The position numbers and the translations under genes were made by a program. From Wenzhouxiangellaceae bacterium (GTDB lineage: Bacteria; Pseudomonadota; Gammaproteobacteria; Xanthomonadales; Wenzhouxiangellaceae), in NCBI GenBank assembly GCA_007695005.1, contig REEQ01000080.1, forward strand, positions 1-64,000: a stretch of DNA of 64,000 bases, written 5' to 3'. Of this stretch, positions 1-64,000 are shown one piece after another (within the stretch, counting starts at the first letter, position 1; every line of letters begins with the position of its first letter). The notes under the pieces are model-generated. The model was given only the letters and a program-made list of their open reading frames with translations, was not told the origin of the DNA and ran no database searches.

Positions 1-115
1 CCCGGCACATCCGGGGGGCTCTGGTTGTATCGAAATTAATGGGTCACGGTACTAGTCAGGCAAATCTCGGGCCAGTAGCCCCGCCGACCCAAGCCCCTGG
101 GGAGCCGCTCTTGCC

Positions 116-1108
116 TCAAGCCCTGCCCAGCAGACGCGCAAGCGCATCGTCGACACCGGGTAGCAGGCGACTGAGCAGGGGTTTGCGAACGCCCTTGCTC
201 AACAGGTAGATGTCAAGCTCCTCGCTGCACTTGAGCAGATAATCATCGCTGGTCTGCAACCTGTCGGACAACTTGTACTCCAGCGCCTGGATGCCGTACC
301 AGTATTCCCCGGTCGCAATCGCTTCCACGTCAAGCTGCGGCCGATGCCGGCCCACGAAATCCTTGAACAAATCGTGCGCCCGTTCGATTTCCTGCTGGAA
401 TTTTTCCCGGCCCTGCTCGGTGTTTTCTCCGAACAAGGTGACGGTGCGTTTGTGCTCTCCAGCCATGAACTGCTCGAAGTCGATGTCATGACGCTTCAGC
501 ATGCGATTGAAGTTGGGCAGCTGCGCGATCACGCCTATCGAGCCGAGAATGGCAAACGGGGCGCTCAGAATTTGGTTGCCTACGCAGGCCATCATGTAGC
601 CACCGCTGGCGGCTACCCGATCCACGGCTACGGTCAGATCGATCTGGCGGTCGCGCAGACGCAGCAACTGGGCAGCAGCCAGACCGTAGGCCGGGATCGT
701 GCCGCCGCCGCTTTCCAGGCGGAGCAGGACTTCGTCGCCGGCTTCGGCCACCGTCAGCAAAGCGGTGATCTCTTCGCGCAGCGACTCGGTCGCGCTGGCC
801 CTGATATCTCCATGAAAATCCAGCACGAACAGTCGGCGCCGGCCATCGTTGTCCCGCCGCTTGCGCTCGAGCTTCAGGCGCTTGCGCTCACGCTTGATCG
901 CTTTTGCCGGCAACATCGCCGACTTCAGGGCCAGGCTGGCCTGGCGAAGCTCCTCATTCAGATGCCGAACCTGCAGGCGACTGGGCAGCTGCTCCTGCTG
1001 GCGGGCACTGCGCAGGGCAGCGACGATTGCGCTGATAATGGTCAGCAGGACCAGCAGTACGGTCAGCGCCTTGGCCAGAAACAAACCGTAATCATTCAGA
1101 AATTCCAT
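116..1108 (-). CDS. sohB: SohB-like inner-membrane serine protease (S49 family)
   Basis: Predicted membrane-anchored periplasmic peptidase of the SohB/SppA (S49) family, which cleaves peptides or membrane-protein remnants using a Ser-Lys dyad. The 330-residue product has one N-terminal membrane segment (about residues 9-32), a basic charged linker (about 65-92) and then the protease domain. The likely nucleophile is Ser168 in the AASGG motif and the likely general base is Lys220 in GEHKRTVT, close to the spacing in E. coli SohB. The frame is open further upstream to a TTG at 1144, but the ATG at 1108 gives the usual SohB N-terminus and was chosen. It is transcribed away from the S9 peptidase at 1271. 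The family call is firm; the physiological substrate is unknown. Confidence 0.9.
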   Translation of the reverse strand: MEFLNDYGLFLAKALTVLLVLLTIISAIVAALRSARQQEQLPSRLQVRHLNEELRQASLALKSAMLPAKAIKRERKRLKLERKRRDNDGRRRLFVLDFHGDIRASATESLREEITALLTVAEAGDEVLLRLESGGGTIPAYGLAAAQLLRLRDRQIDLTVAVDRVAASGGYMMACVGNQILSAPFAILGSIGVIAQLPNFNRMLKRHDIDFEQFMAGEHKRTVTLFGENTEQGREKFQQEIERAHDLFKDFVGRHRPQLDVEAIATGEYWYGIQALEYKLSDRLQTSDDYLLKCSEELDIYLLSKGVRKPLLSRLLPGVDDALARLLGRA

Positions 1109-1270
1109 CGTCCGTAGGTTCAAAACTGTGCAATCCAGGCGCAAAGTCTACTGTGCCGGGACTGTTTCATGACGACCACCTGTTGACGGCGCGATAGAAT
1201 CGGGGGTGGCTGCTCCTCAATCCGGCCCCTTCCGCTGCATCAAACAAAATCCAACCCGGAGATTTCTTCA

Positions 1271-3367
1271 ATGTCCCGATATCTGTCGACGTTTTTCGCT
1301 CTTATGCTGCTGGTGCTGCTCGCTCCCTGGGCAAGCGCCGACAGCCTGCGCCCCATCACTCATGAAGACCTGTGGCTGATGCCTCGTGTCGGCACGCCGG
1401 CCGTCAGTCCGGACGGCCGCCTGGCCGTAGTGGTTGTCAATCGACCGGCCTACGATCGGGATGAACAGGCCAGCCACCTGTGGTTGCTCACCGTCGATGG
1501 CAGTGAGAAGCCACGCCAGATCACCTTCAGCAATTCCAGCGAATCACAGCTGGCCTGGGCGCCGGACAGCCGCCGCATTGCCTTTGTTGCCAGGCGTGAT
1601 GGTGATGAGGCCAACCAGGTCTATCTGCTGGACCTGCAGGCCGGTGGCGAGGCCCGTCGAGTCACCGACATCAGCACCGGCGCCCGCCAGCCCAGGTTCT
1701 CGCCGGACGGCCGGCAAATCGCTTTTACCAGCAATGTCCACCCCGACAGCCGCAACGACGAGGACTCGAAGCGAATTCGAGAACAGCGCAATGCCCGCAA
1801 ACACAATGTGCTGACCTACACCGGCTTTCCGATTCGCAACTGGAACACCTGGGAAGATGAGTTTCAGCCGCGGGTTTTCGTTCAGACCATCGGCGCGGAT
1901 CAAGCCCTGGACCTGTTGGCAGGCACCGAGCTGGTTGCCCAGCCGGGCTACGACGGGCGGCGCACTGCCGGCGGCAGTGAGCTGGATGTGACCTGGACGC
2001 CGGATGGCGAGGGCCTGGTTTTCGTCGCCAGTCGCAACCGCGACCGCGCTGCCTTCGACAACACACACAATGACCTCTGGTGGGTGCCGGCAAGCGGTGG
2101 CGAGCCCCGACGCCTGACCGGCGTCGACGATCCCGGCGGTGACGACAGCTACGCCAATCCGAGATTCAGCGTCGATGGACGTCATCTGCTGGCGCAGCGC
2201 ACACCGCGTACGGAATGGGTATACAACGCCACTGATCTGGTCGTGCTGTCCTGGCCTGGTGCCGAGAAACGCGCGATGATCGAGCTGCCCGAACGCCGCT
2301 CCGTGGCCGAGTTTGGCCTGGCGGCCGATGGCGAAACCGTCTTCATTCTGGCTGAAGACGCCGGCCTGGTGCGACTTTACCGGGCGAGCCTGCAAGGCGG
2401 CGAGGCCCGCGCCGACTTCGATCAGACGCGTGGCATTTATACCGGCCTGGATATCGCCGCCGGCGTGCTGCTGGCCCGCTATGAGTCAGCCAGCGAGCCG
2501 GCCGAGGTGGTTCGTCTTTCGCCCGGGCAGGGCCATGAGCGCATGACCGAATTCACCGCCGAAGCCGTGGCCGGACTGGATCTGCCGCCGCTGGAGCATT
2601 TCTGGTTCGACAATGACGATGGCGTGCCGATTCACAGCATGCTGGCGCGGCCGGCCGGCTTCGATCCGGCGCGTCGCTACCCGCTGCTGGTGCTGATGCA
2701 TGGCGGCCCGCACATCATGTATCGCGATTACTTCTTCTTGCGCTGGAATTACCACCTGCTGGCAGGGAGCGACTACGTTTTGGTGCTGACCAATTACTCC
2801 GGATCCACCGGCTTTGGCGAAGACTTTGCTCGCCGAATCCAGGGCGATCCGTTGCGCGGCCCGGCGATCGAGATCAATCAGGCAGCCGATGCTGCCATCG
2901 AGCGCTTCGGCTTTATCGATGGTGATCGCCAATGCGCAGGCGGGGCCAGCTATGGCGGCCACCTGGCCAACTGGATGCAAGGCGCGACTGATCGCTACCG
3001 CTGTCTGATCAGCCATGCCGGCCTGGTCAATCTGATTACCCAGTGGGGCACCAGCGATGCCGTATTCCACCGCGAAGCCAACCTCGGCGCGCCGCCGTGG
3101 GAGGATCCTGATGTCTGGCTGGACCAGAATCCGCTGATGTACGCCGAAAACTGGCAGACGCCGGTGCTGGTCACGATTGGCAAGCGCGATGAACGTGTGC
3201 CGCTGGCCAACGTGCTGGAATACTGGACTGCCCTCCAGCGCCAGCAAGTCGAAAGTCGGCTACTGGTTTACCCGGACGAAGATCACTGGATCACCTCGGG
3301 CCCCAACAGCCGCCATTTCTATGGCGAAATTGCCGACTGGCTGGCGCGATGGTTGCTGGACCAGTAG
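1271..3367 (+). CDS. Exported S9-family peptidase (acylaminoacyl/dipeptidyl-peptidase type)
   Basis: Predicted secreted or periplasmic serine peptidase that releases dipeptides or acylated amino acids from short peptides. The 698-residue protein begins with a signal peptide (about 1-23, ending in ASA). Next comes a TolB-like beta-propeller with repeated SPDGR/APDSR motifs (about 30-430), then an alpha/beta-hydrolase domain. The catalytic triad is visible: Ser560 in GGASYGG, Asp640 in GKRDERVP and His672 in DEDHW. A GGAG-like ribosome site lies nine bases before the ATG. The gene is convergent with the dehydrogenase gene that follows, with only 12 bases between stops. The second S9 peptidase at 7703-9955 differs in length and motif context, so it is a paralogue and not a recent duplicate. 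Confidence 0.9.
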   Translation: MSRYLSTFFALMLLVLLAPWASADSLRPITHEDLWLMPRVGTPAVSPDGRLAVVVVNRPAYDRDEQASHLWLLTVDGSEKPRQITFSNSSESQLAWAPDSRRIAFVARRDGDEANQVYLLDLQAGGEARRVTDISTGARQPRFSPDGRQIAFTSNVHPDSRNDEDSKRIREQRNARKHNVLTYTGFPIRNWNTWEDEFQPRVFVQTIGADQALDLLAGTELVAQPGYDGRRTAGGSELDVTWTPDGEGLVFVASRNRDRAAFDNTHNDLWWVPASGGEPRRLTGVDDPGGDDSYANPRFSVDGRHLLAQRTPRTEWVYNATDLVVLSWPGAEKRAMIELPERRSVAEFGLAADGETVFILAEDAGLVRLYRASLQGGEARADFDQTRGIYTGLDIAAGVLLARYESASEPAEVVRLSPGQGHERMTEFTAEAVAGLDLPPLEHFWFDNDDGVPIHSMLARPAGFDPARRYPLLVLMHGGPHIMYRDYFFLRWNYHLLAGSDYVLVLTNYSGSTGFGEDFARRIQGDPLRGPAIEINQAADAAIERFGFIDGDRQCAGGASYGGHLANWMQGATDRYRCLISHAGLVNLITQWGTSDAVFHREANLGAPPWEDPDVWLDQNPLMYAENWQTPVLVTIGKRDERVPLANVLEYWTALQRQQVESRLLVYPDEDHWITSGPNSRHFYGEIADWLARWLLDQ

Positions 3368-3379
3368 AGTCCGATCTGC

Positions 3380-4666
3380 TCAGTCGCCGTTGAACAATGC
3401 GTGCGTACCCAACGCCTCGGCCGCTGCGCCGAGGCGTTGCAGGGCCAGGCAGTAGGCGGCCTGGCGAATCGACAAATCCTTTTCGGATGCAAGCGCCAGC
3501 ACCTTGCCGAACTGGCTGACCATGCGTTGCTCCAGACGCTGGTCTATTTCTTCCTCGGTCCAGTAGTCGCCGGTCCGGTTCTGAACCCACTCGTAATAGC
3601 TGACCGTGACTCCGCCGGCGTTGGCCAGGATATCGGGAACAACGCTGATCCCGCGACGATCAAGGATCCGGTCGGCCTCCAGCGTGGTGGGCCCGTTGGC
3701 CAGCTCGAGAATGACCGAAGCCTGAATTTGCTCGGCATTGTCCTCAGTGATGACATCATCGAGCGCAGCTGGAATCAGCACATCGACATCCAGGGTGAGC
3801 AAATCGGCATTGCTCAGAGTCTCGACCCCGTCCTGGTCGCACACTGATTTTCGACAGTAGGCCGACTCGACCGACTTGCCGGACCGCTTGCCTTCGATGA
3901 TTCGCGGGATATCAAGGCCGTCCGGGTCCAGGATGGCGCCGCCGGAGTCGCTGACCGCCACGACCTTGAAGCCGTCTTTGTGCAGCAGTCGGGCGATCGC
4001 CTGGCCGGCGTTGCCGAAGCCGTGTATGGCGACGCTGGTTTCGGTCGCCTTCCAGTCGCGTTCGCAGGTCAGCTCGCGCAGGCAGAAGTAGCCGCCGCGA
4101 CCGGTGGCCCCGGCGCGCCCCCGGCTGCCGCCCAGGGCCAGCGGTTTGCCGGTAATCACATCCGGGCAGCGCTTGCGCACAACCTCGGAATACTCGTCCA
4201 TCATCCAGCCCATGATGCGCTCATTGGTGTAGACATCCGGCGCCGGGATGTCAACCTCCGGGCCGATGAAATCGGCGATGCGGCGAATCAATCCGCGACT
4301 CAGGCGTTCCAGCTCGAGCATGCTCAGCTCCTTGGGATCGACCGCCACGCCGCCCTTGGCACCGCCGTAGGGCAGGTCCATGACGGCGCACTTGCAGGAC
4401 ATCCAGAACGCCAGCGCCTTCACCTCGTCCAGGTCGACGTCCGGGTGGTAACGCAAGCCGCCCTTGCCCGGGCCGAGCAGGTCGGAATGCTGAACCCGAT
4501 AGCCCTCGAAAACCCTAAGCCTGCCGTCGTCCATGCGCACGGGCACGGAGACGCTCAGGACTGCTTTCGGATAATGCAGACGATGAAAGGTTTCCTCCGG
4601 TATCTCGACGTGTTTGGCCGCCTCGTCAAGACGGGCGAGGGCGCGCTCAAAGGCGTTGTTGGGCAT
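3380..4666 (-). CDS. gdhA: Glu/Leu/Phe/Val dehydrogenase (glutamate dehydrogenase type)
   Basis: Catalyses reversible NAD(P)-dependent oxidative deamination of an amino acid, most likely glutamate to 2-oxoglutarate plus ammonia, in the cytoplasm. The 428-residue length fits the hexameric small glutamate dehydrogenases. The substrate-binding GPGKGGLRYHP (Lys68) and catalytic PYGGAKGG (Lys104) motifs are present. A Rossmann domain follows, with the GFGNAGQ dinucleotide motif near residue 213. Which of the four amino acids is preferred cannot be settled from sequence alone. The gene sits downstream of, and in the same direction as, the porin gene, with 113 bases between them, so it probably has its own promoter. 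Together with PutA, whose product is glutamate, it would complete proline use through 2-oxoglutarate. Confidence 0.9.
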   Translation of the reverse strand: MPNNAFERALARLDEAAKHVEIPEETFHRLHYPKAVLSVSVPVRMDDGRLRVFEGYRVQHSDLLGPGKGGLRYHPDVDLDEVKALAFWMSCKCAVMDLPYGGAKGGVAVDPKELSMLELERLSRGLIRRIADFIGPEVDIPAPDVYTNERIMGWMMDEYSEVVRKRCPDVITGKPLALGGSRGRAGATGRGGYFCLRELTCERDWKATETSVAIHGFGNAGQAIARLLHKDGFKVVAVSDSGGAILDPDGLDIPRIIEGKRSGKSVESAYCRKSVCDQDGVETLSNADLLTLDVDVLIPAALDDVITEDNAEQIQASVILELANGPTTLEADRILDRRGISVVPDILANAGGVTVSYYEWVQNRTGDYWTEEEIDQRLEQRMVSQFGKVLALASEKDLSIRQAAYCLALQRLGAAAEALGTHALFNGD

Positions 4667-4779
4667 GGCTTGGTGCTTCCTGCGGGAAAGGTTCCAAGGA
4701 TACAGGCCCGAACGAAACAGGATGACAAGCTCACTGAGCCGACTGAAACGCGCTCCGTGCCTACCTGTTCAGAGCTTCC

Positions 4780-5826
4780 CTAATGTTTACGCGCCAGCAG
4801 ATTGCCGCTTGCGAAGATCATCCGCATGCCGATCCCGACCAGGGTCTCGCTGCCTGCGATGTCCTGGTCATTGCGTCGAACGCCACCATGAAACGAAAAA
4901 CGTCGGTCCACCTGGTAGCGCAGGGCGAGTGCAGCATAGTCGGCATCCCGGCCATTGGCGCGGGCGCTGAAGCGACCGACGGCAGCACTCATCTGCCATC
5001 CTTGCTGGAAGCGATAGCTGCCGGTGAGATAGTAGAAGTCGCCATGTTCCAGGCCGCGACCGCGGCGCTCGACATGGGTCGCCAGGCCCCAGGGTCCGCC
5101 GGACCAGCGCAGGCCAAGCTTGGATCCGGTGCGCTGGGGAGGGCCTTGCTTGAAGTCGCTGGCATCGATACGGGCCACCATCAGTTCCACCGGCCCTGCC
5201 GGCATCAGCACAGAAAAGCCCCAGGCATGGTTGCCGGAGGTCCCTCCGGAACCCAGATCGGAAAGATCATCAACGGCACCGAACAGACTGAATCGCAAGG
5301 GCCCGAGGCGATGGCTGTAGCTGAGCGCGTTGTCGACATAGCCGCCATGGCCAAAGGCGCCGCCGGAGCGTCCGAAATTGGCGCGGGCCTGGAGGAAACT
5401 GCCGTTGAGGGGATCCCAGCCCAATCCAGCGGTCTTGTAGGGCGTCTCCAGGCGACCCAGCATCAAACGGCCCCAGGGACCTTCCACGCCAACTTCCAGC
5501 TCGCGTTCACGGGCGTCGCCGTCCTTGAGCCCCTCCATGTCGATGTTCAATCCCAGTCGGCCGACGATGCGACTTCGCTCACCGATGGCAAAACCACCGT
5601 CGATGAACAGCGCCCCCCAGTTATGACTGTTCTTGTTGCCGCCACCCCAGCCGTCGGTCAGATACCAGCCCTTGCGATCTTGCCCGCCAGCAGCGCTGCC
5701 AGAGACATTGACGAGCTCCGGCTGCAGGCGCAGCAGGATGCTGAACTCGTCATCATCCGCGTGCGCTAAAGCTGCGACATTGAGCAGACTGGCGACAGCC
5801 AGCCCGCAGGTCAGGCGCAAGCTCAT
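4780..5826 (-). CDS. Porin-like outer-membrane beta-barrel protein
   Basis: The 348-residue product starts with a signal peptide (about 1-23, ending AHA before DDDEF). The rest consists of alternating amphipathic strands rich in Gly, Arg and aromatics, such as GPWGRLMLGRLETPYK, which resembles the Gram-negative porin style (Porin_4-like). It ends in a short strand after FASG. I therefore predict an outer-membrane channel, but I cannot name a substrate. The frame is open far upstream; the ATG at 5826 was chosen because it alone gives a clean signal peptide and overlaps the stop of the preceding membrane-protein gene (ATGA). It is the last gene of a minus-strand unit with the sulfide:quinone oxidoreductase, which suggests linked expression. 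Confidence 0.65.
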   Translation of the reverse strand: MSLRLTCGLAVASLLNVAALAHADDDEFSILLRLQPELVNVSGSAAGGQDRKGWYLTDGWGGGNKNSHNWGALFIDGGFAIGERSRIVGRLGLNIDMEGLKDGDARERELEVGVEGPWGRLMLGRLETPYKTAGLGWDPLNGSFLQARANFGRSGGAFGHGGYVDNALSYSHRLGPLRFSLFGAVDDLSDLGSGGTSGNHAWGFSVLMPAGPVELMVARIDASDFKQGPPQRTGSKLGLRWSGGPWGLATHVERRGRGLEHGDFYYLTGSYRFQQGWQMSAAVGRFSARANGRDADYAALALRYQVDRRFSFHGGVRRNDQDIAGSETLVGIGMRMIFASGNLLARKH

Positions 5827-6173
5827 GCGCCACTCCGCTTGCCGAACGCCAGGGTGGTCAGCGGCCAGGACAGCAGTGCGGCGAGCAAGCCGGCTGTGAT
5901 TGACCCGGCAAGCACGGAGCCCCAGTCCAGCACGCCGCTGAAGTCGGAAAAACTGGCCGAGGTCAACCAGGGTGCAAGAAAGAAAGCGAGCGCCGCCACA
6001 AGGCCACCCAGCCACAAAGCCGCATGCCGCCCGCGCTGCCAGCTGCGCCGCTTGCTGGCCCATAACCAGCCAGTAATCACAATGTCCGCGGCCAGCAAGG
6101 CGATGATCAGCGGCAGCAGCGGTCGCAGGAACTCGAGCACTACTGCAATGATTCCAAACAGTGAAAAAGCCAT
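5823..6173 (-). CDS. Small integral membrane protein between SQR and porin genes (possibly DUF5368)
   Basis: A 116-residue protein with about three hydrophobic membrane segments: roughly residues 8-40, 50-70 and 84-108. Between the first two is a basic stretch, ASKRRSWQRGRH, that probably faces the cytoplasm. No catalytic or metal-binding residues are evident. The overall look fits small unknown families such as DUF5368, but I cannot confirm this without a profile search. An AAGGAGA ribosome site lies about 12 bases before the ATG. The gene follows the sulfide:quinone oxidoreductase by 97 bases and overlaps the porin-like gene by four, so it is probably co-expressed with both. Confidence 0.6.
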   Translation of the reverse strand: MAFSLFGIIAVVLEFLRPLLPLIIALLAADIVITGWLWASKRRSWQRGRHAALWLGGLVAALAFFLAPWLTSASFSDFSGVLDWGSVLAGSITAGLLAALLSWPLTTLAFGKRSGA

Positions 6174-6270
6174 GGTTTGCCGAGTCTCCTTGTAGGGCTG
6201 TATTCAGGCGTCCGAGTAAGAAAGGAGGTTCCAGCCAAACGGCACGGTCATAAGCCTGCCCGCCGTTCGC

Positions 6271-7638
6271 CTAAATGCGGCCGCGCAGCATGGCGTTGTA
6301 GGCCGGCAGCAGCATGCGATCCTTCATCACCCAGGGCACCCAATGCTCACGGTAGGGATTGATGAACGGAAACGAGGGGACCATGTTGAGCGCATAGTCG
6401 AACTCGACCAGAATGCCTCGACCCCGACCGGTAATCAGCGGGCAGGACGTGTAGCCGTTGTAACTTGCCTTCATCTCCCGGTCGCGCAGCGCATCGATCA
6501 GGTTGTTGACCGCGACGGGTACCTGGGCCTTGACACTGGCCGCGGTCTTGCCGATCGGGGTGCCGACGCAATCGCCGGCACCGAACACGTTCGGATAACG
6601 ACGGTGCTGCATGCTGAACTGGTCCACTTCCAGCCAGTCTCCATCGGCAGCGAACGGACCGTCCTGCCAGGCCAGGGGACTGCGAGCCAGCGCATCCGGT
6701 GCGCGCATCGGCGGAACAACGTGAATGAAGTCATAGTCGATGCGCTGGGTGCCTTCGGGCGTGGCGAAACTCGCTCGCCGCAGTTCTGGCTCGATCCCGA
6801 TCAGTCGGTGGTGCCAGTTGATCCTGATCCCCCGGTCCGGAAACTCGCGCTTCAGAAACTGATCCATGTCCGGCTGCGAGAACAAGCCGTCGCCAGGCGA
6901 GTTGTAGACCATTTGCAGGCTTTGTCGGCTGCCGCGTTCACGGGCCAGGTCCTCGGTCAGCATGGCAACCTTGAGAGGTGCGCCGGCGCACTTGATGCCG
7001 CCCGGGCCGCGGGTAAAGAGACCGACTCCGCCGCTGCCGACATACTCATCGATCATGCTCCAGCTACGCTCGGCATGCTCAGGCGTGTCGTAGACACAGG
7101 CAATACCTTCGCGGCCGATCAGGTCGGGATGCATGCCCGCTACGGCATCGTAGTCGACTTTCAGACCCGTCGTTACCAACAGATAGTCGTAGTCCACACT
7201 GCGTCCAGAAGCAGTAAGTACGCGACTGGCCTCCGGGTCGAACTCGGCGACGCTGTCTTGCAGCCAGTCAATCGAGCGGGGCAGATATCGGGCGTTGCTG
7301 TCGATGACCTTGCTGGGCTTCCAGATACCGGTGGCCACCAGCGTCAGGCCTGGCTGGTAGAGGTGACGCTGGCGGCTGTCGATGATGGTGATCCGGGCAC
7401 CGTCCAGGGCACGCGCCAGGCGATTGGCCGCCGCCACGCCGGCCGCCCCGGCGCCCACGATCACAATGCGCGCACTGGTCCGCAAAGCCTGGGCCGGGGT
7501 GCTTAGCAGGGCGCCGCCGGAAACCACAGCAAGACCGGAGCCGAGGCCAATCGCCTTCAACAGACGACGGCGGCCATCGTCGACTTGCGTGCTGGCGTGT
7601 CGGCCAGGATCGTGATCGCTCATGTCTGCTGTACTCAT
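6271..7638 (-). CDS. sqr: Tat-exported sulfide:quinone oxidoreductase, type II-like
   Basis: Flavoprotein predicted to oxidise sulfide to sulfane sulfur and pass electrons to quinone. The 455-residue protein has an N-terminal twin-arginine-type signal (GRRRLLK, residues 22-28, then a hydrophobic stretch to AQA at about 51). Next is an FAD-binding GAGAAG motif (62-67). Cysteines match those of the mitochondrial SQOR type: Cys217 in GIKCAGAP and Cys357 in FGAGDCVGTP, with another at Cys399 in YTSCPL. An additional Cys181 is present. A C-terminal segment rich in aromatics could bind the membrane. The start at 7638 was chosen because a GGAAAGAG site precedes it by six bases. It heads a unit with the small membrane protein and the porin-like gene. 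Flavocytochrome c flavoprotein is an alternative, but the type II motifs favour SQR. Confidence 0.85.
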   Translation of the reverse strand: MSTADMSDHDPGRHASTQVDDGRRRLLKAIGLGSGLAVVSGGALLSTPAQALRTSARIVIVGAGAAGVAAANRLARALDGARITIIDSRQRHLYQPGLTLVATGIWKPSKVIDSNARYLPRSIDWLQDSVAEFDPEASRVLTASGRSVDYDYLLVTTGLKVDYDAVAGMHPDLIGREGIACVYDTPEHAERSWSMIDEYVGSGGVGLFTRGPGGIKCAGAPLKVAMLTEDLARERGSRQSLQMVYNSPGDGLFSQPDMDQFLKREFPDRGIRINWHHRLIGIEPELRRASFATPEGTQRIDYDFIHVVPPMRAPDALARSPLAWQDGPFAADGDWLEVDQFSMQHRRYPNVFGAGDCVGTPIGKTAASVKAQVPVAVNNLIDALRDREMKASYNGYTSCPLITGRGRGILVEFDYALNMVPSFPFINPYREHWVPWVMKDRMLLPAYNAMLRGRI

Positions 7639-7702
7639 GTCGGACTCTTTCCATCATATTAGCAGGCGCTGATGCGTTCAAGTGCGACCTTGGTCTAATG
7701 GT

Positions 7703-9955
7703 TCACTCCTGCGGTGGGGCTGGTCGTGGCCCCGGCGGAGCATGCCGACGGATGAACTCATCGAGCCGACCGAAGGTATAGCGCGCATAGTGATCGCTGG
7801 CCGCCCACCAGTGGCCGGAGTCATGAACGATGTCCAGCTCGAAGCGTTTCCCCAGCAGTTTCAGTTTCTCGGCCATCATCAGGGTGGTTTTCAGCGGCAC
7901 GATGTCGTCGTGCAAACCGTGAATGATCAGCAACGGATCTTCGAGTTTCTCGCCAAGATCCAGCAAGCTGCCCTGTTGGAAAATGTGCGGGTGAGTGTCC
8001 GGGTGCCGCGTCAGATGCTGGTCATAGCCGGTGAAGTGATGGATATCGATGGCCGGCGCGCCGGCAACGCCGGCAGCAAACAGGCCCGGCTTGCGGAACA
8101 GCGCCGTCAGAACCAGCAAGCCCCCGTAGCTATTGCCCCAGATGGCGATCCGCTCCGGGTCGACATGGGGCAGGGTGAGCAGATAATCGACGGCACTGTG
8201 CAGGTCATCCAGGTCGTCCCGGCCCCAATCGCCCTGAAAGGCCTCTCGAAAGTCCACGCCATAGCCGACGCTGCCGCGCACATCCACCAGCACGGTAATG
8301 TAGTCCCCGGCCAGCGCCATCTGCTGCTGCAGGAACGAAGTCGGTCGATCCGGATTCCACTGATTCAGAACGGTGTTGGAGTAGATGCTGCCGAAGACGA
8401 CGGGGTAGCGATGGCCCGGCTTCATGTCCGGCGGCTCGATGATCCTTGCATGGATGGTGAAGTCATCGATCCGGCTCGGGAACGAGACATAGCGTGGCGT
8501 CAACCACTCGATCGCTTCGAATTCCGACAGCGGCGAGCGCGTCACCCGTCGCTCGCTGCCGGAGCCATCGCTGGGTGCCAGATATAGCTCGGCGGGCCGG
8601 GTGTCGCTGGAGCTGATCAGTGCCAGGTGGCGGCCATCAGGAGACAGACTGGGTTGATGCAGTCCCGGCATGCTGGTGATCCGCTCCAGTGAGGCGTCGG
8701 CACTGGACAAACGGTATACATGGCGCTCGTAAGGACTGTCGGCGGCAGCCACCAGCAAGATATCGCCGCTCGCCCGGTCCACGTCCAACCAGGCCGCCGA
8801 GCGGTCGCCGGCGACATCGAACTCTCCGGTCAGACGCTCCGGTTCGCCGCCGTCCAGCGCCAGTCGATAGAGGCGGTACCAGTGCTCGTGATCGCCGATA
8901 AAGACGACGTGCTCGCCATCGGCACTGAAAAAGGCCCGGAAGATCGGGTAGATACGACGTGGCCTATGATCCTGCCAGAGTTCGACGATGCGCGGCTCAT
9001 CGGCCAGCTCGACCAGGTAGATCCAGCGCTGTTCGGCAACATCGGCGCCCTGCATCACCAGCAGACGCTGTCCATCCGGCGACCAGTCAAAATCCAGCAT
9101 GAGCCGTCGATCGGGATCGCTCAGGCCCAACCACTTTAGGCTATCGGTGACCAGATCGATGATGCCGACCCGACGAATCAGGTCAGTGTCACCGGGGTAG
9201 GGGCGGCGCACTTCGTGCAGTAATGGCTCTTCGTGCAGGTAGCTGGGGAAGGGCACGCGCCGCACCTGGCGCTGGTCGATGTACTCCAGCGCGATATGAC
9301 GGCTGTCGGGCGACCAGCGGTAGCGCCCGACGTAAGCGTCCGGCCGAACGAAGGCCCCGATCGGCACCGTAGCGATGCCAGGTACGCCGAGTTCCGTAAG
9401 CTGTCGCCACTGGCCAGTCTCCAGCTGCTTCAGCCACAAGTCACCGCCGCGCAGCATACCAAGCCACTGCTGGTCCGGCGATATGCTCAGGCTGCCGCCG
9501 CCGGCCCCAAGATTGGTACTCTCTCCGGACTCAAGCTCAATGCGCCAAAGTTGTGCGTCGAGCACGTAGAACAGGGACTCTCCGTCTGGATGCCAGGCCA
9601 GGTCGCTGATGCCGCGATGCTCGCGCTGCCGCGCCCGGGCGCGCAGCGCCTCCAGGCTCAGATCTTTGCCGCTGCCGAGCACATCGTCAGGTTCTGGCGC
9701 AAGGAAGCTCAGGCGTCGCGGCTGCTCACCATCGAGCTCGACCACCCACAGATCGCGAAACGGCATGCCATGATCGTTCCACAAGAATGCCACCTGGCTG
9801 CTGTCGGGCGACCAGCTTGGCCGGGATGGCGCCGTACCGTCGAGCTTGGGCAGCGAGACCATCCGCTCTATCGATGGCAGTTCGGCGTTTGCCACAATTG
9901 CGGAAGCTGCAGTCAACGCCAGGGCAGCGCAAAATAGCTTGGTTAAATATCGCAT
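7703..9955 (-). CDS. Exported S9-family peptidase (prolyl oligopeptidase/DPP-IV-like)
   Basis: Predicted exported serine peptidase acting on peptides, possibly after proline or alanine. The 750-residue product has a signal peptide (about 1-24, ending ANA) and a long beta-propeller with several SPDS/SPDG blades. The C-terminal hydrolase domain has Ser609 in WGNSYGG, Asp683 in HGLHDDIV and His715 in DSGHWW, so the triad is intact. The tail is proline-rich (PPGPRPAPPQE). A GAGG ribosome site precedes the ATG by a few bases. It is divergent from ndk. It lies upstream of the SQR gene on the same strand with a 64-base gap, so read-through is possible but not shown. Confidence 0.9.
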   Translation of the reverse strand: MRYLTKLFCAALALTAASAIVANAELPSIERMVSLPKLDGTAPSRPSWSPDSSQVAFLWNDHGMPFRDLWVVELDGEQPRRLSFLAPEPDDVLGSGKDLSLEALRARARQREHRGISDLAWHPDGESLFYVLDAQLWRIELESGESTNLGAGGGSLSISPDQQWLGMLRGGDLWLKQLETGQWRQLTELGVPGIATVPIGAFVRPDAYVGRYRWSPDSRHIALEYIDQRQVRRVPFPSYLHEEPLLHEVRRPYPGDTDLIRRVGIIDLVTDSLKWLGLSDPDRRLMLDFDWSPDGQRLLVMQGADVAEQRWIYLVELADEPRIVELWQDHRPRRIYPIFRAFFSADGEHVVFIGDHEHWYRLYRLALDGGEPERLTGEFDVAGDRSAAWLDVDRASGDILLVAAADSPYERHVYRLSSADASLERITSMPGLHQPSLSPDGRHLALISSSDTRPAELYLAPSDGSGSERRVTRSPLSEFEAIEWLTPRYVSFPSRIDDFTIHARIIEPPDMKPGHRYPVVFGSIYSNTVLNQWNPDRPTSFLQQQMALAGDYITVLVDVRGSVGYGVDFREAFQGDWGRDDLDDLHSAVDYLLTLPHVDPERIAIWGNSYGGLLVLTALFRKPGLFAAGVAGAPAIDIHHFTGYDQHLTRHPDTHPHIFQQGSLLDLGEKLEDPLLIIHGLHDDIVPLKTTLMMAEKLKLLGKRFELDIVHDSGHWWAASDHYARYTFGRLDEFIRRHAPPGPRPAPPQE

Positions 9956-10033
9956 TAATACCTCGAAAGCGCAGTGTGATCATCAATCTCGTCAGTGATG
10001 CAAAAGTATAGTCAGCAGCTTGAGTCATCACGG

Positions 10034-10064
10034 CTTTCATTGCCATCGGATTCGGAGATACAAT
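10034..10064 (+). promoter_or_regulatory. Candidate ndk promoter
   Basis: A TACAAT -10 box at 10059-10064 is followed by a GC-rich GGCAGGG stretch. The best -35 match, CTTTCA at 10034-10039, has a 19-base spacer and is weak; TTGCCA at 10040 matches consensus better but is too close. The site lies in the 245-base gap between the S9 peptidase (minus) and ndk (plus), about 137 bases before the ndk start. Otherwise this gap shows only a possible TATACT box for the peptidase at 10005-10010 on the minus strand. Confidence 0.35.
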
Positions 10065-10200
10065 GGCAGGGTTTTGATCCCGGTTGGAATTTTTCGACCA
10101 TTCCCTGGTCACTCGAACCTCGCCTGGCGACCCTGTCAGCTTGCTCGGGCATTTGACCAAAATACGATTTCTCACTCATCACATTGCCAAAGGTTTACGC

Positions 10201-10620
10201 ATGCAGCGCACCCTGTCCATCATCAAGCCCGATGCTGTCGCCAAGAACGTCATCGGTGAAATCTACACCCGCTTCGAGCGCGCCGGCCTCAAGGTCGTGG
10301 CCGCTCGGATGAAGCATTTGAGCAAGGAACATGCCGAGGGCTTCTACGCCGTTCACCGGGAGCGTCCCTTTTTTGCCGACCTGGTCGAGTTCATGACCTC
10401 GGGTCCGGTCATGATTCAGGTCCTGGAAGGTCAGGACGCGATCGCACGCAACCGCGAGTTGATGGGCGCCACCGATCCTCGCCAGGCCGCACCGGGGACA
10501 ATTCGGGCAGACTTCGCCACCAGCATTGATGCCAATGCCGTCCATGGTTCGGACGCCGAGGAAACCGCTGCCCAGGAAATCGCCTTCTTTTTTGGCGACG
10601 ATGAGATATACTCGCGGTAA
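10201..10620 (+). CDS. ndk: Nucleoside diphosphate kinase
   Basis: Transfers the terminal phosphate of a nucleoside triphosphate to a nucleoside diphosphate through a phosphohistidine intermediate, balancing cytoplasmic nucleotide pools. The 139-residue length and the opening [13 protein letters not shown] are typical of the family. The catalytic histidine is His115 in the NAVHGSD motif. The frame is open upstream to 10084, but that extension has no family similarity, so the ATG at 10201 is used. It begins the conserved gammaproteobacterial run ndk-rlmN-pilF-rodZ. Confidence 0.97.
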
Positions 10621-10640
10621 TTGTTAGCGAAGTGCTGCAA

Positions 10641-11762
10641 ATGTCTGCAGGGCCAGCAAAAAAGACCAACCTGCTTGGTCTAGACCAGGCAGGGCTGGAA
10701 CGGTTTTTCGCCGATCTCGGCGAAAAGCCCTATCGTGCTCGTCAGGTTCTGCAATGGGTGCACCAACGCGGTGTGGCTGATTTTGGCCTGATGACCGACC
10801 TTTCCCGCAAGCTGCGGGAGCGTCTCGAAGCGCAAGCCGAGATCACGCCCCCCCGGGTTATTCGTGAACAGCTGTCCGAAGACGGCACCGTCAAGTGGCT
10901 GCTGGCCTGCGATGGCGGTAGCGCAGTTGAAACCGTCTTCATTCCCGAAACTTCCCGCGGCACGCTGTGCATCTCATCGCAGGTGGGGTGTATGCTCAAC
11001 TGCACGTTCTGCTCCACTGCGACCCAGGGTTTCAAGCGCAACCTCTCGTCTGCCGAAATTATCGGGCAGGTCTGGCACGCGGTGACTGCCCTGGCCGATG
11101 AGCGTCTGGGGCAGCGGCGCGTGACCAACGTCGTTTTCATGGGCATGGGCGAGCCCCTGCTCAACTTGCAGGCCGTAGTTCCGGCGCTTTCTCTGCTGCG
11201 AAACGATCTGGCCTACGGCCTGGCGTCCCGCCGGGTAACCATATCCACGGCGGGCGTTGTGCCCGGTATCGACCAGCTGGCGCATGGCGAAGAGTTTGCT
11301 CTGGCCGTGTCGCTGCATGCGCCGGACGATGAATTGCGCTCTCGCCTGGTCCCGCTGAATAGAAAATACCCGGTCGACGAGCTGATCGCCGCCTGCAAGC
11401 GCTTTGTCAGCGTTCACCATCGGCGCTCGATCACCTTCGAATACACCATGATTGCCGGGGTCAACGATGGCCGGGCGCAGGCTCGCGGCCTGATCCGTCT
11501 GCTCAATGGCTTGCCCTGCAAGATCAACCTGATTCCGTTCAACCCTTTCCCCGGCACGCCGTTCGAACCGTCCAGCGCCGAGGCGATCTACGAATTTCAG
11601 AAAGTGACGCGCGCAGCGGGCATCATCACCACGGTGCGCAAGACACGCGGCGAGGATATCGACGCTGCCTGCGGTCAATTGGTCGGCAAATTGCTAAGCC
11701 CCAGCGAGCGTCGTCTGCTGGTCCAGCAGCAGCTCGCCCGCCAGGCACTGGAGGCCGCCTGA
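10641..11762 (+). CDS. rlmN: Dual-specificity 23S rRNA/tRNA adenine-C2 methyltransferase (radical SAM)
   Basis: Methylates C2 of adenosine in 23S rRNA (A2503 in E. coli) and of position 37 in some tRNAs, supporting translational accuracy. The radical SAM cluster cysteines are Cys117, Cys121 and Cys124 in the GCMLNCTFCST motif. The second conserved catalytic cysteine is Cys344 in EDIDAACGQ. The product is 373 residues from the ATG at 10641; an in-frame GTG at 10632 is an alternative start. Its stop overlaps the pilF start (TGATG), so the two are translationally coupled. Confidence 0.96.
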   Translation: MSAGPAKKTNLLGLDQAGLERFFADLGEKPYRARQVLQWVHQRGVADFGLMTDLSRKLRERLEAQAEITPPRVIREQLSEDGTVKWLLACDGGSAVETVFIPETSRGTLCISSQVGCMLNCTFCSTATQGFKRNLSSAEIIGQVWHAVTALADERLGQRRVTNVVFMGMGEPLLNLQAVVPALSLLRNDLAYGLASRRVTISTAGVVPGIDQLAHGEEFALAVSLHAPDDELRSRLVPLNRKYPVDELIAACKRFVSVHHRRSITFEYTMIAGVNDGRAQARGLIRLLNGLPCKINLIPFNPFPGTPFEPSSAEAIYEFQKVTRAAGIITTVRKTRGEDIDAACGQLVGKLLSPSERRLLVQQQLARQALEAA

Positions 11763-12535
11763 TGCGCCTGGCCGTGATTCTCGCCCTGGCGTTTGTCGTG
11801 TCCGGCTGCGCCACCACCCAGAACGAGCCGGTCAGTTCCTCGCGCGGCATGGATCGAGTGAGCCCGGTGCGCGGCGCCGAGATCAACACCCGGCTGGGCA
11901 TCGGCTACCTCGAACGCGGCCAGCTGCAGCTGGCAATGGAGAAGCTGGAGACCGCGCTGCGACACGACCCGGACCATGTCCCTGCGCACATGACCCTGGG
12001 TATCATCTACGAACAGATCGGCGATCAAAATCGAGCCGGTCGTCATTTCCGCCAGGCTGCCCGACTGGCACCCAACGATGGTGCCGCTCAGAATACCTAT
12101 GCCGTGTTTCTATGCCGTCAGGGAGACTATGCAGCAGCCGATCGCCATTTCAAGCGGGCGACCGCGGATCCGTTCTACGCTACCCCCGAAGTCGCATGGA
12201 GCAATGCCGGTGCTTGCGCTCGGCGCCACGGCGACCAAGAATCAGCTAATCTTTACTTCCGGCGCGCCCTGGAAATCGACCCCGGTTTCCCGGACGCGCT
12301 CTTTCACCTAGCAGACCTCTACTACCAGCAGGGAGAAGCCTTTCGGGCCCGTGCCTTCTTGCAGAGATTCGAATTCGCAGCCAACCCGGAACCTGGAGCC
12401 TTGCTCCTCGGTTTCCGAATCGAATCCAGCCTCGGTAACCGCGACGAAGCCAACCAGTACGCCAGTCGACTGGAGCGCGAGTTTCCAAGGTCCAATGAAG
12501 CACAGCAGCTCAGGGGCATGGAATCAAACCAATGA
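11762..12535 (+). CDS. pilF: Type IV pilus biogenesis TPR lipoprotein PilF/PilW
   Basis: Pilotin-type outer-membrane lipoprotein that helps assemble the PilQ secretin of type IV pili. The 257-residue precursor has a short signal peptide and a lipobox VSGC, so Cys16 is the predicted lipidated residue. The rest is a series of TPR repeats from about residue 40 to 230, with the usual alternating A/L/Y pattern. It starts at the last base of rlmN and overlaps rodZ by four bases (ATGA), so it lies inside an operon. The pilZ gene at 39723 supports a functional type IV pilus in this organism. Confidence 0.9.
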   Translation: MRLAVILALAFVVSGCATTQNEPVSSSRGMDRVSPVRGAEINTRLGIGYLERGQLQLAMEKLETALRHDPDHVPAHMTLGIIYEQIGDQNRAGRHFRQAARLAPNDGAAQNTYAVFLCRQGDYAAADRHFKRATADPFYATPEVAWSNAGACARRHGDQESANLYFRRALEIDPGFPDALFHLADLYYQQGEAFRARAFLQRFEFAANPEPGALLLGFRIESSLGNRDEANQYASRLEREFPRSNEAQQLRGMESNQ

Positions 12536-13464
12536 CTGAACATGAAGATTCGGAACTGAGTGAGCAGGACAACGAGCGCTGCCGCCTGGTCGGCCAGCGT
12601 CTGCAGGACGCGCGCCTTCAGCGCGGACTCTCCCTGCAGGATGTATCGCGCTCATTGCGCTTGCCCGGCCTGACGGTCTCGGATATAGAGGAGGGCAGAA
12701 TGGATCGGCTTGCCCGACCTTATCGGCGCGGCTACGTAGCCAACTACGCGCGCCTCGTCGGGCTCGAACCGTCTGTGCTGCTGGACCAGCTGGGGCAATG
12801 CGCTGATCCGGCTCTGCGTAACGTGCTGCCAGCTTCGCGACGTGGATGGAGGCTCGAGCGTTACATCAAGTCTGCGACCTATATTGTTGCAACTATTGCA
12901 ATTGTTCCTCCGCTGATATTCTTTTTTGTGCAGAGCGGCTCGCGCATTGCCAGTCCCGAGCCGGAGTCTGGTGTGGAACAGCTTGCCAGCGAAACCGGAT
13001 ACAGTGACGATCAGCGTGTCGCGCGGCGCATTGCCAGGGCGCTGGCGCTGGACAATGCCGATCCTGTCGATACCGACAACGAAGGGCATGTCACCGCATC
13101 GGCCTTGCCATTGCGGCCGACTCGGCCGGCGCGCGAGTCCGAGCCGGCGCTCGAGGAACTGCTGCCTTCGGTCGCGGCATTGAGCGAGGAGATCCCGGCG
13201 ATCCCCGTCCTTGAGCTTTCCCTTGAGCTGCTCGAAGATAGCTGGGTCGAGGTCTATGCGGCCGATGGCCGACGACTGGAGTTTGATCTGCTGCGCGCCG
13301 GCCAGCTGCGCAACTTCAGCGGCGAACCTCCCTTTCGTCTGTTGTTGGGTCGAGCCAATGCCGTTCGAGTATTGGCCGATGGAGAGCCTGTGTTGTTTCC
13401 GGGTCACGAGCGTGCCGATGTGGTCAATCTGGAAATCCTGGAAGGGGGCGAAGTCAAGCGCTGA
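12532..13464 (+). CDS. rodZ: RodZ-like HTH membrane protein
   Basis: Bitopic membrane protein predicted to link MreB filaments to the cell-wall elongation machinery and so keep rod shape. In the 310-residue product an N-terminal Xre-type helix-turn-helix occupies about residues 15-85 (GLSLQDVSRSLRL, then RPYRRGYVANYARLVGL). A single membrane segment lies near 108-128. A variable Pro/Glu-rich periplasmic linker is followed by a C-terminal beta domain (about 225-305, DUF4115-like, with EDSWVEVYAADG). It overlaps the end of pilF by four bases. The following gene is usually ispG but is hisS here, after a 215-base gap. Confidence 0.88.
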   Translation: MTEHEDSELSEQDNERCRLVGQRLQDARLQRGLSLQDVSRSLRLPGLTVSDIEEGRMDRLARPYRRGYVANYARLVGLEPSVLLDQLGQCADPALRNVLPASRRGWRLERYIKSATYIVATIAIVPPLIFFFVQSGSRIASPEPESGVEQLASETGYSDDQRVARRIARALALDNADPVDTDNEGHVTASALPLRPTRPARESEPALEELLPSVAALSEEIPAIPVLELSLELLEDSWVEVYAADGRRLEFDLLRAGQLRNFSGEPPFRLLLGRANAVRVLADGEPVLFPGHERADVVNLEILEGGEVKR

Positions 13465-13679
13465 AGCCGGCATCTGCCCGCTGCCGGTCGGCGCGCTGTC
13501 TCGCTCGTTGGCCAATGCCTTTCTGGCGCGACCAGGATAGTCACGCTTCCTGTTGCGTGTAGCTGGGCCACCGTGGTGCCCGCCGGCCATCAGCCGGTCA
13601 GGCGACAAAGTTTGCCGAAGCCGGGCCTGATCGTCGAGTCAGGGTTCCGCCAAAGCCGTTTTTCGAGAAACAGCCTTAG

Positions 13680-14957
13680 ATGAACAACATTCGCTCCGTG
13701 CGCGGCATGCACGACATACTCCCCGAAGAGACCCCGCTGTGGCAGTGGCTGGAGCGCAGCCTTGGCGACATTTTCGCCAGCTACGACTTCCACGAGATCC
13801 GCATTCCCCTGGTTGAGCAGGCCGAGGTCTTCACCAGGGCCATTGGCCAGGCCACCGACGTGGTCGAAAAGGAAATGTATGCCTTCGAGGACCGCAACGG
13901 CGACATGCTGAGCCTGCGTCCTGAAGGTACCGCCGGCGTGGTCAGAGCAGCCATTCAGAACAGCTTGCTGCAGACACCGGGGCTAAAGCTCTGGTACCAG
14001 GGTCCGATGTTCCGGCATGAGCGACCGCAGAAAGGTCGGCAGCGCCAGTTTCACCAATTCGGAGCCGAAGTCTTCGGCCTGGCCGAGGCCGCTGCTGACG
14101 CCGAGTTGATTGCCATGGTCGAGCGCATCTGGCGCAAGCTGGGCTTGAAGCAGATGGTCCGGCTGGAAATCAACTCGCTGGGAGATCGCGATGATCGTCA
14201 GCGCTATCGGCAGCAGCTCATCGATTTCCTGCGCCCGCACTTCGAGCGTCTGGACCCTGATAGCCAGCGCCGTCTTGACAGCAATCCGCTGCGGATCTTC
14301 GATAGCAAGCACCCGGAAACGCAAGCCTTGATGGCCGATGCACCGCGTCTGTCGGATGCACTTGGTGCCGAGGCCCGTGCCCACTTCGATCAGGTCTGCC
14401 GGCTGCTGGACGCGCTTGGCATTGCTTATCAGGTCAACCCGGGCCTGGTCCGGGGCCTGGACTACTACTGTCGAACGGTGTTTGAGTGGATTACCGAAGA
14501 TCTGGGTGCCCAGGGCACCGTTTGTGCCGGTGGCCGTTACGATGATCTGGTTGCGATTCAGGGCGGACGGGCGACGCCCGGTATCGGTTTTGCAATGGGT
14601 GCCGAGCGGGTCCTTGCGCTGCTCCAGGCCAAGGGTCTGGAACAAGCCCAGATCCCGCATGTCTATCTGGTCAGCCAGGTGGATGGCTCGGTATCCCTGG
14701 CGCTGGCCGAGCGCTTGCGCGACGAGATCCCGGGCCTGAGGATTGCCTCATCGCTGGCCGGCGGCAGCTTCAAGGCCCAGTTCAAGCGCGCCGATCGCAG
14801 TGGCGCAGGCTTTGCCGTGATCCTCGGTGAGGACGAACTGGCCGCAGATGCCGTGCAGCTCAAGCCGCTCAGGGGTGAGGCTGCACAGCAGCAGACCATC
14901 GCTACGGAACTGCTTGCCGCGCGTCTGCGAGAGCTGCTGAGCGATCTGCCCGGATGA
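13680..14957 (+). CDS. hisS: Histidyl-tRNA synthetase
   Basis: Class II aminoacyl-tRNA synthetase charging tRNA-His. The 425-residue length is standard. Motif 2 is seen in RPEGTAGVVRA and RHERPQKGRQRQFHQFGAE; the histidine-binding loops appear as GLVRGLDYYCRTVFEW and AGGRYDDL. Motif 3 is at GIGFAMGAERVL, followed by the C-terminal anticodon-binding domain. The ATG at 13680 gives the conserved opening SVRGMHDILPEE. The gene is followed by yfgM and bamB in the usual order. Confidence 0.97.
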   Translation: MNNIRSVRGMHDILPEETPLWQWLERSLGDIFASYDFHEIRIPLVEQAEVFTRAIGQATDVVEKEMYAFEDRNGDMLSLRPEGTAGVVRAAIQNSLLQTPGLKLWYQGPMFRHERPQKGRQRQFHQFGAEVFGLAEAAADAELIAMVERIWRKLGLKQMVRLEINSLGDRDDRQRYRQQLIDFLRPHFERLDPDSQRRLDSNPLRIFDSKHPETQALMADAPRLSDALGAEARAHFDQVCRLLDALGIAYQVNPGLVRGLDYYCRTVFEWITEDLGAQGTVCAGGRYDDLVAIQGGRATPGIGFAMGAERVLALLQAKGLEQAQIPHVYLVSQVDGSVSLALAERLRDEIPGLRIASSLAGGSFKAQFKRADRSGAGFAVILGEDELAADAVQLKPLRGEAAQQQTIATELLAARLRELLSDLPG

Positions 14958-15036
14958 GATCGAGGGCAGACCTGGCGCTGGACGGATCGGGTATCATAGA
15001 AAAATTTCCCCAAAACATCAGACGGAACGAGTTTTT

Positions 15037-15690
15037 ATGGCTGTAGAGCTTTACGACGAGCACGAACAGGGCGAACGCGTACGCAAGTGGATCAAGGAAT
15101 ACGGGTTCTCCATCGTGCTTGGCCTGGTGCTTGCCTTTGGCGGTATCTTCGGCTTTCGTCAGTGGCAGGACCACCAGGTGCAACAGCGCTTCCTCGCCGC
15201 CGAATATTTCGATGTGATCCAGCGCGAACTCGACGCCGGTCAATTGGCTGCCGCCGAGGACCAGTTTGCAGCCTTGCAGGATGCGGTTCCGCGCAGTGCC
15301 TATGTGGCGCTGTCCGGCATGCTGGTCGCCGCGGCGCTGGTCGAGGACGGGCGTCTGGAGCCAGCCGCGCAGATCTACCGACAACTGCTTGAGGCCCGAC
15401 GCCTGGATTCGCTGCGCCCCATTGTTACCCTGCGCCTTGCCCGTGTTCTTGAGGCACAGGGCGAGCATGACGCTGCGATGAGCCTCGTTAACGGCTCTGC
15501 ACCGCCGGGATTCACCGCATCGTGGGCCGAGATACGTGGTGATCTGTTACTGGCCCGCGGCCAGAAGGAGCAGGCCAGGATCGCCTACCAGGAAGCACTG
15601 GACAATCTGGTCGGGCAGGGCGGCAAGCAGCGCTTGCTGCAGCTGAAGATCGACGCGACCGGACCCGGTCTGGCCGGTGATGCTTCGTGA
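15037..15690 (+). CDS. yfgM: YfgM-family TPR membrane protein
   Basis: Inner-membrane protein with a periplasmic TPR domain; in E. coli YfgM associates with the SecYEG translocon and with periplasmic chaperones such as PpiD. The 217-residue product has a cytoplasmic N-terminus, one membrane segment at about residues 24-44 and the TPR_21 region afterwards. The N-terminal motif MAVELYDEHEQGERVRKWIKEYG is typical in pattern. Its TGA stop lies inside the GTGA start of bamB, which suggests coupled translation. A possible TATCAT -10 box lies at 14992-14997, but no good -35 is seen. Confidence 0.9.
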   Translation: MAVELYDEHEQGERVRKWIKEYGFSIVLGLVLAFGGIFGFRQWQDHQVQQRFLAAEYFDVIQRELDAGQLAAAEDQFAALQDAVPRSAYVALSGMLVAAALVEDGRLEPAAQIYRQLLEARRLDSLRPIVTLRLARVLEAQGEHDAAMSLVNGSAPPGFTASWAEIRGDLLLARGQKEQARIAYQEALDNLVGQGGKQRLLQLKIDATGPGLAGDAS

Positions 15691-16844
15691 CTGATTCGAT
15701 GCGCTGCCTGACCCTGATCATGCTGGCGCTGGTCCTGGCCGGCTGCGGGGTATTCAACCGTGATCGCAGCGATGCCGACCGGCCTGCCGCCCTGGTCGAT
15801 TTCGACAGTAGCCTGCAGGTGGAGCGCCTCTGGTCAACCAGCGCCGGCGCAGGCAGCAATCGCAGCCGGCCGGCACTGAGGCCCTTCGTCGACGGCGAAG
15901 AGGTCTGGGTCGGTGACCACCGCGGCCGCATCGTCTCGGTCAATGCAGCGAACGGACGCATCCTCCAGCGCTTCGATACCCGCCTCGACCTGTCCGCCGG
16001 TCCAGCCGTATTTGATAATCTGCTGCTGGTCGGCACCTTCGACGGCAAACTGGTTGCGCTGGACCGCGCCAGCGGCAGCGAACGCTGGCGTGCACCACTG
16101 TCCTCCGAAGTGCTGTCGTATCCGGTGCTGCACGATGGCGTGATTGTCGTTCGCTGCATCGACGGGCGCACTTTCGGTATCGACCCGGCCGATGGCCGGC
16201 GGCTGTGGGTGCATGACCGCAGCGTGCCCTTGCTGACCTTGCGCGGCAATAGCGACCCGCTCACCCGGGCCGGGCAGGTTTTCATCGGCTATGACAACGG
16301 CACTGTGGCCGGTCTCAGGGTCAACGACGGCAGCATCCTCTGGGAACAGAGAGTGAGCGTGCCTGAGGGCCGTACCGAACTCGAACGCCTGGCTGACATT
16401 GACGGCCCGATGGCCATCGTCGGCACCGACCTGTACGTGGTCACCTATCGCGGACGCATGGCCAGCATGGCGATCGAGTCCGGACGCATACTCTGGGTCA
16501 AGGACGTGTCGTCCCATTCCGGCATCAGCCTGCTGCGAACTCAGATCGCGCTGGTGGATCGGGACGACACTGTCTGGATGGTTGACCGGCGCAATGGATC
16601 GACCCTGTGGCGGGAAGATCGGCTGGCGCGCCGTGGGCTGACCCGGCCGGTATTTGTCGATGACTACCTGGTCACGGTCGACAGCGAGGGGTTCATGCAC
16701 TGGCTGGATGCCGGTACAGGAGATTTCGTGGCCCGCGTACGACCGACGCGGAATGCGCCCGTCTCGGCGCCGGTCGTGGTCGGCAATGTCGTCTACCTGC
16801 TGGACGAGGACGGATCGCTTAGCGCCTGGCGACCGCGCGGCTGA
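15687..16844 (+). CDS. bamB: Outer-membrane protein assembly lipoprotein BamB
   Basis: Beta-propeller lipoprotein of the BAM complex, which inserts beta-barrel proteins into the outer membrane. The 385-residue precursor has a lipobox LAGC (Cys20) followed by repeated PQQ-like blades, with recurring motifs such as DGKLVALDRASGSERW and DGRTFGIDPADGRRLW. Translation probably begins at the GTG at 15687, which overlaps the yfgM stop (GTGA). The ATG at 15699 is in frame and would still give a valid lipoprotein signal. It belongs to the hisS-yfgM-bamB-der operon. Confidence 0.93.
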   Translation: MTDSMRCLTLIMLALVLAGCGVFNRDRSDADRPAALVDFDSSLQVERLWSTSAGAGSNRSRPALRPFVDGEEVWVGDHRGRIVSVNAANGRILQRFDTRLDLSAGPAVFDNLLLVGTFDGKLVALDRASGSERWRAPLSSEVLSYPVLHDGVIVVRCIDGRTFGIDPADGRRLWVHDRSVPLLTLRGNSDPLTRAGQVFIGYDNGTVAGLRVNDGSILWEQRVSVPEGRTELERLADIDGPMAIVGTDLYVVTYRGRMASMAIESGRILWVKDVSSHSGISLLRTQIALVDRDDTVWMVDRRNGSTLWREDRLARRGLTRPVFVDDYLVTVDSEGFMHWLDAGTGDFVARVRPTRNAPVSAPVVVGNVVYLLDEDGSLSAWRPRG

Positions 16845-16852
16845 GCAAGACC

Positions 16853-18256
16853 ATGGATCAACTGCCGGTCATCGCCATCGTGGGCCGGCCCAACGTCGGC
16901 AAATCGACGTTGTTCAATGCCTTGACCGGGACGCGGGATGCCTTGGTCGCGGACTTTCCAGGGGTCACGCGTGACCGTATCTACGGCCGTGCCCAGATGT
17001 CCGAACGCGATGTCATTCTGATCGATACCGGTGGCCTTGACGAGGCCGCAGACCAGCTCGAAATTGCAGCCCAGCACCAGACCCGCCTGGCCGTGGCCGA
17101 GGCGGATCTGGTGGTATTCGTGACCGATGCCCGCGACGGTGTGATTCCCGCCGACCAGGAGATCGCCGCCTGGCTTCGTGGCCTGAACAAGCCGCTGGTG
17201 CACGCAGTCAACAAGTCCGATGGACTGGATCATCATCTGGTGATCGCCGAGGCCTCCGAGCTTGGCATGGACGCCTGCACCATCGCAGCCAGTCACCGCC
17301 GCGGCCTGGACCGGCTGGCGCGCTCGGTGGTGGATCTGCTGCCCGCCCCGGTCGAACCCGGGGAGCTTGACGCCGGCGGAATTAACCTGGCCCTGATCGG
17401 TCGTCCCAACGCTGGCAAGTCAACCTTGCTCAACCGTCTGCTCGGCGAAGACCGGGCCCTGGCCACCCCAATACCCGGTACTACTCGCGACCCGGTCCGG
17501 GCAACTGTGGAGCGTAACGGCCAGGTCTATCACCTGGTCGATACCGCAGGCATTCGGCGGCGTCGTGGCAGTCACGAAGGGATCGAGCGTTTCAGTACGA
17601 TCAAAGCCTTGCAGGCCATGGAAAAAGCCGACGTGGTGGCCCTGTTGCTCGATGCCCAGGAAGGGGTCTCCGAACAGGATGCCCGTCTGGCCGGCCACGT
17701 CATCGATGCTGGCCGGGCACTGGTCATCGTGTTGAACAAGTGGGACACCCTGGATCGGGATCAGCGCAACCGACTGCTGGCTGAAGTCGGCGATCGGCTG
17801 AGCTTTGCCACCTTTGCCCCCTTTGTCACGGCATCCGCCCTGCACGGCAGCGGGCTTGGCGAGCTGACAGACGCGATCGAGCATGTCCATCGCGCAGCCA
17901 GCCAGACGCTCTCGACACCCGCCCTGACCCGTGTCCTGCGGGCCGCGGTCGAAGCCCATGCGCCTCCTGGCGGCAAGCGTGCCACTCCGAAACTGCGCTA
18001 TGCCCATTCCGGCGGCACATTTCCAACCCGGATCGTCATCCACGGCAACCGCACGGCGGAAGTTCCCGAACAGTATCGGCGCTACCTTATCAATGCTTTT
18101 CGCCGTCAGTTCGACTTCACAGGCGTACCCTTGCGCCTGGTTTTTCGCGACTCCGACAATCCCTATGCGGGCCGCAAGAACACGCTGACGCCGCGCCAGA
18201 TTCAGAAACGCAAGCGCTTGAAAGACATTGGCCGAAGAAAGAAACGACGCAAGTGA
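16853..18256 (+). CDS. der: Ribosome-assembly GTPase Der (EngA)
   Basis: Double-domain GTPase needed for maturation of the 50S ribosomal subunit. Both G domains are visible: GRPNVGKST near residues 10-18 and GRPNAGKST near 183-191. NKSD and NKWD guanine-specificity motifs are present, and DTGG and DTAG switch motifs. The C-terminal KH-like domain ends in a very basic tail (RKRLKDIGRRKKRRK). The 467-residue length is normal. The next gene, a rhodanese-MoeB fusion, begins inside the last 29 bases of der. Confidence 0.97.
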   Translation: MDQLPVIAIVGRPNVGKSTLFNALTGTRDALVADFPGVTRDRIYGRAQMSERDVILIDTGGLDEAADQLEIAAQHQTRLAVAEADLVVFVTDARDGVIPADQEIAAWLRGLNKPLVHAVNKSDGLDHHLVIAEASELGMDACTIAASHRRGLDRLARSVVDLLPAPVEPGELDAGGINLALIGRPNAGKSTLLNRLLGEDRALATPIPGTTRDPVRATVERNGQVYHLVDTAGIRRRRGSHEGIERFSTIKALQAMEKADVVALLLDAQEGVSEQDARLAGHVIDAGRALVIVLNKWDTLDRDQRNRLLAEVGDRLSFATFAPFVTASALHGSGLGELTDAIEHVHRAASQTLSTPALTRVLRAAVEAHAPPGGKRATPKLRYAHSGGTFPTRIVIHGNRTAEVPEQYRRYLINAFRRQFDFTGVPLRLVFRDSDNPYAGRKNTLTPRQIQKRKRLKDIGRRKKRRK

Positions 18257-19364
18257 TCGGCTGAATCGCTACCTCAGCGGTCTGGCCAGCGAAGTCAACG
18301 AAGTTGAGCCGAGCTCGGCCCAGGCCATGCTTCGGGATGGCGCACGACTGATTGATATCCGCGAAGCGGTCGAAACAGCTGCAGGAACCGCCGAACCAGC
18401 CCTGCTGATCAGTCGCGGCATGCTCGAGATGGAGATTGGCAAGCTGCTGCCCGATCCGGATACCCCGTTGGTGTTGATGTGTGCCGGCGGTGATCGCTCG
18501 CGGATCTCGGCAATCAGCCTGCAGCAGCTGGGTTATCGACGGGTCTGCAGTCTCGCCGGTGGCTTCAATGCCTGGCGCGCTGCCGGCCTGCCGCAGCGAC
18601 AGGTCGTCTCGGCCACGCGATGGCAGGAGCGTTACCTGCGCCATCTTGCAATTCCCGAAGTCGGGCGAGCAGGCCAGGAGCGACTCAATGCTGCCCATGT
18701 TCTGATCGTCGGCTGTGGTGGGCTCGGCTCGCCGGTCGCTCTGTACCTGGCCGCGGCCGGTGTCGGCACTCTGACCCTGGTCGATGGCGATCGGGTAGAA
18801 CGCAGCAATCTGCAACGCCAAGTGCTTCACAGCGATCATCTGGTGGGCCATCCAAAGACTGAGTCAGCGGCGCAGCGAATTGCCGCTCTCAACCCGGATA
18901 CCCGCATTATTGCCCGCGCCGAGCGTCTGACCGAGGACAATGCCGAGGATTTGCTGGCAGGGGTTGACCTGGTGGTGGATGGATCCGACAACTTTCCCAC
19001 CCGCTACCTGCTCAACGCGGTCTGCCTGCGCCTGAACAAACCGCTGGTCTACGGAGCCGTGCTGCGTTTTCAGGGCCAGGTAGGGGTTTTTCAGCGCGGC
19101 CACGGCGCTTGCTATCGCTGCCTGTTTCCCGAGCCGCCGCTGCCGGAAGATGCGCCGAATTGCGCCGAGGCCGGTGTCCTTGGAATCATGCCGGGAGTCA
19201 TCGGCTGCCTGCAGGCCGGCGAAGCGCTCAAGTTGATCCTGGGCATCGGTGAGCCGCTACGCTCGCGCCTGTTGCACTTTGATGCCCTGGAGACGCGCTT
19301 CAGGCTCACCCGCCTGGTCCAGGACCCGGACTGCCCCGACTGCGCACGCTGCAGCCGGGCCTGA
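18228..19364 (+). CDS. moeB: Rhodanese-MoeB fusion, molybdopterin-synthase (or ThiS-type) adenylyltransferase
   Basis: Predicted to adenylate the C-terminal glycine of a ubiquitin-like sulfur carrier, with a fused rhodanese domain that could supply sulfur. In the 378-residue product the rhodanese domain is N-terminal (about 20-125), with the active loop CAGGDRS. The ThiF/MoeB domain follows (about 130-375), with GCGGLGS, the DGSDNFPTRYL motif and zinc-ligand pairs CYRC and CPDC. The start is inferred to be the TTG at 18228, overlapping der by 29 bases, because the first ATG (residue 34) would cut into the rhodanese fold. The domain order is the reverse of eukaryotic MOCS3/Uba4. The target carrier (MoaD or ThiS) is not encoded nearby. 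Confidence 0.85.
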   Translation: MAEERNDASDRLNRYLSGLASEVNEVEPSSAQAMLRDGARLIDIREAVETAAGTAEPALLISRGMLEMEIGKLLPDPDTPLVLMCAGGDRSRISAISLQQLGYRRVCSLAGGFNAWRAAGLPQRQVVSATRWQERYLRHLAIPEVGRAGQERLNAAHVLIVGCGGLGSPVALYLAAAGVGTLTLVDGDRVERSNLQRQVLHSDHLVGHPKTESAAQRIAALNPDTRIIARAERLTEDNAEDLLAGVDLVVDGSDNFPTRYLLNAVCLRLNKPLVYGAVLRFQGQVGVFQRGHGACYRCLFPEPPLPEDAPNCAEAGVLGIMPGVIGCLQAGEALKLILGIGEPLRSRLLHFDALETRFRLTRLVQDPDCPDCARCSRA

Positions 19365-19378
19365 AACCCGGCTGCAGC
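19348..19378. terminator. Bidirectional terminator-like hairpin between moeB and gpx
   Basis: A perfect 12-base-pair stem (19348-19359 with 19367-19378) with a seven-base loop includes the moeB stop codon and sits between two convergent genes. There is no T-run on either side, so termination is inferred from position and stability. Confidence 0.5.
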
Positions 19379-19384
19379 AGCCTG

Positions 19385-19873
19385 TCAGAGCGACCAGGAC
19401 TGCAGATTGCGCGCGATCTGATGGGTTACAGCCGGGTCGTCCGGGGGCGTCTGGGCCGGCCAGTGCTCGACCAGCGCACCCTTGCGGTTGAACAGATACT
19501 TGTGGAAATTCCAGCGTGGCAAAACCGCGCCACCATGCTCCTGGGCCAGGTCCTTGAACAGTGGATGGGCATTGATGCCAATGACCGAATACTTGGCAGT
19601 CATCGGGAAGGTCACGTTGTATTCCGTGCGGACAAACTCGGCAATTTCTTCCTCGCTGTCCGGTTCCTGTTCGCCGAAATCGTTGCAGGGCATACCGATG
19701 ACGACCAGCCCTGACTGTTGGTAATCATTGTGCAGCTGCTGCAACTGGGCGTAATGCGAGGTGAATCCGCACTTCGACGCCGTGTTGACCAACAGGATCG
19801 GCTGACTGCGAAAGCGCTCCAGCGCCAGTGCGCCGCCGGTCAACGCGGCGAAGTTGTAGTTGAACACATTCAC
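19385..19873 (-). CDS. Glutathione peroxidase family thiol peroxidase
   Basis: Reduces hydrogen or organic peroxides using glutathione or thioredoxin in the cytoplasm (BtuE/Gpx family). The 162-residue product has the catalytic cysteine Cys35 in NTASKCGFT, Gln69 in FGEQEP and the conserved WNFHKYL segment. It uses cysteine, not selenocysteine. Translation starts at a GTG (19873), supported by a GAGGA ribosome site eight bases upstream. It is convergent with moeB and divergent from folD. Confidence 0.92.
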
Positions 19874-19924
19874 GAACAGGTTCCTCTTGAGATGAAACGT
19901 CGCTCAATGCTAACCGCTTCCCGG

Positions 19925-19930
19925 TACAAT
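19925..19930 (+). promoter_or_regulatory. Candidate folD -10 element
   Basis: TACAAT followed by GTCGCCCC ends nine bases before the folD GTG, a spacing expected for a leaderless or nearly leaderless message. No convincing -35 box is present at 17-18 bases. Confidence 0.3.
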
Positions 19931-19939
19931 GTCGCCCCT

Positions 19940-20809
19940 GTGAATGCCTCTCATGCAAAGATTCTGGACGGCAAGGCCGTCGCCGAGCGACTCAAGGCCA
20001 ATGTTGCCGAGGCGGTGTCGGCGCACCTGGCACGGGGCGGTTCGAGGCCCGGGCTGGCCGTGGTCCTGGTCGGTGACGATCCGGCCTCCGAAGTGTATGT
20101 CGGCAACAAGGTGCGGGCTTGCGAACAGGCCGGGATACGCTCATTCAGTCACCGTCTTCCGCACGGCACTGGCCGCGGCGAGCTGCTGGCCCTGATTGAC
20201 GAACTGAACGAGTCTCCGGATGTCCACGGCGTCCTCGTCCAGCTGCCGCTGCCGCGCCACCTGGACGAGCGCACGGTCACCGAAAGGATCCGGCCAGACA
20301 AGGATGTGGATGGCTTTCATCCGGTGAACATGGGTCGCCTTGCCTTGCGCGATCCGGGTCTCAGGCCGTGCACGCCGCGCGGCGTGATGACTCTGCTCGC
20401 TGCCCACCAGATCGACGTCAAGGGTTTCGATGCGCTGGTTGTCGGCGCCTCCAACATCGTCGGCCGGCCTCTGGCGCTGGAACTGCTGCTGGCCGGTGCC
20501 ACGGTCAATGTAGCGCACCGCTTTACCCGCAATCTCGAGCGCCACGTCCGTGCTGCCGAGTTGTTGTGCGTGGCCGTGGGCAAGCCGGATCTGATTGATC
20601 CGGCCTGGATTCGGCCCGGCGCCATCGTGATTGATATCGGCATCACGCGCTGTGCAGACGGCCGCATCCGCGGCGATCTGGATTCGGCGGCGGTGTCTCG
20701 CCACGCCGCCTGGATCACACCGGTTCCCGGTGGGGTTGGTCCGATGACGGTGGCCACCCTGATGCAAAACACGGCCGAAGCGGCCGGGCTGGTAGTCAAG
20801 GCCCCATGA
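19940..20809 (+). CDS. folD: Methylenetetrahydrofolate dehydrogenase/cyclohydrolase
   Basis: Bifunctional one-carbon enzyme interconverting 5,10-methylene-, methenyl- and 10-formyl-tetrahydrofolate in the cytoplasm. The 289-residue product has the ILDGKAVA opening and the substrate and catalytic region [15 protein letters not shown]. It also carries the [20 protein letters not shown] and [15 protein letters not shown] motifs and the terminal [15 protein letters not shown]. The GTG start at 19940 gives the normal length; the frame is open upstream and an ATG at 19905 is possible. Its stop overlaps the start of the next lipoprotein gene (ATGA), joining folD to the TRAP transporter genes. Confidence 0.95.
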
Positions 20810-21666
20810 AACTGCGGCTGCTTGCGCTGGTCCTGAGCGCTCTGCTGCTGGGCGGCTGCGCAAGTCTGATCAACCGGGCCGCAAGCAGTTTTGCCAACGA
20901 CCTGGAAGCTGCGATCCGGGGCTATGACGAACCGGCTGCGGTAGCCGCAGCGCTGCCGGCATTCATGCTGATCATGGAAGCGCGCCTGGAATCCAGTCCT
21001 GAATCGGCAGAACTGCGCCTGACCACGGCACGGCTTACCCAGACCTACGCCACGCTTTTTTCCGACGCCGAGCATGCCGACAGCGCGCGCAGGCTGAGTC
21101 GCCGGGCGTTGCACCATGCCCGGATCGGGGCCTGCCTGCACAGCTCGCGCTTGTGCGAGCTCGAGCGCCTGGATTTCGACAGTCTGGACGAACGCATTGC
21201 CAGTTTTGATTCGCGCCAGGTCGAGCCTGTTTACGCACTGGCAACCAGCTGGACCGGCTGGATCGCTGCCCATAGCGATGACTTTCGGGCCCTGGCCGAT
21301 CTGCCGCGGGTCGAGACCCTGCTGAGCTGGGTGGCAGAGCGCTCCCCAGGGCACGATGATGGCGCCGTCTACCTTTATCTTGCCGTACTGAACTCGCAGC
21401 GCCCACCGGCCGCCGGCGGTCAGCCACGCAAGGCACGGGCCTACTTCGAAAAGGCCCGCCAGGCTTCCGCCGGTCGCAATCTGCTGATCAACGTGCTGAT
21501 GGCCGACTCCTATGCTCGCCTGATGTTCGACCGTGACCTCTATGTCGACCTGCTGGAAAGCGTGCTGGCCACCGACAACGACGAGCCCGAATATCGCCTG
21601 GTCAACCAGGTAGCCCGTGCCCGGGCACGTGAACTCCTTGCCGAAACCGAGGCGATCTTTGACTGA
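20806..21666 (+). CDS. TRAP-associated TPR lipoprotein, TatT family
   Basis: Lipoprotein of the TatT family, the T-component that partners with a TRAP substrate-binding protein, first characterised in Treponema pallidum. The 286-residue precursor has a lipobox LGGC, making Cys18 the lipidated residue. It is helix-rich with TPR-like pairs and the family-like segment [16 protein letters not shown] near residues 90-105. It overlaps folD by four bases (ATGA) and its stop overlaps the following dctP-type gene (TGATG). The tight coupling to a P-component gene is the strongest support for the role; the ligand is unknown. Confidence 0.8.
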
Positions 21667-22664
21667 TGAACAAGCTGCCTGCACTTTTCGCGCTGCTCTT
21701 GATCCTGCTTGCCGGCCCGCTTGCCGCTCAGGAGCTTCGCATCGCAACCCTGGCCCCAGACGGGTCGAGCTGGATGAACGAACTGCGCGAGGCCGAACGC
21801 CGAATCGCCGCAGCGACCGAGCAGCGGGTTCGAATCCGTTACTACCCGGGCGGCGTGATGGGCGATGCCAGCGCTGTGCTGCGGCGCATGCGCCTGAACC
21901 AGGTCCAGGGCGGTGCCTTCACTGTCGGCGACCTGGCGGCCCTGACCTCTGCAGTCAACCTGTACAGCCTGCCATTCCTGTTTGAAAGCGAGGCCGATGT
22001 CCAGGCGATCAGGGCCGAGTTTGACCCCTTGATCATGGCTGCACTGGCCGACGCCGGCATGGTCATTCCCGGTCTAAGCCTGGGTGGCTTTGCCTACCTG
22101 TTCGGCCGTGAGTCCTTCCCGTCACCCGAACAGCTGTCTACCAGCTGGCGGGTATGGGTGCCTGCCGGCGACGAGCTGTCCAGGCGCACCCTGGAAGCGG
22201 CCGGTGTCAGCCCCGTGCCCTTGCCGCTGGCTGATGTTTATACTTCGCTCCAGACCGGTGCGATCAATACCTTTGCCAGCACCCCATCGGCAGCCATCAT
22301 CCTGCAATGGCACACTCGTGCCCGCCACATGCTGGATTTGCCCATTCTGATGACGGCCGGCACGATCGGTATCGACAGCCGGGCCCTGCAGCGCCTGGCC
22401 GAGGCTGACAGGGAGATCGTTCTGAAAGAGTTCGGGCAGGCGCTGGAACGCCTGGAACAGGTCAATCAGCGAGACAACGAATCCGCGCGACAGGCGCTGA
22501 TGGAGCAGGGCATCAGGATCAGTGCGCCAAGCGATGAGCATGCCGAAACCTGGCGTCGAATTGCCCGCGACACGCGCCAGCGGATGATCGAATCCGGCCA
22601 GATCGAGGTTCCCAATCTCGACCGTATGATCGATGTCTTGAACCGCTTGCATGAAGCAGAATAA
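21666..22664 (+). CDS. dctP: TRAP transporter periplasmic substrate-binding protein (DctP/TatP type)
   Basis: Periplasmic ligand-binding subunit of a TRAP transporter. The 332-residue precursor has a signal peptide (about 1-20, ending LAAQ). The DctP fold follows, with the opening ELRIATLAPDGSSW, a YYPGGVMGD segment and the later LPLADVYTSLQTGAI motif typical of this family. An arginine-containing segment, GDELSRRTLEAAG, lies where organic-acid binders often hold their carboxylate ligand. Substrate cannot be read from sequence. It sits between the TatT gene and the small permease gene, overlapping the latter by 14 bases. Confidence 0.9.
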   Translation: MNKLPALFALLLILLAGPLAAQELRIATLAPDGSSWMNELREAERRIAAATEQRVRIRYYPGGVMGDASAVLRRMRLNQVQGGAFTVGDLAALTSAVNLYSLPFLFESEADVQAIRAEFDPLIMAALADAGMVIPGLSLGGFAYLFGRESFPSPEQLSTSWRVWVPAGDELSRRTLEAAGVSPVPLPLADVYTSLQTGAINTFASTPSAAIILQWHTRARHMLDLPILMTAGTIGIDSRALQRLAEADREIVLKEFGQALERLEQVNQRDNESARQALMEQGIRISAPSDEHAETWRRIARDTRQRMIESGQIEVPNLDRMIDVLNRLHEAE

Positions 22665-23190
22665 GCGCCTGTCCCAGTCGATCCAGGATGACCTGGAGCG
22701 ACTTGAGGGAATCGCGCTCACCGTGCTGCTGCTGGGGCTGATCGCGCTGGGACTCAGCCAGATCGTGATGCGCAATCTGTTCGGAATGGCCTTGCCCTGG
22801 GCCGATGGCGCGATGCGCGCTGCCGTGTTGTGGCTGGCCATGATTGCCGGCATCACTGCTGCCGGACGAATGCGGCATATTCGTATAGACGTGCTGTCGC
22901 TGTGGCTGCCGCCCGGCTTGCGGCGCTGGCTGCACGGCCTGTGCATGATTACCACGGCCCTGGTCTGCATTCAGATGTGCTGGCTCAGCCTGGCCATGGT
23001 TCGCCTCGAGTTCGAGTTCCAGACGGCTGCCTTTCTCGGGGTCCAGACCTGGATGGTCCAGCTGATCGTACCCTTCGGCTTTGCGATGATGGCCGTGCGT
23101 TTTCTCGGCGCAGCCTTTGCCCCGCCCCCGGAGACGATTCCAATCGAGCTCGGCCAGGAGCAGTCCAGGCAGGACGGTCAGGCCTCGTGA
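22651..23190 (+). CDS. dctQ: TRAP transporter small permease (DctQ)
   Basis: Small membrane subunit of the TRAP transporter, forming the inner-membrane complex with DctM. The 179-residue product has four predicted membrane helices (about residues 20-38, 52-70, 92-110 and 128-150). Typical features include WADGAMRAAVLWLAM and the GRMRHIRIDVL loop after helix 2. The start overlaps the end of the P-component gene by 14 bases. The stop lies within the GTGA start of the large permease. Confidence 0.9.
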   Translation: MKQNKRLSQSIQDDLERLEGIALTVLLLGLIALGLSQIVMRNLFGMALPWADGAMRAAVLWLAMIAGITAAGRMRHIRIDVLSLWLPPGLRRWLHGLCMITTALVCIQMCWLSLAMVRLEFEFQTAAFLGVQTWMVQLIVPFGFAMMAVRFLGAAFAPPPETIPIELGQEQSRQDGQAS

Positions 23191-24458
23191 TCATTCTGAT
23201 CGTGATTGTGCTGGCCCTGATCGGGCTGCCCTTGTTTGCCGTGATCGCGATCGGCGCCATGGCGGGCTTTCATGCCGCCGAGCTGGATCTCAGGCTGGTG
23301 GCGATGGAGTTTCAGCGCATCGGTGAGTTGCCGGTGCTGGTCGCCCTGCCGCTGTTCACCTTCGCCGGGGTGCTGGTCGCCCATAGCCAGACCCCGGCGC
23401 GCCTGGTCGAGCTGACCCGCGCGGCACTGGGCTGGTTGCCCGGCGGCCTGGCCATTCTGGGCTTGATCATGTTCGCCCTGATGACGGCCTTTACCGGGGC
23501 CTCCGGGATCACCGTGGTGGCGCTGGGCAGCCTGATGCTGCCGGCCCTGCTCGCCGCCGGCTTTCAGCGTCAGTTCGCCCTCGGTCTGGTCACAACCGGC
23601 TCGAGTATGGGCGTGCTGTTTGCGCCTTCGCTGCCCTTGATCCTGTATGCGGTGGTTGCCCAGCAGGTCGCGCCCGGACGTGCAATCGGCGTCGACGACC
23701 TGTTCCTGGCCGGCATCCTGCCCGGGTTACTGATGCTGTCTGTGCTTGCCGGCTATGCAATGTGGATTCAGCGCAGGCTGCCACCCGATCCGCGTCCGCG
23801 ACCGGCCCTGATGCCGGCGCTGCGAGACATCGCCTGGGAGTTGCCGCTACCCTTTGTCGTCCTCGGCGGCATTTACAGCGGCTGGCTGCTGGTCATCGAG
23901 GCGGCTGTGGTTACCGCGGCCTGGGTAATGATCAGCCTGGTCCTGATACGTCGCGAGATTGCTCTGCCGCGGCTGCCGGGCATCATCAGCGAGGCGATGA
24001 TGCTGGTTGGCGCCATCCTGATCATCCTCGGCATGTCCCTGGCCTCGACCAATGTCATGATTGATGCCCAGGTGCCCCAGCGCATCTTCGAGGCCGTGGC
24101 CCCACATATTGACAGCCGGATTGTCTTTCTCCTGCTGGTCAACGTGATCTTGCTGATAGCAGGCATGGTGCTCGACATCTTCGCCGCCCTGGTGATCCTC
24201 GCCCCGCTGATCATTCCGGTCGCGCTGGCCTTCGGGGTGGACCCGGTCCATCTCGGCATCATCTTTCTGGCCAATCTGCAGATCGGCTATTGCACGCCGC
24301 CGGTGGGAATCAACCTGTTTCTCGCCAGCCATCGCTTCGGCGATGACATTCTGAAGATTTATCGCGCAACCCTGCCATTTCTGGGGCTGTTGCTGATCGC
24401 CCTGCTGATCATCACCTGGTGGCCAGGCTTGAGCCTCTGGCTGCCAGGCCGAACTTGA
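23187..24458 (+). CDS. dctM: TRAP transporter large permease (DctM)
   Basis: Large membrane subunit that catalyses sodium-coupled uptake of the ligand delivered by the binding protein. The 423-residue product has 11-12 hydrophobic segments. The conserved DctM regions include FTGASGITVVALGSLMLP, SLPLILYAVV and the C-terminal NLQIGYCTPPVGINLF. Translation starts at a GTG overlapping the dctQ stop (GTGA); the same frame is open upstream, but that part is antifamily sequence inside dctQ. It is the last gene of the folD-tatT-dctPQM unit. Confidence 0.93.
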   Translation: MIILIVIVLALIGLPLFAVIAIGAMAGFHAAELDLRLVAMEFQRIGELPVLVALPLFTFAGVLVAHSQTPARLVELTRAALGWLPGGLAILGLIMFALMTAFTGASGITVVALGSLMLPALLAAGFQRQFALGLVTTGSSMGVLFAPSLPLILYAVVAQQVAPGRAIGVDDLFLAGILPGLLMLSVLAGYAMWIQRRLPPDPRPRPALMPALRDIAWELPLPFVVLGGIYSGWLLVIEAAVVTAAWVMISLVLIRREIALPRLPGIISEAMMLVGAILIILGMSLASTNVMIDAQVPQRIFEAVAPHIDSRIVFLLLVNVILLIAGMVLDIFAALVILAPLIIPVALAFGVDPVHLGIIFLANLQIGYCTPPVGINLFLASHRFGDDILKIYRATLPFLGLLLIALLIITWWPGLSLWLPGRT

Positions 24459-24508
24459 GACAGTTTGGCCGGCTTGTTGCCGACAACCCGTCACGGGCAA
24501 AGGCGAGA

Positions 24509-24541
24509 GGGTCGCCAGCCAGGATTTGGGGGTGGCGACCC
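24509..24541. terminator. Hairpin between convergent dctM and fadI
   Basis: A perfect nine-base-pair stem (24509-24517 with 24533-24541) with a 15-base loop lies between convergent genes. It has no T-run, so it is a possible bidirectional terminator by position only. Confidence 0.4.
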
Positions 24542-24562
24542 TGACCCGGGTATAGGCAGCGC

Positions 24563-25843
24563 TCAGCGCTCGATGATGGCAGACACGCCCATGCCGCCGG
24601 CGGTGCAGATTGAAATCAGACCGCGGCCCGAACCGGCTTCCTCGAGGATGGCAGCAAGGGTGGAGATAATGCGCGCTCCCGTCGCTGCAAAGGGATGGCC
24701 GATGGCAACGGATCCACCCCGGACGTTCATTTTCGATCGATCGATGCTGCCCAGGGCACCTTCCAGGCCCAGGCGTTCACGACAGAAGCGATCCGACTCC
24801 CAAGCCTTGAGGGTACACAGAACCTGGGCAGCAAAGGCCTCATGAATCTCATAGAAGTCGAAATCCTGGAGTTTTAGACCAGAGCGAGTCAGCATTTCGG
24901 CCACGGCAACTGCCGGTGCCATCAGCAGGCCTTCGTCGCGATTGACGAAATCAACCGACGCGGTGCGGCCGTGCGTCAACCAGGCGATCACCGGCAGATC
25001 GTTCGCCTTGGCCCAGTCCTCCGAAGCCAACAGCACGGCGGCGGCGCCATCGGTCAGGCTGGATGAATTGCCGGCGCTCAAGCTGCCATGCTTGCGATCG
25101 AAAGCCGGCTTCAAACTGGCCAGCTTTTCGAGGCTTGAGTCGCCACGGACGTTATTGTCACGGATCACGCCGTTGTGAGGCACGACCAGATCATCGAAAA
25201 AGCCAGCCTCCCAGGCAGCGGCAGCTTTGTGGTGGCTTTCCAGGGCCAGCTCGTCCTGCTCAGCGCGGCCGATATCCCACTCGCGAGCCATCCGTTCGCA
25301 GTGTTGTCCCATTGACAATCCGGTGCGAGGTTCGGCATTGCGCGGCGGCTGCGGCGCCAGCTCACCAAAGGAAAAACCCTTGAAGGTGCCGAGCTTCTGA
25401 GCGATGGTGCGGGCGCGCGACAGCTTGATCAGGCGCTGGGCAAAGCGGCGCTGAAACACCACCGGTGCATCGCTGGTGGTATCGGTGCCGGCAACAATGG
25501 CGCACTCGATCTGGCCGCTTGCAATCTGACCACCGGCCAGCAGTGCAGCCTGCAGGCTGGTGCCGCAGGCCTGTTGCAGAGTGATGCCTGAGGTCAACGG
25601 TGACAGGCTGGTCGACAGCACTGCTTCGCGTGCCAGGTTCCAGTCCTTGGAGTGGGTGGTGACGGCGCCGGCCAGGACCTGGTCGATCTGCTTGCCATCC
25701 AGTCCATAACGCTTGACCAGACCTTGAATGGCAGCAGACAACATGTCGAGATTGGTCTGGTCGGCATACAGGGTATTCGAGCGGCAGAATGGAATGCGAC
25801 TGCCGCCGATGATGGCAATCTTGCGCAGCTGGTTATCGGACAT
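24563..25843 (-). CDS. fadI: Acetyl-CoA C-acyltransferase (3-ketoacyl-CoA thiolase, FadI type)
   Basis: Last step of beta-oxidation: thiolytic cleavage of 3-ketoacyl-CoA to acetyl-CoA and a shortened acyl-CoA. In the 426-residue product the nucleophilic cysteine is in QQACGTSLQA (about residue 92). Also visible are EIHEAFAAQ, AIGHPFAATGAR and the second catalytic cysteine in ICTAGGMG. The LAPQPP and DRKHGSLSAGNSS segments resemble FadI more than FadA. The ATG at 25843 overlaps the fadJ stop (TGATG); a GTG directly before it (25846) is an alternative start, and both share a GAGGAG ribosome site. It forms an operon with fadJ, in the order J then I. Confidence 0.9.
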   Translation of the reverse strand: MSDNQLRKIAIIGGSRIPFCRSNTLYADQTNLDMLSAAIQGLVKRYGLDGKQIDQVLAGAVTTHSKDWNLAREAVLSTSLSPLTSGITLQQACGTSLQAALLAGGQIASGQIECAIVAGTDTTSDAPVVFQRRFAQRLIKLSRARTIAQKLGTFKGFSFGELAPQPPRNAEPRTGLSMGQHCERMAREWDIGRAEQDELALESHHKAAAAWEAGFFDDLVVPHNGVIRDNNVRGDSSLEKLASLKPAFDRKHGSLSAGNSSSLTDGAAAVLLASEDWAKANDLPVIAWLTHGRTASVDFVNRDEGLLMAPAVAVAEMLTRSGLKLQDFDFYEIHEAFAAQVLCTLKAWESDRFCRERLGLEGALGSIDRSKMNVRGGSVAIGHPFAATGARIISTLAAILEEAGSGRGLISICTAGGMGVSAIIER

Positions 25844-27855
25844 CACGAAGACTCCTCGTTGTCGGCTGGTTGATCGACCGGGTCGCTTTCTCCGGACCGG
25901 GATGCCAGGTAGTGCATGGGGCCGCCCCGGAAGGGGGCAAAGCCGGTGCCGAAGATCATGCCGGCATCGAGCAGGTCGGGCGAGGCCACGACTTCATCGG
26001 CCAGGCAGGCACGGCACTCGTCGAAATAGGGTTGCATCAGTCTTTCGGCCAGGGCGTCGAGGTCATGCCCCTCATGTGCCTTGGCATCGCGCTGCGGCTT
26101 GCCTTTCTTCCAGCGGTAAAAGCCTTCGCCGGACTTCTTGCCCAGCTTGCCGGCCTTGACCATTTCCTCGAGCACCTTTCGGTCCTCGCCAGCGGCATCG
26201 CCCATCAGCGTGTCGATCACGCCCAGGCCAACATCCAGCCCGACCGTGTCGGCCAGCTCCACCGGGCCCATCGGCATGCCGAACTGCTCGGCCGCCTTGT
26301 CGATGGCCTCGCGTGGCACACCCTCCCGGTGCAGCGCCATGGCGTTGCGCATGTACGGGGCGAGGACGCGGTTGACCAGGAAACCCGGGGTCGAAGTGAC
26401 GGGCAGGGCGTACTTGCCGATCTGGGTGGCGAAGCTCGAACCGTCGTTGACCCGGTCAGCATTGGAGGTCTTGTCGTAGACGATTTCGACCAGCGGCATT
26501 TGCGCCACTGGGTTGAAAAAGTGCAGGCCGATCAGGCGGCTCGGATCATCGAACACATCGGCAAGCTCGGCCAGCGGGATGGCGGAAGTATTGGTCGCCA
26601 CCAGGGTATGGGGCTGCAAGTCCGGCTTGAGTCGCTCGAACAGCTCGCGCTTGGCGTCGCGATTTTCGAAAATCGCTTCAATGATCACATCGGCGCGCTT
26701 GACGCCCTTGCCTTCGACATCGGCTACCAGACGGGTCTTGGCAGCGGCCACGGCTTCCGGCTTCTTCAGGCGGCGCTGGAACAGCTTGGCTGCGCGCTTC
26801 AAGGCCGGCTCGATGTACTTCATTTCACGGTCTTGCAGGGTCACTTCCAGACCGCGCGAGGCACACCAGGCAGCAATGTCGCCGCCCATCACGCCGGCGC
26901 CGATGACATGCACCCGTCTGGCCTTGAAATCGCTGCGCTTGCCCTGGGCCTTGAGCTCTTCCATGAGGCGAAACACGCGGCGCAGATTGCGCGAGGTATC
27001 GCCGGCCAGCAGGCGCGGCACCTTGTCTGCTTCGGTCCGGATCATCGCTGACTGCGAGTTGCCGCAGGCTTCGAAGGCGTCGATCAATTCATAAGGCGCG
27101 GGGTAGTGCTCACGGCGCGCCTTGCGGGCAACCTGCTTGCGCATCTGTCCGGCGAGAAACTTGCGCACCGGGCCCAGGGTGGTCAGCCTTGCCTTCAGCG
27201 GCGGCCGCGCTGCCTTGCGTTTCTTGATGACAGCATTGCGGGCCGCCCAACGCAGGGATCCATGCTTGTCTACGGTCTGATTGATCAGGCCCATGGCGCG
27301 GGCCGGACGGGCGCGCAACATCTTGCCGGTAAGCATGATCTGCATCGCATTGAGTCCGCCCATGGCGCGAATCGCCCGCCCGGAGCCCCCAAAACCCGGG
27401 TAAATGCCGAGGTTGACTTCCGGAAATCCGACCCGCGTGTGATCGGCGTCCAGGGCAATCCGCCAGTCAAAGCACAGCGACAGCTCCAGTCCACCGCCCA
27501 GACAATAACCCTCGAAAGCCACCACGGTAGGGAAGGGCAGATCCTCCACCCGCTGGAACAGGCCATGGACGCGGCGAATGCTGTCTTCCAGTTCCGAGAC
27601 CTTGTCGGTAGCATCAAACTCGCGAACATCGGCGCCGACAATGAAGTTGCCCGGCTTGCCGGACATCATGACCAGACCGCTGGGCCTATCGCGCTCAAGA
27701 CGATCAAGAACCTGTTCGAACTCCGTCAGCACTTCGCTGCCCAGGCTGTTGACCTTTTCGTCGGCGCGATCAATGGTCAACCAGGCGATCTTGTCGATGT
27801 CGGTTTCAAGGCGCCAGTGCTTCCATTCGCCCGATTCGATCTTTTCCGTGGCCAT
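25843..27855 (-). CDS. fadJ: Fatty-acid oxidation multifunctional enzyme (enoyl-CoA hydratase/3-hydroxyacyl-CoA dehydrogenase), FadJ type
   Basis: Carries out hydration of enoyl-CoA and NAD-dependent oxidation of 3-hydroxyacyl-CoA in beta-oxidation. The 670-residue protein has an N-terminal crotonase domain (about 20-200, with GADVREF, EGYCLGGGLELSL and the GFPEVNLGIYPGFGG active-site region). The Rossmann dehydrogenase domain starts near 313 (VIGAGVMGGDIA), with the catalytic His in LIGLHFFNPV. The dehydrogenase C-domain follows and is repeated in part. It is slightly shorter than E. coli FadJ. A GGAG ribosome site precedes the ATG by nine bases. Confidence 0.93.
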   Translation of the reverse strand: MATEKIESGEWKHWRLETDIDKIAWLTIDRADEKVNSLGSEVLTEFEQVLDRLERDRPSGLVMMSGKPGNFIVGADVREFDATDKVSELEDSIRRVHGLFQRVEDLPFPTVVAFEGYCLGGGLELSLCFDWRIALDADHTRVGFPEVNLGIYPGFGGSGRAIRAMGGLNAMQIMLTGKMLRARPARAMGLINQTVDKHGSLRWAARNAVIKKRKAARPPLKARLTTLGPVRKFLAGQMRKQVARKARREHYPAPYELIDAFEACGNSQSAMIRTEADKVPRLLAGDTSRNLRRVFRLMEELKAQGKRSDFKARRVHVIGAGVMGGDIAAWCASRGLEVTLQDREMKYIEPALKRAAKLFQRRLKKPEAVAAAKTRLVADVEGKGVKRADVIIEAIFENRDAKRELFERLKPDLQPHTLVATNTSAIPLAELADVFDDPSRLIGLHFFNPVAQMPLVEIVYDKTSNADRVNDGSSFATQIGKYALPVTSTPGFLVNRVLAPYMRNAMALHREGVPREAIDKAAEQFGMPMGPVELADTVGLDVGLGVIDTLMGDAAGEDRKVLEEMVKAGKLGKKSGEGFYRWKKGKPQRDAKAHEGHDLDALAERLMQPYFDECRACLADEVVASPDLLDAGMIFGTGFAPFRGGPMHYLASRSGESDPVDQPADNEESS

Positions 27856-27973
27856 GCAGGATTACTCCATTCAGGTGCGTATGGTGATAAAGTCTAACTG
27901 ATTTCGACACTGCGACCGCCGCTGGCGCCGATACCGTGATTGTATCGCCGCTGAGCCCCGAGGCGAGCCTGCT

Positions 27974-28552
27974 TCAAAATGAAAGAGAGTCGACGCCGTA
28001 GTCTTCCAGCAATCGTACACAGGCTATCAGCGGCAGTCCGATCAGGGCGGTGGGATCATCACTGCTGATCGACTCTACCAGGGTCACGCCCAGCGATTCG
28101 CTACGCATCGCACCGGCACAGTCGTAGGGTCGATCGCGCTGCAGGTAGCGCTCGATTCGCTCCGGGGAAAGCGCACGCATGCGCAGGATGGTCGGCACCA
28201 GGACCTCGTCCCGACGCTGATCCCGACAGATGGCCATGGCACTGTAATAGACCACCGTGCGGCCGCTCATCCATGCCAGTTGCTCGGCGGCGCGTTCGGC
28301 ATTACCGGGCTTGCCCAGCAAGCGGCCATTGCATTCGGCCACCTGGTCGGCACCGATCACGATCGCACCCGGACGCCTGTCCGCTACCGCCGCTGCCTTT
28401 TCGCGACTCAAGCGCCGGGCAAGCGAGGCGCCGTCTTCGCCGGGGCGGGGTGTTTCGTCAATGTCGGCCGGATCGACCTCGAAAACCAGCCCCAGGCGTT
28501 CCAGCATCTGGCGACGATAGACGGACCCGGAGGCGAGAATCAGGCGAGACAT
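27974..28552 (-). CDS. maf: Maf-family nucleotide pyrophosphatase (YceF-like)
   Basis: Predicted house-cleaning pyrophosphatase that hydrolyses modified nucleotides such as 7-methyl-GTP. The 192-residue product has the signature LASGSVYRRQML, the DETPRPGE loop, the SREKA motif and IGADQV, which are the standard Maf active-site elements. The ATG at 28552 was chosen because an AGGAG site stands five bases upstream; a GTG at 28558 is too close to it. It is divergent from yceD, as in many gammaproteobacteria, where yceF and yceD-rpmF are neighbours. Confidence 0.93.
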   Translation of the reverse strand: MSRLILASGSVYRRQMLERLGLVFEVDPADIDETPRPGEDGASLARRLSREKAAAVADRRPGAIVIGADQVAECNGRLLGKPGNAERAAEQLAWMSGRTVVYYSAMAICRDQRRDEVLVPTILRMRALSPERIERYLQRDRPYDCAGAMRSESLGVTLVESISSDDPTALIGLPLIACVRLLEDYGVDSLSF

Positions 28553-28592
28553 GAACACTCCTTGGCAGCTGCGCGCGCAAGCACATCAGTGA

Positions 28593-28622
28593 TTGTTGTT
28601 TGGGTTATGACAATGATATAAT
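28593..28622 (+). promoter_or_regulatory. Promoter of the yceD-rpmF-plsX-fab cluster
   Basis: A perfect TATAAT at 28617-28622 and a TTGTTG -35 box at 28593-28598 are separated by 18 bases. The -10 box ends nine bases before the yceD ATG, which would make the message leaderless or nearly so. A GGCGGGC stretch follows the -10. Confidence 0.6.
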
Positions 28623-28631
28623 GGCGGGCTT

Positions 28632-29138
28632 ATGTCGCGAGACTTTCCCGATTGGATCAATCCGGACAAGGCAGCGGCGGCGCGCCGGGAATTTTCCGGC
28701 ACCATGCCGCTGTCCCGAATGCCCCGCCTGAGCGGCCTGATCGAAGGCATTGAGCAGGGTAGCATCAACTTCCGCCTGTCATTCGCCCGAGATGAGCAAA
28801 ACCAGGTGCGGATTGATGTGAAAGTCGAGGGCCGCGTGCCCATGCGCTGTCAGCGCACGCTGGCAATCTTTGAGCAGATCGTGTCCGGTCGCTCGGTGGT
28901 TGCGGTTGTGTCGAGCGAGGACGAAGTTGCCTCGCTGCCGGATGACTATGAGCCTGTGCTCTGTCCGGATCAGCGCCTGGAACTGGCCGCCCTGGTCGAG
29001 GAAGAAGTCTTGCTCAGCCTGCCGCTGGTGCCTGTCGATCCCGACACCAGCCAGGTTGGCCAGCCAGAGCGGCTGGCCGATACCCACAGGCCTTTCGAGG
29101 TCCTGGCTGAGCTGCGAAAGAACCGTAACCAAGACTGA
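28632..29138 (+). CDS. yceD: YceD (DUF177) family protein, 23S rRNA accumulation protein
   Basis: Member of the YceD/DUF177 family, widely linked to ribosomal L32 and 23S rRNA accumulation. The 168-residue product has a charged N-terminal half, a CQRTLAIFEQ segment with Cys78, and a second cysteine in VLCPDQRLEL, giving the spaced cysteine pair common in this family. It ends in the acidic region LVEEEVLLSLPLVP. It is directly upstream of rpmF, the conserved arrangement. The ATG follows the -10 box by only nine bases, and no ribosome site is present, consistent with leaderless translation. Confidence 0.92.
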   Translation: MSRDFPDWINPDKAAAARREFSGTMPLSRMPRLSGLIEGIEQGSINFRLSFARDEQNQVRIDVKVEGRVPMRCQRTLAIFEQIVSGRSVVAVVSSEDEVASLPDDYEPVLCPDQRLELAALVEEEVLLSLPLVPVDPDTSQVGQPERLADTHRPFEVLAELRKNRNQD

Positions 29139-29159
29139 TCTGATTCAGGAGTACTGAGC

Positions 29160-29369
29160 ATGGCTGTTCAACAGAATCGCAAGACCCCTTCCAAGCGCGG
29201 CATGCGTCGCTCCCACGACGCACTGAGCGCTCCGGCGCTGTCGGAAGAGGCGGCAACCGGCGAGACCCATCGCCGTCATCACGTCTCGCCGGAGGGCTTC
29301 TACCGCGGCCGTCAGGTCGTGGAAGTGGCGCCGGCCTTCGAGGAAGAAGACGACGACACCCAGGACTGA
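29160..29369 (+). CDS. rpmF: 50S ribosomal protein L32
   Basis: Small structural protein of the large ribosomal subunit. The first 56 residues match the family well ([33 protein letters not shown]). The zinc cysteines found in some bacteria are absent, as in E. coli. The 69-residue product has an unusual acidic extension (EEEDDDTQD) at its C-terminus. It lies 21 bases after yceD and is followed by plsX. Confidence 0.95.
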
Positions 29370-29413
29370 TCCTTCGGGTCCTGTTAGTCAATTTCTGATC
29401 CCCCTTCCGGATC

Positions 29414-30403
29414 ATGAAAAAGCCTGTCCGAATCGCCGTTGATGCCGCAGGCATCGACGGCGGTATCGCGTTGGCTGCCGCGGCAATCAGTCAGGCGCTG
29501 AGCTGCGATGAGAACCTGGAACTGGTCGTCTTCGCCGATCAGGACGCTGCTGACGGCATCGCCCGCACGCTGAGTGACCCGCGGGTGCAGGTCGAGACCT
29601 GTGATCACAGCCTGGCTGCCGACCTGAATGCTGCCGCAGCAATCCGCCGCGGCAACGGCAGCACGATGTGGCTTGCGCTGGAGCAGTTGCGCGCCGGGCA
29701 GCTTGATGCCCTGGTCAGCGGCGGCAGCACCGGCGCACTGATGGCCTTGTCGCGGCATATCCTGGGCACCTTGCCCGGCGTCGAGCGTCCCGCTCTGATG
29801 GCTGCCATCCCGACCATGACCCGACCCGTCTGGATGCTGGATCTGGGCGCGAATATTCATGTCGACGCCCGGCGCCTGCTGGAGTTTGCCCACCTCGGCC
29901 AGGTTGCCTGTCAGGTGCTGGAGGGCAAGGCGCCGCGGATCGGGTTGCTCAACGTCGGTACCGAGCCGGGCAAGGGCCCGGATCTGATTCGCGAAGCGGC
30001 GCGCCTGATTGACGAAAACCCGGAGTTGAATTACGCCGGCTTCGTCGAAGCCGACCAGGTGTTCTCGGGTGCTGTGGACCTGGTGGTTTGCGACGGCTTT
30101 GCCGGCAACGTGCTGCTCAAGAGCGCCGAGGGTGCCATCAAACTGCTGTTTGCATCGCTCCGGAGCGAGTTTCAGGGCAGCCTGTGCGGTCTGATCGCCA
30201 AGTCTCGTCTGCAACGGGTACATGACAGCCTTGATCCGGCGCGGCATAATGGTGCGCCCATGCTTGGTGTCCGTGGCACTGTCATCAAGAGCCATGGCGG
30301 CACCTGCAGTCGCGGCTTCGCCAGGGCTATCGAGCTGGCCGCCCTGGAGGCCAGACACGACCTGGTCGGTCGGCTGGAGCGTCAGTTGCTCGCAAGCTAC
30401 TGA
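29414..30403 (+). CDS. plsX: Phosphate acyltransferase PlsX
   Basis: Converts acyl-ACP and phosphate to acyl-phosphate for phospholipid synthesis, a peripheral membrane enzyme. The 329-residue product has the family pattern VSGGSTGALMA, the ATMTRPVWMLDLGAN-like core and LLNVGTEPGKG. Near the end are GFAGNVLLKSAEGAIK and GTVIKSHGG. The start at 29414 lies soon after rpmF. Order rpmF-plsX-fabHDG is standard in this phylum. Confidence 0.95.
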   Translation: MKKPVRIAVDAAGIDGGIALAAAAISQALSCDENLELVVFADQDAADGIARTLSDPRVQVETCDHSLAADLNAAAAIRRGNGSTMWLALEQLRAGQLDALVSGGSTGALMALSRHILGTLPGVERPALMAAIPTMTRPVWMLDLGANIHVDARRLLEFAHLGQVACQVLEGKAPRIGLLNVGTEPGKGPDLIREAARLIDENPELNYAGFVEADQVFSGAVDLVVCDGFAGNVLLKSAEGAIKLLFASLRSEFQGSLCGLIAKSRLQRVHDSLDPARHNGAPMLGVRGTVIKSHGGTCSRGFARAIELAALEARHDLVGRLERQLLASY

Positions 30404-30567
30404 TTTTACCGGAAAACAGAGGGCCATCCGGAAAGATCGGGGCCCGCAGGTGCAGGCAACGATAGACCAGTGCCGCCGATATCGTGCAGCGAGTGTCCTG
30501 CTGATCTCGCTGCTGATTCGACAATAACTACAAGATCATCAGCGAAAAAATTTGGGAGTTTGTCCGG

Positions 30568-31533
30568 ATGTATGCGCGTATCGCCGGTACCGGAAGCTAT
30601 CTGCCAGAACGGGTTCTGACCAACGCCGAGCTTGAGACCATGGTCGAAACCAGCGACCAGTGGATTCGCGAACGCACGGGAATCAGGGAGCGCCGAGTGG
30701 TTGCTGACGGGCAAACGACTTGCGATCTGGCCGAGCAGGCCGCTCGCCAGGCCCTCGATGCGGCAGGGATGAAGGCTTCCGATATCGATCTGCTGATCGT
30801 CGGTACGACCACTCCCGACCTCGTTTTCCCCTCGACTGCCTGCCTGTTGCAGCATCGGCTCGGCCTCGGCGAATGCGGGGCATTCGACGTCAACGCCGCC
30901 TGCTCGGGCTTCATCTACGCCATGTCGGTCGCCGATCAGTTCATCCGCGCCGGCACCGTTCGCAACGTCCTCGTGGTAGGCGCCGAGACGTTGACTCGCA
31001 TGCTCGACTGGACCGATCGCGGTACCTGTGTGCTGTTCGGCGATGGCGCAGGTGCTGCCGTGCTCTGCGCCGACAGCGAGCCCGGCATCCTGTCCACTCA
31101 CATTCATGCCAACGGCGGCTACGGCGACCTGCTCAAGACCGATGTCGGCGTCTCGCGCGGCTTTCTTGCCGAGAAGGGCGGCGGAGTCAGGGTGAGCATG
31201 CGTGGCAATGAAGTCTTCAAGGTGGCGGTCAACACCCTGGGCCGCATTGTCGATGAAACCCTGGCAGCGAATCAGCTGGAGAAAACCGACCTCGATTGGC
31301 TGATTCCCCACCAGGCCAACCTGCGTATCATCAAGGCCACCGCGCGCAAGCTGCAGATGTCGATGGACCAAGTGATCGTTACCGTCGACCGTCACGGCAA
31401 CACCTCGGCGGCCTCCGTGCCGCTGGCGCTTGATCATGCCATCCGCTCCGGCCGGGTTCAGCGCGGTGAGAAACTGTTGCTGGAAGCCTTTGGCGGCGGG
31501 TTCACCTGGGGCGCCGCGCTGGTGGTCTACTGA
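30568..31533 (+). CDS. fabH: 3-oxoacyl-ACP synthase III (KAS III)
   Basis: Begins fatty-acid synthesis by condensing acetyl-CoA with malonyl-ACP. The 321-residue enzyme has the Cys-His-Asn triad: Cys112 in NAACSGF, His248 in PHQANLRI and Asn278 in GNTSAAS. The glycine-rich C-terminal [12 protein letters not shown] is also present. A GGGAG ribosome site lies nine bases before the ATG. The 164-base gap after plsX contains no clear promoter that I can name. Confidence 0.97.
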
Positions 31534-31570
31534 AGGCGGCCACGCCTCCCACTTCAACTGACGAAGGAAC

Positions 31571-32521
31571 ATGACCAAAACAGCCTTGCTTTTTCCCGGC
31601 CAGGGATCACAGTCCATGGGAATGCTCGCCGCGTTGGCGAGTGTCTATCCGCAAGTACAGTCCACGTTTGTACAAGGCGGTGAAGCCCTGGGCATGGATC
31701 TGTGGGCGCTGGTCAATGAAGGTCCGGCCGAAGAACTCAACCGCACGGAAATCACCCAACCCGTTATGCTGGTTGCCGATATCGCCGTTTACCGCGTCTG
31801 GCAGGCGCGAGGTGGGCCGGAGCCGGAAGCACTGGCCGGGCACAGCCTGGGCGAATATGCAGCCCTGGTGGCTGCCGGTGCCATCGGCTTTGCCGATGCG
31901 GTGCGCGTGGTTGCCCAGCGCGGTCGCTTGATGCAGGAGGCGGTGCCGGAAGGGCACGGCGCCATGGCCGCGATACTGGGCCTGGACGACGATGTCGTGG
32001 CCGCCATCTGTCGCGAGGCAGCCGAGGGCGACGTGGTCGCACCGGCCAATTTCAATTCTCCCGGGCAGCTGGTCATTGCCGGCGATATCGCGGCGGTGGA
32101 GAGAGCCATGCATCGCTGCCGGGATGCCGGCGCCAAGCGGGCGATGATCCTGCCGGTCAGCGTGCCATCACACAGCCCGCTGATGCAGGGAGCCGCCACG
32201 GTGCTGGGCGAGGCGCTGGCCACCATCGATATCCAGAGCCCGGCCACGCCAGTCATCCACAACGCGGATGTCTCCAGCCACAAGGATCCGGACGCCATCC
32301 GCCAGGCCCTGGTCAAACAGCTGCATCAGCCGGTACGCTGGACCGAGACCATCCGCGCCCTTTCCCAGTCCGGCATCCAGGCGATGGCAGAATGCGGGCC
32401 GGGTCGGGTGCTGTGCGGCCTGGGCCGCAGAATCGACCGCACAGTCAACTGGTTGCCACTGGAACAACCGGAGCTGCTTGACGCAGCGCTGGAGGCCCTG
32501 ACCCCGGGAGAGCGATCTTGA
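31571..32521 (+). CDS. fabD: Malonyl-CoA:ACP transacylase
   Basis: Transfers malonyl groups from CoA to ACP for fatty-acid elongation. The 316-residue product has the serine nucleophile Ser92 in GHSLGEYA, the catalytic His201 in VPSHSPLM, and FPGQGSQSMGM near the N-terminus. Its TGA stop overlaps the TTGA start of fabG. It follows fabH by 37 bases in the fab operon. Confidence 0.97.
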   Translation: MTKTALLFPGQGSQSMGMLAALASVYPQVQSTFVQGGEALGMDLWALVNEGPAEELNRTEITQPVMLVADIAVYRVWQARGGPEPEALAGHSLGEYAALVAAGAIGFADAVRVVAQRGRLMQEAVPEGHGAMAAILGLDDDVVAAICREAAEGDVVAPANFNSPGQLVIAGDIAAVERAMHRCRDAGAKRAMILPVSVPSHSPLMQGAATVLGEALATIDIQSPATPVIHNADVSSHKDPDAIRQALVKQLHQPVRWTETIRALSQSGIQAMAECGPGRVLCGLGRRIDRTVNWLPLEQPELLDAALEALTPGERS

Positions 32522-33267
32522 GCATGAATGAGCAATACAGAATCGACGGTCGGGTGGTGCTCGTCACCGGTGCCAGTCGCGGCATCGGCGCGGCTACCGC
32601 CGACTGGCTGGCCGAGATCGGAGGTACGGTGTTTGGCACCGCAACCACGGCAGCCGGCGCCGAGCGCATCAGCGACCGACTGGGCAGCGGACGTGGCCTG
32701 GTCCTTGACGTGACCGATCCGACCGCGATCACTACCGTGGTCGATCAGGTCGGCAAGGACGCCGGTCCGATCAGCGTGCTGGTCAACAATGCCGCGATCA
32801 CCCGGGATCAACTGCTGATGCGGATGAAGGACGAAGACTGGGATAACGTGCTGGACACCAACCTGCGCGGCGCCATGCGTTTGACCAGAGCCTGTCTGCG
32901 GGGCATGCTCAAGGCACGCTTTGGCCGCATCATCGGGATCTCGTCGGTGGTCGGCTATGCCGGCAATCCGGGCCAGGCGAACTACTGCGCGGCCAAGGCC
33001 GGCCTGGCCGGCTTCTCACGTGCAGTCGCCCATGAGCTGGGCTCACGTGGCATTACCGCCAATGTCGTCGCGCCAGGATTCATTGACACTGACATGACGC
33101 GTGCTCTGGATGAGTCCCAGCGCCAGCGACTTGAAGGTACAATTCCGCTAGGACGTTTGGGAGAACCTGCCGACATCGCCGCGTGTGTAGCCTTTCTGGC
33201 CAGCCCTGCGGCGTCCTACATCACCGGCCAGACCTTGCACGTCAACGGCGGCATGTACATGACATGA
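32518..33267 (+). CDS. fabG: 3-oxoacyl-ACP reductase
   Basis: NADPH-dependent reduction of 3-oxoacyl-ACP in the fatty-acid elongation cycle. The 249-residue short-chain dehydrogenase has TGASRGIG near residue 20, NNAAITRD, the catalytic Ser in GISSVVG, and the YxxxK motif in ANYCAAKAG. Translation may start at the TTG at 32518, which overlaps the fabD stop and has a GGGAG site seven bases upstream. The ATG at 32524 is equally possible but has a longer spacer. The gene is followed by a 158-base gap, then acpP. Confidence 0.96.
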   Translation: MSMNEQYRIDGRVVLVTGASRGIGAATADWLAEIGGTVFGTATTAAGAERISDRLGSGRGLVLDVTDPTAITTVVDQVGKDAGPISVLVNNAAITRDQLLMRMKDEDWDNVLDTNLRGAMRLTRACLRGMLKARFGRIIGISSVVGYAGNPGQANYCAAKAGLAGFSRAVAHELGSRGITANVVAPGFIDTDMTRALDESQRQRLEGTIPLGRLGEPADIAACVAFLASPAASYITGQTLHVNGGMYMT

Positions 33268-33357
33268 TATGTCAAGAATTATTCATAACTAACTGATAAC
33301 TATAATTTCTACATCAACAATCACCTGAGGGTATCGACCAGCAGGCTGATTATTCAA

Positions 33358-33387
33358 CTGGCAGAGCCCGCTTTTGTTCACTACAAT
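33358..33387 (+). promoter_or_regulatory. Candidate acpP promoter
   Basis: A CTGGCA -35 box (33358-33363) and a TACAAT -10 box (33382-33387) are 18 bases apart, followed by GTGGCGGC. The region before it (33268-33345) is AT-rich, and includes a TATAAT at 33301-33306 without a good -35. The separate acpP promoter would fit the high demand for acyl carrier protein. Confidence 0.45.
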
Positions 33388-33425
33388 GTGGCGGCTTTGG
33401 AAACCCTTCTAGAGGACTAGCAACA

Positions 33426-33665
33426 ATGAGCAGCATTGAAGATCGCGTCAAGAAAATCGTCATCGAACAGCTGGGTGTAAAGGAAGAGGAAGTCACCCCC
33501 AGCGCCTCCTTCGTCGACGATCTGGGAGCTGATTCGCTGGACACAGTGGAACTGGTCATGGCTCTCGAAGAGGAATTCGAATGCGAGATTCCGGACGAAG
33601 AAGCCGAAAAGATCACCAGCGTCCAGCAGGCGATCGACTACATCAAGGCCAACGTCGACCAGTAA
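33426..33665 (+). CDS. acpP: Acyl carrier protein
   Basis: Carries growing acyl chains on a phosphopantetheine arm. The 79-residue acidic protein has Ser37 in the GADSLD motif as the attachment site. Sequence is close to E. coli AcpP throughout, ending with the expected IDYIKAN helix. It has its own candidate promoter and is followed by fabF. Confidence 0.98.
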
Positions 33666-33718
33666 GACTCAAGCGATGAACGCCGCAAACGTCTGGCCCA
33701 ATCCGGGAGCCCAGCGCC

Positions 33719-34966
33719 ATGCAGGGTGACCGGAGAATCGTGGTAACCGGCCTGGGCTGCGTCACGCCGATCGGCAACAATGTCGCGTCAGCCTGGGACT
33801 CAGTATGCAATGGACGCAGCGGCATCGGACCGCTGACCGCCTTCGACCCCGAGCGTTTCAGCGCCCGGATCGCCGGTGAGATCCGGGATTTCGATCTTGG
33901 CAGCTACCTGTCGCCGAAAGAAGCCCGCAAGTCCGATCCCTTCATCCACTATGGCATGGCCGCCTGCATTCAGGCCATCGCCGATGCCGGTCTCGACGAG
34001 CAGCCGGAGCAGGCGGAGCGTTTCGGCCTGGCAGTTGGTTCGGGGATCGGCGGCATCCAGACCATAGAGCAGACTTACCAGACCTATCTCGACAGCGGCC
34101 CGAGACGGATTTCACCGTTTTTCGTACCCGGCTGCATCATCAACATGATCGCCGGCAACATCTCGATCCGCTATGGATTCAAGGGCCCGAACATCTCGAT
34201 CGTCACGGCCTGTACGACGGCGACCCACTGCATCGGCGAGGCCGCTCGGATGATTGCCTACGGCGATGCCGACGTCATGGTCGCCGGCGGCGCCGAGTAC
34301 GGCACCACCCCTACGGCCTATGGCGGTTTCACGGCGGCGCGCGCGCTGTCTACCCGCAACGATGATCCGGAGCGCGCCAGTCGCCCCTGGGATGTCAACC
34401 GCGACGGTTTCGTGTTGTCGAACGGTGCCGGCATCGTGGTCATCGAAGAGCTGGAACACGCGCGCAAGCGCGGCGCCCGTATTTATGCCGAGCTGGTCGG
34501 TTACGGTCGCAGTGCCGATGCTTTCCACATCACCTCGCCACCCGAGGGTGGGGAGGGGGCGGCACGATGCATGGCCAATGCCATACGCGATGCCGGGATC
34601 AGCCCGGATCAGGTGGATTATGTCAATGCTCACGGCACCTCGACCCTAGTCGGTGACCGCGCCGAGTGCGATGCCATACGCAATCTTTTTGGCGACCACT
34701 CGGAGAGCCTGATGATCAGCTCGACCAAATCCATGACCGGGCATTTGCTCGGAGCGGCCGGCGGAATCGAGGCTGTCATTTCGGTGTTGGCCCTGCATCA
34801 TGGCGTTGTTCCTCCCACCATCAACCTCGATGAACCCGACCCGCACTGCGCGGGGCTGGATCTGGTCCCGCATCATGCGCGCGATGCATCGATCGAGTAC
34901 GCGCTGTCAAACTCCTTCGGTTTCGGTGGCACCAACGGTTCCCTTTTGCTGCGGCGCTTTGCCTGA
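33719..34966 (+). CDS. fabF: 3-oxoacyl-ACP synthase II (KAS II)
   Basis: Elongates acyl-ACP with malonyl-ACP and affects membrane fluidity through its preference for unsaturated chains. The 415-residue enzyme has the Cys-His-His triad: Cys165 in VTACTTATH, His305 in NAHGTST and His342 in TGHLLGAAG. The C-terminal NSFGFGGTN is present. It follows acpP by 53 bases in the usual order. Confidence 0.97.
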   Translation: MQGDRRIVVTGLGCVTPIGNNVASAWDSVCNGRSGIGPLTAFDPERFSARIAGEIRDFDLGSYLSPKEARKSDPFIHYGMAACIQAIADAGLDEQPEQAERFGLAVGSGIGGIQTIEQTYQTYLDSGPRRISPFFVPGCIINMIAGNISIRYGFKGPNISIVTACTTATHCIGEAARMIAYGDADVMVAGGAEYGTTPTAYGGFTAARALSTRNDDPERASRPWDVNRDGFVLSNGAGIVVIEELEHARKRGARIYAELVGYGRSADAFHITSPPEGGEGAARCMANAIRDAGISPDQVDYVNAHGTSTLVGDRAECDAIRNLFGDHSESLMISSTKSMTGHLLGAAGGIEAVISVLALHHGVVPPTINLDEPDPHCAGLDLVPHHARDASIEYALSNSFGFGGTNGSLLLRRFA

Positions 34967-34967
34967 G

Positions 34968-34985
34968 CCGGCCGCCCGCGGCCGG
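34968..34985 (+). terminator. Short GC hairpin after fabF
   Basis: An inverted repeat (34968-34975 with 34978-34985), realistically a 7-base-pair stem with a four-base loop, is followed by TTT, just after the fabF stop and before pabB. It may cause partial termination. Confidence 0.35.
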
Positions 34986-34995
34986 TTTCGCTGAC

Positions 34996-36333
34996 ATGCC
35001 CTTCTGCCGCCTGCCGCTGGCCCCAGCTCCAGACCTGCTGGCCGTGCATCGTGCCAACCCTGACTGCTGGCCCTACCTGCTGGCCAGCACGGCCGGGCAG
35101 GGCAAACTGGCCCGATGGTCGATGCTGTTGTTTGCCGACGGCTCGCAGCTGTGTCTGGATCTCGACGGACTGCGCGGCCCCGGTGAGGGTGAGAATTTCC
35201 TTGATCGTTTGCGCAGCTGGACCGGCGAGCCGGTGCCCGACATGGATAGCAGCGATTTTCCGTTCATCGGCGGCTGGTTCATTTACCTGGGCTACGAGCT
35301 GGTCAGCGAAATCGAGCCGCATTTGAATTTGCCGGCTGCCGGCGACAACCTGCCGACAGCGCTGGCGGCGCGCTGCCCGGCGGCGATGCTTGTCGATCAT
35401 GCCAATGATCAGTCCTGGCTGGTGGCCGAATCAGAGTCTGCCCTGGAGCAGGCCAGGATGGCCATGCCGGTCAACATCCCGATGACGGCAGAGATTGCCA
35501 CGCCACCGCCGCTGCAGTTGATCCCGGAAGACGGGCAGCTCTTCATCCGGGGCGTGGAGCGCATTCGCGAGTGGATACTTGATGGCGACGTGTTCCAGGT
35601 CAATCTCTCTCGCGGCTGGCGAGGCGAAGCTTCACAGCTGCTCGATGCAACGCAACTCTATCAGCGCCTGGCCGCCAGCAACCCTGCGCCTTTTGCCGGC
35701 CTGGCCCGATTACCAGGCGGCACCGTTCTGAGCTCCTCGCCCGAGCGACTGATCGAGGTTCGTGGAGCCTCGGTCCAGACCCGGCCAATTGCAGGCACCC
35801 GACCCAGGGGCCTGTCCGCCGACGATGATCTCGATCTGTCGCGCGAACTGATCGCCCACCCCAAGGAGCGGGCCGAGCACATCATGCTGATCGACCTGGA
35901 ACGCAATGACCTCGGCCGCGTATGTGACAGTGGTACGGTTGAGGTCGACGAACTGATGGTGATCGAAAGCTATGCGCATGTGCATCACATCGTGTCGAAC
36001 GTTCGCGGACGCCTGCGTGCCGGCACCCACGCCGCCGATGTCATTGCCGCAGTTTTCCCCGGCGGCACCATTACTGGCTGCCCCAAGGTCCGTTGCATGG
36101 AAATCATCGCCGAACTGGAGCACCATGGCAGGAGTTTCTACACGGGTGCGATGGGCTATCTTGGCTTGGACGGCAGCCTGGATCTGAACATTCTGATCCG
36201 CAGCATGCTGGTCGACGGCAGGCAGCTGAGTTTTCGCACCGGGGCAGGTATCGTCGCCGACTCCGACCCGGAGGCCGAACTGGCCGAAACCGAAGCCAAG
36301 GCACGCGGCTTGCTGCGGGCACTGGACTGGTGA
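34996..36333 (+). CDS. pabB: Aminodeoxychorismate synthase component I
   Basis: Makes 4-amino-4-deoxychorismate from chorismate and ammonia, the first committed step to p-aminobenzoate and folate. The 445-residue enzyme has the chorismate-binding core from about residue 190. Its motifs include RPIAGTRPRG, ERNDLGRVCDSGTVEV and FPGGTITGCPKVRCMEIIAELE in sequence. The glutaminase partner PabA is not nearby. Its stop overlaps the pabC start (GTGA). No strong ribosome site precedes the ATG, so the start is somewhat uncertain. Confidence 0.93.
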   Translation: MPFCRLPLAPAPDLLAVHRANPDCWPYLLASTAGQGKLARWSMLLFADGSQLCLDLDGLRGPGEGENFLDRLRSWTGEPVPDMDSSDFPFIGGWFIYLGYELVSEIEPHLNLPAAGDNLPTALAARCPAAMLVDHANDQSWLVAESESALEQARMAMPVNIPMTAEIATPPPLQLIPEDGQLFIRGVERIREWILDGDVFQVNLSRGWRGEASQLLDATQLYQRLAASNPAPFAGLARLPGGTVLSSSPERLIEVRGASVQTRPIAGTRPRGLSADDDLDLSRELIAHPKERAEHIMLIDLERNDLGRVCDSGTVEVDELMVIESYAHVHHIVSNVRGRLRAGTHAADVIAAVFPGGTITGCPKVRCMEIIAELEHHGRSFYTGAMGYLGLDGSLDLNILIRSMLVDGRQLSFRTGAGIVADSDPEAELAETEAKARGLLRALDW

Positions 36334-37133
36334 ACAGAACGCTGGTCGACGGCCGCGAGATTGATTCGGTACCGGCCGATGATCGTGCACTGCTATACGG
36401 TGACGGTCTGTTCGAGACCATCGCATTCATTGACGGCCAGGCGCCGCTGTGGCCGCGCCACTGGCAGCGCTTCAGCGAGAGCTGCGAGCGGCTGGGTCTG
36501 GACTGCCCGGACCAGGCTGGCCTGCTCGAGGATTGCCGACGCCTGGCACCGGACGCTGGCCAGGTGGTCATTCGCTTTCTGTTAAGCCGCGGGAGCGGCG
36601 GTCGAGCCTACTGGCCGCCCGAACCCGCCAGGCCGCGTCTGATAGTCCAGTCCAGATCGTGGCCCGAAAGCCTGGCCAGACAGCGCCGGGAGGGCCTCAA
36701 ACTGGTCAGCAGCAGCATTCGTCTGGCCAGTGACTCGATGCTTGCCGGCATCAAGCACTGCAATCGCCTGGAGCAGGTGCTGGCCGCGCGCCACTGCGCT
36801 CTGCAGGGCGCTGATGAAGCGGTGCTTTTTGATGGTCGTGAACGCCTGGTCGAGGCCATTGCATCCAACCTGATCCTTGACCTGGACGATGGCCTGGTCA
36901 CACCTTGGAGCGAGGCTGGCGTTCGCGGCGTGGGGCTGGGCTGGCTTCAGGATTGCGGCCTTGCCTTGACCAGTCAGGTGATTGATCGCGCCGCGCTGAA
37001 CTCAGCTCGGAGCATCGTGGTGGTAAACTCGGTCGCCGGTCCGCGTCTGGCCCGGTCGCTGGACGGCCAATCACTGGCAGCCACGCCGGCATGCCAGGGA
37101 TTGATCCAAACCTGGCAAACCCGACTCTGGTAA
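36330..37133 (+). CDS. pabC: Aminodeoxychorismate lyase
   Basis: PLP enzyme that releases pyruvate from aminodeoxychorismate to give p-aminobenzoate for folate. The 267-residue class IV aminotransferase fold has the PLP lysine Lys142 in GIKHCNRLEQV and the DDRALLYGDGLFET opening. Translation starts at a GTG overlapping the pabB stop. A longer open frame upstream lies within pabB and has no family match. The pabB-pabC pair sits just before mltG-tmk-holB, the common gammaproteobacterial arrangement. Confidence 0.92.
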   Translation: MNRTLVDGREIDSVPADDRALLYGDGLFETIAFIDGQAPLWPRHWQRFSESCERLGLDCPDQAGLLEDCRRLAPDAGQVVIRFLLSRGSGGRAYWPPEPARPRLIVQSRSWPESLARQRREGLKLVSSSIRLASDSMLAGIKHCNRLEQVLAARHCALQGADEAVLFDGRERLVEAIASNLILDLDDGLVTPWSEAGVRGVGLGWLQDCGLALTSQVIDRAALNSARSIVVVNSVAGPRLARSLDGQSLAATPACQGLIQTWQTRLW

Positions 37134-37135
37134 CC

Positions 37136-38134
37136 ATGCGCAAGTTGCTTGCCATTTTTTTGCTGATTCTGCTCGCACTGCTCGGTGTCGCTGCCTGGCT
37201 CGTGCATGACTGGCAGCGCTTTGTCGAAAGCCCGGTCAACCCCGACGGCGAACTGCGCTTGTGGCTGACACCGGGAAGCAGCTTCAACAGCCTGGTCAGC
37301 CAGCTGGAGGCTTTGGGACTGGCCCGTCCAACCTGGCACTGGCGCGCCTGGGCACGGCTTGAAAAGCCCTCGCTGAAGGCCGGCGAATATCGTATTCCGG
37401 CCGATTCCAGGCTTGCAGATCTGCTTGCCGTTCTCGAAAGCGGCCAGGTTGTAGAACATCGATTGACCATCGTGGAAGGTTGGACCACCGCCAGGCTGCG
37501 CTCCAGACTAGCGACCGACCCGCGCTTGCGTCCGGTCAGCGCCGGGCTGGAGGCGTCAGAACTGATGGAACGACTAGGCTGTCCCGGTTGCGCGGCCGAA
37601 GGACGCTTTCTGCCTGAAACCTACTTCTTCGTCCGCGGTAGCGCGGATCTGGAGCTGCTGGAGCGCGCTCATCGAGCGATGAACGAGACCCTGGCTGCCG
37701 CCTGGCAGAATCGACAGCCGGAGCTGCCCCTGGCCAGCCCGGACGAGCTGCTCATACTGGCCTCCATCATCGAGCGCGAAACCGGCCAGGCGGGCGAACG
37801 GGCCAAGGTTGCCGGGGTATTCGTACGCCGCCTGCAAATCGGCATGCGCCTGCAAACCGATCCGACGGTGATCTACGGCATGGGCGATGATTTTGACGGT
37901 CGGCTGTTGCGTGTGCACCTGCGCCAGGATCACCCCTGGAACACCTACACCCGGCACGGCCTGCCGCCAACCGCCATTGCCCTGCCCGGACGAGCAGCAA
38001 TCGAAGCTGCAGCCAACCCGGCGGCCGGCACGGCCCTGTATTTTGTCGCCCGCGGCGATGGCAGTCATCATTTCTCAGACACCCTGGAAGAACACAACCG
38101 GGCCGTCAACCGCTATATCCGCGGGCGACGCTGA
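37136..38134 (+). CDS. mltG: Endolytic transglycosylase MltG
   Basis: Inner-membrane lytic transglycosylase that cuts nascent glycan strands and so helps set their length. In the 332-residue product a single N-terminal membrane segment covers about residues 3-24. The YceG domain holds catalytic Glu213 in SIIERETG, then GVFVRRL, LQTDPTVIYG and NTYTRHGLPPTAI. The ATG at 37136 lies two bases after the pabC stop; the frame is open upstream but the earlier Met at 37091 is inside pabC. Its stop overlaps the tmk start (TGATG). Confidence 0.94.
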   Translation: MRKLLAIFLLILLALLGVAAWLVHDWQRFVESPVNPDGELRLWLTPGSSFNSLVSQLEALGLARPTWHWRAWARLEKPSLKAGEYRIPADSRLADLLAVLESGQVVEHRLTIVEGWTTARLRSRLATDPRLRPVSAGLEASELMERLGCPGCAAEGRFLPETYFFVRGSADLELLERAHRAMNETLAAAWQNRQPELPLASPDELLILASIIERETGQAGERAKVAGVFVRRLQIGMRLQTDPTVIYGMGDDFDGRLLRVHLRQDHPWNTYTRHGLPPTAIALPGRAAIEAAANPAAGTALYFVARGDGSHHFSDTLEEHNRAVNRYIRGRR

Positions 38135-38754
38135 TGAGAGGGCGTCTGATTACCCTGGAAGGCGGAGAGGGGGCCGGCAAAAGCACGGCAGTGCGCTGTG
38201 TTGCCGACTGGCTGGAACGGCATGGTCGTTCGGTGATACTGACCAGGGAGCCGGGCGGCACTCGGGTGGCCGAACAGATCCGCGCGTTGTTGCTCGACCC
38301 GGACACGGGTGAACTGGCGCCGATGACTGAGCTGCTACTGATGTTCGCCGCGAGGGCGGAAAACCTGGCCAGGATCATTCGGCCGGCGCTGGAAGCAGGT
38401 CAGGATGTGATCTGCGATCGATTCACCGATGCCAGCCGTGCCTACCAGGGAGGCGGTCGAGAGCTGGGCACGGCCGCGGTGGACGCGCTGGCCGGACTGG
38501 TCCATCCAGATCTGGGGCCGGACCTGACCTTGCTCCTTGATGTGCCCGTAGCCATCGGCATGGCCAGGGTCGACCGCCGCGGCCAGCCACCGGACCGCTT
38601 CGAGCAAGCCCGGGCCGGATTTCTGGACCGGGTCCGCTCAACCTACCTCGATATCGCCGAACGCGAGCCTCAGCGGATGGTGGTCATCGATGCCAGCGCC
38701 CCGCTGGCCGAGGTTCACGCCGCGATAGTCACGGCACTGGAGGAGCGTCTGTGA
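38134..38754 (+). CDS. tmk: Thymidylate kinase
   Basis: Phosphorylates dTMP to dTDP for DNA synthesis. The 206-residue enzyme has the P-loop EGGEGAGKST at about 8-17, the DRFTDASRAYQG nucleotide-binding motif and LLLDVPVAIGMAR. It overlaps mltG by one base and holB by four (GTGA). Confidence 0.96.
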   Translation: MRGRLITLEGGEGAGKSTAVRCVADWLERHGRSVILTREPGGTRVAEQIRALLLDPDTGELAPMTELLLMFAARAENLARIIRPALEAGQDVICDRFTDASRAYQGGGRELGTAAVDALAGLVHPDLGPDLTLLLDVPVAIGMARVDRRGQPPDRFEQARAGFLDRVRSTYLDIAEREPQRMVVIDASAPLAEVHAAIVTALEERL

Positions 38755-39719
38755 GGAACTATCCCTGGCTGCAAGCCCACCAGCAGCGCCTGGCGCTGGC
38801 CCTGGACAGCGGTCGGCTGGGTCATGCCCCGTTGCTCAGTGGCCCACCCGGCCTTGGCAAGCGTGAACTGGCCGAATGGCTACTGGCACGCATCCTTTGC
38901 CTGGCAGAGCCCGGGCAGGCGCCCTGTGGTCAGTGCCGGGCCTGCGAGCTGCGCTCCAGTGGCACCCACCCGGATCTGTTCCGGGTCGGCATCCCGGAGG
39001 AGAAGTCGGAGATTCCGGTCGACAGCGTGCGCGATCTGATTGCCAGCCTGCAGCTCACGCCATCGATCGGTCACCGTCGCCTGGGTCTGATCGAGCCGGC
39101 CGAGTCCATGAACCGCAACGCCGCCAATGCCTTGCTCAAGACTCTGGAGGAACCGGCGGCCAACGCCTGGTTGATCCTGGTCAGCCATCGGCCGGAAAGG
39201 CTGCCGGCGACGATCCGCAGTCGCTGTCAGCAGCTGACGGTGCGCCCTCCCGAACCGCCTGAGGCCGACGCCTGGCTGGCCAGCCAGTATTCGAAGCATC
39301 CGCCTGCCGAGCGCAGCCGCGCCCTCAGCCTGGCGGCAGGCGCACCGCTGGCTGCTGCCGAGTTGCTTGACGGTGATGGCATGCATTTGGGTCGCCAGGT
39401 TCTTGACGCCATGTTGGCGGTCGCATCCGGCGCGCCCGTTTCGTCCGCCACGTCAGCACAGTGGCAGTCTGATCCGGTACGGACATGGACCTGGCTGGCT
39501 TGCTGGACGGCGGCGTTCATGCGCCAGGCCCATGGCCTGGACAGCGATGCCCTGCCGGCCGGGCTGCAATTGCCGGTGGCGCTGCCCGGCTCGCGTCTTG
39601 CCGGACACTGGGAACAGGCCTTGCAGGGCCGGCGTCTGGCCGAACGAGCGCTCAGGCACGATCTTCTGCTCGGCAAATGGCTGCTAGAATGGGGCCAGTC
39701 ATTTCAGTCCGGACCGTGA
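38751..39719 (+). CDS. holB: DNA polymerase III subunit delta'
   Basis: Part of the clamp-loader complex that opens the sliding clamp during replication. The 322-residue protein has a degenerate P-loop-like GPPGLGKREL. A zinc-binding cluster lies in CLAEPGQAPCGQCRACELR. The sensor-like segments NAANALLKTLEEPA and TIRSRCQQL also fit HolB. Its GTG start overlaps the tmk stop, and its frame ends just before pilZ. A TAGAAT at 39685-39690 near its end could be a pilZ -10 box. Confidence 0.93.
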   Translation: MRNYPWLQAHQQRLALALDSGRLGHAPLLSGPPGLGKRELAEWLLARILCLAEPGQAPCGQCRACELRSSGTHPDLFRVGIPEEKSEIPVDSVRDLIASLQLTPSIGHRRLGLIEPAESMNRNAANALLKTLEEPAANAWLILVSHRPERLPATIRSRCQQLTVRPPEPPEADAWLASQYSKHPPAERSRALSLAAGAPLAAAELLDGDGMHLGRQVLDAMLAVASGAPVSSATSAQWQSDPVRTWTWLACWTAAFMRQAHGLDSDALPAGLQLPVALPGSRLAGHWEQALQGRRLAERALRHDLLLGKWLLEWGQSFQSGP

Positions 39720-39722
39720 TCC

Positions 39723-40061
39723 ATGGCCCAGAAAGGCATACTCTCTTACAGCATCGAGACCAAGCAGGAACTGTACGCGGCCTTCATGCCCTTCCTGATC
39801 AACGGTGGCTTGTTCGTGCCGACCAAGAAAACCTTCAGGCTCGGTGACGAAGTCCTGATTCTGCTCAGTCTGCTCGGTGAGGAGCGCATTGCCATTCCCG
39901 GCAAGGTTGCCTGGATCACCCCACCAGGCTCTCAGCACAGCATCAGCAGCGGTGTCGGTGTTCAGTTCTCGGACAGTCCCGAGGGCAGCCAGGCCAATTC
40001 CACGATCAGCTCCCTGCTGGCCGGCATGCTCGAGTCAGACCGGCCGACCCGAACCATCTGA
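39723..40061 (+). CDS. pilZ: PilZ-domain protein of the type IV pilus system
   Basis: Small 112-residue PilZ protein; in pseudomonads and xanthomonads PilZ is needed for type IV pilus formation, and the founder protein does not bind cyclic-di-GMP. The sequence follows the pilus-type family (LSYSIETKQELYAAFMPFL, NGGLFVPTKK, GKVAWITPPGS). The RxxxR motif for cyclic-di-GMP binding is absent, consistent with that. It lies four bases after holB, the typical position. Its stop abuts the convergent aminotransferase gene. Confidence 0.93.
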   Translation: MAQKGILSYSIETKQELYAAFMPFLINGGLFVPTKKTFRLGDEVLILLSLLGEERIAIPGKVAWITPPGSQHSISSGVGVQFSDSPEGSQANSTISSLLAGMLESDRPTRTI

Positions 40062-41216
40062 TCAGGCATTTGCCAATTCGCGCAGCAGCACGATGGTTTG
40101 CTCGAGCTGCTCCTGCGGCGTATAGAAGTGTGGTGACAGGCGCAGGCATTTGCCGCGCACGGCCGCGTGGATGTTGTTAAGGGTCAATCTCGCCAGCGCT
40201 GCCTCCGCACTGACGCCATCGAGAACCAGACTGACGATGCCGGCCCGGCGCGCTCTCTGTAGCGGGCTGACCAGCCAGATGCCGGGCACGGATTCCAGCG
40301 CATTGGTCAGCATGTCGGTGCGGTCCAGTAGTGCTTCGCCGACCACCTCCATGCCATGATCCAGCAGCAGGGAAACGGCGGCTTCCAGACCAAGGATACC
40401 GGCCGTGTTGAGCGTGCCGGGTTCGAAGCGTCGCGCTGCCGCAGGCGCTTCGGCATCGTCGCGTTCGAATGCAAAAGGGTCCGGATACATGCGCCAGCCC
40501 GGATCGACGACCTCCAACAGCGCACGCGCCTCCGGCCGGCTCCAGAACAGGGCCAGACCCTCAGGCGCCAGCAGCCACTTGTGCGAACCGGCAACGACGA
40601 AATCCGCACCGACGGCTGGGGCATCCAGCGGCAGCGCACCCAGCTGCTGAATGGCGTCTATGCAAAACAGCACGCCCTGGCGGCTGCAGGCTTCACCGAG
40701 CCGGGCCAGATCCAGGCGCAAGCCACTTTCGTAATGCACCGAGGACACCGCCAGCAGGCGGGTGCTGGGACCGAGAGCGGCGATCAGGGAGCGCTCGGGG
40801 TCATGCGGGTCCAGGCGCACAGCACGGGCATTCACCCCCATGCTCGCAAGCCTTTGCCAGGGCAGGCAGTTCGATGGGAAGTCGCCTTCCACAAAAACCA
40901 CGCTATCGCCGTGCTGCCAATCCAGGCCGCGCGCGACACGATTCAGGCCGGTACTGGTGTTGGCCACCAGGGCGACGTCGTCGGCTCGATCGGATCCAAA
41001 CAGAGCGGCAGCCTTTTCACGCAAGGATTGCTCCAGCTGCAACCAGCTTCCGTAATCCAGTGGTCCACGCTCGGCATTGGCGCGCACGTAGCTGCTCATG
41101 GCCCGGCTGACGGCTGTCGGCCACGGCGAGATCGCCGCATGGTTCAACCAGCTGTGGCGCTCAATAACCGGAAATTCCGCCGCCAGATCGGCAGATGTAA
41201 AAGGCTGCGAGTTCAT
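40062..41216 (-). CDS. Class V aminotransferase-fold PLP enzyme
   Basis: A 384-residue class V aminotransferase-like protein. The PLP lysine is Lys213 in GSHKWLLAPEG, and Asp187 in CIDAIQQLGA would bind the pyridine nitrogen. The opening LNHAAISPWP and the NTSTGLNRVA phosphate-binding segment match the cysteine-desulfurase/isopenicillin-epimerase group. The mobile cysteine loop of NifS/IscS is not evident, so desulfurase activity is not supported. The reaction cannot be named from sequence. It is convergent with pilZ, with the stops touching, and divergent from dinB. Confidence 0.85.
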   Translation of the reverse strand: MNSQPFTSADLAAEFPVIERHSWLNHAAISPWPTAVSRAMSSYVRANAERGPLDYGSWLQLEQSLREKAAALFGSDRADDVALVANTSTGLNRVARGLDWQHGDSVVFVEGDFPSNCLPWQRLASMGVNARAVRLDPHDPERSLIAALGPSTRLLAVSSVHYESGLRLDLARLGEACSRQGVLFCIDAIQQLGALPLDAPAVGADFVVAGSHKWLLAPEGLALFWSRPEARALLEVVDPGWRMYPDPFAFERDDAEAPAAARRFEPGTLNTAGILGLEAAVSLLLDHGMEVVGEALLDRTDMLTNALESVPGIWLVSPLQRARRAGIVSLVLDGVSAEAALARLTLNNIHAAVRGKCLRLSPHFYTPQEQLEQTIVLLRELANA

Positions 41217-41375
41217 CGAGTGACAATCTTAACCCGGCCAGCATCCGGAACACAGGCTCGGTCGGAGCCGCACGCCCAATGATCCGCCATGGCGGGTGCG
41301 GGCCCACGGGCGCGCTGCCGATGCCTGTGGGAAAATGCAGTGTCAATCCCTGAGCATCGGATAGCGGAGACAGAC

Positions 41376-42449
41376 TTGCGCGCCATCATCCACGTTGACA
41401 TGGACGCCTTCTACGCCAGCGTGGAGCAGCACGATAATCCGCAGTTGCGCGGTCGTCCTGTCATGGTGGGCGGCGGCGGTCCGCGCGGCGTCGTTGCTGC
41501 GGCCAGTTATGAGGCCCGACAGTTCGGTGTGCGCTCTGCCATGCCCGGCCGGGTCGCGAGAAGACTCTGTCCACATGGCATGTTCGTCAAAGCCCGATTC
41601 GCGCGCTACAGGGAGGTTTCGGAGCAGATCTTTGCCATTTTTCATCGTCATGCCGACCAGGTCGAGGGCCTGAGCCTGGACGAGGCCTATCTCGATGTTT
41701 CATCCGCCGTCGCCAGCGGTAGCGAGCTGGAGAGCATCGGCAGAGCGCTGAAGCGCGAAATCGGCAGCATCTGCGGCCTCACGGCCTCGGTCGGCATGGC
41801 CCACAACAAGCTACTGGCGAAACTCGCCTCGGACTATGACAAGCCGGACGGCTTCGTCCTCGTGCGACCGGAAGATACACGTCGTTTCCTCGACCCGCTG
41901 CCGGTCAGACGGATTCCAGGCATCGGACCGCGCAGCGCCGAGCGCCTGCACGATGCTGGCATCTATACCGTCGGCCAGCTGCGACGCACCGCGCCGGCGC
42001 TGCTGGAGGAACTGTTCGGCCGGCACGGTATCGATCTGGCCCGGCGTGCCGCCGGCCTGGATGATCGCCCGGTCAAGGCCGAACGCATTCGTCGCTCGAT
42101 CAGCCAGGAAACCACCTTCGACCAGGACCACACCACGCTGGGCGCGCTGGAAGCCGTGTTGCTGGAGCAGGCAGAGGATCTTGCCGCGACCCTGGCGCGC
42201 AAGCAGCTGTTTGCCCGCACCGTGACGGTCAAGCTGCGCTCCAGCGGCTTTTCCACCTTGACCCGCAGTCGCTCGCTGGACGGACACACCTGTCAGTCCG
42301 AAGTGATTGCCGGCGTCGGGCTGGAGCTGTTGCGCAGCTGGGCGGAATGGCGCAGCGGCTTTGCCGTGCGCCTGATCGGTCTCGGTGTCAGCACGCTCGC
42401 TGGCCTGGGTGAGGTCGAGCGCATCATCCATACCCTGGATCCGGGCTGA
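41376..42449 (+). CDS. dinB: DNA polymerase IV (Y-family)
   Basis: Error-prone translesion polymerase that copies across damaged template bases. The 357-residue product from the TTG at 41376 begins MRAIIHVDMDAFYASVE, nearly the E. coli start, and has a GGAG site six bases upstream. Metal-binding residues are Asp8 and the Asp102-Glu103 pair in SLDEAYLD. The helix-hairpin-helix IPGIGPRSAERL and the C-terminal little-finger domain are present. In-frame starts at 41289 and 41340 exist but add non-family residues. No LexA box is obvious upstream. The gene is convergent with fadD. Confidence 0.93.
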   Translation: MRAIIHVDMDAFYASVEQHDNPQLRGRPVMVGGGGPRGVVAAASYEARQFGVRSAMPGRVARRLCPHGMFVKARFARYREVSEQIFAIFHRHADQVEGLSLDEAYLDVSSAVASGSELESIGRALKREIGSICGLTASVGMAHNKLLAKLASDYDKPDGFVLVRPEDTRRFLDPLPVRRIPGIGPRSAERLHDAGIYTVGQLRRTAPALLEELFGRHGIDLARRAAGLDDRPVKAERIRRSISQETTFDQDHTTLGALEAVLLEQAEDLAATLARKQLFARTVTVKLRSSGFSTLTRSRSLDGHTCQSEVIAGVGLELLRSWAEWRSGFAVRLIGLGVSTLAGLGEVERIIHTLDPG

Positions 42450-42459
42450 GACCATAAGC

Positions 42460-42486
42460 CAGCGGCCGCCATTGAGGCGGCCGCTG
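42460..42486. terminator. Bidirectional hairpin between dinB and fadD
   Basis: A perfect 11-base-pair GC-rich stem (42460-42470 with 42476-42486) and a five-base loop lie in the short gap between convergent genes. There is no T-run. Confidence 0.5.
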
Positions 42487-42505
42487 CATGCAGGGGCAGG
42501 GCGGC

Positions 42506-44194
42506 TCAGTCTTCCGAGCTGCGCGGCTCCCCGTACTGGTCGCGCAGCTCGCGCCGCAGGATCTTGCCGACATTGGTCTTCGGCAGCTCGTCGACAAACT
42601 CGACGTACTTCGGTACCTTGTAGCCGGTCAGCTCCTTGCGACAGTGCTCGCGCACTTCCTTGACAGTCAGCGAGTTGTCCTTGCGAACGACCACGACCTT
42701 GACCACTTCACCGGATTTCTCGTCCGGTGCGCCGATGGCACCCACCTCGAGCACTTTCGGATGAGCGGCGACCACATCCTCAATCTCGTTCGGATAGACA
42801 TTGAAGCCGGATACCAGAATCATGTCCTTCTTGCGGTCGACGATGTAGAAGAAGCCCTTGTCATCCATCCGGGCCATGTCACCGGTGCGCAGCCAGCCAT
42901 CCTCGTCAAGCACCTTGGCGGTTTCCTCGGGTCGGTTCCAGTAGCCCTTCATTACCTGGGGGCCACGCACGCACAGCTCGCCGGTTTCACCAACTGGCTG
43001 AGGCTTGCCATCTGCGTCGATCACCTGGCACTCGGTCGAAGAAATCGGCAGGCCGATCGCACCGTTGTAGTCTTCCAGGTCCATTGGGTTGATACAGGCT
43101 GCCGGCGAAGTCTCGGTCAGGCCGTAAGCCTCGATCAGTGGCACTCCGGTCACCTTTTTCCACTTGTCGGCCACGGCCCGCTGCACGGCCATGCCGCCGC
43201 CCAAGGTCATGCGCAGACCGGAGAAGTCCAGATCAGCGAATCCCGGCGTATTGAGCAGGCCATTGAACAAGGTGTTGACACCGGTAATGGCCGTGAAGTC
43301 GTACTTCCCCAGCTCCTTGATGAAGCCCGGCATGTCACGCGGGTTGGTAATCAGGATATTGCGCCCACCGAATTTGAGAAAGACCAGGCAGTTCGCGGTC
43401 AGGGCGAAGATGTGATAGAGGGGCAGCGCCGTGATGATGGTTTCCTCACCCGGGCTGACCCTGTCGCCCAGCCACGCCGAGGACTGCTGCATGTTGGCCA
43501 CCATGTTCCCATGCGTCAGCATCGCGCCCTTGGAGACGCCGGTAGTGCCGCCGGTGTACTGCAGGAAAGCGAGATCATCATGGCCGAGCTTGGCCGGTGT
43601 CAGGGTAGCACCGGCGCCATCTGCCAGCACCTTCTTGAAAGGAATCGCATCAGGCAGTGAAAATTTCGGCACCATCTTCTTCACGTAGCGCAGCACGAAA
43701 TTCATGATTGCACCCTTCGGGAAACCAACCATGTCCCCGAGGCTGGTCAGAATCACATGCTCGATGTCAGTGTCCTCGATCACGGCTTCGAGCACGTTGG
43801 CGAAGTTTTCGACGATGACGATCGCGCGGGCTCCGGAATCCTTGAGCTGATGCTTCAGCTCGCGGGCGGTGTAGAGCGGGTTGGTATTCACCACTACCAG
43901 ACCGGCCCGCAGAGCACCAAAGACCGCGATCGGGTACTGCAATACATTCGGCATCATGATCGCAATTCGATCGCCGGGCTTCATGCCCATGGCCTGGAGA
44001 CGAGCGCCAAAGGCGCGACTGTAGTCGTCAACCTGGCGATAGCTCAGCGAAGCGCCGAAATTGACATAAGCCACCTTGTCGGCATAAGCCTTGCAACTCT
44101 GCTCGACGACCTGGACTACCGAGTCGAACTCAGTCATGTCGATGTCGGCTGGCACGTTGGCCGGATACTGTTCAAGCCATGGTTTTTCGGACAT
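42506..44194 (-). CDS. fadD: Long-chain acyl-CoA synthetase
   Basis: Activates fatty acids to acyl-CoA using ATP, the entry to beta-oxidation. The 562-residue product has the AMP-binding motif YTGGTTGVSKGAMLTHGN, GYWNRPEETAKVL, the DGWLRTGDMARMDDKGFFYIVDRKKDMI signature in sequence, and NVYPNEIEDVV. The ATG at 44194 was chosen over an in-frame start at 44263, because an AAGGG site lies seven bases before it and it begins with the FadD-like SEKPWLEQYP. It is divergent from the GCS2-CBS gene. Confidence 0.94.
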   Translation of the reverse strand: MSEKPWLEQYPANVPADIDMTEFDSVVQVVEQSCKAYADKVAYVNFGASLSYRQVDDYSRAFGARLQAMGMKPGDRIAIMMPNVLQYPIAVFGALRAGLVVVNTNPLYTARELKHQLKDSGARAIVIVENFANVLEAVIEDTDIEHVILTSLGDMVGFPKGAIMNFVLRYVKKMVPKFSLPDAIPFKKVLADGAGATLTPAKLGHDDLAFLQYTGGTTGVSKGAMLTHGNMVANMQQSSAWLGDRVSPGEETIITALPLYHIFALTANCLVFLKFGGRNILITNPRDMPGFIKELGKYDFTAITGVNTLFNGLLNTPGFADLDFSGLRMTLGGGMAVQRAVADKWKKVTGVPLIEAYGLTETSPAACINPMDLEDYNGAIGLPISSTECQVIDADGKPQPVGETGELCVRGPQVMKGYWNRPEETAKVLDEDGWLRTGDMARMDDKGFFYIVDRKKDMILVSGFNVYPNEIEDVVAAHPKVLEVGAIGAPDEKSGEVVKVVVVRKDNSLTVKEVREHCRKELTGYKVPKYVEFVDELPKTNVGKILRRELRDQYGEPRSSED

Positions 44195-44355
44195 TTTTCT
44201 ACCCTTTAGCAATGATGTGGACTTCCCGCCCCCAAGCTTGGCACAGCTGTCGTCCAGAGACAAGTTTAAGCACGCCGCGATTGAATGGGGCGGGGTTCGC
44301 GAGCCGCTTGGGCTACCCTGCCCGCAAGTCGGCTGACCACCGGCAACCGGTGAAT

Positions 44356-44384
44356 TTGCCCCCCGACCGTTCGCCGTATATCAT
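44356..44384 (+). promoter_or_regulatory. Candidate promoter for the GCS2-CBS operon
   Basis: TTGCCC (44356-44361) and TATCAT (44379-44384) are separated by 17 bases, then a CGCCG stretch follows. It lies 36 bases before the GCS2-CBS ATG, in the 225-base divergent gap shared with fadD. Confidence 0.35.
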
Positions 44385-44419
44385 CGCCGAAACCGCGGCC
44401 AAGGTCAGTAGCAAAACAA

Positions 44420-46333
44420 ATGGGCGAGCAGAACGTACGACAAACCAGCGACGAGCAGACCCGTCGCGCTTTCATGAAGGCGCTGCTCGACGAAGTTCGA
44501 GCCCTGGAGGACATGCACCAGCTTGGCCTGTTCGAGACCGGTGTGCGACGTATTGGCGCTGAACAGGAAATGTTCCTGGTCGACCGGGCCTCCCGACCCG
44601 CATTGACCGCGATGCAGATCCTGGACCGCACGGACGATGCGCGCTTCACCCATGAGCTCGGACTGTTCAATCTCGAGGCCAACCTCTCGCCCCTGGACAT
44701 GGGTGGTGATTGCTTGCGTCGACTGGAGGCCGAGGCAAGCGAAATCATGGACATCGCCCGGGCCCGGGCCGCTGAAGTCGGGACCCGGATCGCCCTGGTC
44801 GGCATTCTGCCAACCTTGACGCGGGATCATCTCAGCCTCGACGCCATCGTGCCGACGGCACGCTACTTTGCCCTCAATGAAGCCTTGCTGCGACTGCGCG
44901 GAAGCAACTTCCAGATTAACATCAAGGGCATAGATCAGCTCAACTTCAATCATGACAACCTGATGCTGGAAGCCTGCAACACCAGCTTCCAGATCCATTT
45001 TCAGGTCGGGCCCGAGGAGTTTGCCCACCTCTACAACATCGCCCAGGCAGTGACCGGGCCGCTGCTGGCCGCCTCGGTCAACTCACCCATTCTGCTCGGC
45101 AAGCGCCTGTGGCACGAAAGCCGGATTGCGGTATTCGAGCACTCCATCGATGCGCGTTCCGAAGCCCATGCCGCGCGCGGCCACAAACCACGGGTACATT
45201 TCGGCGACAATTGGATTGAAGAGTCGGTCATCGAGATATTCAAGGAGGATATTGCCCGCTTCCGGGTCATCCTGACCACCGAGTTCGAGGATGATCCGAT
45301 CGGCATGGTGGCGCGCGGCGAGATTCCCAAACTGAACGCGCTGCGCCTGCACAATGGCACCGTGTACCGCTGGAACCGGGCCTGCTACGGAATCTCCGAT
45401 AATGGCAAACCGCACCTGAGAATTGAAAATCGGGTCATTCCTTCCGGTCCCACAGTACTGGACGAAGTTGGCAACGCTGCGTTTTTCTTCGGCATGATGT
45501 CGAAACTGTCGCGATCCATCGACGACATTCGCCAGCATCTGAACTTTGCTGACGTCAAGTCGAATTTCCTGGCTGCAGCTCGCGAAGGCATCCGCGCCCA
45601 GCAGGTATGGTTCGATGAGCGCCAGATGACCGCCCAGGAGCTGGTGCTTGACATTCTGCTGCCGCTGGCACGCGAGGGACTGGCCGAAGCCGGTATTGAC
45701 AGTGACGATATCGACCGCTACCTCGGCGCCGTGCAAAAGCGCGTCGAACGGCGTCGCACCGGTGCCCGCTGGCAGCTCGAGTCACTGGAGAACATGCGCG
45801 GCCAGGGCAGCCCGCACGAGTGCATGCGGGCGATGACGAACAGCATGATCGAGCAGCAGGCTTCCGGCAAGGGCATTGCCGACTGGGAGCTGGCCGAGTT
45901 CTGCCCCAGCCAGGATTGGCGTGACAGCTATCGAACGGTCGGACAGTTCATGGCCACAGACCTGTTCACGGTCCGGCCAGACGACATCGTCGATTTCGCC
46001 GCCAGCCTGATGGAGTGGCGTTATGTCCGCCATGTGCCGGTCGAGGATGACTCCGGCCAGCTGCTCGGCCTGGTCTCGCATCGTCAATTGCTGCGTCTGG
46101 TCGCCCGCGGCGGCAAGATGGACCAGACCACCATGGTCCGCGATATCATGCGCCCCGATCCGATTGCCGTTGGCCCCGATACCACGACGGTCGAAGCCAT
46201 TCGTCTGATGCGTGAAAAACGATTGAGCTGTCTGCCTGTGGTAGAGCAGGGCAAGTTGGTGGGCCTGGTAACCGAGTACGATCTGATCGTGGTCGCCGGT
46301 CGCCTGCTGGAAACCTACCTGGCCGAGGACTGA
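44420..46333 (+). CDS. GCS2-family carboxylate-amine ligase fused to a CBS domain pair
   Basis: A 637-residue cytoplasmic protein. Residues about 25-440 resemble glutamate-cysteine ligase family 2: GAEQE with Glu48 and Glu50, NLEANLSP with Glu86, the FQINIKGIDQLNFNHDN and LEACNTSFQIHFQV core, ASVNSPILLGKR (about 218-229) and RIENRVIPSGP (about 334-344). This family makes amide bonds between a carboxylate (often glutamate) and an amine using ATP. Residues about 508-630 form two CBS domains (MATDLFTVRP and IMRPDPIAV begin them), which in other proteins bind AMP, ATP or SAM. Substrates are not predictable. A downstream lipoprotein gene begins seven bases later. No canonical glutathione-synthesis partner is nearby. 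Confidence 0.85.
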   Translation: MGEQNVRQTSDEQTRRAFMKALLDEVRALEDMHQLGLFETGVRRIGAEQEMFLVDRASRPALTAMQILDRTDDARFTHELGLFNLEANLSPLDMGGDCLRRLEAEASEIMDIARARAAEVGTRIALVGILPTLTRDHLSLDAIVPTARYFALNEALLRLRGSNFQINIKGIDQLNFNHDNLMLEACNTSFQIHFQVGPEEFAHLYNIAQAVTGPLLAASVNSPILLGKRLWHESRIAVFEHSIDARSEAHAARGHKPRVHFGDNWIEESVIEIFKEDIARFRVILTTEFEDDPIGMVARGEIPKLNALRLHNGTVYRWNRACYGISDNGKPHLRIENRVIPSGPTVLDEVGNAAFFFGMMSKLSRSIDDIRQHLNFADVKSNFLAAAREGIRAQQVWFDERQMTAQELVLDILLPLAREGLAEAGIDSDDIDRYLGAVQKRVERRRTGARWQLESLENMRGQGSPHECMRAMTNSMIEQQASGKGIADWELAEFCPSQDWRDSYRTVGQFMATDLFTVRPDDIVDFAASLMEWRYVRHVPVEDDSGQLLGLVSHRQLLRLVARGGKMDQTTMVRDIMRPDPIAVGPDTTTVEAIRLMREKRLSCLPVVEQGKLVGLVTEYDLIVVAGRLLETYLAED

Positions 46334-46340
46334 CAAACGC

Positions 46341-46802
46341 ATGCCCCTGGTCTTCCAGCGTCTTGTACCCGGGCTGGTCCTGCTGACCATGGCCTGCTGC
46401 CTGCTGGTCGCCTGTAGTGATCCGCTGTCCGATGAGGCTCAGATCCGGCAGCGCCTTGACAGCATGGTTGACGGGCTGGCCGAGCGCAATGCACGTGCGG
46501 TGATGGCGCCGCTGGCCGAGGATTTCAGCGCCGATACCTGGAACCTGGATCCGCGTGGCGCGCGCTTGCTGCTCGAGCGCGAAATGCGCGCCCACGAGCG
46601 TCTGCGCGCTCGAGTCCATGATTTCTCCGTCGAACTGCACGGCCAGGACCGAGCAACGGCCGAGTTCCGGATCATTCTGACCGGGGGCAGCGGCCTCATT
46701 CCCGAGCGTGGGCGCTGGTATCGGGTCAATACCGGCTGGCGCCGCGACGGTTCGGACTGGATGATGATTTCGGCCAGCTGGGAAGACGTGGTCGGACTCT
46801 GA
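46341..46802 (+). CDS. NTF2/SnoaL-like lipoprotein of unknown function
   Basis: A 153-residue predicted lipoprotein: signal peptide with lipobox LVAC (Cys25), followed by a small cone-shaped alpha+beta domain. The pattern of a first helix (IRQRLDSMVDGLAERNARAVMAPL), then strands ending in GRWYRVNTGWRRDGSDWMM, is like NTF2/SnoaL-type binding or scaffolding domains. No catalytic residues are identifiable. It lies seven bases after the GCS2-CBS gene and its stop overlaps the helicase start (TGATG), so all three are probably one operon. The role is unknown. Confidence 0.7.
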   Translation: MPLVFQRLVPGLVLLTMACCLLVACSDPLSDEAQIRQRLDSMVDGLAERNARAVMAPLAEDFSADTWNLDPRGARLLLEREMRAHERLRARVHDFSVELHGQDRATAEFRIILTGGSGLIPERGRWYRVNTGWRRDGSDWMMISASWEDVVGL

Positions 46803-49800
46803 TGCAAACCGCTGCAAGCCAGTGCAGCGATCCGCTTGCCTGCCTTGAGCCTTCGGTCCAGCGCTGGTTCCGCACTCGCCACGGCCGGCCGACCCGCGTC
46901 CAGGCACTGGCCTGGTCGGCGATTGGCGGCGGTGGCCATGTCCTGGTCAGTGGCCCCACCGGCAGCGGCAAGTCGCTGGCAGCCTGGCTGCCGCTGATCA
47001 GCCGACTGGCCCACGCTTCATCCTCGCGCGGCGTGCGCCTGCTGTATGTTTCCCCGCTCCGGGCGCTGTCCCGCGACATGGCAACCGGCCTGGCCGAATG
47101 TCTGGCAGGGCTGGCCGAAATCACGCCATTCGGGGCCGGACGTCTGTCCTTTGGGGTGCGCACCGGTGACACGCCGGCCGCAGACCGCGCCAGCCAGCGC
47201 CGTCACCCGCCCGATATCCTGCTGACCACGCCGGAATCGCTGTTTGTGCTCCTCGGCAGCCGCGGCGGTCGGCGGATGCTGGCCACTACCGAGGCAGTCA
47301 TCGTCGACGAGGCCCATGCCCTGGCAACTGACAAGCGCGGGGCCCACCTGACCTTGTCACTGGAACGCCTGGACCAGCTGTGCGCCGGTCGACTTCAGCG
47401 CGTCGGTCTGTCGGCAACCGCCCGGCCACGACGCCTGCTTGGCGGCTACCTGGCCGGCGCCGGGCGCTCCTGCCAGCTGGTCGGAGATCAACACGGGTCC
47501 AGACCGGAGCTGATTATCGAGCAGCCCGACCTTTCTCTGGGCAGCTACGCCCATTCCGCCCATTGGTCCTTTGTCTGCGCCCGGCTGGCCGAGCTGGCTG
47601 CCAAGCCGGGCACCATGCTGGTGTTCTGCAATACCCGGGCCCAAGTGGAAAGATTGGCGGCGATGCTGGAGCAAGTCATGCCCGAGGACCAGCTCGCAGT
47701 TCATCACGGCAGCGTCGGACGAGATCGCCGCGAGACCGTGGAGCAAAACCTGAAACAGGGGCGGACCCGGCTTGTGGTCTGCTCCTCATCGCTGGAGCTG
47801 GGAATCGATGTCGGCGCCCTGGAGCGGGTCTGCCAGATTGGTGCCCCACCCGGCATCAATGAAATCCGACAGCGTGCCGGTCGTGCCCGCCACCGCCCCG
47901 GACTACAAGCGCGTCTGCATGCCTTTCCACTGACGATGAACGATCTGCTCGACTGGGAGGCCCTGGACCAGGCTTTTACCCGGCATGATTTGGACGTGCT
48001 GGCGCCGTGCCGGGAGCCGATCGATGTCCTCAGCCAGCACCTGGTGGCGATGGTGGCGGCCGGGCAGGCGTGCAGCGATCAGCTCTACGCCACCGTGACC
48101 CGGGCCTGGCCCTGGCGACGATTGCGCAGCGAGCAATTCGAGCGGGTCATCGACATGCTTCATCACGGCTTCGTTCCGGGCCGGGAAACCGCTGCCGGAC
48201 CCTTGTTCCGGTTGGGTGGCAAGCGCCTGGGCGCCAGCCGGGACGCTGCCCGACGCGCCTTGCTCAACGCCGGCACCATTCCCGAGTGGTTCGAGTACGA
48301 AGTTCTGGCACCCGCCCTGGGACGCCGCCTGGGCAGGCTGGACGAGGAATTTGCCTTCGAGTCCTCACCCGGCCAGATCCTGCAGCTTGGCGGCGAGAGC
48401 TGGCGCATTCTCAGAGTTCTGCCGGGCAGGGTGGAGGTAGAGGCAGCTGCCGATGAGGTACCGAATCTGCCGTTCTGGTTCGGCGATGGGGCAGGCCGCA
48501 GCAACGGCCTGTCGCTGAGCCTGCGATTGTTGTGCGAGCGCGCCAACCAGGGACGTTTTCCAGCCAGGCCCGAGCTCGCGGCCTGGCTCCAGGAGAACCG
48601 CGCGCATCTGCAAAGGCTGCCGGATCGCAGGACTATCGTGATCGAGCGGTTCTTCGATCCGATCGGAGACCAGCACCTGGTCATTCACAGCCTGTTCGGC
48701 GCACGCATCAACCGCGCCTGGGGACTGGCCCTGCGAAAGCGTTTCTGCCGCGGCTTCAATTTCGAGCTGCAGGCGGCCGCGACCGACAATGGCATCCTGA
48801 TCTCGCTGGGTGCCGTGCACAGTTTTGCCCTCGATGAGGTCATCGCCTGGCTGAGCGCCGACGGTCTGCCGGACCTGCTGGTCCAGGCCCTGCTCGATAC
48901 GCCGGTGTTCCAGACCCGATTGCGCTGGTGCGCCAACAATGCGCTGGCGATCGAACGCCGCGACCTGCATGGCCGCGTGCCGGCCCAGGTCCAGCGCAGC
49001 CAGACTGAAAACCTGATCTCGCGGATCTTCCCCGATCAGCTCGCCTGCCTGGAGAACCTGGCCGGACCACGACAGATACCCGATCATCCACTGGTTGAAC
49101 AAGCGCTGGCTGACTGCCTGCAGGGACATCTGGACCTGGCCGGGCTGGTGCGCCTGTATCAGGCGCTGGAGTCAGCTCGCATGCAGGTTCACATCATCGA
49201 TGGCCAGCAACCCTCAGCAATGGCCATGGCCCTGGTGCACGCGCCGCGCAGCAGTTTTCTGGACCCGGCCGCCGCCGAAGAACGGCGCACGCGCAGCTTC
49301 GAGCAATCGCCGGACCGGCCACCGCATGCCAGGCGCGAGTCTCGTGATCGGCAAGGGTCGGTGCCCCCGGCTGCCAGCCCCGGCTGGCAGAAGCACGGCG
49401 ACTTTGAACAGACCTTGCTCGCTGCCGGCTACCTGTTGCCCGCCGAGGCGGAGCAGAAGAACCTGGGCGAGACCTTTCTGCGCTTGACCAGACGTGGCCT
49501 GGCCATGAGCCTGTGGATCGACCGGCAGCGCTGCTTGTGGATGCACCAGGAACGCCTTGGTGAAGGCCTCGCCCTGTGGCCGAAGGCCAGGATTCAGCCG
49601 CACCTGTCAGCTGCCCTCAGGCCGGAACCCATTGCCGACCCGGACGAGGCCCTGTGTCGCCTGCTCATCGGCCGCTGCCGCCTGCTCGGCAGCCTGTCGG
49701 GCGAGCGATTGGCCATGGAAACCGGGCTGTCGACGGCCATGATAGAAAGCGGGCTGCTGCGTCTGCAGCTGGAGGGTCTGCTATTGAGCGAGCTGCAGAA

Positions 49801-49852
49801 AGGCGAGTTGGTCTGGCGAGAAAGAAAACCACAAGCCTTCAACCAGACCTAA
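46802..49852 (+). CDS. Lhr-type DEXH-box helicase, shortened form
   Basis: Superfamily 2 helicase of the Lhr group, linked to DNA repair in other bacteria. In the 1016-residue protein the Walker A motif SGPTGSGKS is at 50-58. The DEAH box is at 169-172 (VIVDEAHAL) and LSATA at 203-207. The second RecA domain ends in QRAGRARHRPGL near 355. A winged-helix and accessory core follow, then a Pro/Arg-rich linker near 825-860 and a C-terminal helical region. E. coli Lhr is about 1,540 residues, so most of the C-terminal extension is missing. The stop is followed by a gap without remnant coding. It starts at the last base of the lipoprotein gene. Confidence 0.88.
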   Translation: MQTAASQCSDPLACLEPSVQRWFRTRHGRPTRVQALAWSAIGGGGHVLVSGPTGSGKSLAAWLPLISRLAHASSSRGVRLLYVSPLRALSRDMATGLAECLAGLAEITPFGAGRLSFGVRTGDTPAADRASQRRHPPDILLTTPESLFVLLGSRGGRRMLATTEAVIVDEAHALATDKRGAHLTLSLERLDQLCAGRLQRVGLSATARPRRLLGGYLAGAGRSCQLVGDQHGSRPELIIEQPDLSLGSYAHSAHWSFVCARLAELAAKPGTMLVFCNTRAQVERLAAMLEQVMPEDQLAVHHGSVGRDRRETVEQNLKQGRTRLVVCSSSLELGIDVGALERVCQIGAPPGINEIRQRAGRARHRPGLQARLHAFPLTMNDLLDWEALDQAFTRHDLDVLAPCREPIDVLSQHLVAMVAAGQACSDQLYATVTRAWPWRRLRSEQFERVIDMLHHGFVPGRETAAGPLFRLGGKRLGASRDAARRALLNAGTIPEWFEYEVLAPALGRRLGRLDEEFAFESSPGQILQLGGESWRILRVLPGRVEVEAAADEVPNLPFWFGDGAGRSNGLSLSLRLLCERANQGRFPARPELAAWLQENRAHLQRLPDRRTIVIERFFDPIGDQHLVIHSLFGARINRAWGLALRKRFCRGFNFELQAAATDNGILISLGAVHSFALDEVIAWLSADGLPDLLVQALLDTPVFQTRLRWCANNALAIERRDLHGRVPAQVQRSQTENLISRIFPDQLACLENLAGPRQIPDHPLVEQALADCLQGHLDLAGLVRLYQALESARMQVHIIDGQQPSAMAMALVHAPRSSFLDPAAAEERRTRSFEQSPDRPPHARRESRDRQGSVPPAASPGWQKHGDFEQTLLAAGYLLPAEAEQKNLGETFLRLTRRGLAMSLWIDRQRCLWMHQERLGEGLALWPKARIQPHLSAALRPEPIADPDEALCRLLIGRCRLLGSLSGERLAMETGLSTAMIESGLLRLQLEGLLLSELQKGELVWRERKPQAFNQT

Positions 49853-49966
49853 GCTGACCAGTCAGCGCGGGCGGGACCGATTGGCCCCGGGCAGCGTTTA
49901 TTCCTTTCCGAAATCGAACCGACAGGCGCGAAAAAAGGCCGATTGCGCTCCCACGCCTGCCGGGAT

Positions 49967-49990
49967 GACTGCCGAACCTGGTCGGCAGTC
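49967..49990 (-). terminator. Hairpin after the cytochrome oxidase operon
   Basis: A perfect nine-base-pair stem (49967-49975 with 49982-49990) with a six-base loop lies eight bases beyond the ctaE stop, in the gap convergent with the helicase gene. There is no T-run. Confidence 0.4.
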
Positions 49991-49998
49991 AATTGTGG

Positions 49999-50859
49999 TC
50001 AGATCACATAGACGAAGATGAACAGGCCTAGCCAGACCACATCGACGAAGTGCCAATACCAGGCCGCTGCTTCAAAACCGAAGTGATTTTTCTTGGTGAA
50101 GTGGCCGAAGGCGCAGCGTATGGTGATCACGATCAGCATCAGTGTTCCGATGATCACGTGCAGGCCGTGGAAGCCGGTCAACATGAAGAAGGTCGAGCCG
50201 TAGATGCCGGAACCCAGGGTCAGTCCCAGGTCGCGATACGCGTGGACGTATTCATAGCTCTGAATGGCAAGGAAGATGCAGGCCAGAACAATTGTGGCTA
50301 CCATCCAGGCAATCAGGGCGCCACGCTGGGCGCGCTTCAGCGCCCAGTGGGCCATGGTGATGGTCACACCCGAAGTCAACAGAATCAGGGTGTTGAGCAA
50401 CGGCAGACCGAAGCCCGGAATAGTCTGGAAATCACCGCCAAGTTCGGCTGGCCCATGGGTAGGCCAGGCAGCCTCGAAGCCCGGCCAGAGCAGGGCGTTG
50501 GTCATTGCCCCGGTACCCTCACCACCCAGCCACGGCACCGACAGCACCCGCGCGTAGAAAAGCGCACCGAAAAAGGCGGCAAAGAACATCACTTCCGAGA
50601 AGATGAACCAGATCATGCCATGCCGGAAGGACAGGTCCACTGAACTGTTGTACAGGCCAGCCTCGGACTCACGCACCACATCGGCAAACCAGCCGAAGAT
50701 CATGATCAGGATGATGGCGGCCCCGAAGGCAAACAGCCACGGACCTGTCGGGCCGCCATTGAGCCAATTTGCCGCGCCGAGCATGAACACGAACAATCCA
50801 ATCGACCCGACGATGGGCCATTTGGCGGTATGCGGTACGTAATAAGTGCTATGTGCCAT
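49999..50859 (-). CDS. ctaE: Cytochrome c oxidase subunit III
   Basis: Membrane subunit of the aa3-type cytochrome c oxidase, thought to stabilise the enzyme and its proton path. The 286-residue product has seven predicted membrane helices and the family motifs STYYVPHTAKWP, WFIFSEVMFF and TGFHGLHVIIG. The start at 50859 has an AGGGAG site 10 bases upstream; an in-frame start at 50880 is an alternative. It ends the minus-strand operon DUF2244-ctaC-ctaD-small protein-ctaG-ctaE. Confidence 0.96.
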   Translation of the reverse strand: MAHSTYYVPHTAKWPIVGSIGLFVFMLGAANWLNGGPTGPWLFAFGAAIILIMIFGWFADVVRESEAGLYNSSVDLSFRHGMIWFIFSEVMFFAAFFGALFYARVLSVPWLGGEGTGAMTNALLWPGFEAAWPTHGPAELGGDFQTIPGFGLPLLNTLILLTSGVTITMAHWALKRAQRGALIAWMVATIVLACIFLAIQSYEYVHAYRDLGLTLGSGIYGSTFFMLTGFHGLHVIIGTLMLIVITIRCAFGHFTKKNHFGFEAAAWYWHFVDVVWLGLFIFVYVI

Positions 50860-50880
50860 TATAAAAAAGCTCCCTTGCAA

Positions 50881-51444
50881 TCAGTCCACCGCGGCCAGCA
50901 CGGCAGTGGCTTGGTCGTTCTTGTAAATGATATAGGACAAGGTCACCAGGTCGGTACGCGCTGGCAGGTTGGGATCAACCACGAAGCGGACCGGCATGTC
51001 TCTTGACTCTCCCGGACCGAGCAGCTGCTCGGTAAAGCAAAAGCATTCCGTCTTGTTGAAAAACAGCGCAGCGCGCCCTGGCGCGACACTGGGAACGGCC
51101 TGGGCGACCACCGGCTGGCTGGCCCGGTTGTAAGCGATATATATCGTCTCATAAAGCTTGCCAGGATGAACATCCATGTAACGCTCGGTAGGCTCGAAGC
51201 GCCAGGGCAGGGCGGAGTTGACCGTGGCGTCGAACATCACTCGGACGGTCCTGCTGTAATCCACCTCACCGGTCAGCTCCGCCTCGTAGGCGGCAGTATC
51301 CGGCGTGCGGCCGCCGATGCCGGTAATCTCGCAGAACTTTTCATACAGCGGCACCAACAGGTAGCCGAAGCCGAACATGGCGACTGCCATGCAGACCAGG
51401 CCGGTCACCGTATGCCAGGGCTTCTTTCGAGTCGATTCGGTCAT
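50881..51444 (-). CDS. ctaG: Cytochrome c oxidase assembly protein CtaG (Cox11)
   Basis: Copper chaperone that inserts the CuB centre into subunit I. The 187-residue protein has one N-terminal membrane helix (about residues 14-34) and a periplasmic immunoglobulin-like domain. The copper-binding CFCF motif is at Cys134 and Cys136, and Cys38 also lies near the membrane. Its ATG overlaps the stop of the upstream 45-residue membrane protein (ATGA). Confidence 0.95.
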   Translation of the reverse strand: MTESTRKKPWHTVTGLVCMAVAMFGFGYLLVPLYEKFCEITGIGGRTPDTAAYEAELTGEVDYSRTVRVMFDATVNSALPWRFEPTERYMDVHPGKLYETIYIAYNRASQPVVAQAVPSVAPGRAALFFNKTECFCFTEQLLGPGESRDMPVRFVVDPNLPARTDLVTLSYIIYKNDQATAVLAAVD

Positions 51445-51578
51445 GACGTGAAGTAGTAAAAAACAGCTCGGCCAACAAAAAACAGATAGATGCCGGCCAC
51501 GATCGCAGCCAGGATCAGGGCCGTTCGGACAACGCCGCGACGACGCTCGTCGCGGCTGTTTTCCTTGCCAGAGACCAT
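51441..51578 (-). CDS. Small cytochrome oxidase-associated membrane protein (45 aa)
   Basis: A 45-residue protein with a charged N-terminus (MVSGKENSRDERRRG) and one membrane helix (about residues 17-36), ending YYFTS. It resembles short proteins described as cytochrome oxidase small assembly proteins, which sit in the same place in other cox operons. It is between ctaD (stop at 51590) and ctaG, overlapping ctaG by four bases (ATGA). The reading frame, helix and overlap all support it as real despite its size. Its ribosome site is weak. The exact role is unproven. Confidence 0.8.
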   Translation of the reverse strand: MVSGKENSRDERRRGVVRTALILAAIVAGIYLFFVGRAVFYYFTS

Positions 51579-51589
51579 CTTAAGCAGGC

Positions 51590-53203
51590 TCAGGTCAACT
51601 GGTCCTTGTGCACGGCGACGCTGTCATCAACCAGCGGCGGCGTATCGAAGGTATGCAGCGGTGCCGGCGAGGGCACGGTCCACTCCAGCCCACGGGCACC
51701 TTCCCAGACCTGGGCAGTGGCCTTCTGGCCGCCACGGACGCACTTCCAGATGATGAACGCGAACAGCAGCTGACCAAATCCGTACATGAAACCGCCGATC
51801 GAGGAAATCATGTTGAACTCGGTGAACTGGACGGCATAGTCCGGAATACGGCGCGGCATGCCCGCCAGACCCAGGTAATGCTGCGGGAAGAACAGTACGT
51901 TGACCCAGATCGTCGACCACCAGAAGTGAATCTTGCCCAGGCGCTCATCGTACATGTGCCCGGTCCATTTCGGCAGCCAGTAGTACACCGCCGCCATGAT
52001 CGCGTAGACCGCACCAGTGACCAGTACATAGTGGAAGTGGGCAACCACAAAATAGGTGTCGTGATACTGGAAGTTGGCCGGAACAATGGCCAGCATCAGC
52101 CCGGACAATCCACCGATGGTGAACAGCACCACGAAACCGAGGGCAAACAGCATGGGCGTTTCAAAGCTCATCGACCCGCGCCACATGGTCGCGATCCAGT
52201 TGAAGATCTTCACCCCGGTTGGTACGGCAATGACCATGGTTGCGTACATGAAAAACAGCATCGCCCCCAGCGGCATGCCCACGGTGAACATGTGGTGAGC
52301 CCAGACTATGAACGACAGAAAGGCAATCGAGGCAGTCGCATACACCATGGAGGTGTAGCCAAACAGCGGCTTGCGCGAGAAGGTCGGGATGATTTCAGAG
52401 ACGATCCCGAATGCCGGCAGGATCAGGATATAGACCTCGGGGTGACCGAAGAACCAGAAAATGTGCTGATACAGGACGGGGTCCCCGCCCCCGGCAGCGT
52501 TGAAGAAGCTGGTACCGAAGAAGCGATCGGTCAGCAACATCGTCACCGCACCGGCAAGTACCGGCATCACCGCAATCAGCAGGAAGGCGGTAATCAGCCA
52601 TGTCCAGACAAACAGCGGCATCCGCAGCAGGGTCATGCCGGGTGCGCGCATGTTGAGGATGGTGGCGATGATGTTGATTGCCCCCATGATCGACGAGATG
52701 CCCATCAGGTGGATGGCAAGGATCACGAAAGCCAGCGTATTGCCGCCCTGCAATGACAGCGGCGGATACAGTGTCCAGCCTGATGCCGGGCCACCGGAAG
52801 GCATGAACAGGGTGGCCAGCAGCAGGGTGAAGGCGAAGGGCAGAATCCAGAACGACCAGTTGTTCATTCGCGGCAGCGCCATGTCCGGCGCGCCGATCAT
52901 CAACGGCACCATCCAATTGGCCAGGCCGACGAAAGCCGGCATGACCGCGCCGAAGATCATCACCAGGGCATGCATGGTGGTCATCTGGTTGAAGAAGTCG
53001 GGATTGACCAGCTGCAGGCCCGGGGCGAACAGCTCGGCGCGAATCACCATGGCCATGGCGCCGCCGATGAAGAACATGACCAGCGAGAAGATCAGGTACA
53101 GCGTGCCGATCTCCTTGTGGTTGGTCGTGAACAGCCAACGGGCCAGTCCGGTGGGGTGGTGATCGTGGTGATCGGAGTGATGCGCAGTTGTTTCTTGGCT
53201 CAT
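51590..53203 (-). CDS. ctaD: Cytochrome c oxidase subunit I
   Basis: Catalytic subunit of the aa3-type oxidase, holding heme a, heme a3 and CuB, and pumping protons. The 537-residue product has 12 membrane helices. The active-site segment [21 protein letters not shown], and VAHFHYVLV, supplying heme and copper ligands, are all present. The His-rich N-terminus (HHSDHHDHH) is not catalytic. The start at 53203 has an AAGGA site seven bases upstream; a TTG at 53209 is in frame. It follows ctaC by 38 bases. Confidence 0.97.
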
Positions 53204-53241
53204 TATCAAATCCTTGCTCTGGCCTGGTCGTTTGCTGGGGA

Positions 53242-54384
53242 TCAGCCCTGATTCAATTCAGCGATCGTCGAAGGCTGAACAACCTCGCCTTCTTCATCGC
53301 TCCAAGCATTGCGTGCGTAGGTCAGCGCCGCGGCGATGTCCTGCGGCTGCAGGCGTCCACCAAATGCAGTCATTGCCGTACCATCGCGACCGTTCAGCAC
53401 CACGTCGAGGTGGGCTGCCAGATCGCCGGTGGGACGACCGTCGCGAGCCAGCGCCGGGAAAGCCGGCTCAAGACCGCTGCCGTCCGGCTGGTGGCAGGCC
53501 GCACATTGCGCCTGGTAAACGTTGGCGCCGTGATTCATCAGCTCAGCGCGCGTCCACAGTCGAGCGCTTTCATGTGCGGCATCAGCCATGCTCTGACGCT
53601 GGCTGGCGACCCAGGCATCATAGGCCTCGCGCGACACCGCCTCGACCACGATCGGCATGAAGCCATGGTCCTTGCCGCAAAGTTCCGCGCACTGGCCGCG
53701 GAAAACGCCTTCTTCGAGGATTTCGGTCCAGGCCTCATTGACCATGCCGGGAATGGCATCGCGCTTCCAGCCCAGGTCCGGAACCCACCAGGAGTGAATC
53801 ACGTCATCGGCGGTCAGCAGAAAACGAATGCGCGTGTTGACCGGAACCACCAGGCGGTTATCCACTTCCAGCAGATAGTTTTCGACGTCTCGGGGGTTGA
53901 TGCCTGAGCCGATCTGGCGCGCCTCGTTGCTGGCCCGGTCCATTGCCGAGAAGAAACTGATCTCGTCTTCCAGATACTCGTATCGCCACAGCCACTGGTA
54001 GCCGGTGATCTTGATATTCATCTCCGCGCCGCCGGTCTGTTCCATGTCGATCAGGACGCGAGTTGCCGGCACCGCCATTACAACCAGGATCAGCACTGGA
54101 ATGGCCGTCCAGATGATTTCAGCCTTGGTCGAATGCGAAAAGCTGGCCGGCTTGTAGCCCTTGGACTTGCGGTGAACCACGACGGAGGTGAACATGGCCG
54201 TGAAGACCAGGATGCCGATCACGGTCACAATGCCCAGAATCGTGTTGTGCAGCTGGTAGACGTCCTTGCTGTAGGCAGTCACACCACGCGGCATGTTGTC
54301 ACCCACGGCGAACACGCCCCAGGTAATCACCACGATGACGGCCAGCACGGCCAGGGCGACGATCAGTTCGTTGGTTCTTTTCAT
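53242..54384 (-). CDS. ctaC: Cytochrome c oxidase subunit II with fused cytochrome c domain
   Basis: Accepts electrons from cytochrome c through CuA and passes them to subunit I. The 380-residue protein has two N-terminal membrane helices (about 8-28 and 50-70), or a signal peptide and one helix. The CuA site shows His197, Cys232, Cys236, His240 and Met243 in the [11 protein letters not shown] region. A C-terminal cytochrome c domain has the heme motif CAACH (294-298), so this is the caa3-like fused form. It follows DUF2244 by 17 bases. Confidence 0.96.
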
Positions 54385-54401
54385 CCTTGAATCACCTGTA
54401 G

Positions 54402-54899
54402 TTATCCACTCGCCTTCCAGGCTGTATGTGCCCTCAGGCTCTGTTGCAGCACCCGGGCCAGTTCCAGGCGCTCGTTGACCGGCAAAAAGACACCGATCCG
54501 TTGGCTTTCGCCCTGGCAGCTGACGACGACAGTCGCGTCCCCGAAAGCCTGTCTGTCTACCTTTACCCGTACCCAGGCAGCCGGCCAGGACCGCTTGCTC
54601 TGGCTGCGCAGGTCAAAATGCTCGACCACCAGGTCCTCGGGGCCGACCAACAGCCGCTCCCGGGCCCAGTTGCCGCGCCAGGCCAATCGCAGGCACCAGC
54701 CCACGATCAGCAAGTGCAGCACGGCAACGACCATCACCGGCCACAGACCCAGGATCAGCGGGTACACCGCCACCGCCAGCGTGACCGCGCTCAGCAACAA
54801 GAAAACACCGGCCAGCCGGTCGAGCGTCATCGACAGGTTCGACCTGGCTTCGATGATGCTGCTGCCCGGTGCTTCCGGGTTGTCCTGGACTTCGATCAT
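54402..54899 (-). CDS. DUF2244 family membrane protein
   Basis: A 165-residue membrane protein of the DUF2244 family, which often accompanies cytochrome oxidase genes. It has two membrane helices (about residues 28-47 and 51-70), a basic stretch RGNWARERLLVGPED, and a cytoplasmic beta-rich region with VKVDRQAF and SCQGESQRIGVFL. No enzyme motif is visible. It is the first gene of the cox operon, upstream of ctaC with a 17-base gap. The function is unknown. Confidence 0.85.
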   Translation of the reverse strand: MIEVQDNPEAPGSSIIEARSNLSMTLDRLAGVFLLLSAVTLAVAVYPLILGLWPVMVVAVLHLLIVGWCLRLAWRGNWARERLLVGPEDLVVEHFDLRSQSKRSWPAAWVRVKVDRQAFGDATVVVSCQGESQRIGVFLPVNERLELARVLQQSLRAHTAWKASG

Positions 54900-54943
54900 G
54901 TGTGCAGAGAACCATGCCTCGAAGGCGCGTCCTGCCAGTGCGC

Positions 54944-54973
54944 ATTGTAGCCGAACGCAGCAATCGGCCGCAA
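54944..54973 (-). promoter_or_regulatory. Candidate promoter of the cytochrome oxidase operon
   Basis: On the minus strand, TTGCGG (54973-54968) and TACAAT (54949-54944) are 18 bases apart, 44 bases before the DUF2244 start. The -10 box is followed by a GC-rich GCGC stretch. Confidence 0.4.
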
Positions 54974-55044
54974 AGTCATTTCTTGCTCCGGATCATGTTT
55001 TTACCGTCAGCGCCAAGCCTGGCTGAAGCCTCTCGTGTGTCGTG

Positions 55045-55074
55045 GTGACGCTGATCAACGGCCTGCGTTACACT
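55045..55074 (+). promoter_or_regulatory. Candidate putA promoter
   Basis: GTGACG (55045-55050) and TACACT (55069-55074) are separated by 18 bases, 37 bases before putA. It is divergent from the cox promoter in the same 212-base gap. Confidence 0.35.
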
Positions 55075-55111
55075 TGCCGACCTTGTTGTTTTCAGCCATT
55101 CCACGAGCACA

Positions 55112-58100
55112 ATGATGAGCCATGCAGATCAGTTTTTTGTCAGTGCCCGGGCCGCACAGCTCGACCCACTGACCGCGGCCCTGGAGGCTGCCTGGGCAAC
55201 GGATGAAAGCACCCACATTCGCTTTCTCCTTGACCGTCTGCGGCTGAATGAGGCGGCCCGCGAGCGAGTCAATGAGCAGGCACTGGAGCTGGTCAAGCAG
55301 GTCCGTCAGCGTAGCCGCGATACAGGGGCCATGGAGGCCTTCATGCGCGAATACGACCTGTCCTCGGAAGAAGGCGTTGTGCTGATGTGCCTGGCCGAAG
55401 CCTTGCTGCGCATCCCCGACAACGAAACGGCTGAAAAACTGATCTCAGACAAGCTCTCGGATGCCAACTGGGAGTCGCACCTGGGCCGCAGCGATTCCCT
55501 GTTCGTCAATGCCTCGACCTGGGGGCTGATGCTGACCGGAAAGCTGGTGCGCATCGGATCGAGCAACAAGCGCGATATAGGCGCAACCCTGGCCCGCATT
55601 GCCAACAAATCCGGCGAGCCGGTGGTTCGACTGGCCATACGCCAGGCGATGCGGATCATGGGCCACCAGTACGTCATGGGCAGAAACATCAAGGCTGCGC
55701 TTGAGCGCTCGCGCAAGAAGCCCAACCGACGCTACCGCTACTCCTTTGACATGCTCGGCGAGGCCGCGCTTACAGCCGAAGATGCCGAGCGTTACCGCAA
55801 AGCCTATGAAGATGCGATACGCGCGATAGGGGCCAGCAACGACGACAGCAATGTCTTTGCCGCCGCCAGCATTTCAGTCAAGCTATCGGCCCTGCACCCG
55901 CGTTACGAACAAGCCAAGAGCGAGCGCGTGCTGGCCGAATTGGCGCCTGTTTTGCTGGCGCTGGCCCGCCTTGCCCGTGACCAGGGCATTGCGCTGACCG
56001 TCGATGCCGAAGAGGCCGAGCGCCTGCTGCTGTCACTGAGGGTATTCGAAAAGGTGCTGCTTGACCCCTCCCTGGCCGGCTGGGATGGACTGGGTCTGGC
56101 ACTGCAGGCCTACCAGAAGCGTGCCTGGGCAGCCATCGACTGGCTGGCAGACCGTGCCCGGTCCAGCGGTCATCGGATACCGATTCGACTGGTCAAGGGC
56201 GCCTATTGGGATACCGAAATCAAGTTCGCCCAGGTCGAAGGTCATGCGTCCTACCCGGTATTCACACGCAAGTGCAACACCGATCTGTCATATCTGGCCT
56301 GCGCTGCTCGCCTGCTGGAGCTCTCGGACGCCTTTTACCCGCAGTTCGCCACCCACAATGCGCATACCATCGCCGCCATCGCCGAGCTGGCCGGCCGCAA
56401 TCGCGACTACGAGTACCAGCGTCTGCACGGAATGGGTCGCGAGCTGTATGAGGAAGTGCTGGACAATCCGGCCTACAACGATGCCTGCCGCGTTTATGCA
56501 CCGGTCGGCAACCACAAGGATCTGCTGCCTTATCTGGTCCGGCGCCTGCTGGAAAACGGCGCCAATACCTCTTTTGTCAATCGCATCGTCGACGAAAAGC
56601 TGCCGCCGGAGGAAGTGATCAACGACCCGGTTGCCCAGGTCGCGGCGCTGGCCTGCATTCCCCATCCGAAGATTCCGCCGCCTCGTGCTATCTACGGCGA
56701 GGATCGAGACAACTCGGCAGGCATCAATTTCGCCGGGCTGGCGATCCAGGCCGAGCTCAAGGCCGAAATGGATACTTTCGCGGTTCAGCACTGGCAGGCC
56801 GCGCCGCTTGGAGCCAAGGCGGGGGCCGCAGCCGGAAGCGCCGAGCTGGCCCATCCGGCGAACCTTGGTCTGCATGCCGGACAGGTGCAGTGGACCGACC
56901 CATCCTGCATCGATGCCGTCATCGCGACTGCCTGTGCGTCACAGCCAGAATGGGATCGCCGCCCGGTCGAGGAGCGCGCCCGGATCCTTGACCGGATCGC
57001 CGACGCGCTGGAGCAGCATCGGGCCGAACTGATGGCACTATGCGCTCGCGAAGCTGGCAAGACGCTCAAGGATGGCATTGCCGAAGTTCGGGAGGCGGCC
57101 GACTTCTGCCGCTACTATGCGGCCCGGGCGCGCGCGGCCATGGCAGCGCCCGAGATTCTCACCGGGCCAACCGGCGAGCGCAATCAGATCAGTCTGCATG
57201 GCAAAGGTCTTTTCATCTGCATCAGCCCATGGAATTTCCCGCTGGCCATCTTCACCGGGCAAGTGGTGGCCGCGCTCGTTACCGGCAACAGCGTGATTGC
57301 CAAGCCGGCCGAGCAAACGCCGCTGGTCGCGCACCGGGCCGTGGAAATCATGCATGCAGCCGGGGTTCCGTCGGATGTGCTGTTCTGCCTGCCTGGCGGC
57401 GGCGATATCGGCGCGGCCCTGACCAGCGACCCACGCGTGGCCGGCGTGGCCTTCACCGGGTCTACCGAAACGGCTCGCCGGATCAATCGCAGCCTGGCGG
57501 AACGCGATGCGCCGCTGGCCACGCTGATTGCCGAAACCGGCGGCCAAAACGCCATGATCGTGGACTCCTCGGCCCTGCCGGAACAGGTTGTCCGTGATGT
57601 CATTCAGTCGGCTTTTCTGAGCGCCGGCCAGCGCTGCTCGGCGCTGCGAATACTCTGCGTGCAGGCCGACATCGCCGATCACTTGCTGACCATGCTGGCT
57701 GGCGCCATGCGCGAGCTGAACATCGGCGACCCCGGTCTCCTGACCACCGATGTCGGCCCCGTCATCGACGCCGCGCAACGCGACATGCTTCAGCGCCACG
57801 TCGAGCGCATGGACCGGGAGGCGCGCCTGGTCGCCAGGGCACCACTGCCGGACCAGCTGCCGGCCGGGCACTGGTTTGCACCCTGCGCTTATGAAATTGA
57901 TAGCATCGACCGCCTGCAGGGTGAAGTCTTCGGGCCCGTTTTGCACATACTGCGCTTCCGTAGTCGTGAGCTCGACCAGCTGATCGATGCGATCAACGGC
58001 ACCGGCTTCGGCCTGACCCTGGGTGTACACAGCCGCATCGACCGTGTTCAGGACTACATCGCCAGTCGGGTTCGGGTCGGCAACGCCTATATCAACCGCA

Positions 58101-58273
58101 ACATGACCGGCGCTGTGGTCGGCGTTCAGCCCTTCGGTGGCGAAGGCCTGTCTGGCACCGGCCCCAAGGCCGGCGGGCCACACTACCTGCTGCGCATGTG
58201 CGTCGAGCGCACCCTGACAGTCAATACAGCGGCGGTTGGAGGCAACGCTTCGCTGCTGGCGTTGTCAGACTGA
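55112..58273 (+). CDS. putA: Bifunctional proline dehydrogenase/L-glutamate gamma-semialdehyde dehydrogenase PutA
   Basis: Oxidises proline to glutamate in two steps, feeding electrons to quinone and NAD. In the 1053-residue protein the proline dehydrogenase barrel spans about 190-475, with RLVKGAYWDTEIKFAQ as its signature. The aldehyde dehydrogenase domain spans about 590-1035, with Glu808 in IAETGGQNAM and catalytic Cys842 in AGQRCSALR. There is no ribbon-helix-helix DNA-binding domain at the N-terminus, so it is unlikely to repress itself, and the C-terminal extra domain of larger PutAs is also absent. The start has two adjacent Met codons (55112 and 55115). It is divergent from the cox operon. 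Confidence 0.96.
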   Translation: MMSHADQFFVSARAAQLDPLTAALEAAWATDESTHIRFLLDRLRLNEAARERVNEQALELVKQVRQRSRDTGAMEAFMREYDLSSEEGVVLMCLAEALLRIPDNETAEKLISDKLSDANWESHLGRSDSLFVNASTWGLMLTGKLVRIGSSNKRDIGATLARIANKSGEPVVRLAIRQAMRIMGHQYVMGRNIKAALERSRKKPNRRYRYSFDMLGEAALTAEDAERYRKAYEDAIRAIGASNDDSNVFAAASISVKLSALHPRYEQAKSERVLAELAPVLLALARLARDQGIALTVDAEEAERLLLSLRVFEKVLLDPSLAGWDGLGLALQAYQKRAWAAIDWLADRARSSGHRIPIRLVKGAYWDTEIKFAQVEGHASYPVFTRKCNTDLSYLACAARLLELSDAFYPQFATHNAHTIAAIAELAGRNRDYEYQRLHGMGRELYEEVLDNPAYNDACRVYAPVGNHKDLLPYLVRRLLENGANTSFVNRIVDEKLPPEEVINDPVAQVAALACIPHPKIPPPRAIYGEDRDNSAGINFAGLAIQAELKAEMDTFAVQHWQAAPLGAKAGAAAGSAELAHPANLGLHAGQVQWTDPSCIDAVIATACASQPEWDRRPVEERARILDRIADALEQHRAELMALCAREAGKTLKDGIAEVREAADFCRYYAARARAAMAAPEILTGPTGERNQISLHGKGLFICISPWNFPLAIFTGQVVAALVTGNSVIAKPAEQTPLVAHRAVEIMHAAGVPSDVLFCLPGGGDIGAALTSDPRVAGVAFTGSTETARRINRSLAERDAPLATLIAETGGQNAMIVDSSALPEQVVRDVIQSAFLSAGQRCSALRILCVQADIADHLLTMLAGAMRELNIGDPGLLTTDVGPVIDAAQRDMLQRHVERMDREARLVARAPLPDQLPAGHWFAPCAYEIDSIDRLQGEVFGPVLHILRFRSRELDQLIDAINGTGFGLTLGVHSRIDRVQDYIASRVRVGNAYINRNMTGAVVGVQPFGGEGLSGTGPKAGGPHYLLRMCVERTLTVNTAAVGGNASLLALSD

Positions 58274-58354
58274 TTTATGCCAGCAACAGTTTCCTATGTC
58301 ATAGTCATGCAGTCGGGCTTCATGCCATGCAGGCAAGAGGTCGATTAGCAGCCC

Positions 58355-59899
58355 ATGTACGAGAGCTTCTACGGTCTTGATGAGCGCCCGTTCTCGATCA
58401 CGCCGAACCCGCGCTTTGTCTACCTCAGTCAGCGCCACCAGGATGCACTGGCCCACCTGCTGTTTGGGGTCGGGCGCGGCGGCAGCGGCGGCTTCGTCCA
58501 GCTGACCGGCGAGGTTGGTACTGGCAAGACCACGCTTTGCCGGCTGCTGCTGGAGCAAGTACCGGACAAGACCCGGGTGGCTCTGATTCTCAATCCCATG
58601 CTCAATCCTCCCGAGCTGCTGCGGGCAATTTGTGTGGAGCTGGAGGTCAGCGTCCGCGGCGCCGGGCAGAGCCTGCAGAAACTGCAGGAGCGGCTCAATC
58701 GATTCCTGCTCGAACGCCATGCTGATGGCGAACGCGTAGTGCTGATCATCGATGAAGCCCAGAACATGAGCCGGGAATGCCTGGAACAGGTGCGGCTGCT
58801 GACCAACCTGGAAACGGCGACCGACAAGCTGCTGCAGATCATCCTGCTGGGCCAGCCCGAACTGCGCCTGCTGCTGGCACGTCCGGAGCTTCGCCAGCTG
58901 GCCCAACGCATTACCGCCCGCTACCACCTCGACCCGCTCAACCAGGATGAAACCGAGCAGTACGTCCGCCACCGCTTGGCCGTGGCTGGCGCGCCGCGCT
59001 GTCCCTTCAGCGGCGATGCGCTCAAGGCTTTGTATAGAGCCTCCGACGGCGTCCCGAGGCTGATCAACATCATCGCTGATCGCGCTCTGATGGCCGGCTA
59101 TGCGCATGAACTGGAACGCATTGACCGCCACACCGTCAACGCGGCGGCCCGCGAGGTTGCCGGCGATGACTGGGACGAAGGCACCGGCTGGCTGCGCAGC
59201 GCCCTGGCCGCGTCGGTAGTAACCTTGGTTTTGCTCGGCGGCGGACTGCTGGGGTGGACAATGCTGCAAACCGAAACCAGTGCCGACGAGGTTTCCCGAC
59301 CGGTCTGGACCAGCGTCCTGGACCAGGCCTTCGCCGACCAGGCTTACGCGGAAATGGCCAGCAACTGGCCGGGCTTGAGCGCCAGCGAGATAGCGGCAGC
59401 CTGCAACGGTGAGCCGCCGGGACCGGTCGCCTGCCTGCGCAAGCGCGGCAGCTGGGGCTTCATCGAGCAAATCGGCCTGCCCGTCATCTTGCGCCTGGTC
59501 GAGCCGGAGCGGGCGCATGTGCTGCTGACCGGAATCGAGGGTGGCCATCTGGTTCTGCGTCATCAAGGCCAGGAGTACCGGGCGCCCCTGCACCAGATCG
59601 ATCGACGCTGGCTGGGTGAGTTTCTGGTTGCCTGGCCGGATGACGGCAGTATTCTGCGACGCGGCGATGTCGGGCCGGCAGTCGAGCGGATGAAGGCGCT
59701 GGCCGAAAAAGTCGAAGAGCCGATATGGACCGAAGCGCGCGATGATCGCTATGATGAAAGCTTTCAGCGCTGGGTCACCGAATTCCAGCGCCACCACGGG
59801 CTGACCGCAGATGGCATGATCGGTCCGGAAACGCGCCTGTTTCTCAAGGTTCCGCATATTGGCGGGCCCGGCCTGGCGATCAATCAAGACGGAGTATGA
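58355..59899 (+). CDS. gspA: Type II secretion ATPase GspA (ExeA-like) with peptidoglycan-binding domain
   Basis: Membrane ATPase that, with GspB, helps the secretin of type II secretion cross and assemble in the peptidoglycan. The 514-residue protein begins with the AAA ATPase (GEVGTGKTT at 52-60, Walker B LIIDEAQN around 130-137). A membrane segment lies near 288-306. A middle region follows, like the C39-type domain seen in ExeA. A C-terminal peptidoglycan-binding motif is visible in VTEFQRHHGLTADGMIGPET. It is followed six bases later by gspB. The main gsp gene cluster is not in this window. Confidence 0.9.
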   Translation: MYESFYGLDERPFSITPNPRFVYLSQRHQDALAHLLFGVGRGGSGGFVQLTGEVGTGKTTLCRLLLEQVPDKTRVALILNPMLNPPELLRAICVELEVSVRGAGQSLQKLQERLNRFLLERHADGERVVLIIDEAQNMSRECLEQVRLLTNLETATDKLLQIILLGQPELRLLLARPELRQLAQRITARYHLDPLNQDETEQYVRHRLAVAGAPRCPFSGDALKALYRASDGVPRLINIIADRALMAGYAHELERIDRHTVNAAAREVAGDDWDEGTGWLRSALAASVVTLVLLGGGLLGWTMLQTETSADEVSRPVWTSVLDQAFADQAYAEMASNWPGLSASEIAAACNGEPPGPVACLRKRGSWGFIEQIGLPVILRLVEPERAHVLLTGIEGGHLVLRHQGQEYRAPLHQIDRRWLGEFLVAWPDDGSILRRGDVGPAVERMKALAEKVEEPIWTEARDDRYDESFQRWVTEFQRHHGLTADGMIGPETRLFLKVPHIGGPGLAINQDGV

Positions 59900-59905
59900 A
59901 TTAGC

Positions 59906-60892
59906 GTGTCCTTCATCCTCGATGCCCTGCGCAAGTCCGAAGAGCGCCGTCGAATGGGCGAAAGCCCCACACTGGAAAGCGCCCCGACCGGGCGCGGCGG
60001 TCGCCGCTATCGGCCTGGCCGCAGCCGTCTGGCGCTTTTCGCCCTCGGCAGCTGCACTCTGGTCGTGCTTGTAGCCGGCTCCTGGGCAACCAGGGACCTT
60101 CTGGTCGGGCAGTGGGCCCAACTGACCGGGGCGGCGGATCTCGATCTGCCGGTGCCTGCCAATCGACCGCTGCTTGCCGAGCAGGTAGGGCAGGCACCCG
60201 TGCCAGATCGAATGATGGCCGAGCGCGGCGATGTCGGCACCGACAGTCGCGTGCCGCGCCCTGCCGCCCGCCCATCGCCAGATCAGGCGCCGAGCGCGGC
60301 GACCGGTGAAACCATCGACTCGGCCCTGCCGCGCGAGCGAGTCATCGCCGATCCGGAACAGATCGAAGCCGAGCTGGCCCGGCGAATGGCCGGGGAAACT
60401 CAGCCGGGCCGCGACGAGCCTTCGCGGGCAGGGCAGGAAACGCGCCCGTCGCGCGAGGCACCGACGCCGGTATCAGAAGTCGCGGCCATCGAACGTCAGG
60501 TCGCTGAGGCCGAAGCGCGCAGAGCCGAACGCGAGCGCGACCAGCGTGCCGCCGAACAGCAGCGTGCCGAGGAATTGGAGCGCTCACTGGCTGTTGCCAC
60601 CGTGCCGCCCGTTGCAGCGGAGGCTGCCGCCCCGGAACGCTGGAGCCCATCGGCCAGCGCCGCGGAATACGTGCGGGCCTGGGAGTTGCCATTGTCGATC
60701 CGACGGAGCATGCCCGAGCTGCGCCTGACCATTCACGTCTACTCGGCCGACGAAAGCCAGCGCTTTGTCCTCGTCAACGGCGAGCGTTTCGTCGTTGGCG
60801 ACCGCCTGGCCGATGGTGCCCGGCTGGTCGACATCCGGCGCGAAGGTGCCGTGGTTGATTTTCGCGACTACCGGTTTCTGCTGGAGCCGTGA
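59906..60892 (+). CDS. gspB: Type II secretion accessory protein GspB
   Basis: Partner of GspA (ExeB-like) in secretin assembly. The 328-residue protein starts with the hallmark SFILDALRKSEERRRMGE and has a single membrane segment (about 39-60). A long Arg/Glu/Pro-rich periplasmic linker follows. The C-terminal GspB domain (about 265-328) includes the VNGERFVVGDRLADGARLVDI segment. The start is a GTG at 59906. Its stop overlaps the start of a rhomboid protease gene (GTGA). Confidence 0.92.
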   Translation: MSFILDALRKSEERRRMGESPTLESAPTGRGGRRYRPGRSRLALFALGSCTLVVLVAGSWATRDLLVGQWAQLTGAADLDLPVPANRPLLAEQVGQAPVPDRMMAERGDVGTDSRVPRPAARPSPDQAPSAATGETIDSALPRERVIADPEQIEAELARRMAGETQPGRDEPSRAGQETRPSREAPTPVSEVAAIERQVAEAEARRAERERDQRAAEQQRAEELERSLAVATVPPVAAEAAAPERWSPSASAAEYVRAWELPLSIRRSMPELRLTIHVYSADESQRFVLVNGERFVVGDRLADGARLVDIRREGAVVDFRDYRFLLEP

Positions 60893-61602
60893 CCCAGGCG
60901 CTGCCCCTGCAGCGCTTCGAACGGCGTGTGCCACCACGCTGGCCCTGGGTGCTGGTTTCACTCTGCCTGGCCTGCCTGGCGATCAAGATTGCCCTGATCC
61001 TGCTGGGTCCGGCCGGTGGCGAAGCCTGGCTCTATCTGTGGGGCTTTCGACCGGATGCGATCATGGCAGTGCTGCACAGGGAAGACCCGCGCACCTGGCT
61101 GGACCCGGAGCTGGCAGGCCTGGTCACCGCCATGTTCGTCCACCTGGACTGGCTGCACCTGACCGGCAACCTGGCCTATCTCTGGGTATTCGGCATTGCC
61201 GTGGAGCGGGCCGTGGGGCACTGGCGTTTCGCCCTGCTGTTTCTGATTCTGGGCGGCCTGGCCAACCTGTACGTGGCCTGGCGCCTGGGTGACTCCAGTC
61301 GCCTGGTCATTGGCGCCAGCGGCGGGGTGTCGGCAATCATCGGCGTCTACCTCGGCCTGTTTCCGACCCGACGCATGGGGCTGTGGCTCCCGCTCGGCAT
61401 TTATCTGCAGTTTGCCCGTGTCCCGGCGCTGCTGGTGATCGGTTCCTGGTTCACGCTGCAGTTGCTTTACACGATGTTCGGCCCCATTTCCAGCGCCGTG
61501 GCCTGGTCAGCGCACGTGGCCGGCTTTCTCGCCGGGGTGCTGGCGGCCCTGCTGCTCAGGATGTTCGCCGGCAGCCTGCCACTTGATCTGAGAGACGATT
61601 GA
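60889..61602 (+). CDS. Rhomboid-family intramembrane serine protease
   Basis: Membrane protease that cleaves other proteins within the bilayer. The 237-residue protein has six or seven membrane helices. The catalytic dyad is Ser144 in GASGGVSA and His209 in SAHVAGF. The family motif HLTGNLAYLWVFG (His90, Asn94) also fits. The GTG start overlaps the gspB stop, so translation is probably coupled. Its substrate is unknown; the coupling raises the possibility of a link to type II secretion. Confidence 0.9.
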   Translation: MTQALPLQRFERRVPPRWPWVLVSLCLACLAIKIALILLGPAGGEAWLYLWGFRPDAIMAVLHREDPRTWLDPELAGLVTAMFVHLDWLHLTGNLAYLWVFGIAVERAVGHWRFALLFLILGGLANLYVAWRLGDSSRLVIGASGGVSAIIGVYLGLFPTRRMGLWLPLGIYLQFARVPALLVIGSWFTLQLLYTMFGPISSAVAWSAHVAGFLAGVLAALLLRMFAGSLPLDLRDD

Positions 61603-61604
61603 AC

Positions 61605-61919
61605 ATGTACAAGGTCAGCTTCCTGAACCAGGGAAAGGTCTACGAGCTTTATTGCAACAAGGTAAGCGGTAGCGAACTGTCCTACGGTTTCATTGAAATC
61701 GCGGAACTGATCTTCGACGCCGAAGACTCGGTGGTCATTGACCCGACTGAAGAGCGCATGCGGGAGGAATTTGCCGATGTCGAGGTCCTGCATGTGCCGA
61801 TGCACTCTGTGATCCGGGTTGAGCAGGTCAAGCGCCGCGGTGCCTGCGTGATCCGCGACTCCAAGTCCGGCGAAAAAGTGACCCCGCTGCCACTGGATGG
61901 TCCGCGCCGAAAGCGTTGA
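61605..61919 (+). CDS. DUF1820 family protein
   Basis: A 104-residue cytoplasmic protein of the DUF1820 family, recognised by the opening MYKVSFLNQGKVYELY and LIFDAEDSVVIDPTEERMREEF. No catalytic residues are visible. The ATG at 61605 was chosen to match the family; a TTG at 61599 overlaps the rhomboid stop and is an alternative. It follows the rhomboid gene directly and probably belongs to the same operon. The function is unknown. Confidence 0.88.
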   Translation: MYKVSFLNQGKVYELYCNKVSGSELSYGFIEIAELIFDAEDSVVIDPTEERMREEFADVEVLHVPMHSVIRVEQVKRRGACVIRDSKSGEKVTPLPLDGPRRKR

Positions 61920-62031
61920 CCGCCCTGGCCAGACCGACGGCAGAATCGGCCGCCTTAGCGACTGGCTGTAGTCGGGCGGGCAGGGCTGTGCTAAGGTTGG
62001 CCGCGGTTTTTTTCGATCAGCAGCTCGGCTC

Positions 62032-62619
62032 ATGCACATTCTGCCAAGAAGTCTCGTCCTCTCCCTTCTGATCCTGCCAATGGCGCAGGCCGACAGTGTG
62101 CATCAGCCCCAGGAGGATTTCTGGCAGGCACTGAGTGCGCTGTGCGGACAAGCCTTTGCTGGTCGCCTGGCCTCCTACGACGAAAGCCTTGACCAGGGCT
62201 GGCTGGATCAGCAGCTGGTCATGCATGTGCGCAAGTGCAGCGCTGATGAAATTCATATTCCCCTGCATGTAGGCGAGGATCGTTCCCGTACCTGGGTGCT
62301 GCGCCGCGATGCCCAGGGCATCGAATTGAAGCATGACCATCGCCTCGAGAGCGGGGCTGAAGACGAAATGACCTGGTACGGCGGCCGCACAAGCGATGCC
62401 GGCCGCGCATGGCGCCAGGTTTTTCCGGTCGATGACTATTCACGAGTACTTTTCGTGACCGCAGGCCTGGAGGGGTCACTGACCAACATCTGGTACATGG
62501 ACATTCGACCCGGCGAGCACTTTGCCTATGGTTTGACCCGGGTTGGTCGCCATCTGCGGGTGCAGTTCGAGCTCGACCAGAGTGTCGAGCCACCGCCGCC
62601 GGCCTGGGGCCATGAATAA
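62032..62619 (+). CDS. Exported protein of unknown function
   Basis: A 195-residue protein with a probable signal peptide (about 1-20, ending AQA). The mature part has two cysteines (in SALCGQAF and VRKCSADE) that could form a disulfide. A conserved-looking basic-aromatic core (DRSRTWVLRRDAQGIELKHDHRLE) and a YGGRTSDAG segment follow. I do not recognise a named family with certainty. It lies between DUF1820 and the AbgT-type transporter gene, with gaps of 112 and 72 bases, and may have its own promoter. Confidence 0.7.
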   Translation: MHILPRSLVLSLLILPMAQADSVHQPQEDFWQALSALCGQAFAGRLASYDESLDQGWLDQQLVMHVRKCSADEIHIPLHVGEDRSRTWVLRRDAQGIELKHDHRLESGAEDEMTWYGGRTSDAGRAWRQVFPVDDYSRVLFVTAGLEGSLTNIWYMDIRPGEHFAYGLTRVGRHLRVQFELDQSVEPPPPAWGHE

Positions 62620-62691
62620 AGCCGCGAAAAAACTGCCGGCAAGCGACCTGACCCATCTGCAAAGCATCAACACTCAAGGCGAGCCAATCTT

Positions 62692-64000
62692 ATGAACGAG
62701 AAAAACAACGGGGGCAACACCCCGGCTTCCAGTCCCAACCCCGACCTGCACAAGGTCCTGCCTGGAGAGCGCACGCTGCTCGAGCGCGCCCTGAACGTGA
62801 TCGAGGTGGTTGGCAACAAGCTGCCTGATCCGGCGGTCCTGTTCTTCCTGCTGATGATCATTGTCTGGGTGCTGTCGGCCATTCTCGCCCCGATTCAGTT
62901 CAATGCCGTCCACCCCACCACCGGCGAAACCATCCAGGTAATCAACCAGCTGTCCGGCTCGGCCATGGCCAGCTTCCTGGTCAACATGGTCAGCGTATTC
63001 GTCAATTTCGCGCCCTTGGGGATAGTCCTGGTCGCCCTGCTTGGTGTCGGCGTGGCCGAACATACCGGCTTCATCAATGCCGGCCTGCGCAAGCTGCTGA
63101 GCATGACTTCGGTGCGTCTGCTGACACCCATGCTGATCCTGGTGGCAATCATCAGCCACACCGCGGCAGATGCAGGCTACGTGGTGGTCATTCCGCTGGG
63201 GGCTGTACTGTTCTACGCAGCCGGCCGTCATCCGCTGGCCGGCATCGCCGCCGCTTTCGCCGGTGTCTCCGGCGGTTTTTCCGCCAACTTTATCCCTTCG
63301 GCCATCGATCCCATGCTGGCCGGCATCACCGAGGAAGCCGGGCGGGTGCTTGATCCCACGCTTTACGTCAACCCGCTGGCCAACTGGTTCTTCATGGCTG
63401 CCTCCAGCCTGGTCGTCATTGCCGTGGGCTGGTGGCTGACCGACAAGGTCATCGAGCCGCGCCTGGTCAAGGACACCCCGGTCGATGGCGACATGTCGGA
63501 CATGCCGAAAATGGAAGGGCTGAGCAGCAAGGAAAACCGCGGTCTGTTCTGGGCAACCACCAGCATCGTCATCGCCATCGCCGTGCTGGCCATCGTCGTG
63601 ATCATGCCCGACTCACCGCTGCGCGATCCGAACCCGGCGCTGGCTTTCCATGAGTCCATTACCTCCTTTGGCGCACCCCTGATGCGCTCCATCGTGCCGC
63701 TGATCTTCATCCTGTTCCTGATCCCCGGCATCGTCTACGGCTACGTTGCCGGCACCATCGAGACCCACAAGGACATCATCGCCGGCATGACCAAGGCGAT
63801 GGAGTCAATGGGTTACTACATCGTCATGGCCTTCTTCGCGGCCCAGTTCATTGCCGCTTTCTCTAGTTCCAACCTTGGGATACTGGTCGCGGTCAACGGC
63901 GCGGAGTTCCTGCAGGCGCTCAATCTGCCGGCCCAGCTCACCATAGTTGGCATCATCGGGCTGACCATGTTCGTCAACCTCTTCGTTGGCTCGGCCTCGG
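62692..64000 (+). CDS. AbgT-family transporter (partial, cut by window end)
   Basis: Membrane transporter of the AbgT family, which carries p-aminobenzoyl-glutamate or other substrates, or exports antimetabolites. At least 436 residues are present of an expected 500 or so; the reading frame continues past position 64000. Characteristic segments include NKLPDPAVLFFLL, SHTAADAGYVVVIPLGA, GVSGGFSANFIPSAIDP and the FSSSNLGILVAVNGAEFL region. About nine membrane helices are visible so far. The substrate cannot be assigned. It would fit with folate-related metabolism or peptide uptake, but that is inference. Confidence 0.92.
   Translation, partial: MNEKNNGGNTPASSPNPDLHKVLPGERTLLERALNVIEVVGNKLPDPAVLFFLLMIIVWVLSAILAPIQFNAVHPTTGETIQVINQLSGSAMASFLVNMVSVFVNFAPLGIVLVALLGVGVAEHTGFINAGLRKLLSMTSVRLLTPMLILVAIISHTAADAGYVVVIPLGAVLFYAAGRHPLAGIAAAFAGVSGGFSANFIPSAIDPMLAGITEEAGRVLDPTLYVNPLANWFFMAASSLVVIAVGWWLTDKVIEPRLVKDTPVDGDMSDMPKMEGLSSKENRGLFWATTSIVIAIAVLAIVVIMPDSPLRDPNPALAFHESITSFGAPLMRSIVPLIFILFLIPGIVYGYVAGTIETHKDIIAGMTKAMESMGYYIVMAFFAAQFIAAFSSSNLGILVAVNGAEFLQALNLPAQLTIVGIIGLTMFVNLFVGSAS

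Follow-up and report, generated by a model that had tools for sequence, protein, structure and literature searches.

A CBS-fused GCS2-type carboxylate-amine ligase from a Wenzhouxiangellaceae bacterium and its association with an AstE/aspartoacylase-like amidohydrolase

Members of the glutamine-synthetase-fold (GS-fold) carboxylate-amine ligase superfamily share a set of strand motifs, given in PMC2588565 as a GhExE signature on strand 1, acidic residues on strands 2 and 3, [HD]x[NH] on strand 4 (or [HQ]x[NH] in PafA), and Ex[RK]x2D on strand 6. YbdK (structures 1r8g and 1tt4; model TIGR02050) has the same fold, the same GhExE signature and the same Pfam GCS2 domain as the ligase described here, but the identity is 15%, and the YbdK chain, at 354-358 residues, is too short to include a CBS pair. 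The eukaryotic and plant-type glutamate-cysteine ligases (GCL; structures 3ig5 and 2gwc; model TIGR01436) also have this fold, whereas their identity is 16-19% and they contain no CBS pair. PafA/Dop has the superfamily fold and likewise combines a forming with a cleaving enzyme; it differs in its 10-12% identity, in that the putative cleaving enzyme of the present system is an unrelated M14-type metalloenzyme, and in that no Pup-like tag was found here among the recurring neighbours (ORFs of at least 80-100 aa). For the regulatory part, the closest solved CBS pair, tied with others within one unit of Z, is that of AcuB (Bacillus, Geobacillus, Vibrio), in which the second part of the protein is an ACT domain instead of a ligase. 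As described in PMC13121692, the AcuB pair binds AMP, ADP, ATP and Ap4A; Asp122 (type I) and Asp52 (type II) contact the ribose, while Arg33, His34 and Arg51 hold the phosphates.

The ligase was found in a stretch of 64,000 nucleotides from a Wenzhouxiangellaceae bacterium (contig REEQ01000080.1 of assembly GCA_007695005.1), referred to below as the window. Positions 44420-46333 of the plus strand form one intact ORF with an ATG start, encoding a GCS2-type carboxylate-amine ligase of 637 aa with a C-terminal CBS pair. The preliminary description, made from the letters alone, had read this ORF as a GCS2-like ligase fused to tandem CBS domains and had proposed a profile search and a structure prediction as checks; the Pfam matches, an AlphaFold2 model and the structures that it matches all agree with that reading. 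Pfam recognized two CBS domains (E 2.3e-29) and, weakly but above its threshold, GCS2 (PF04107; 27.4 bits over a cut-off of 21, residues 46-241). Every NCBIfam model among the best 25/30 matches listed fell far short of its cut-off: those for glutamate-cysteine ligase scored at most 27.2 bits of the 332 needed (PRK13517.1-1), with 21.4 of 370.8 for EgtA, and TIGR02050 was absent from these matches. With the models so far below their cut-offs, the earlier remark that this combination has no defined product still holds. GCS2-type proteins are annotated as "glutamate-cysteine ligase family" by default (records H1 and H3).

Matches to all or most of the protein occur in 44 of 61 near genomes searched (the own genome, 28 of 29 of the same genus, 7 of 7 of the same family, and 8 of 24 of the same order), those in G021, G029 and G045 covering part of the query; the ORF is thus not a product of chance. 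It is flanked by a minus-strand acyl-CoA-ligase-like ORF (judged by eye), a small SnoaL-like ORF, and an Lhr-type helicase, an order common mostly to Gammaproteobacterial relatives. A conserved pathway neighbourhood inside the window was considered and rejected.

The structure was predicted with AlphaFold2 on an alignment of 74 sequences (A2) at 42-82% identity, consisting of the window protein, 67 of 80 loci from the scan described below, a second copy from locus L113, and five order-level relatives; two fragments (L093 and L099) and 11 other scan loci lie outside it. The model reached a mean pLDDT of 92.3 and a pTM of 0.90. As the GCS2 sequence match is weak, the fold was assigned from the matches of this model to YbdK and GCL structures. 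The ligase domain (residues 41-483; 44540..45868) matches YbdK 1tt4/1r8g with Z 39 and 345-349 residues aligned, over a model region of about residues 25-483. The plant GCL 2gwc follows with Z 32.9, and the yeast GCL 3ig5 with Z 28.9 (an alignment of 471 residues within residues 1-488). Taken together, the Z values of GCLs and bifunctional GCL domains run from 21 to 33, and Dop/PafA is more distant (Z 18-22).

Thirteen ligase residues are identical in 74/74 rows of A2: Glu48, Glu50, Glu79, Glu86, Gln191, His193, Arg235, Arg258, Trp318, Arg320, Arg334, Glu336 and Arg338. Compared with the superfamily motifs of PMC2588565, strand 1 carries the GhExE signature as G46-A-E48-Q-E50, with Gly46 also invariant (Glu48-x-Glu50, 44561..44569), strands 2 and 3 supply Glu79 and Glu86 as predicted metal/ATP carboxylates (44654..44677), strand 4 shows the PafA-like form, Gln191-x-His193 (44990..44998), and strand 6 has Glu336-x-Arg338 within Arg334-Ile-Glu336-Asn-Arg338 ("RIENR", 45419..45433). 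The Asp expected three positions after the ExR is missing, its place being taken by a nearly invariant Pro341; PafA, a superfamily member, likewise departs from Ex[RK]x2D (PMC2588565). By its modelled fold and the remaining motifs, the protein is placed in the GS-fold superfamily despite this departure. When 17 CBS-less relatives were added to give a 29-row alignment (A3), the residues invariant in A2 were still invariant, except for Arg258, which was nearly so. The carboxylates, the Gln and the ExR also line up with yeast GCL in a weak alignment with residue numbers counted by hand; the yeast residues aligned to Glu79 and Glu86 are presumably metal ligands. The catalytic residues picked out beforehand (Glu48, Glu50, Glu86 and the RIENR segment, in which Arg334, Glu336 and Arg338 are the invariant positions) are among these thirteen, and the loss of metal-binding glutamates among homologues, which had been named as evidence against the assignment, was not seen in any of the 74 rows. 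The earlier reading as an ATP-dependent amide-forming enzyme with intact catalytic residues is well supported by the predicted fold together with this invariance, and the ligase is probably catalytically active.

The C-terminal module (residues 505-634; 45932..46321) contains a tandem of CBS modules that together form a single Bateman fold, as judged from Pfam and from structure matches. About residues 501-635 of the model match CBS pairs, with AcuB at the top (Z 19.7, 129 residues, rmsd 1.8, 33% identity) and several others within one unit of Z, including MJ0100 with SAM/MTA (Z 19.3, a tie). Counterparts of AcuB residues were assigned by motif and not by residue-level structure overlay. On this basis, the type I ribose Asp and the phosphate-binding Arg-His of AcuB (PMC13121692) are mostly kept in A2: Arg537-His538 (46028..46033), the counterpart of Arg33-His34 of B. 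subtilis AcuB, in 67/74 and 53/74 rows, Arg555 in 67/74, and Asp621 in 61/74. The type II ribose Asp is replaced by Gln556, in a column with Ala in 20, Ser in 13 and Asp in 6 of the 74 rows. CBS1, which lacks the ribose-binding Asp, may leave the pair with perhaps a single canonical nucleotide site. In CBS2, Thr618-x-x-Asp621 (46271..46282; 62/74 and 61/74 rows) is taken by us to be the CBS ribose-binding motif, the role of the Asp following the AcuB parallel. The pair is predicted to contain one or more canonical adenine-nucleotide sites. Since the phosphate-binding Arg-His pair is kept, adenine phosphates are favoured over SAM as the ligand, the MJ0100 tie notwithstanding. The preliminary description had left energy and methylation sensing side by side; a nucleotide sensor fits both sequence and fold, with energy favoured over methylation through SAM.

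In a scan of GTDB genomes at least 587 related stretches were found, of which the best 80 were kept. All of these 80 are CBS-fused, and they come from Wenzhouxiangella limi and other Gammaproteobacteria, Planctomycetota, Myxococcota, Acidobacteriota, Bacteroidota, Balneolota, Rhodothermota, Gemmatimonadota, Calditrichota and KSB1, the fusion thus spanning about ten phyla among the best 80 of at least 587 loci. Relatives without the CBS pair, of 466-502 aa and 31-36% identity in A3, occur in 17 of 398 sampled genomes of the phylum of the window and in three plasmid-collection records from Actinobacteria, and a more distant one (27% identity) is haloarchaeal; three CBS-less relatives tested against TIGR02050 scored 22-25 bits, with a cut-off of 176. 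In a 92-row tree built by a quick method, all 75 CBS-fused rows lie on one side of a single branch (SH-aLRT 100), so a single gain or a single loss of the CBS pair suffices to explain the distribution.

The ligase is accompanied by an AstE/aspartoacylase-like (M14-type) zinc amidohydrolase, an association that is new here. This partner, the main clue to function, was invisible in the window sequence available to the preliminary description. When the ORFs around the scan loci were clustered, a neighbour of the ligase emerged that belongs to the AstE/aspartoacylase family (PF24827). With profiles run on all six-frame ORFs of at least 80 aa, it was found next to the ligase, in the same orientation, in 23 of the 80 CBS-fused loci (best 80 of at least 587), from seven named phyla. 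The match position inside long ORFs was checked for nine adjacent loci, L054, L060 and L101 included. Locus L113, where two tandem ligase copies precede the AstE-like gene, is counted among the 23 although the second copy puts the hydrolase 20 nt beyond the 2.5 kb limit. In Wenzhouxiangella and in the other 57 of these 80 loci, some with short flanks, the hydrolase is not adjacent, and CBS-fused L137 shows no AstE-like gene within the stretch examined.

The linkage is tighter without the CBS pair. The AstE-like gene lies directly downstream in 12/12 CBS-less loci retrieved from the phylum sample, with PF24827 found by Pfam in 5/5 of the downstream genes tested; in 11 of these 12 loci a possible hydrolase start codon is at most 22 nt from the ligase stop, and in the remaining one, L127, the distance is 128 nt. 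By coordinates, all 17 CBS-less genomes of the 398-genome sample have the hydrolase next to the ligase. A search with positive controls found no AstE-like gene within the stretch examined at five further CBS-less loci, of which three are actinobacterial, one is haloarchaeal and one, L031, comes from the order of the window itself. The hydrolase thus immediately follows the ligase in 12 of 17 CBS-less loci retrieved, and in 12 of 13 from Pseudomonadota. Around the CBS-less pair, the only items to recur in at least three of 13 loci are ligase, hydrolase and antisense ORFs, with no third gene family among them (ORFs above 100 aa, about 8 kb on each side where present). The hydrolases form two clusters of six loci each, which match two forks of the ligase tree. 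At a few loci without AstE other genes were noted, a CN_hydrolase downstream of the ligase in L025-L027 and L030, and an alpha/beta-hydrolase with weak ATP-grasp in L079 and L087; these are too few for a replacement of AstE to be claimed.

Co-occurrence was evaluated in the 398 genomes, with the ligase called at E<=1e-30 and the hydrolase, by profile A4, at E<=1e-60, a cut-off set after viewing the match list; at most three ligase and four hydrolase candidates were scored per genome, and the two counts are taken to refer to the same genomes from their identical handles and number. Each gene was found in 19/398 genomes, and both in 18: the hydrolase is present in 18 of 19 ligase-positive and in 1 of 379 ligase-negative genomes, or in 18/19 and 7/379, respectively, at E<=1e-20. 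Fisher's test gives p 5e-29, a value too small as stated because the genomes are related. The ligase without the hydrolase is seen in G431 alone, where it is CBS-fused, and the hydrolase without the ligase, at E<=1e-60, in G082 alone, with no ligase in 14 kb around it. Of the 17 rows of the A4 search alignment, 8 come from genomes of this sample; the hydrolase was found in 10 of the 11 ligase-positive genomes that contribute no row. Only the genome of the window has both genes unlinked within the sample. Among 25 hand-picked CBS-fused scan genomes, the hydrolase was found at E 1e-20 in 18 and not in 7, and in ten of those 18 it is not beside the ligase (positions compared by hand). In the 61 near relatives it occurs, at E<=1e-20, in 36 of 44 genomes with the ligase vs 2 of 17 without; outside the family of the window the figures are 3/8 and 1/16. 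A partnership of the two genes is well supported by this co-occurrence, which is no proof that both enzymes act on one bond.

In the organism of the window the hydrolase is encoded on contig 67 (L139:7929-9152, minus strand), unlinked to the ligase. It scores 339 bits against the profile of partners of CBS-less ligases vs 36 bits against that of CBS-fused partners, and it keeps all 12 invariant active-site-region positions compared; by these sequence criteria the organism has both halves, the hydrolase being of the CBS-less-partner subtype. Its gene stands beside an apparent ABC-transporter cluster (by eye), which is uninformative. His39, Glu42, Asp87, Asn89, Arg90, His138 and Glu194 are found in 17/17 rows and in the own-genome copy; we take HxxE...H to be the zinc site, with DxNR and the catalytic Glu presumably in the roles that they have in AstE/AspA-type hydrolases. 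The structure predicted for the L059 partner (pLDDT 88.5) has matches in succinylglutamate desuccinylase (Z 23.9), in DoeB/EutE (Z 22.8), in the cyanophycin dipeptide hydrolase CphZ, whose structure was determined with beta-Asp-Arg (Z 20.6), and in human aspartoacylase (Z 20.3). The partners thus have in common with AstE, aspartoacylase, DoeB and CphZ the PF24827 domain, the fold (Z 20.3-23.9) and invariant HGxE, DxNR, DxH and Glu, whereas two partner copies tested fell far below the NCBIfam cut-offs for astE and aspartoacylase. On sequence grounds they are assigned to a separate subfamily of AstE/aspartoacylase-like M14-type zinc amidohydrolases. Enzymes of the AstE, DoeB, CphZ and aspartoacylase type cleave amides whose nitrogen belongs to an amino acid.

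Our main reading, with a probability of about 0.48, is that an ATP/Mg ligase, a fused CBS switch for adenine nucleotides, and a companion hydrolase act on the same amide. The ligase would be an ATP- and Mg-dependent enzyme of the glutamine-synthetase fold; the CBS pair would bind adenine nucleotides and switch the ligase with the energy charge of the cell; the M14-type zinc amidohydrolase would hydrolyse the amide product; and the two enzymes together would set the level of a compound of the gamma-glutamyl-amino-acid type. A shared bond is proposed because the fold relatives of the partner cut amides of amino-acid nitrogen, the bond type expected from a GCS2-type ligase joining the gamma-carboxylate of glutamate to an amino acid. 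The fold, the intact catalytic residues, the CBS module and the gene partnership are the well-supported parts; from these we infer that glutamate is the donor and an amino acid the acceptor, that the two enzymes share one bond, that the CBS pair takes adenine nucleotides, and which way the control runs. On this reading the product of the ligase would probably be a gamma-glutamyl amino acid.

The gene pairing would also fit if ligase and hydrolase belonged to one pathway but each acted on a bond of its own, one step after the other. In one version the ligase might protect an amine by glutamylation and the hydrolase deprotect a product further along, as happens in the gamma-glutamyl-putrescine route; in another the hydrolase might free an amino acid that the ligase then uses. 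The nearest partner folds, AstE, DoeB and CphZ, do work in catabolic routes, whereas a pathway of this kind sits poorly with the lack of a third gene recurring in at least three of 13 loci, and we consider the serial arrangement unlikely, if still deserving attention. A tagging system like PafA/Dop, in which the ligase would tag a protein or peptide and the hydrolase remove the tag, draws on the Dop/PafA fold match and on a writer/eraser pairing similar in form; yet no small conserved tag gene is found among the recurring neighbours (ORFs of at least 80-100 aa) and the substrates of AstE-type hydrolases are small N-acyl amino acids, which makes such tagging very improbable.

The genome of the window contains two further GCS2 proteins: one on contig 80, a TIGR01436 glutamate-cysteine ligase (654 bits vs a cut-off of 463), and one on contig 68, YbdK-like and following a RimK-like ATP-grasp gene. 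The ligase described here might be another gamma-glutamylcysteine synthetase, regulated by energy state and serving a thiol such as glutathione: YbdK and GCL are its nearest folds, and the Pfam GCS2 cut-off is passed. Against this stand the TIGR01436 enzyme already present, the NCBIfam scores far below their cut-offs among the best 25/30 matches listed, and the tie to an M14 amidohydrolase, which would be unexpected for such an enzyme, and the idea is judged improbable. The first step of glutathione synthesis as the main role was rejected because of that separate enzyme and the missed cut-offs. Finally, an inactive catalytic domain serving as a scaffold for the CBS sensor would accord with the fact that no biochemical data on the ligase family were found among the titles listed from the open-licence literature; with 13 putative catalytic positions invariant in 74/74 rows at 42-82% identity, it can be almost dismissed.

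No description of the CBS-ligase fusion or of the ligase-hydrolase pairing was found among the titles listed from the open-licence literature. In a broader and still more tentative form of the same-amide reading, the two genes would constitute a widespread writer/eraser module, unnamed in the curated libraries searched, in which a GS-fold ligase makes and an M14-type hydrolase unmakes a gamma-glutamyl (isopeptide) metabolite, with a large clade over about ten phyla carrying a built-in sensor of energy charge. That a large clade retains its catalytic residues, has a CBS regulator of its own and co-occurs strongly with a hydrolase (18/19 vs 1/379) argues for an undescribed product, unlike that implied by the default annotation. 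The hydrolase partner narrows the search for this product, which the hydrolase should accept, and the CBS pair provides a testable link to energy charge. If the writer/eraser reading is true, the metabolite would be an energy-dependent store or signal.

At one Balneolaceae locus (L113, 8001-13026), two CBS-fused ligases stand in tandem, and the gene for the AstE-like hydrolase lies immediately 3' of both; the tandem ligases possibly form a heteromeric enzyme. Other hydrolases are found beside the ligase at further loci. Two myxococcal gene rows (L079, 5788-9929; L087, 5958-9872) include an ATP-grasp-like protein, an alpha/beta-hydrolase and the CBS-fused ligase, the ATP-grasp similarity being weak and under the cut-off with the LysX and RimK models in the L079 copy, the only one of the two that was tested. 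Neither genome yielded an AstE-like match at E 1e-20. Among order-level relatives, a CN_hydrolase gene, encoding a nitrilase-type amidase, follows the ligase at a distance of about 0.4-0.5 kb in L025, L026, L027 and L030, the Pfam search behind this assignment covering the L030 copy, and no AstE-like gene was found at E 1e-20 in the three family f5 genomes of this group (L025-L027).

The AstE-like hydrolase also occurs in a genome where the ligase is not detectable, G082, the sole hydrolase-only genome at E<=1e-60. This copy (contig C65, 4336-5331; locus L147) shares 43% identity with that of the window's genome.

Directly after the ligase in the window lies a small ORF of lipoprotein-like appearance (46341-46802, forward strand), SnoaL-like by a match under the cut-off (PF12680, E 0.008), and near relatives have a comparable small ORF 3' of the ligase. 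The next gene (46802-49852, forward strand) encodes a DEAD-box helicase of the Lhr type, in which WH_Lhr and DEAD_assoc domains are present. As for the ligase itself, the Polyangiaceae/Myxococcales copies of L058, L061 and L064 have about 18 residues more than the window protein and a common Ser-Gly-x-Gly-x-Pro-Arg ending.

The window's genome also carries, on contig 68 (locus L146, 6453-9191), a RimK-like ATP-grasp gene (487 aa, with an N-terminal RLAN domain) adjoined by a gene for a YbdK-like GCS2 protein (415 aa). This pair is an additional GCS2 system, distinct from the window ligase, in the same genome.
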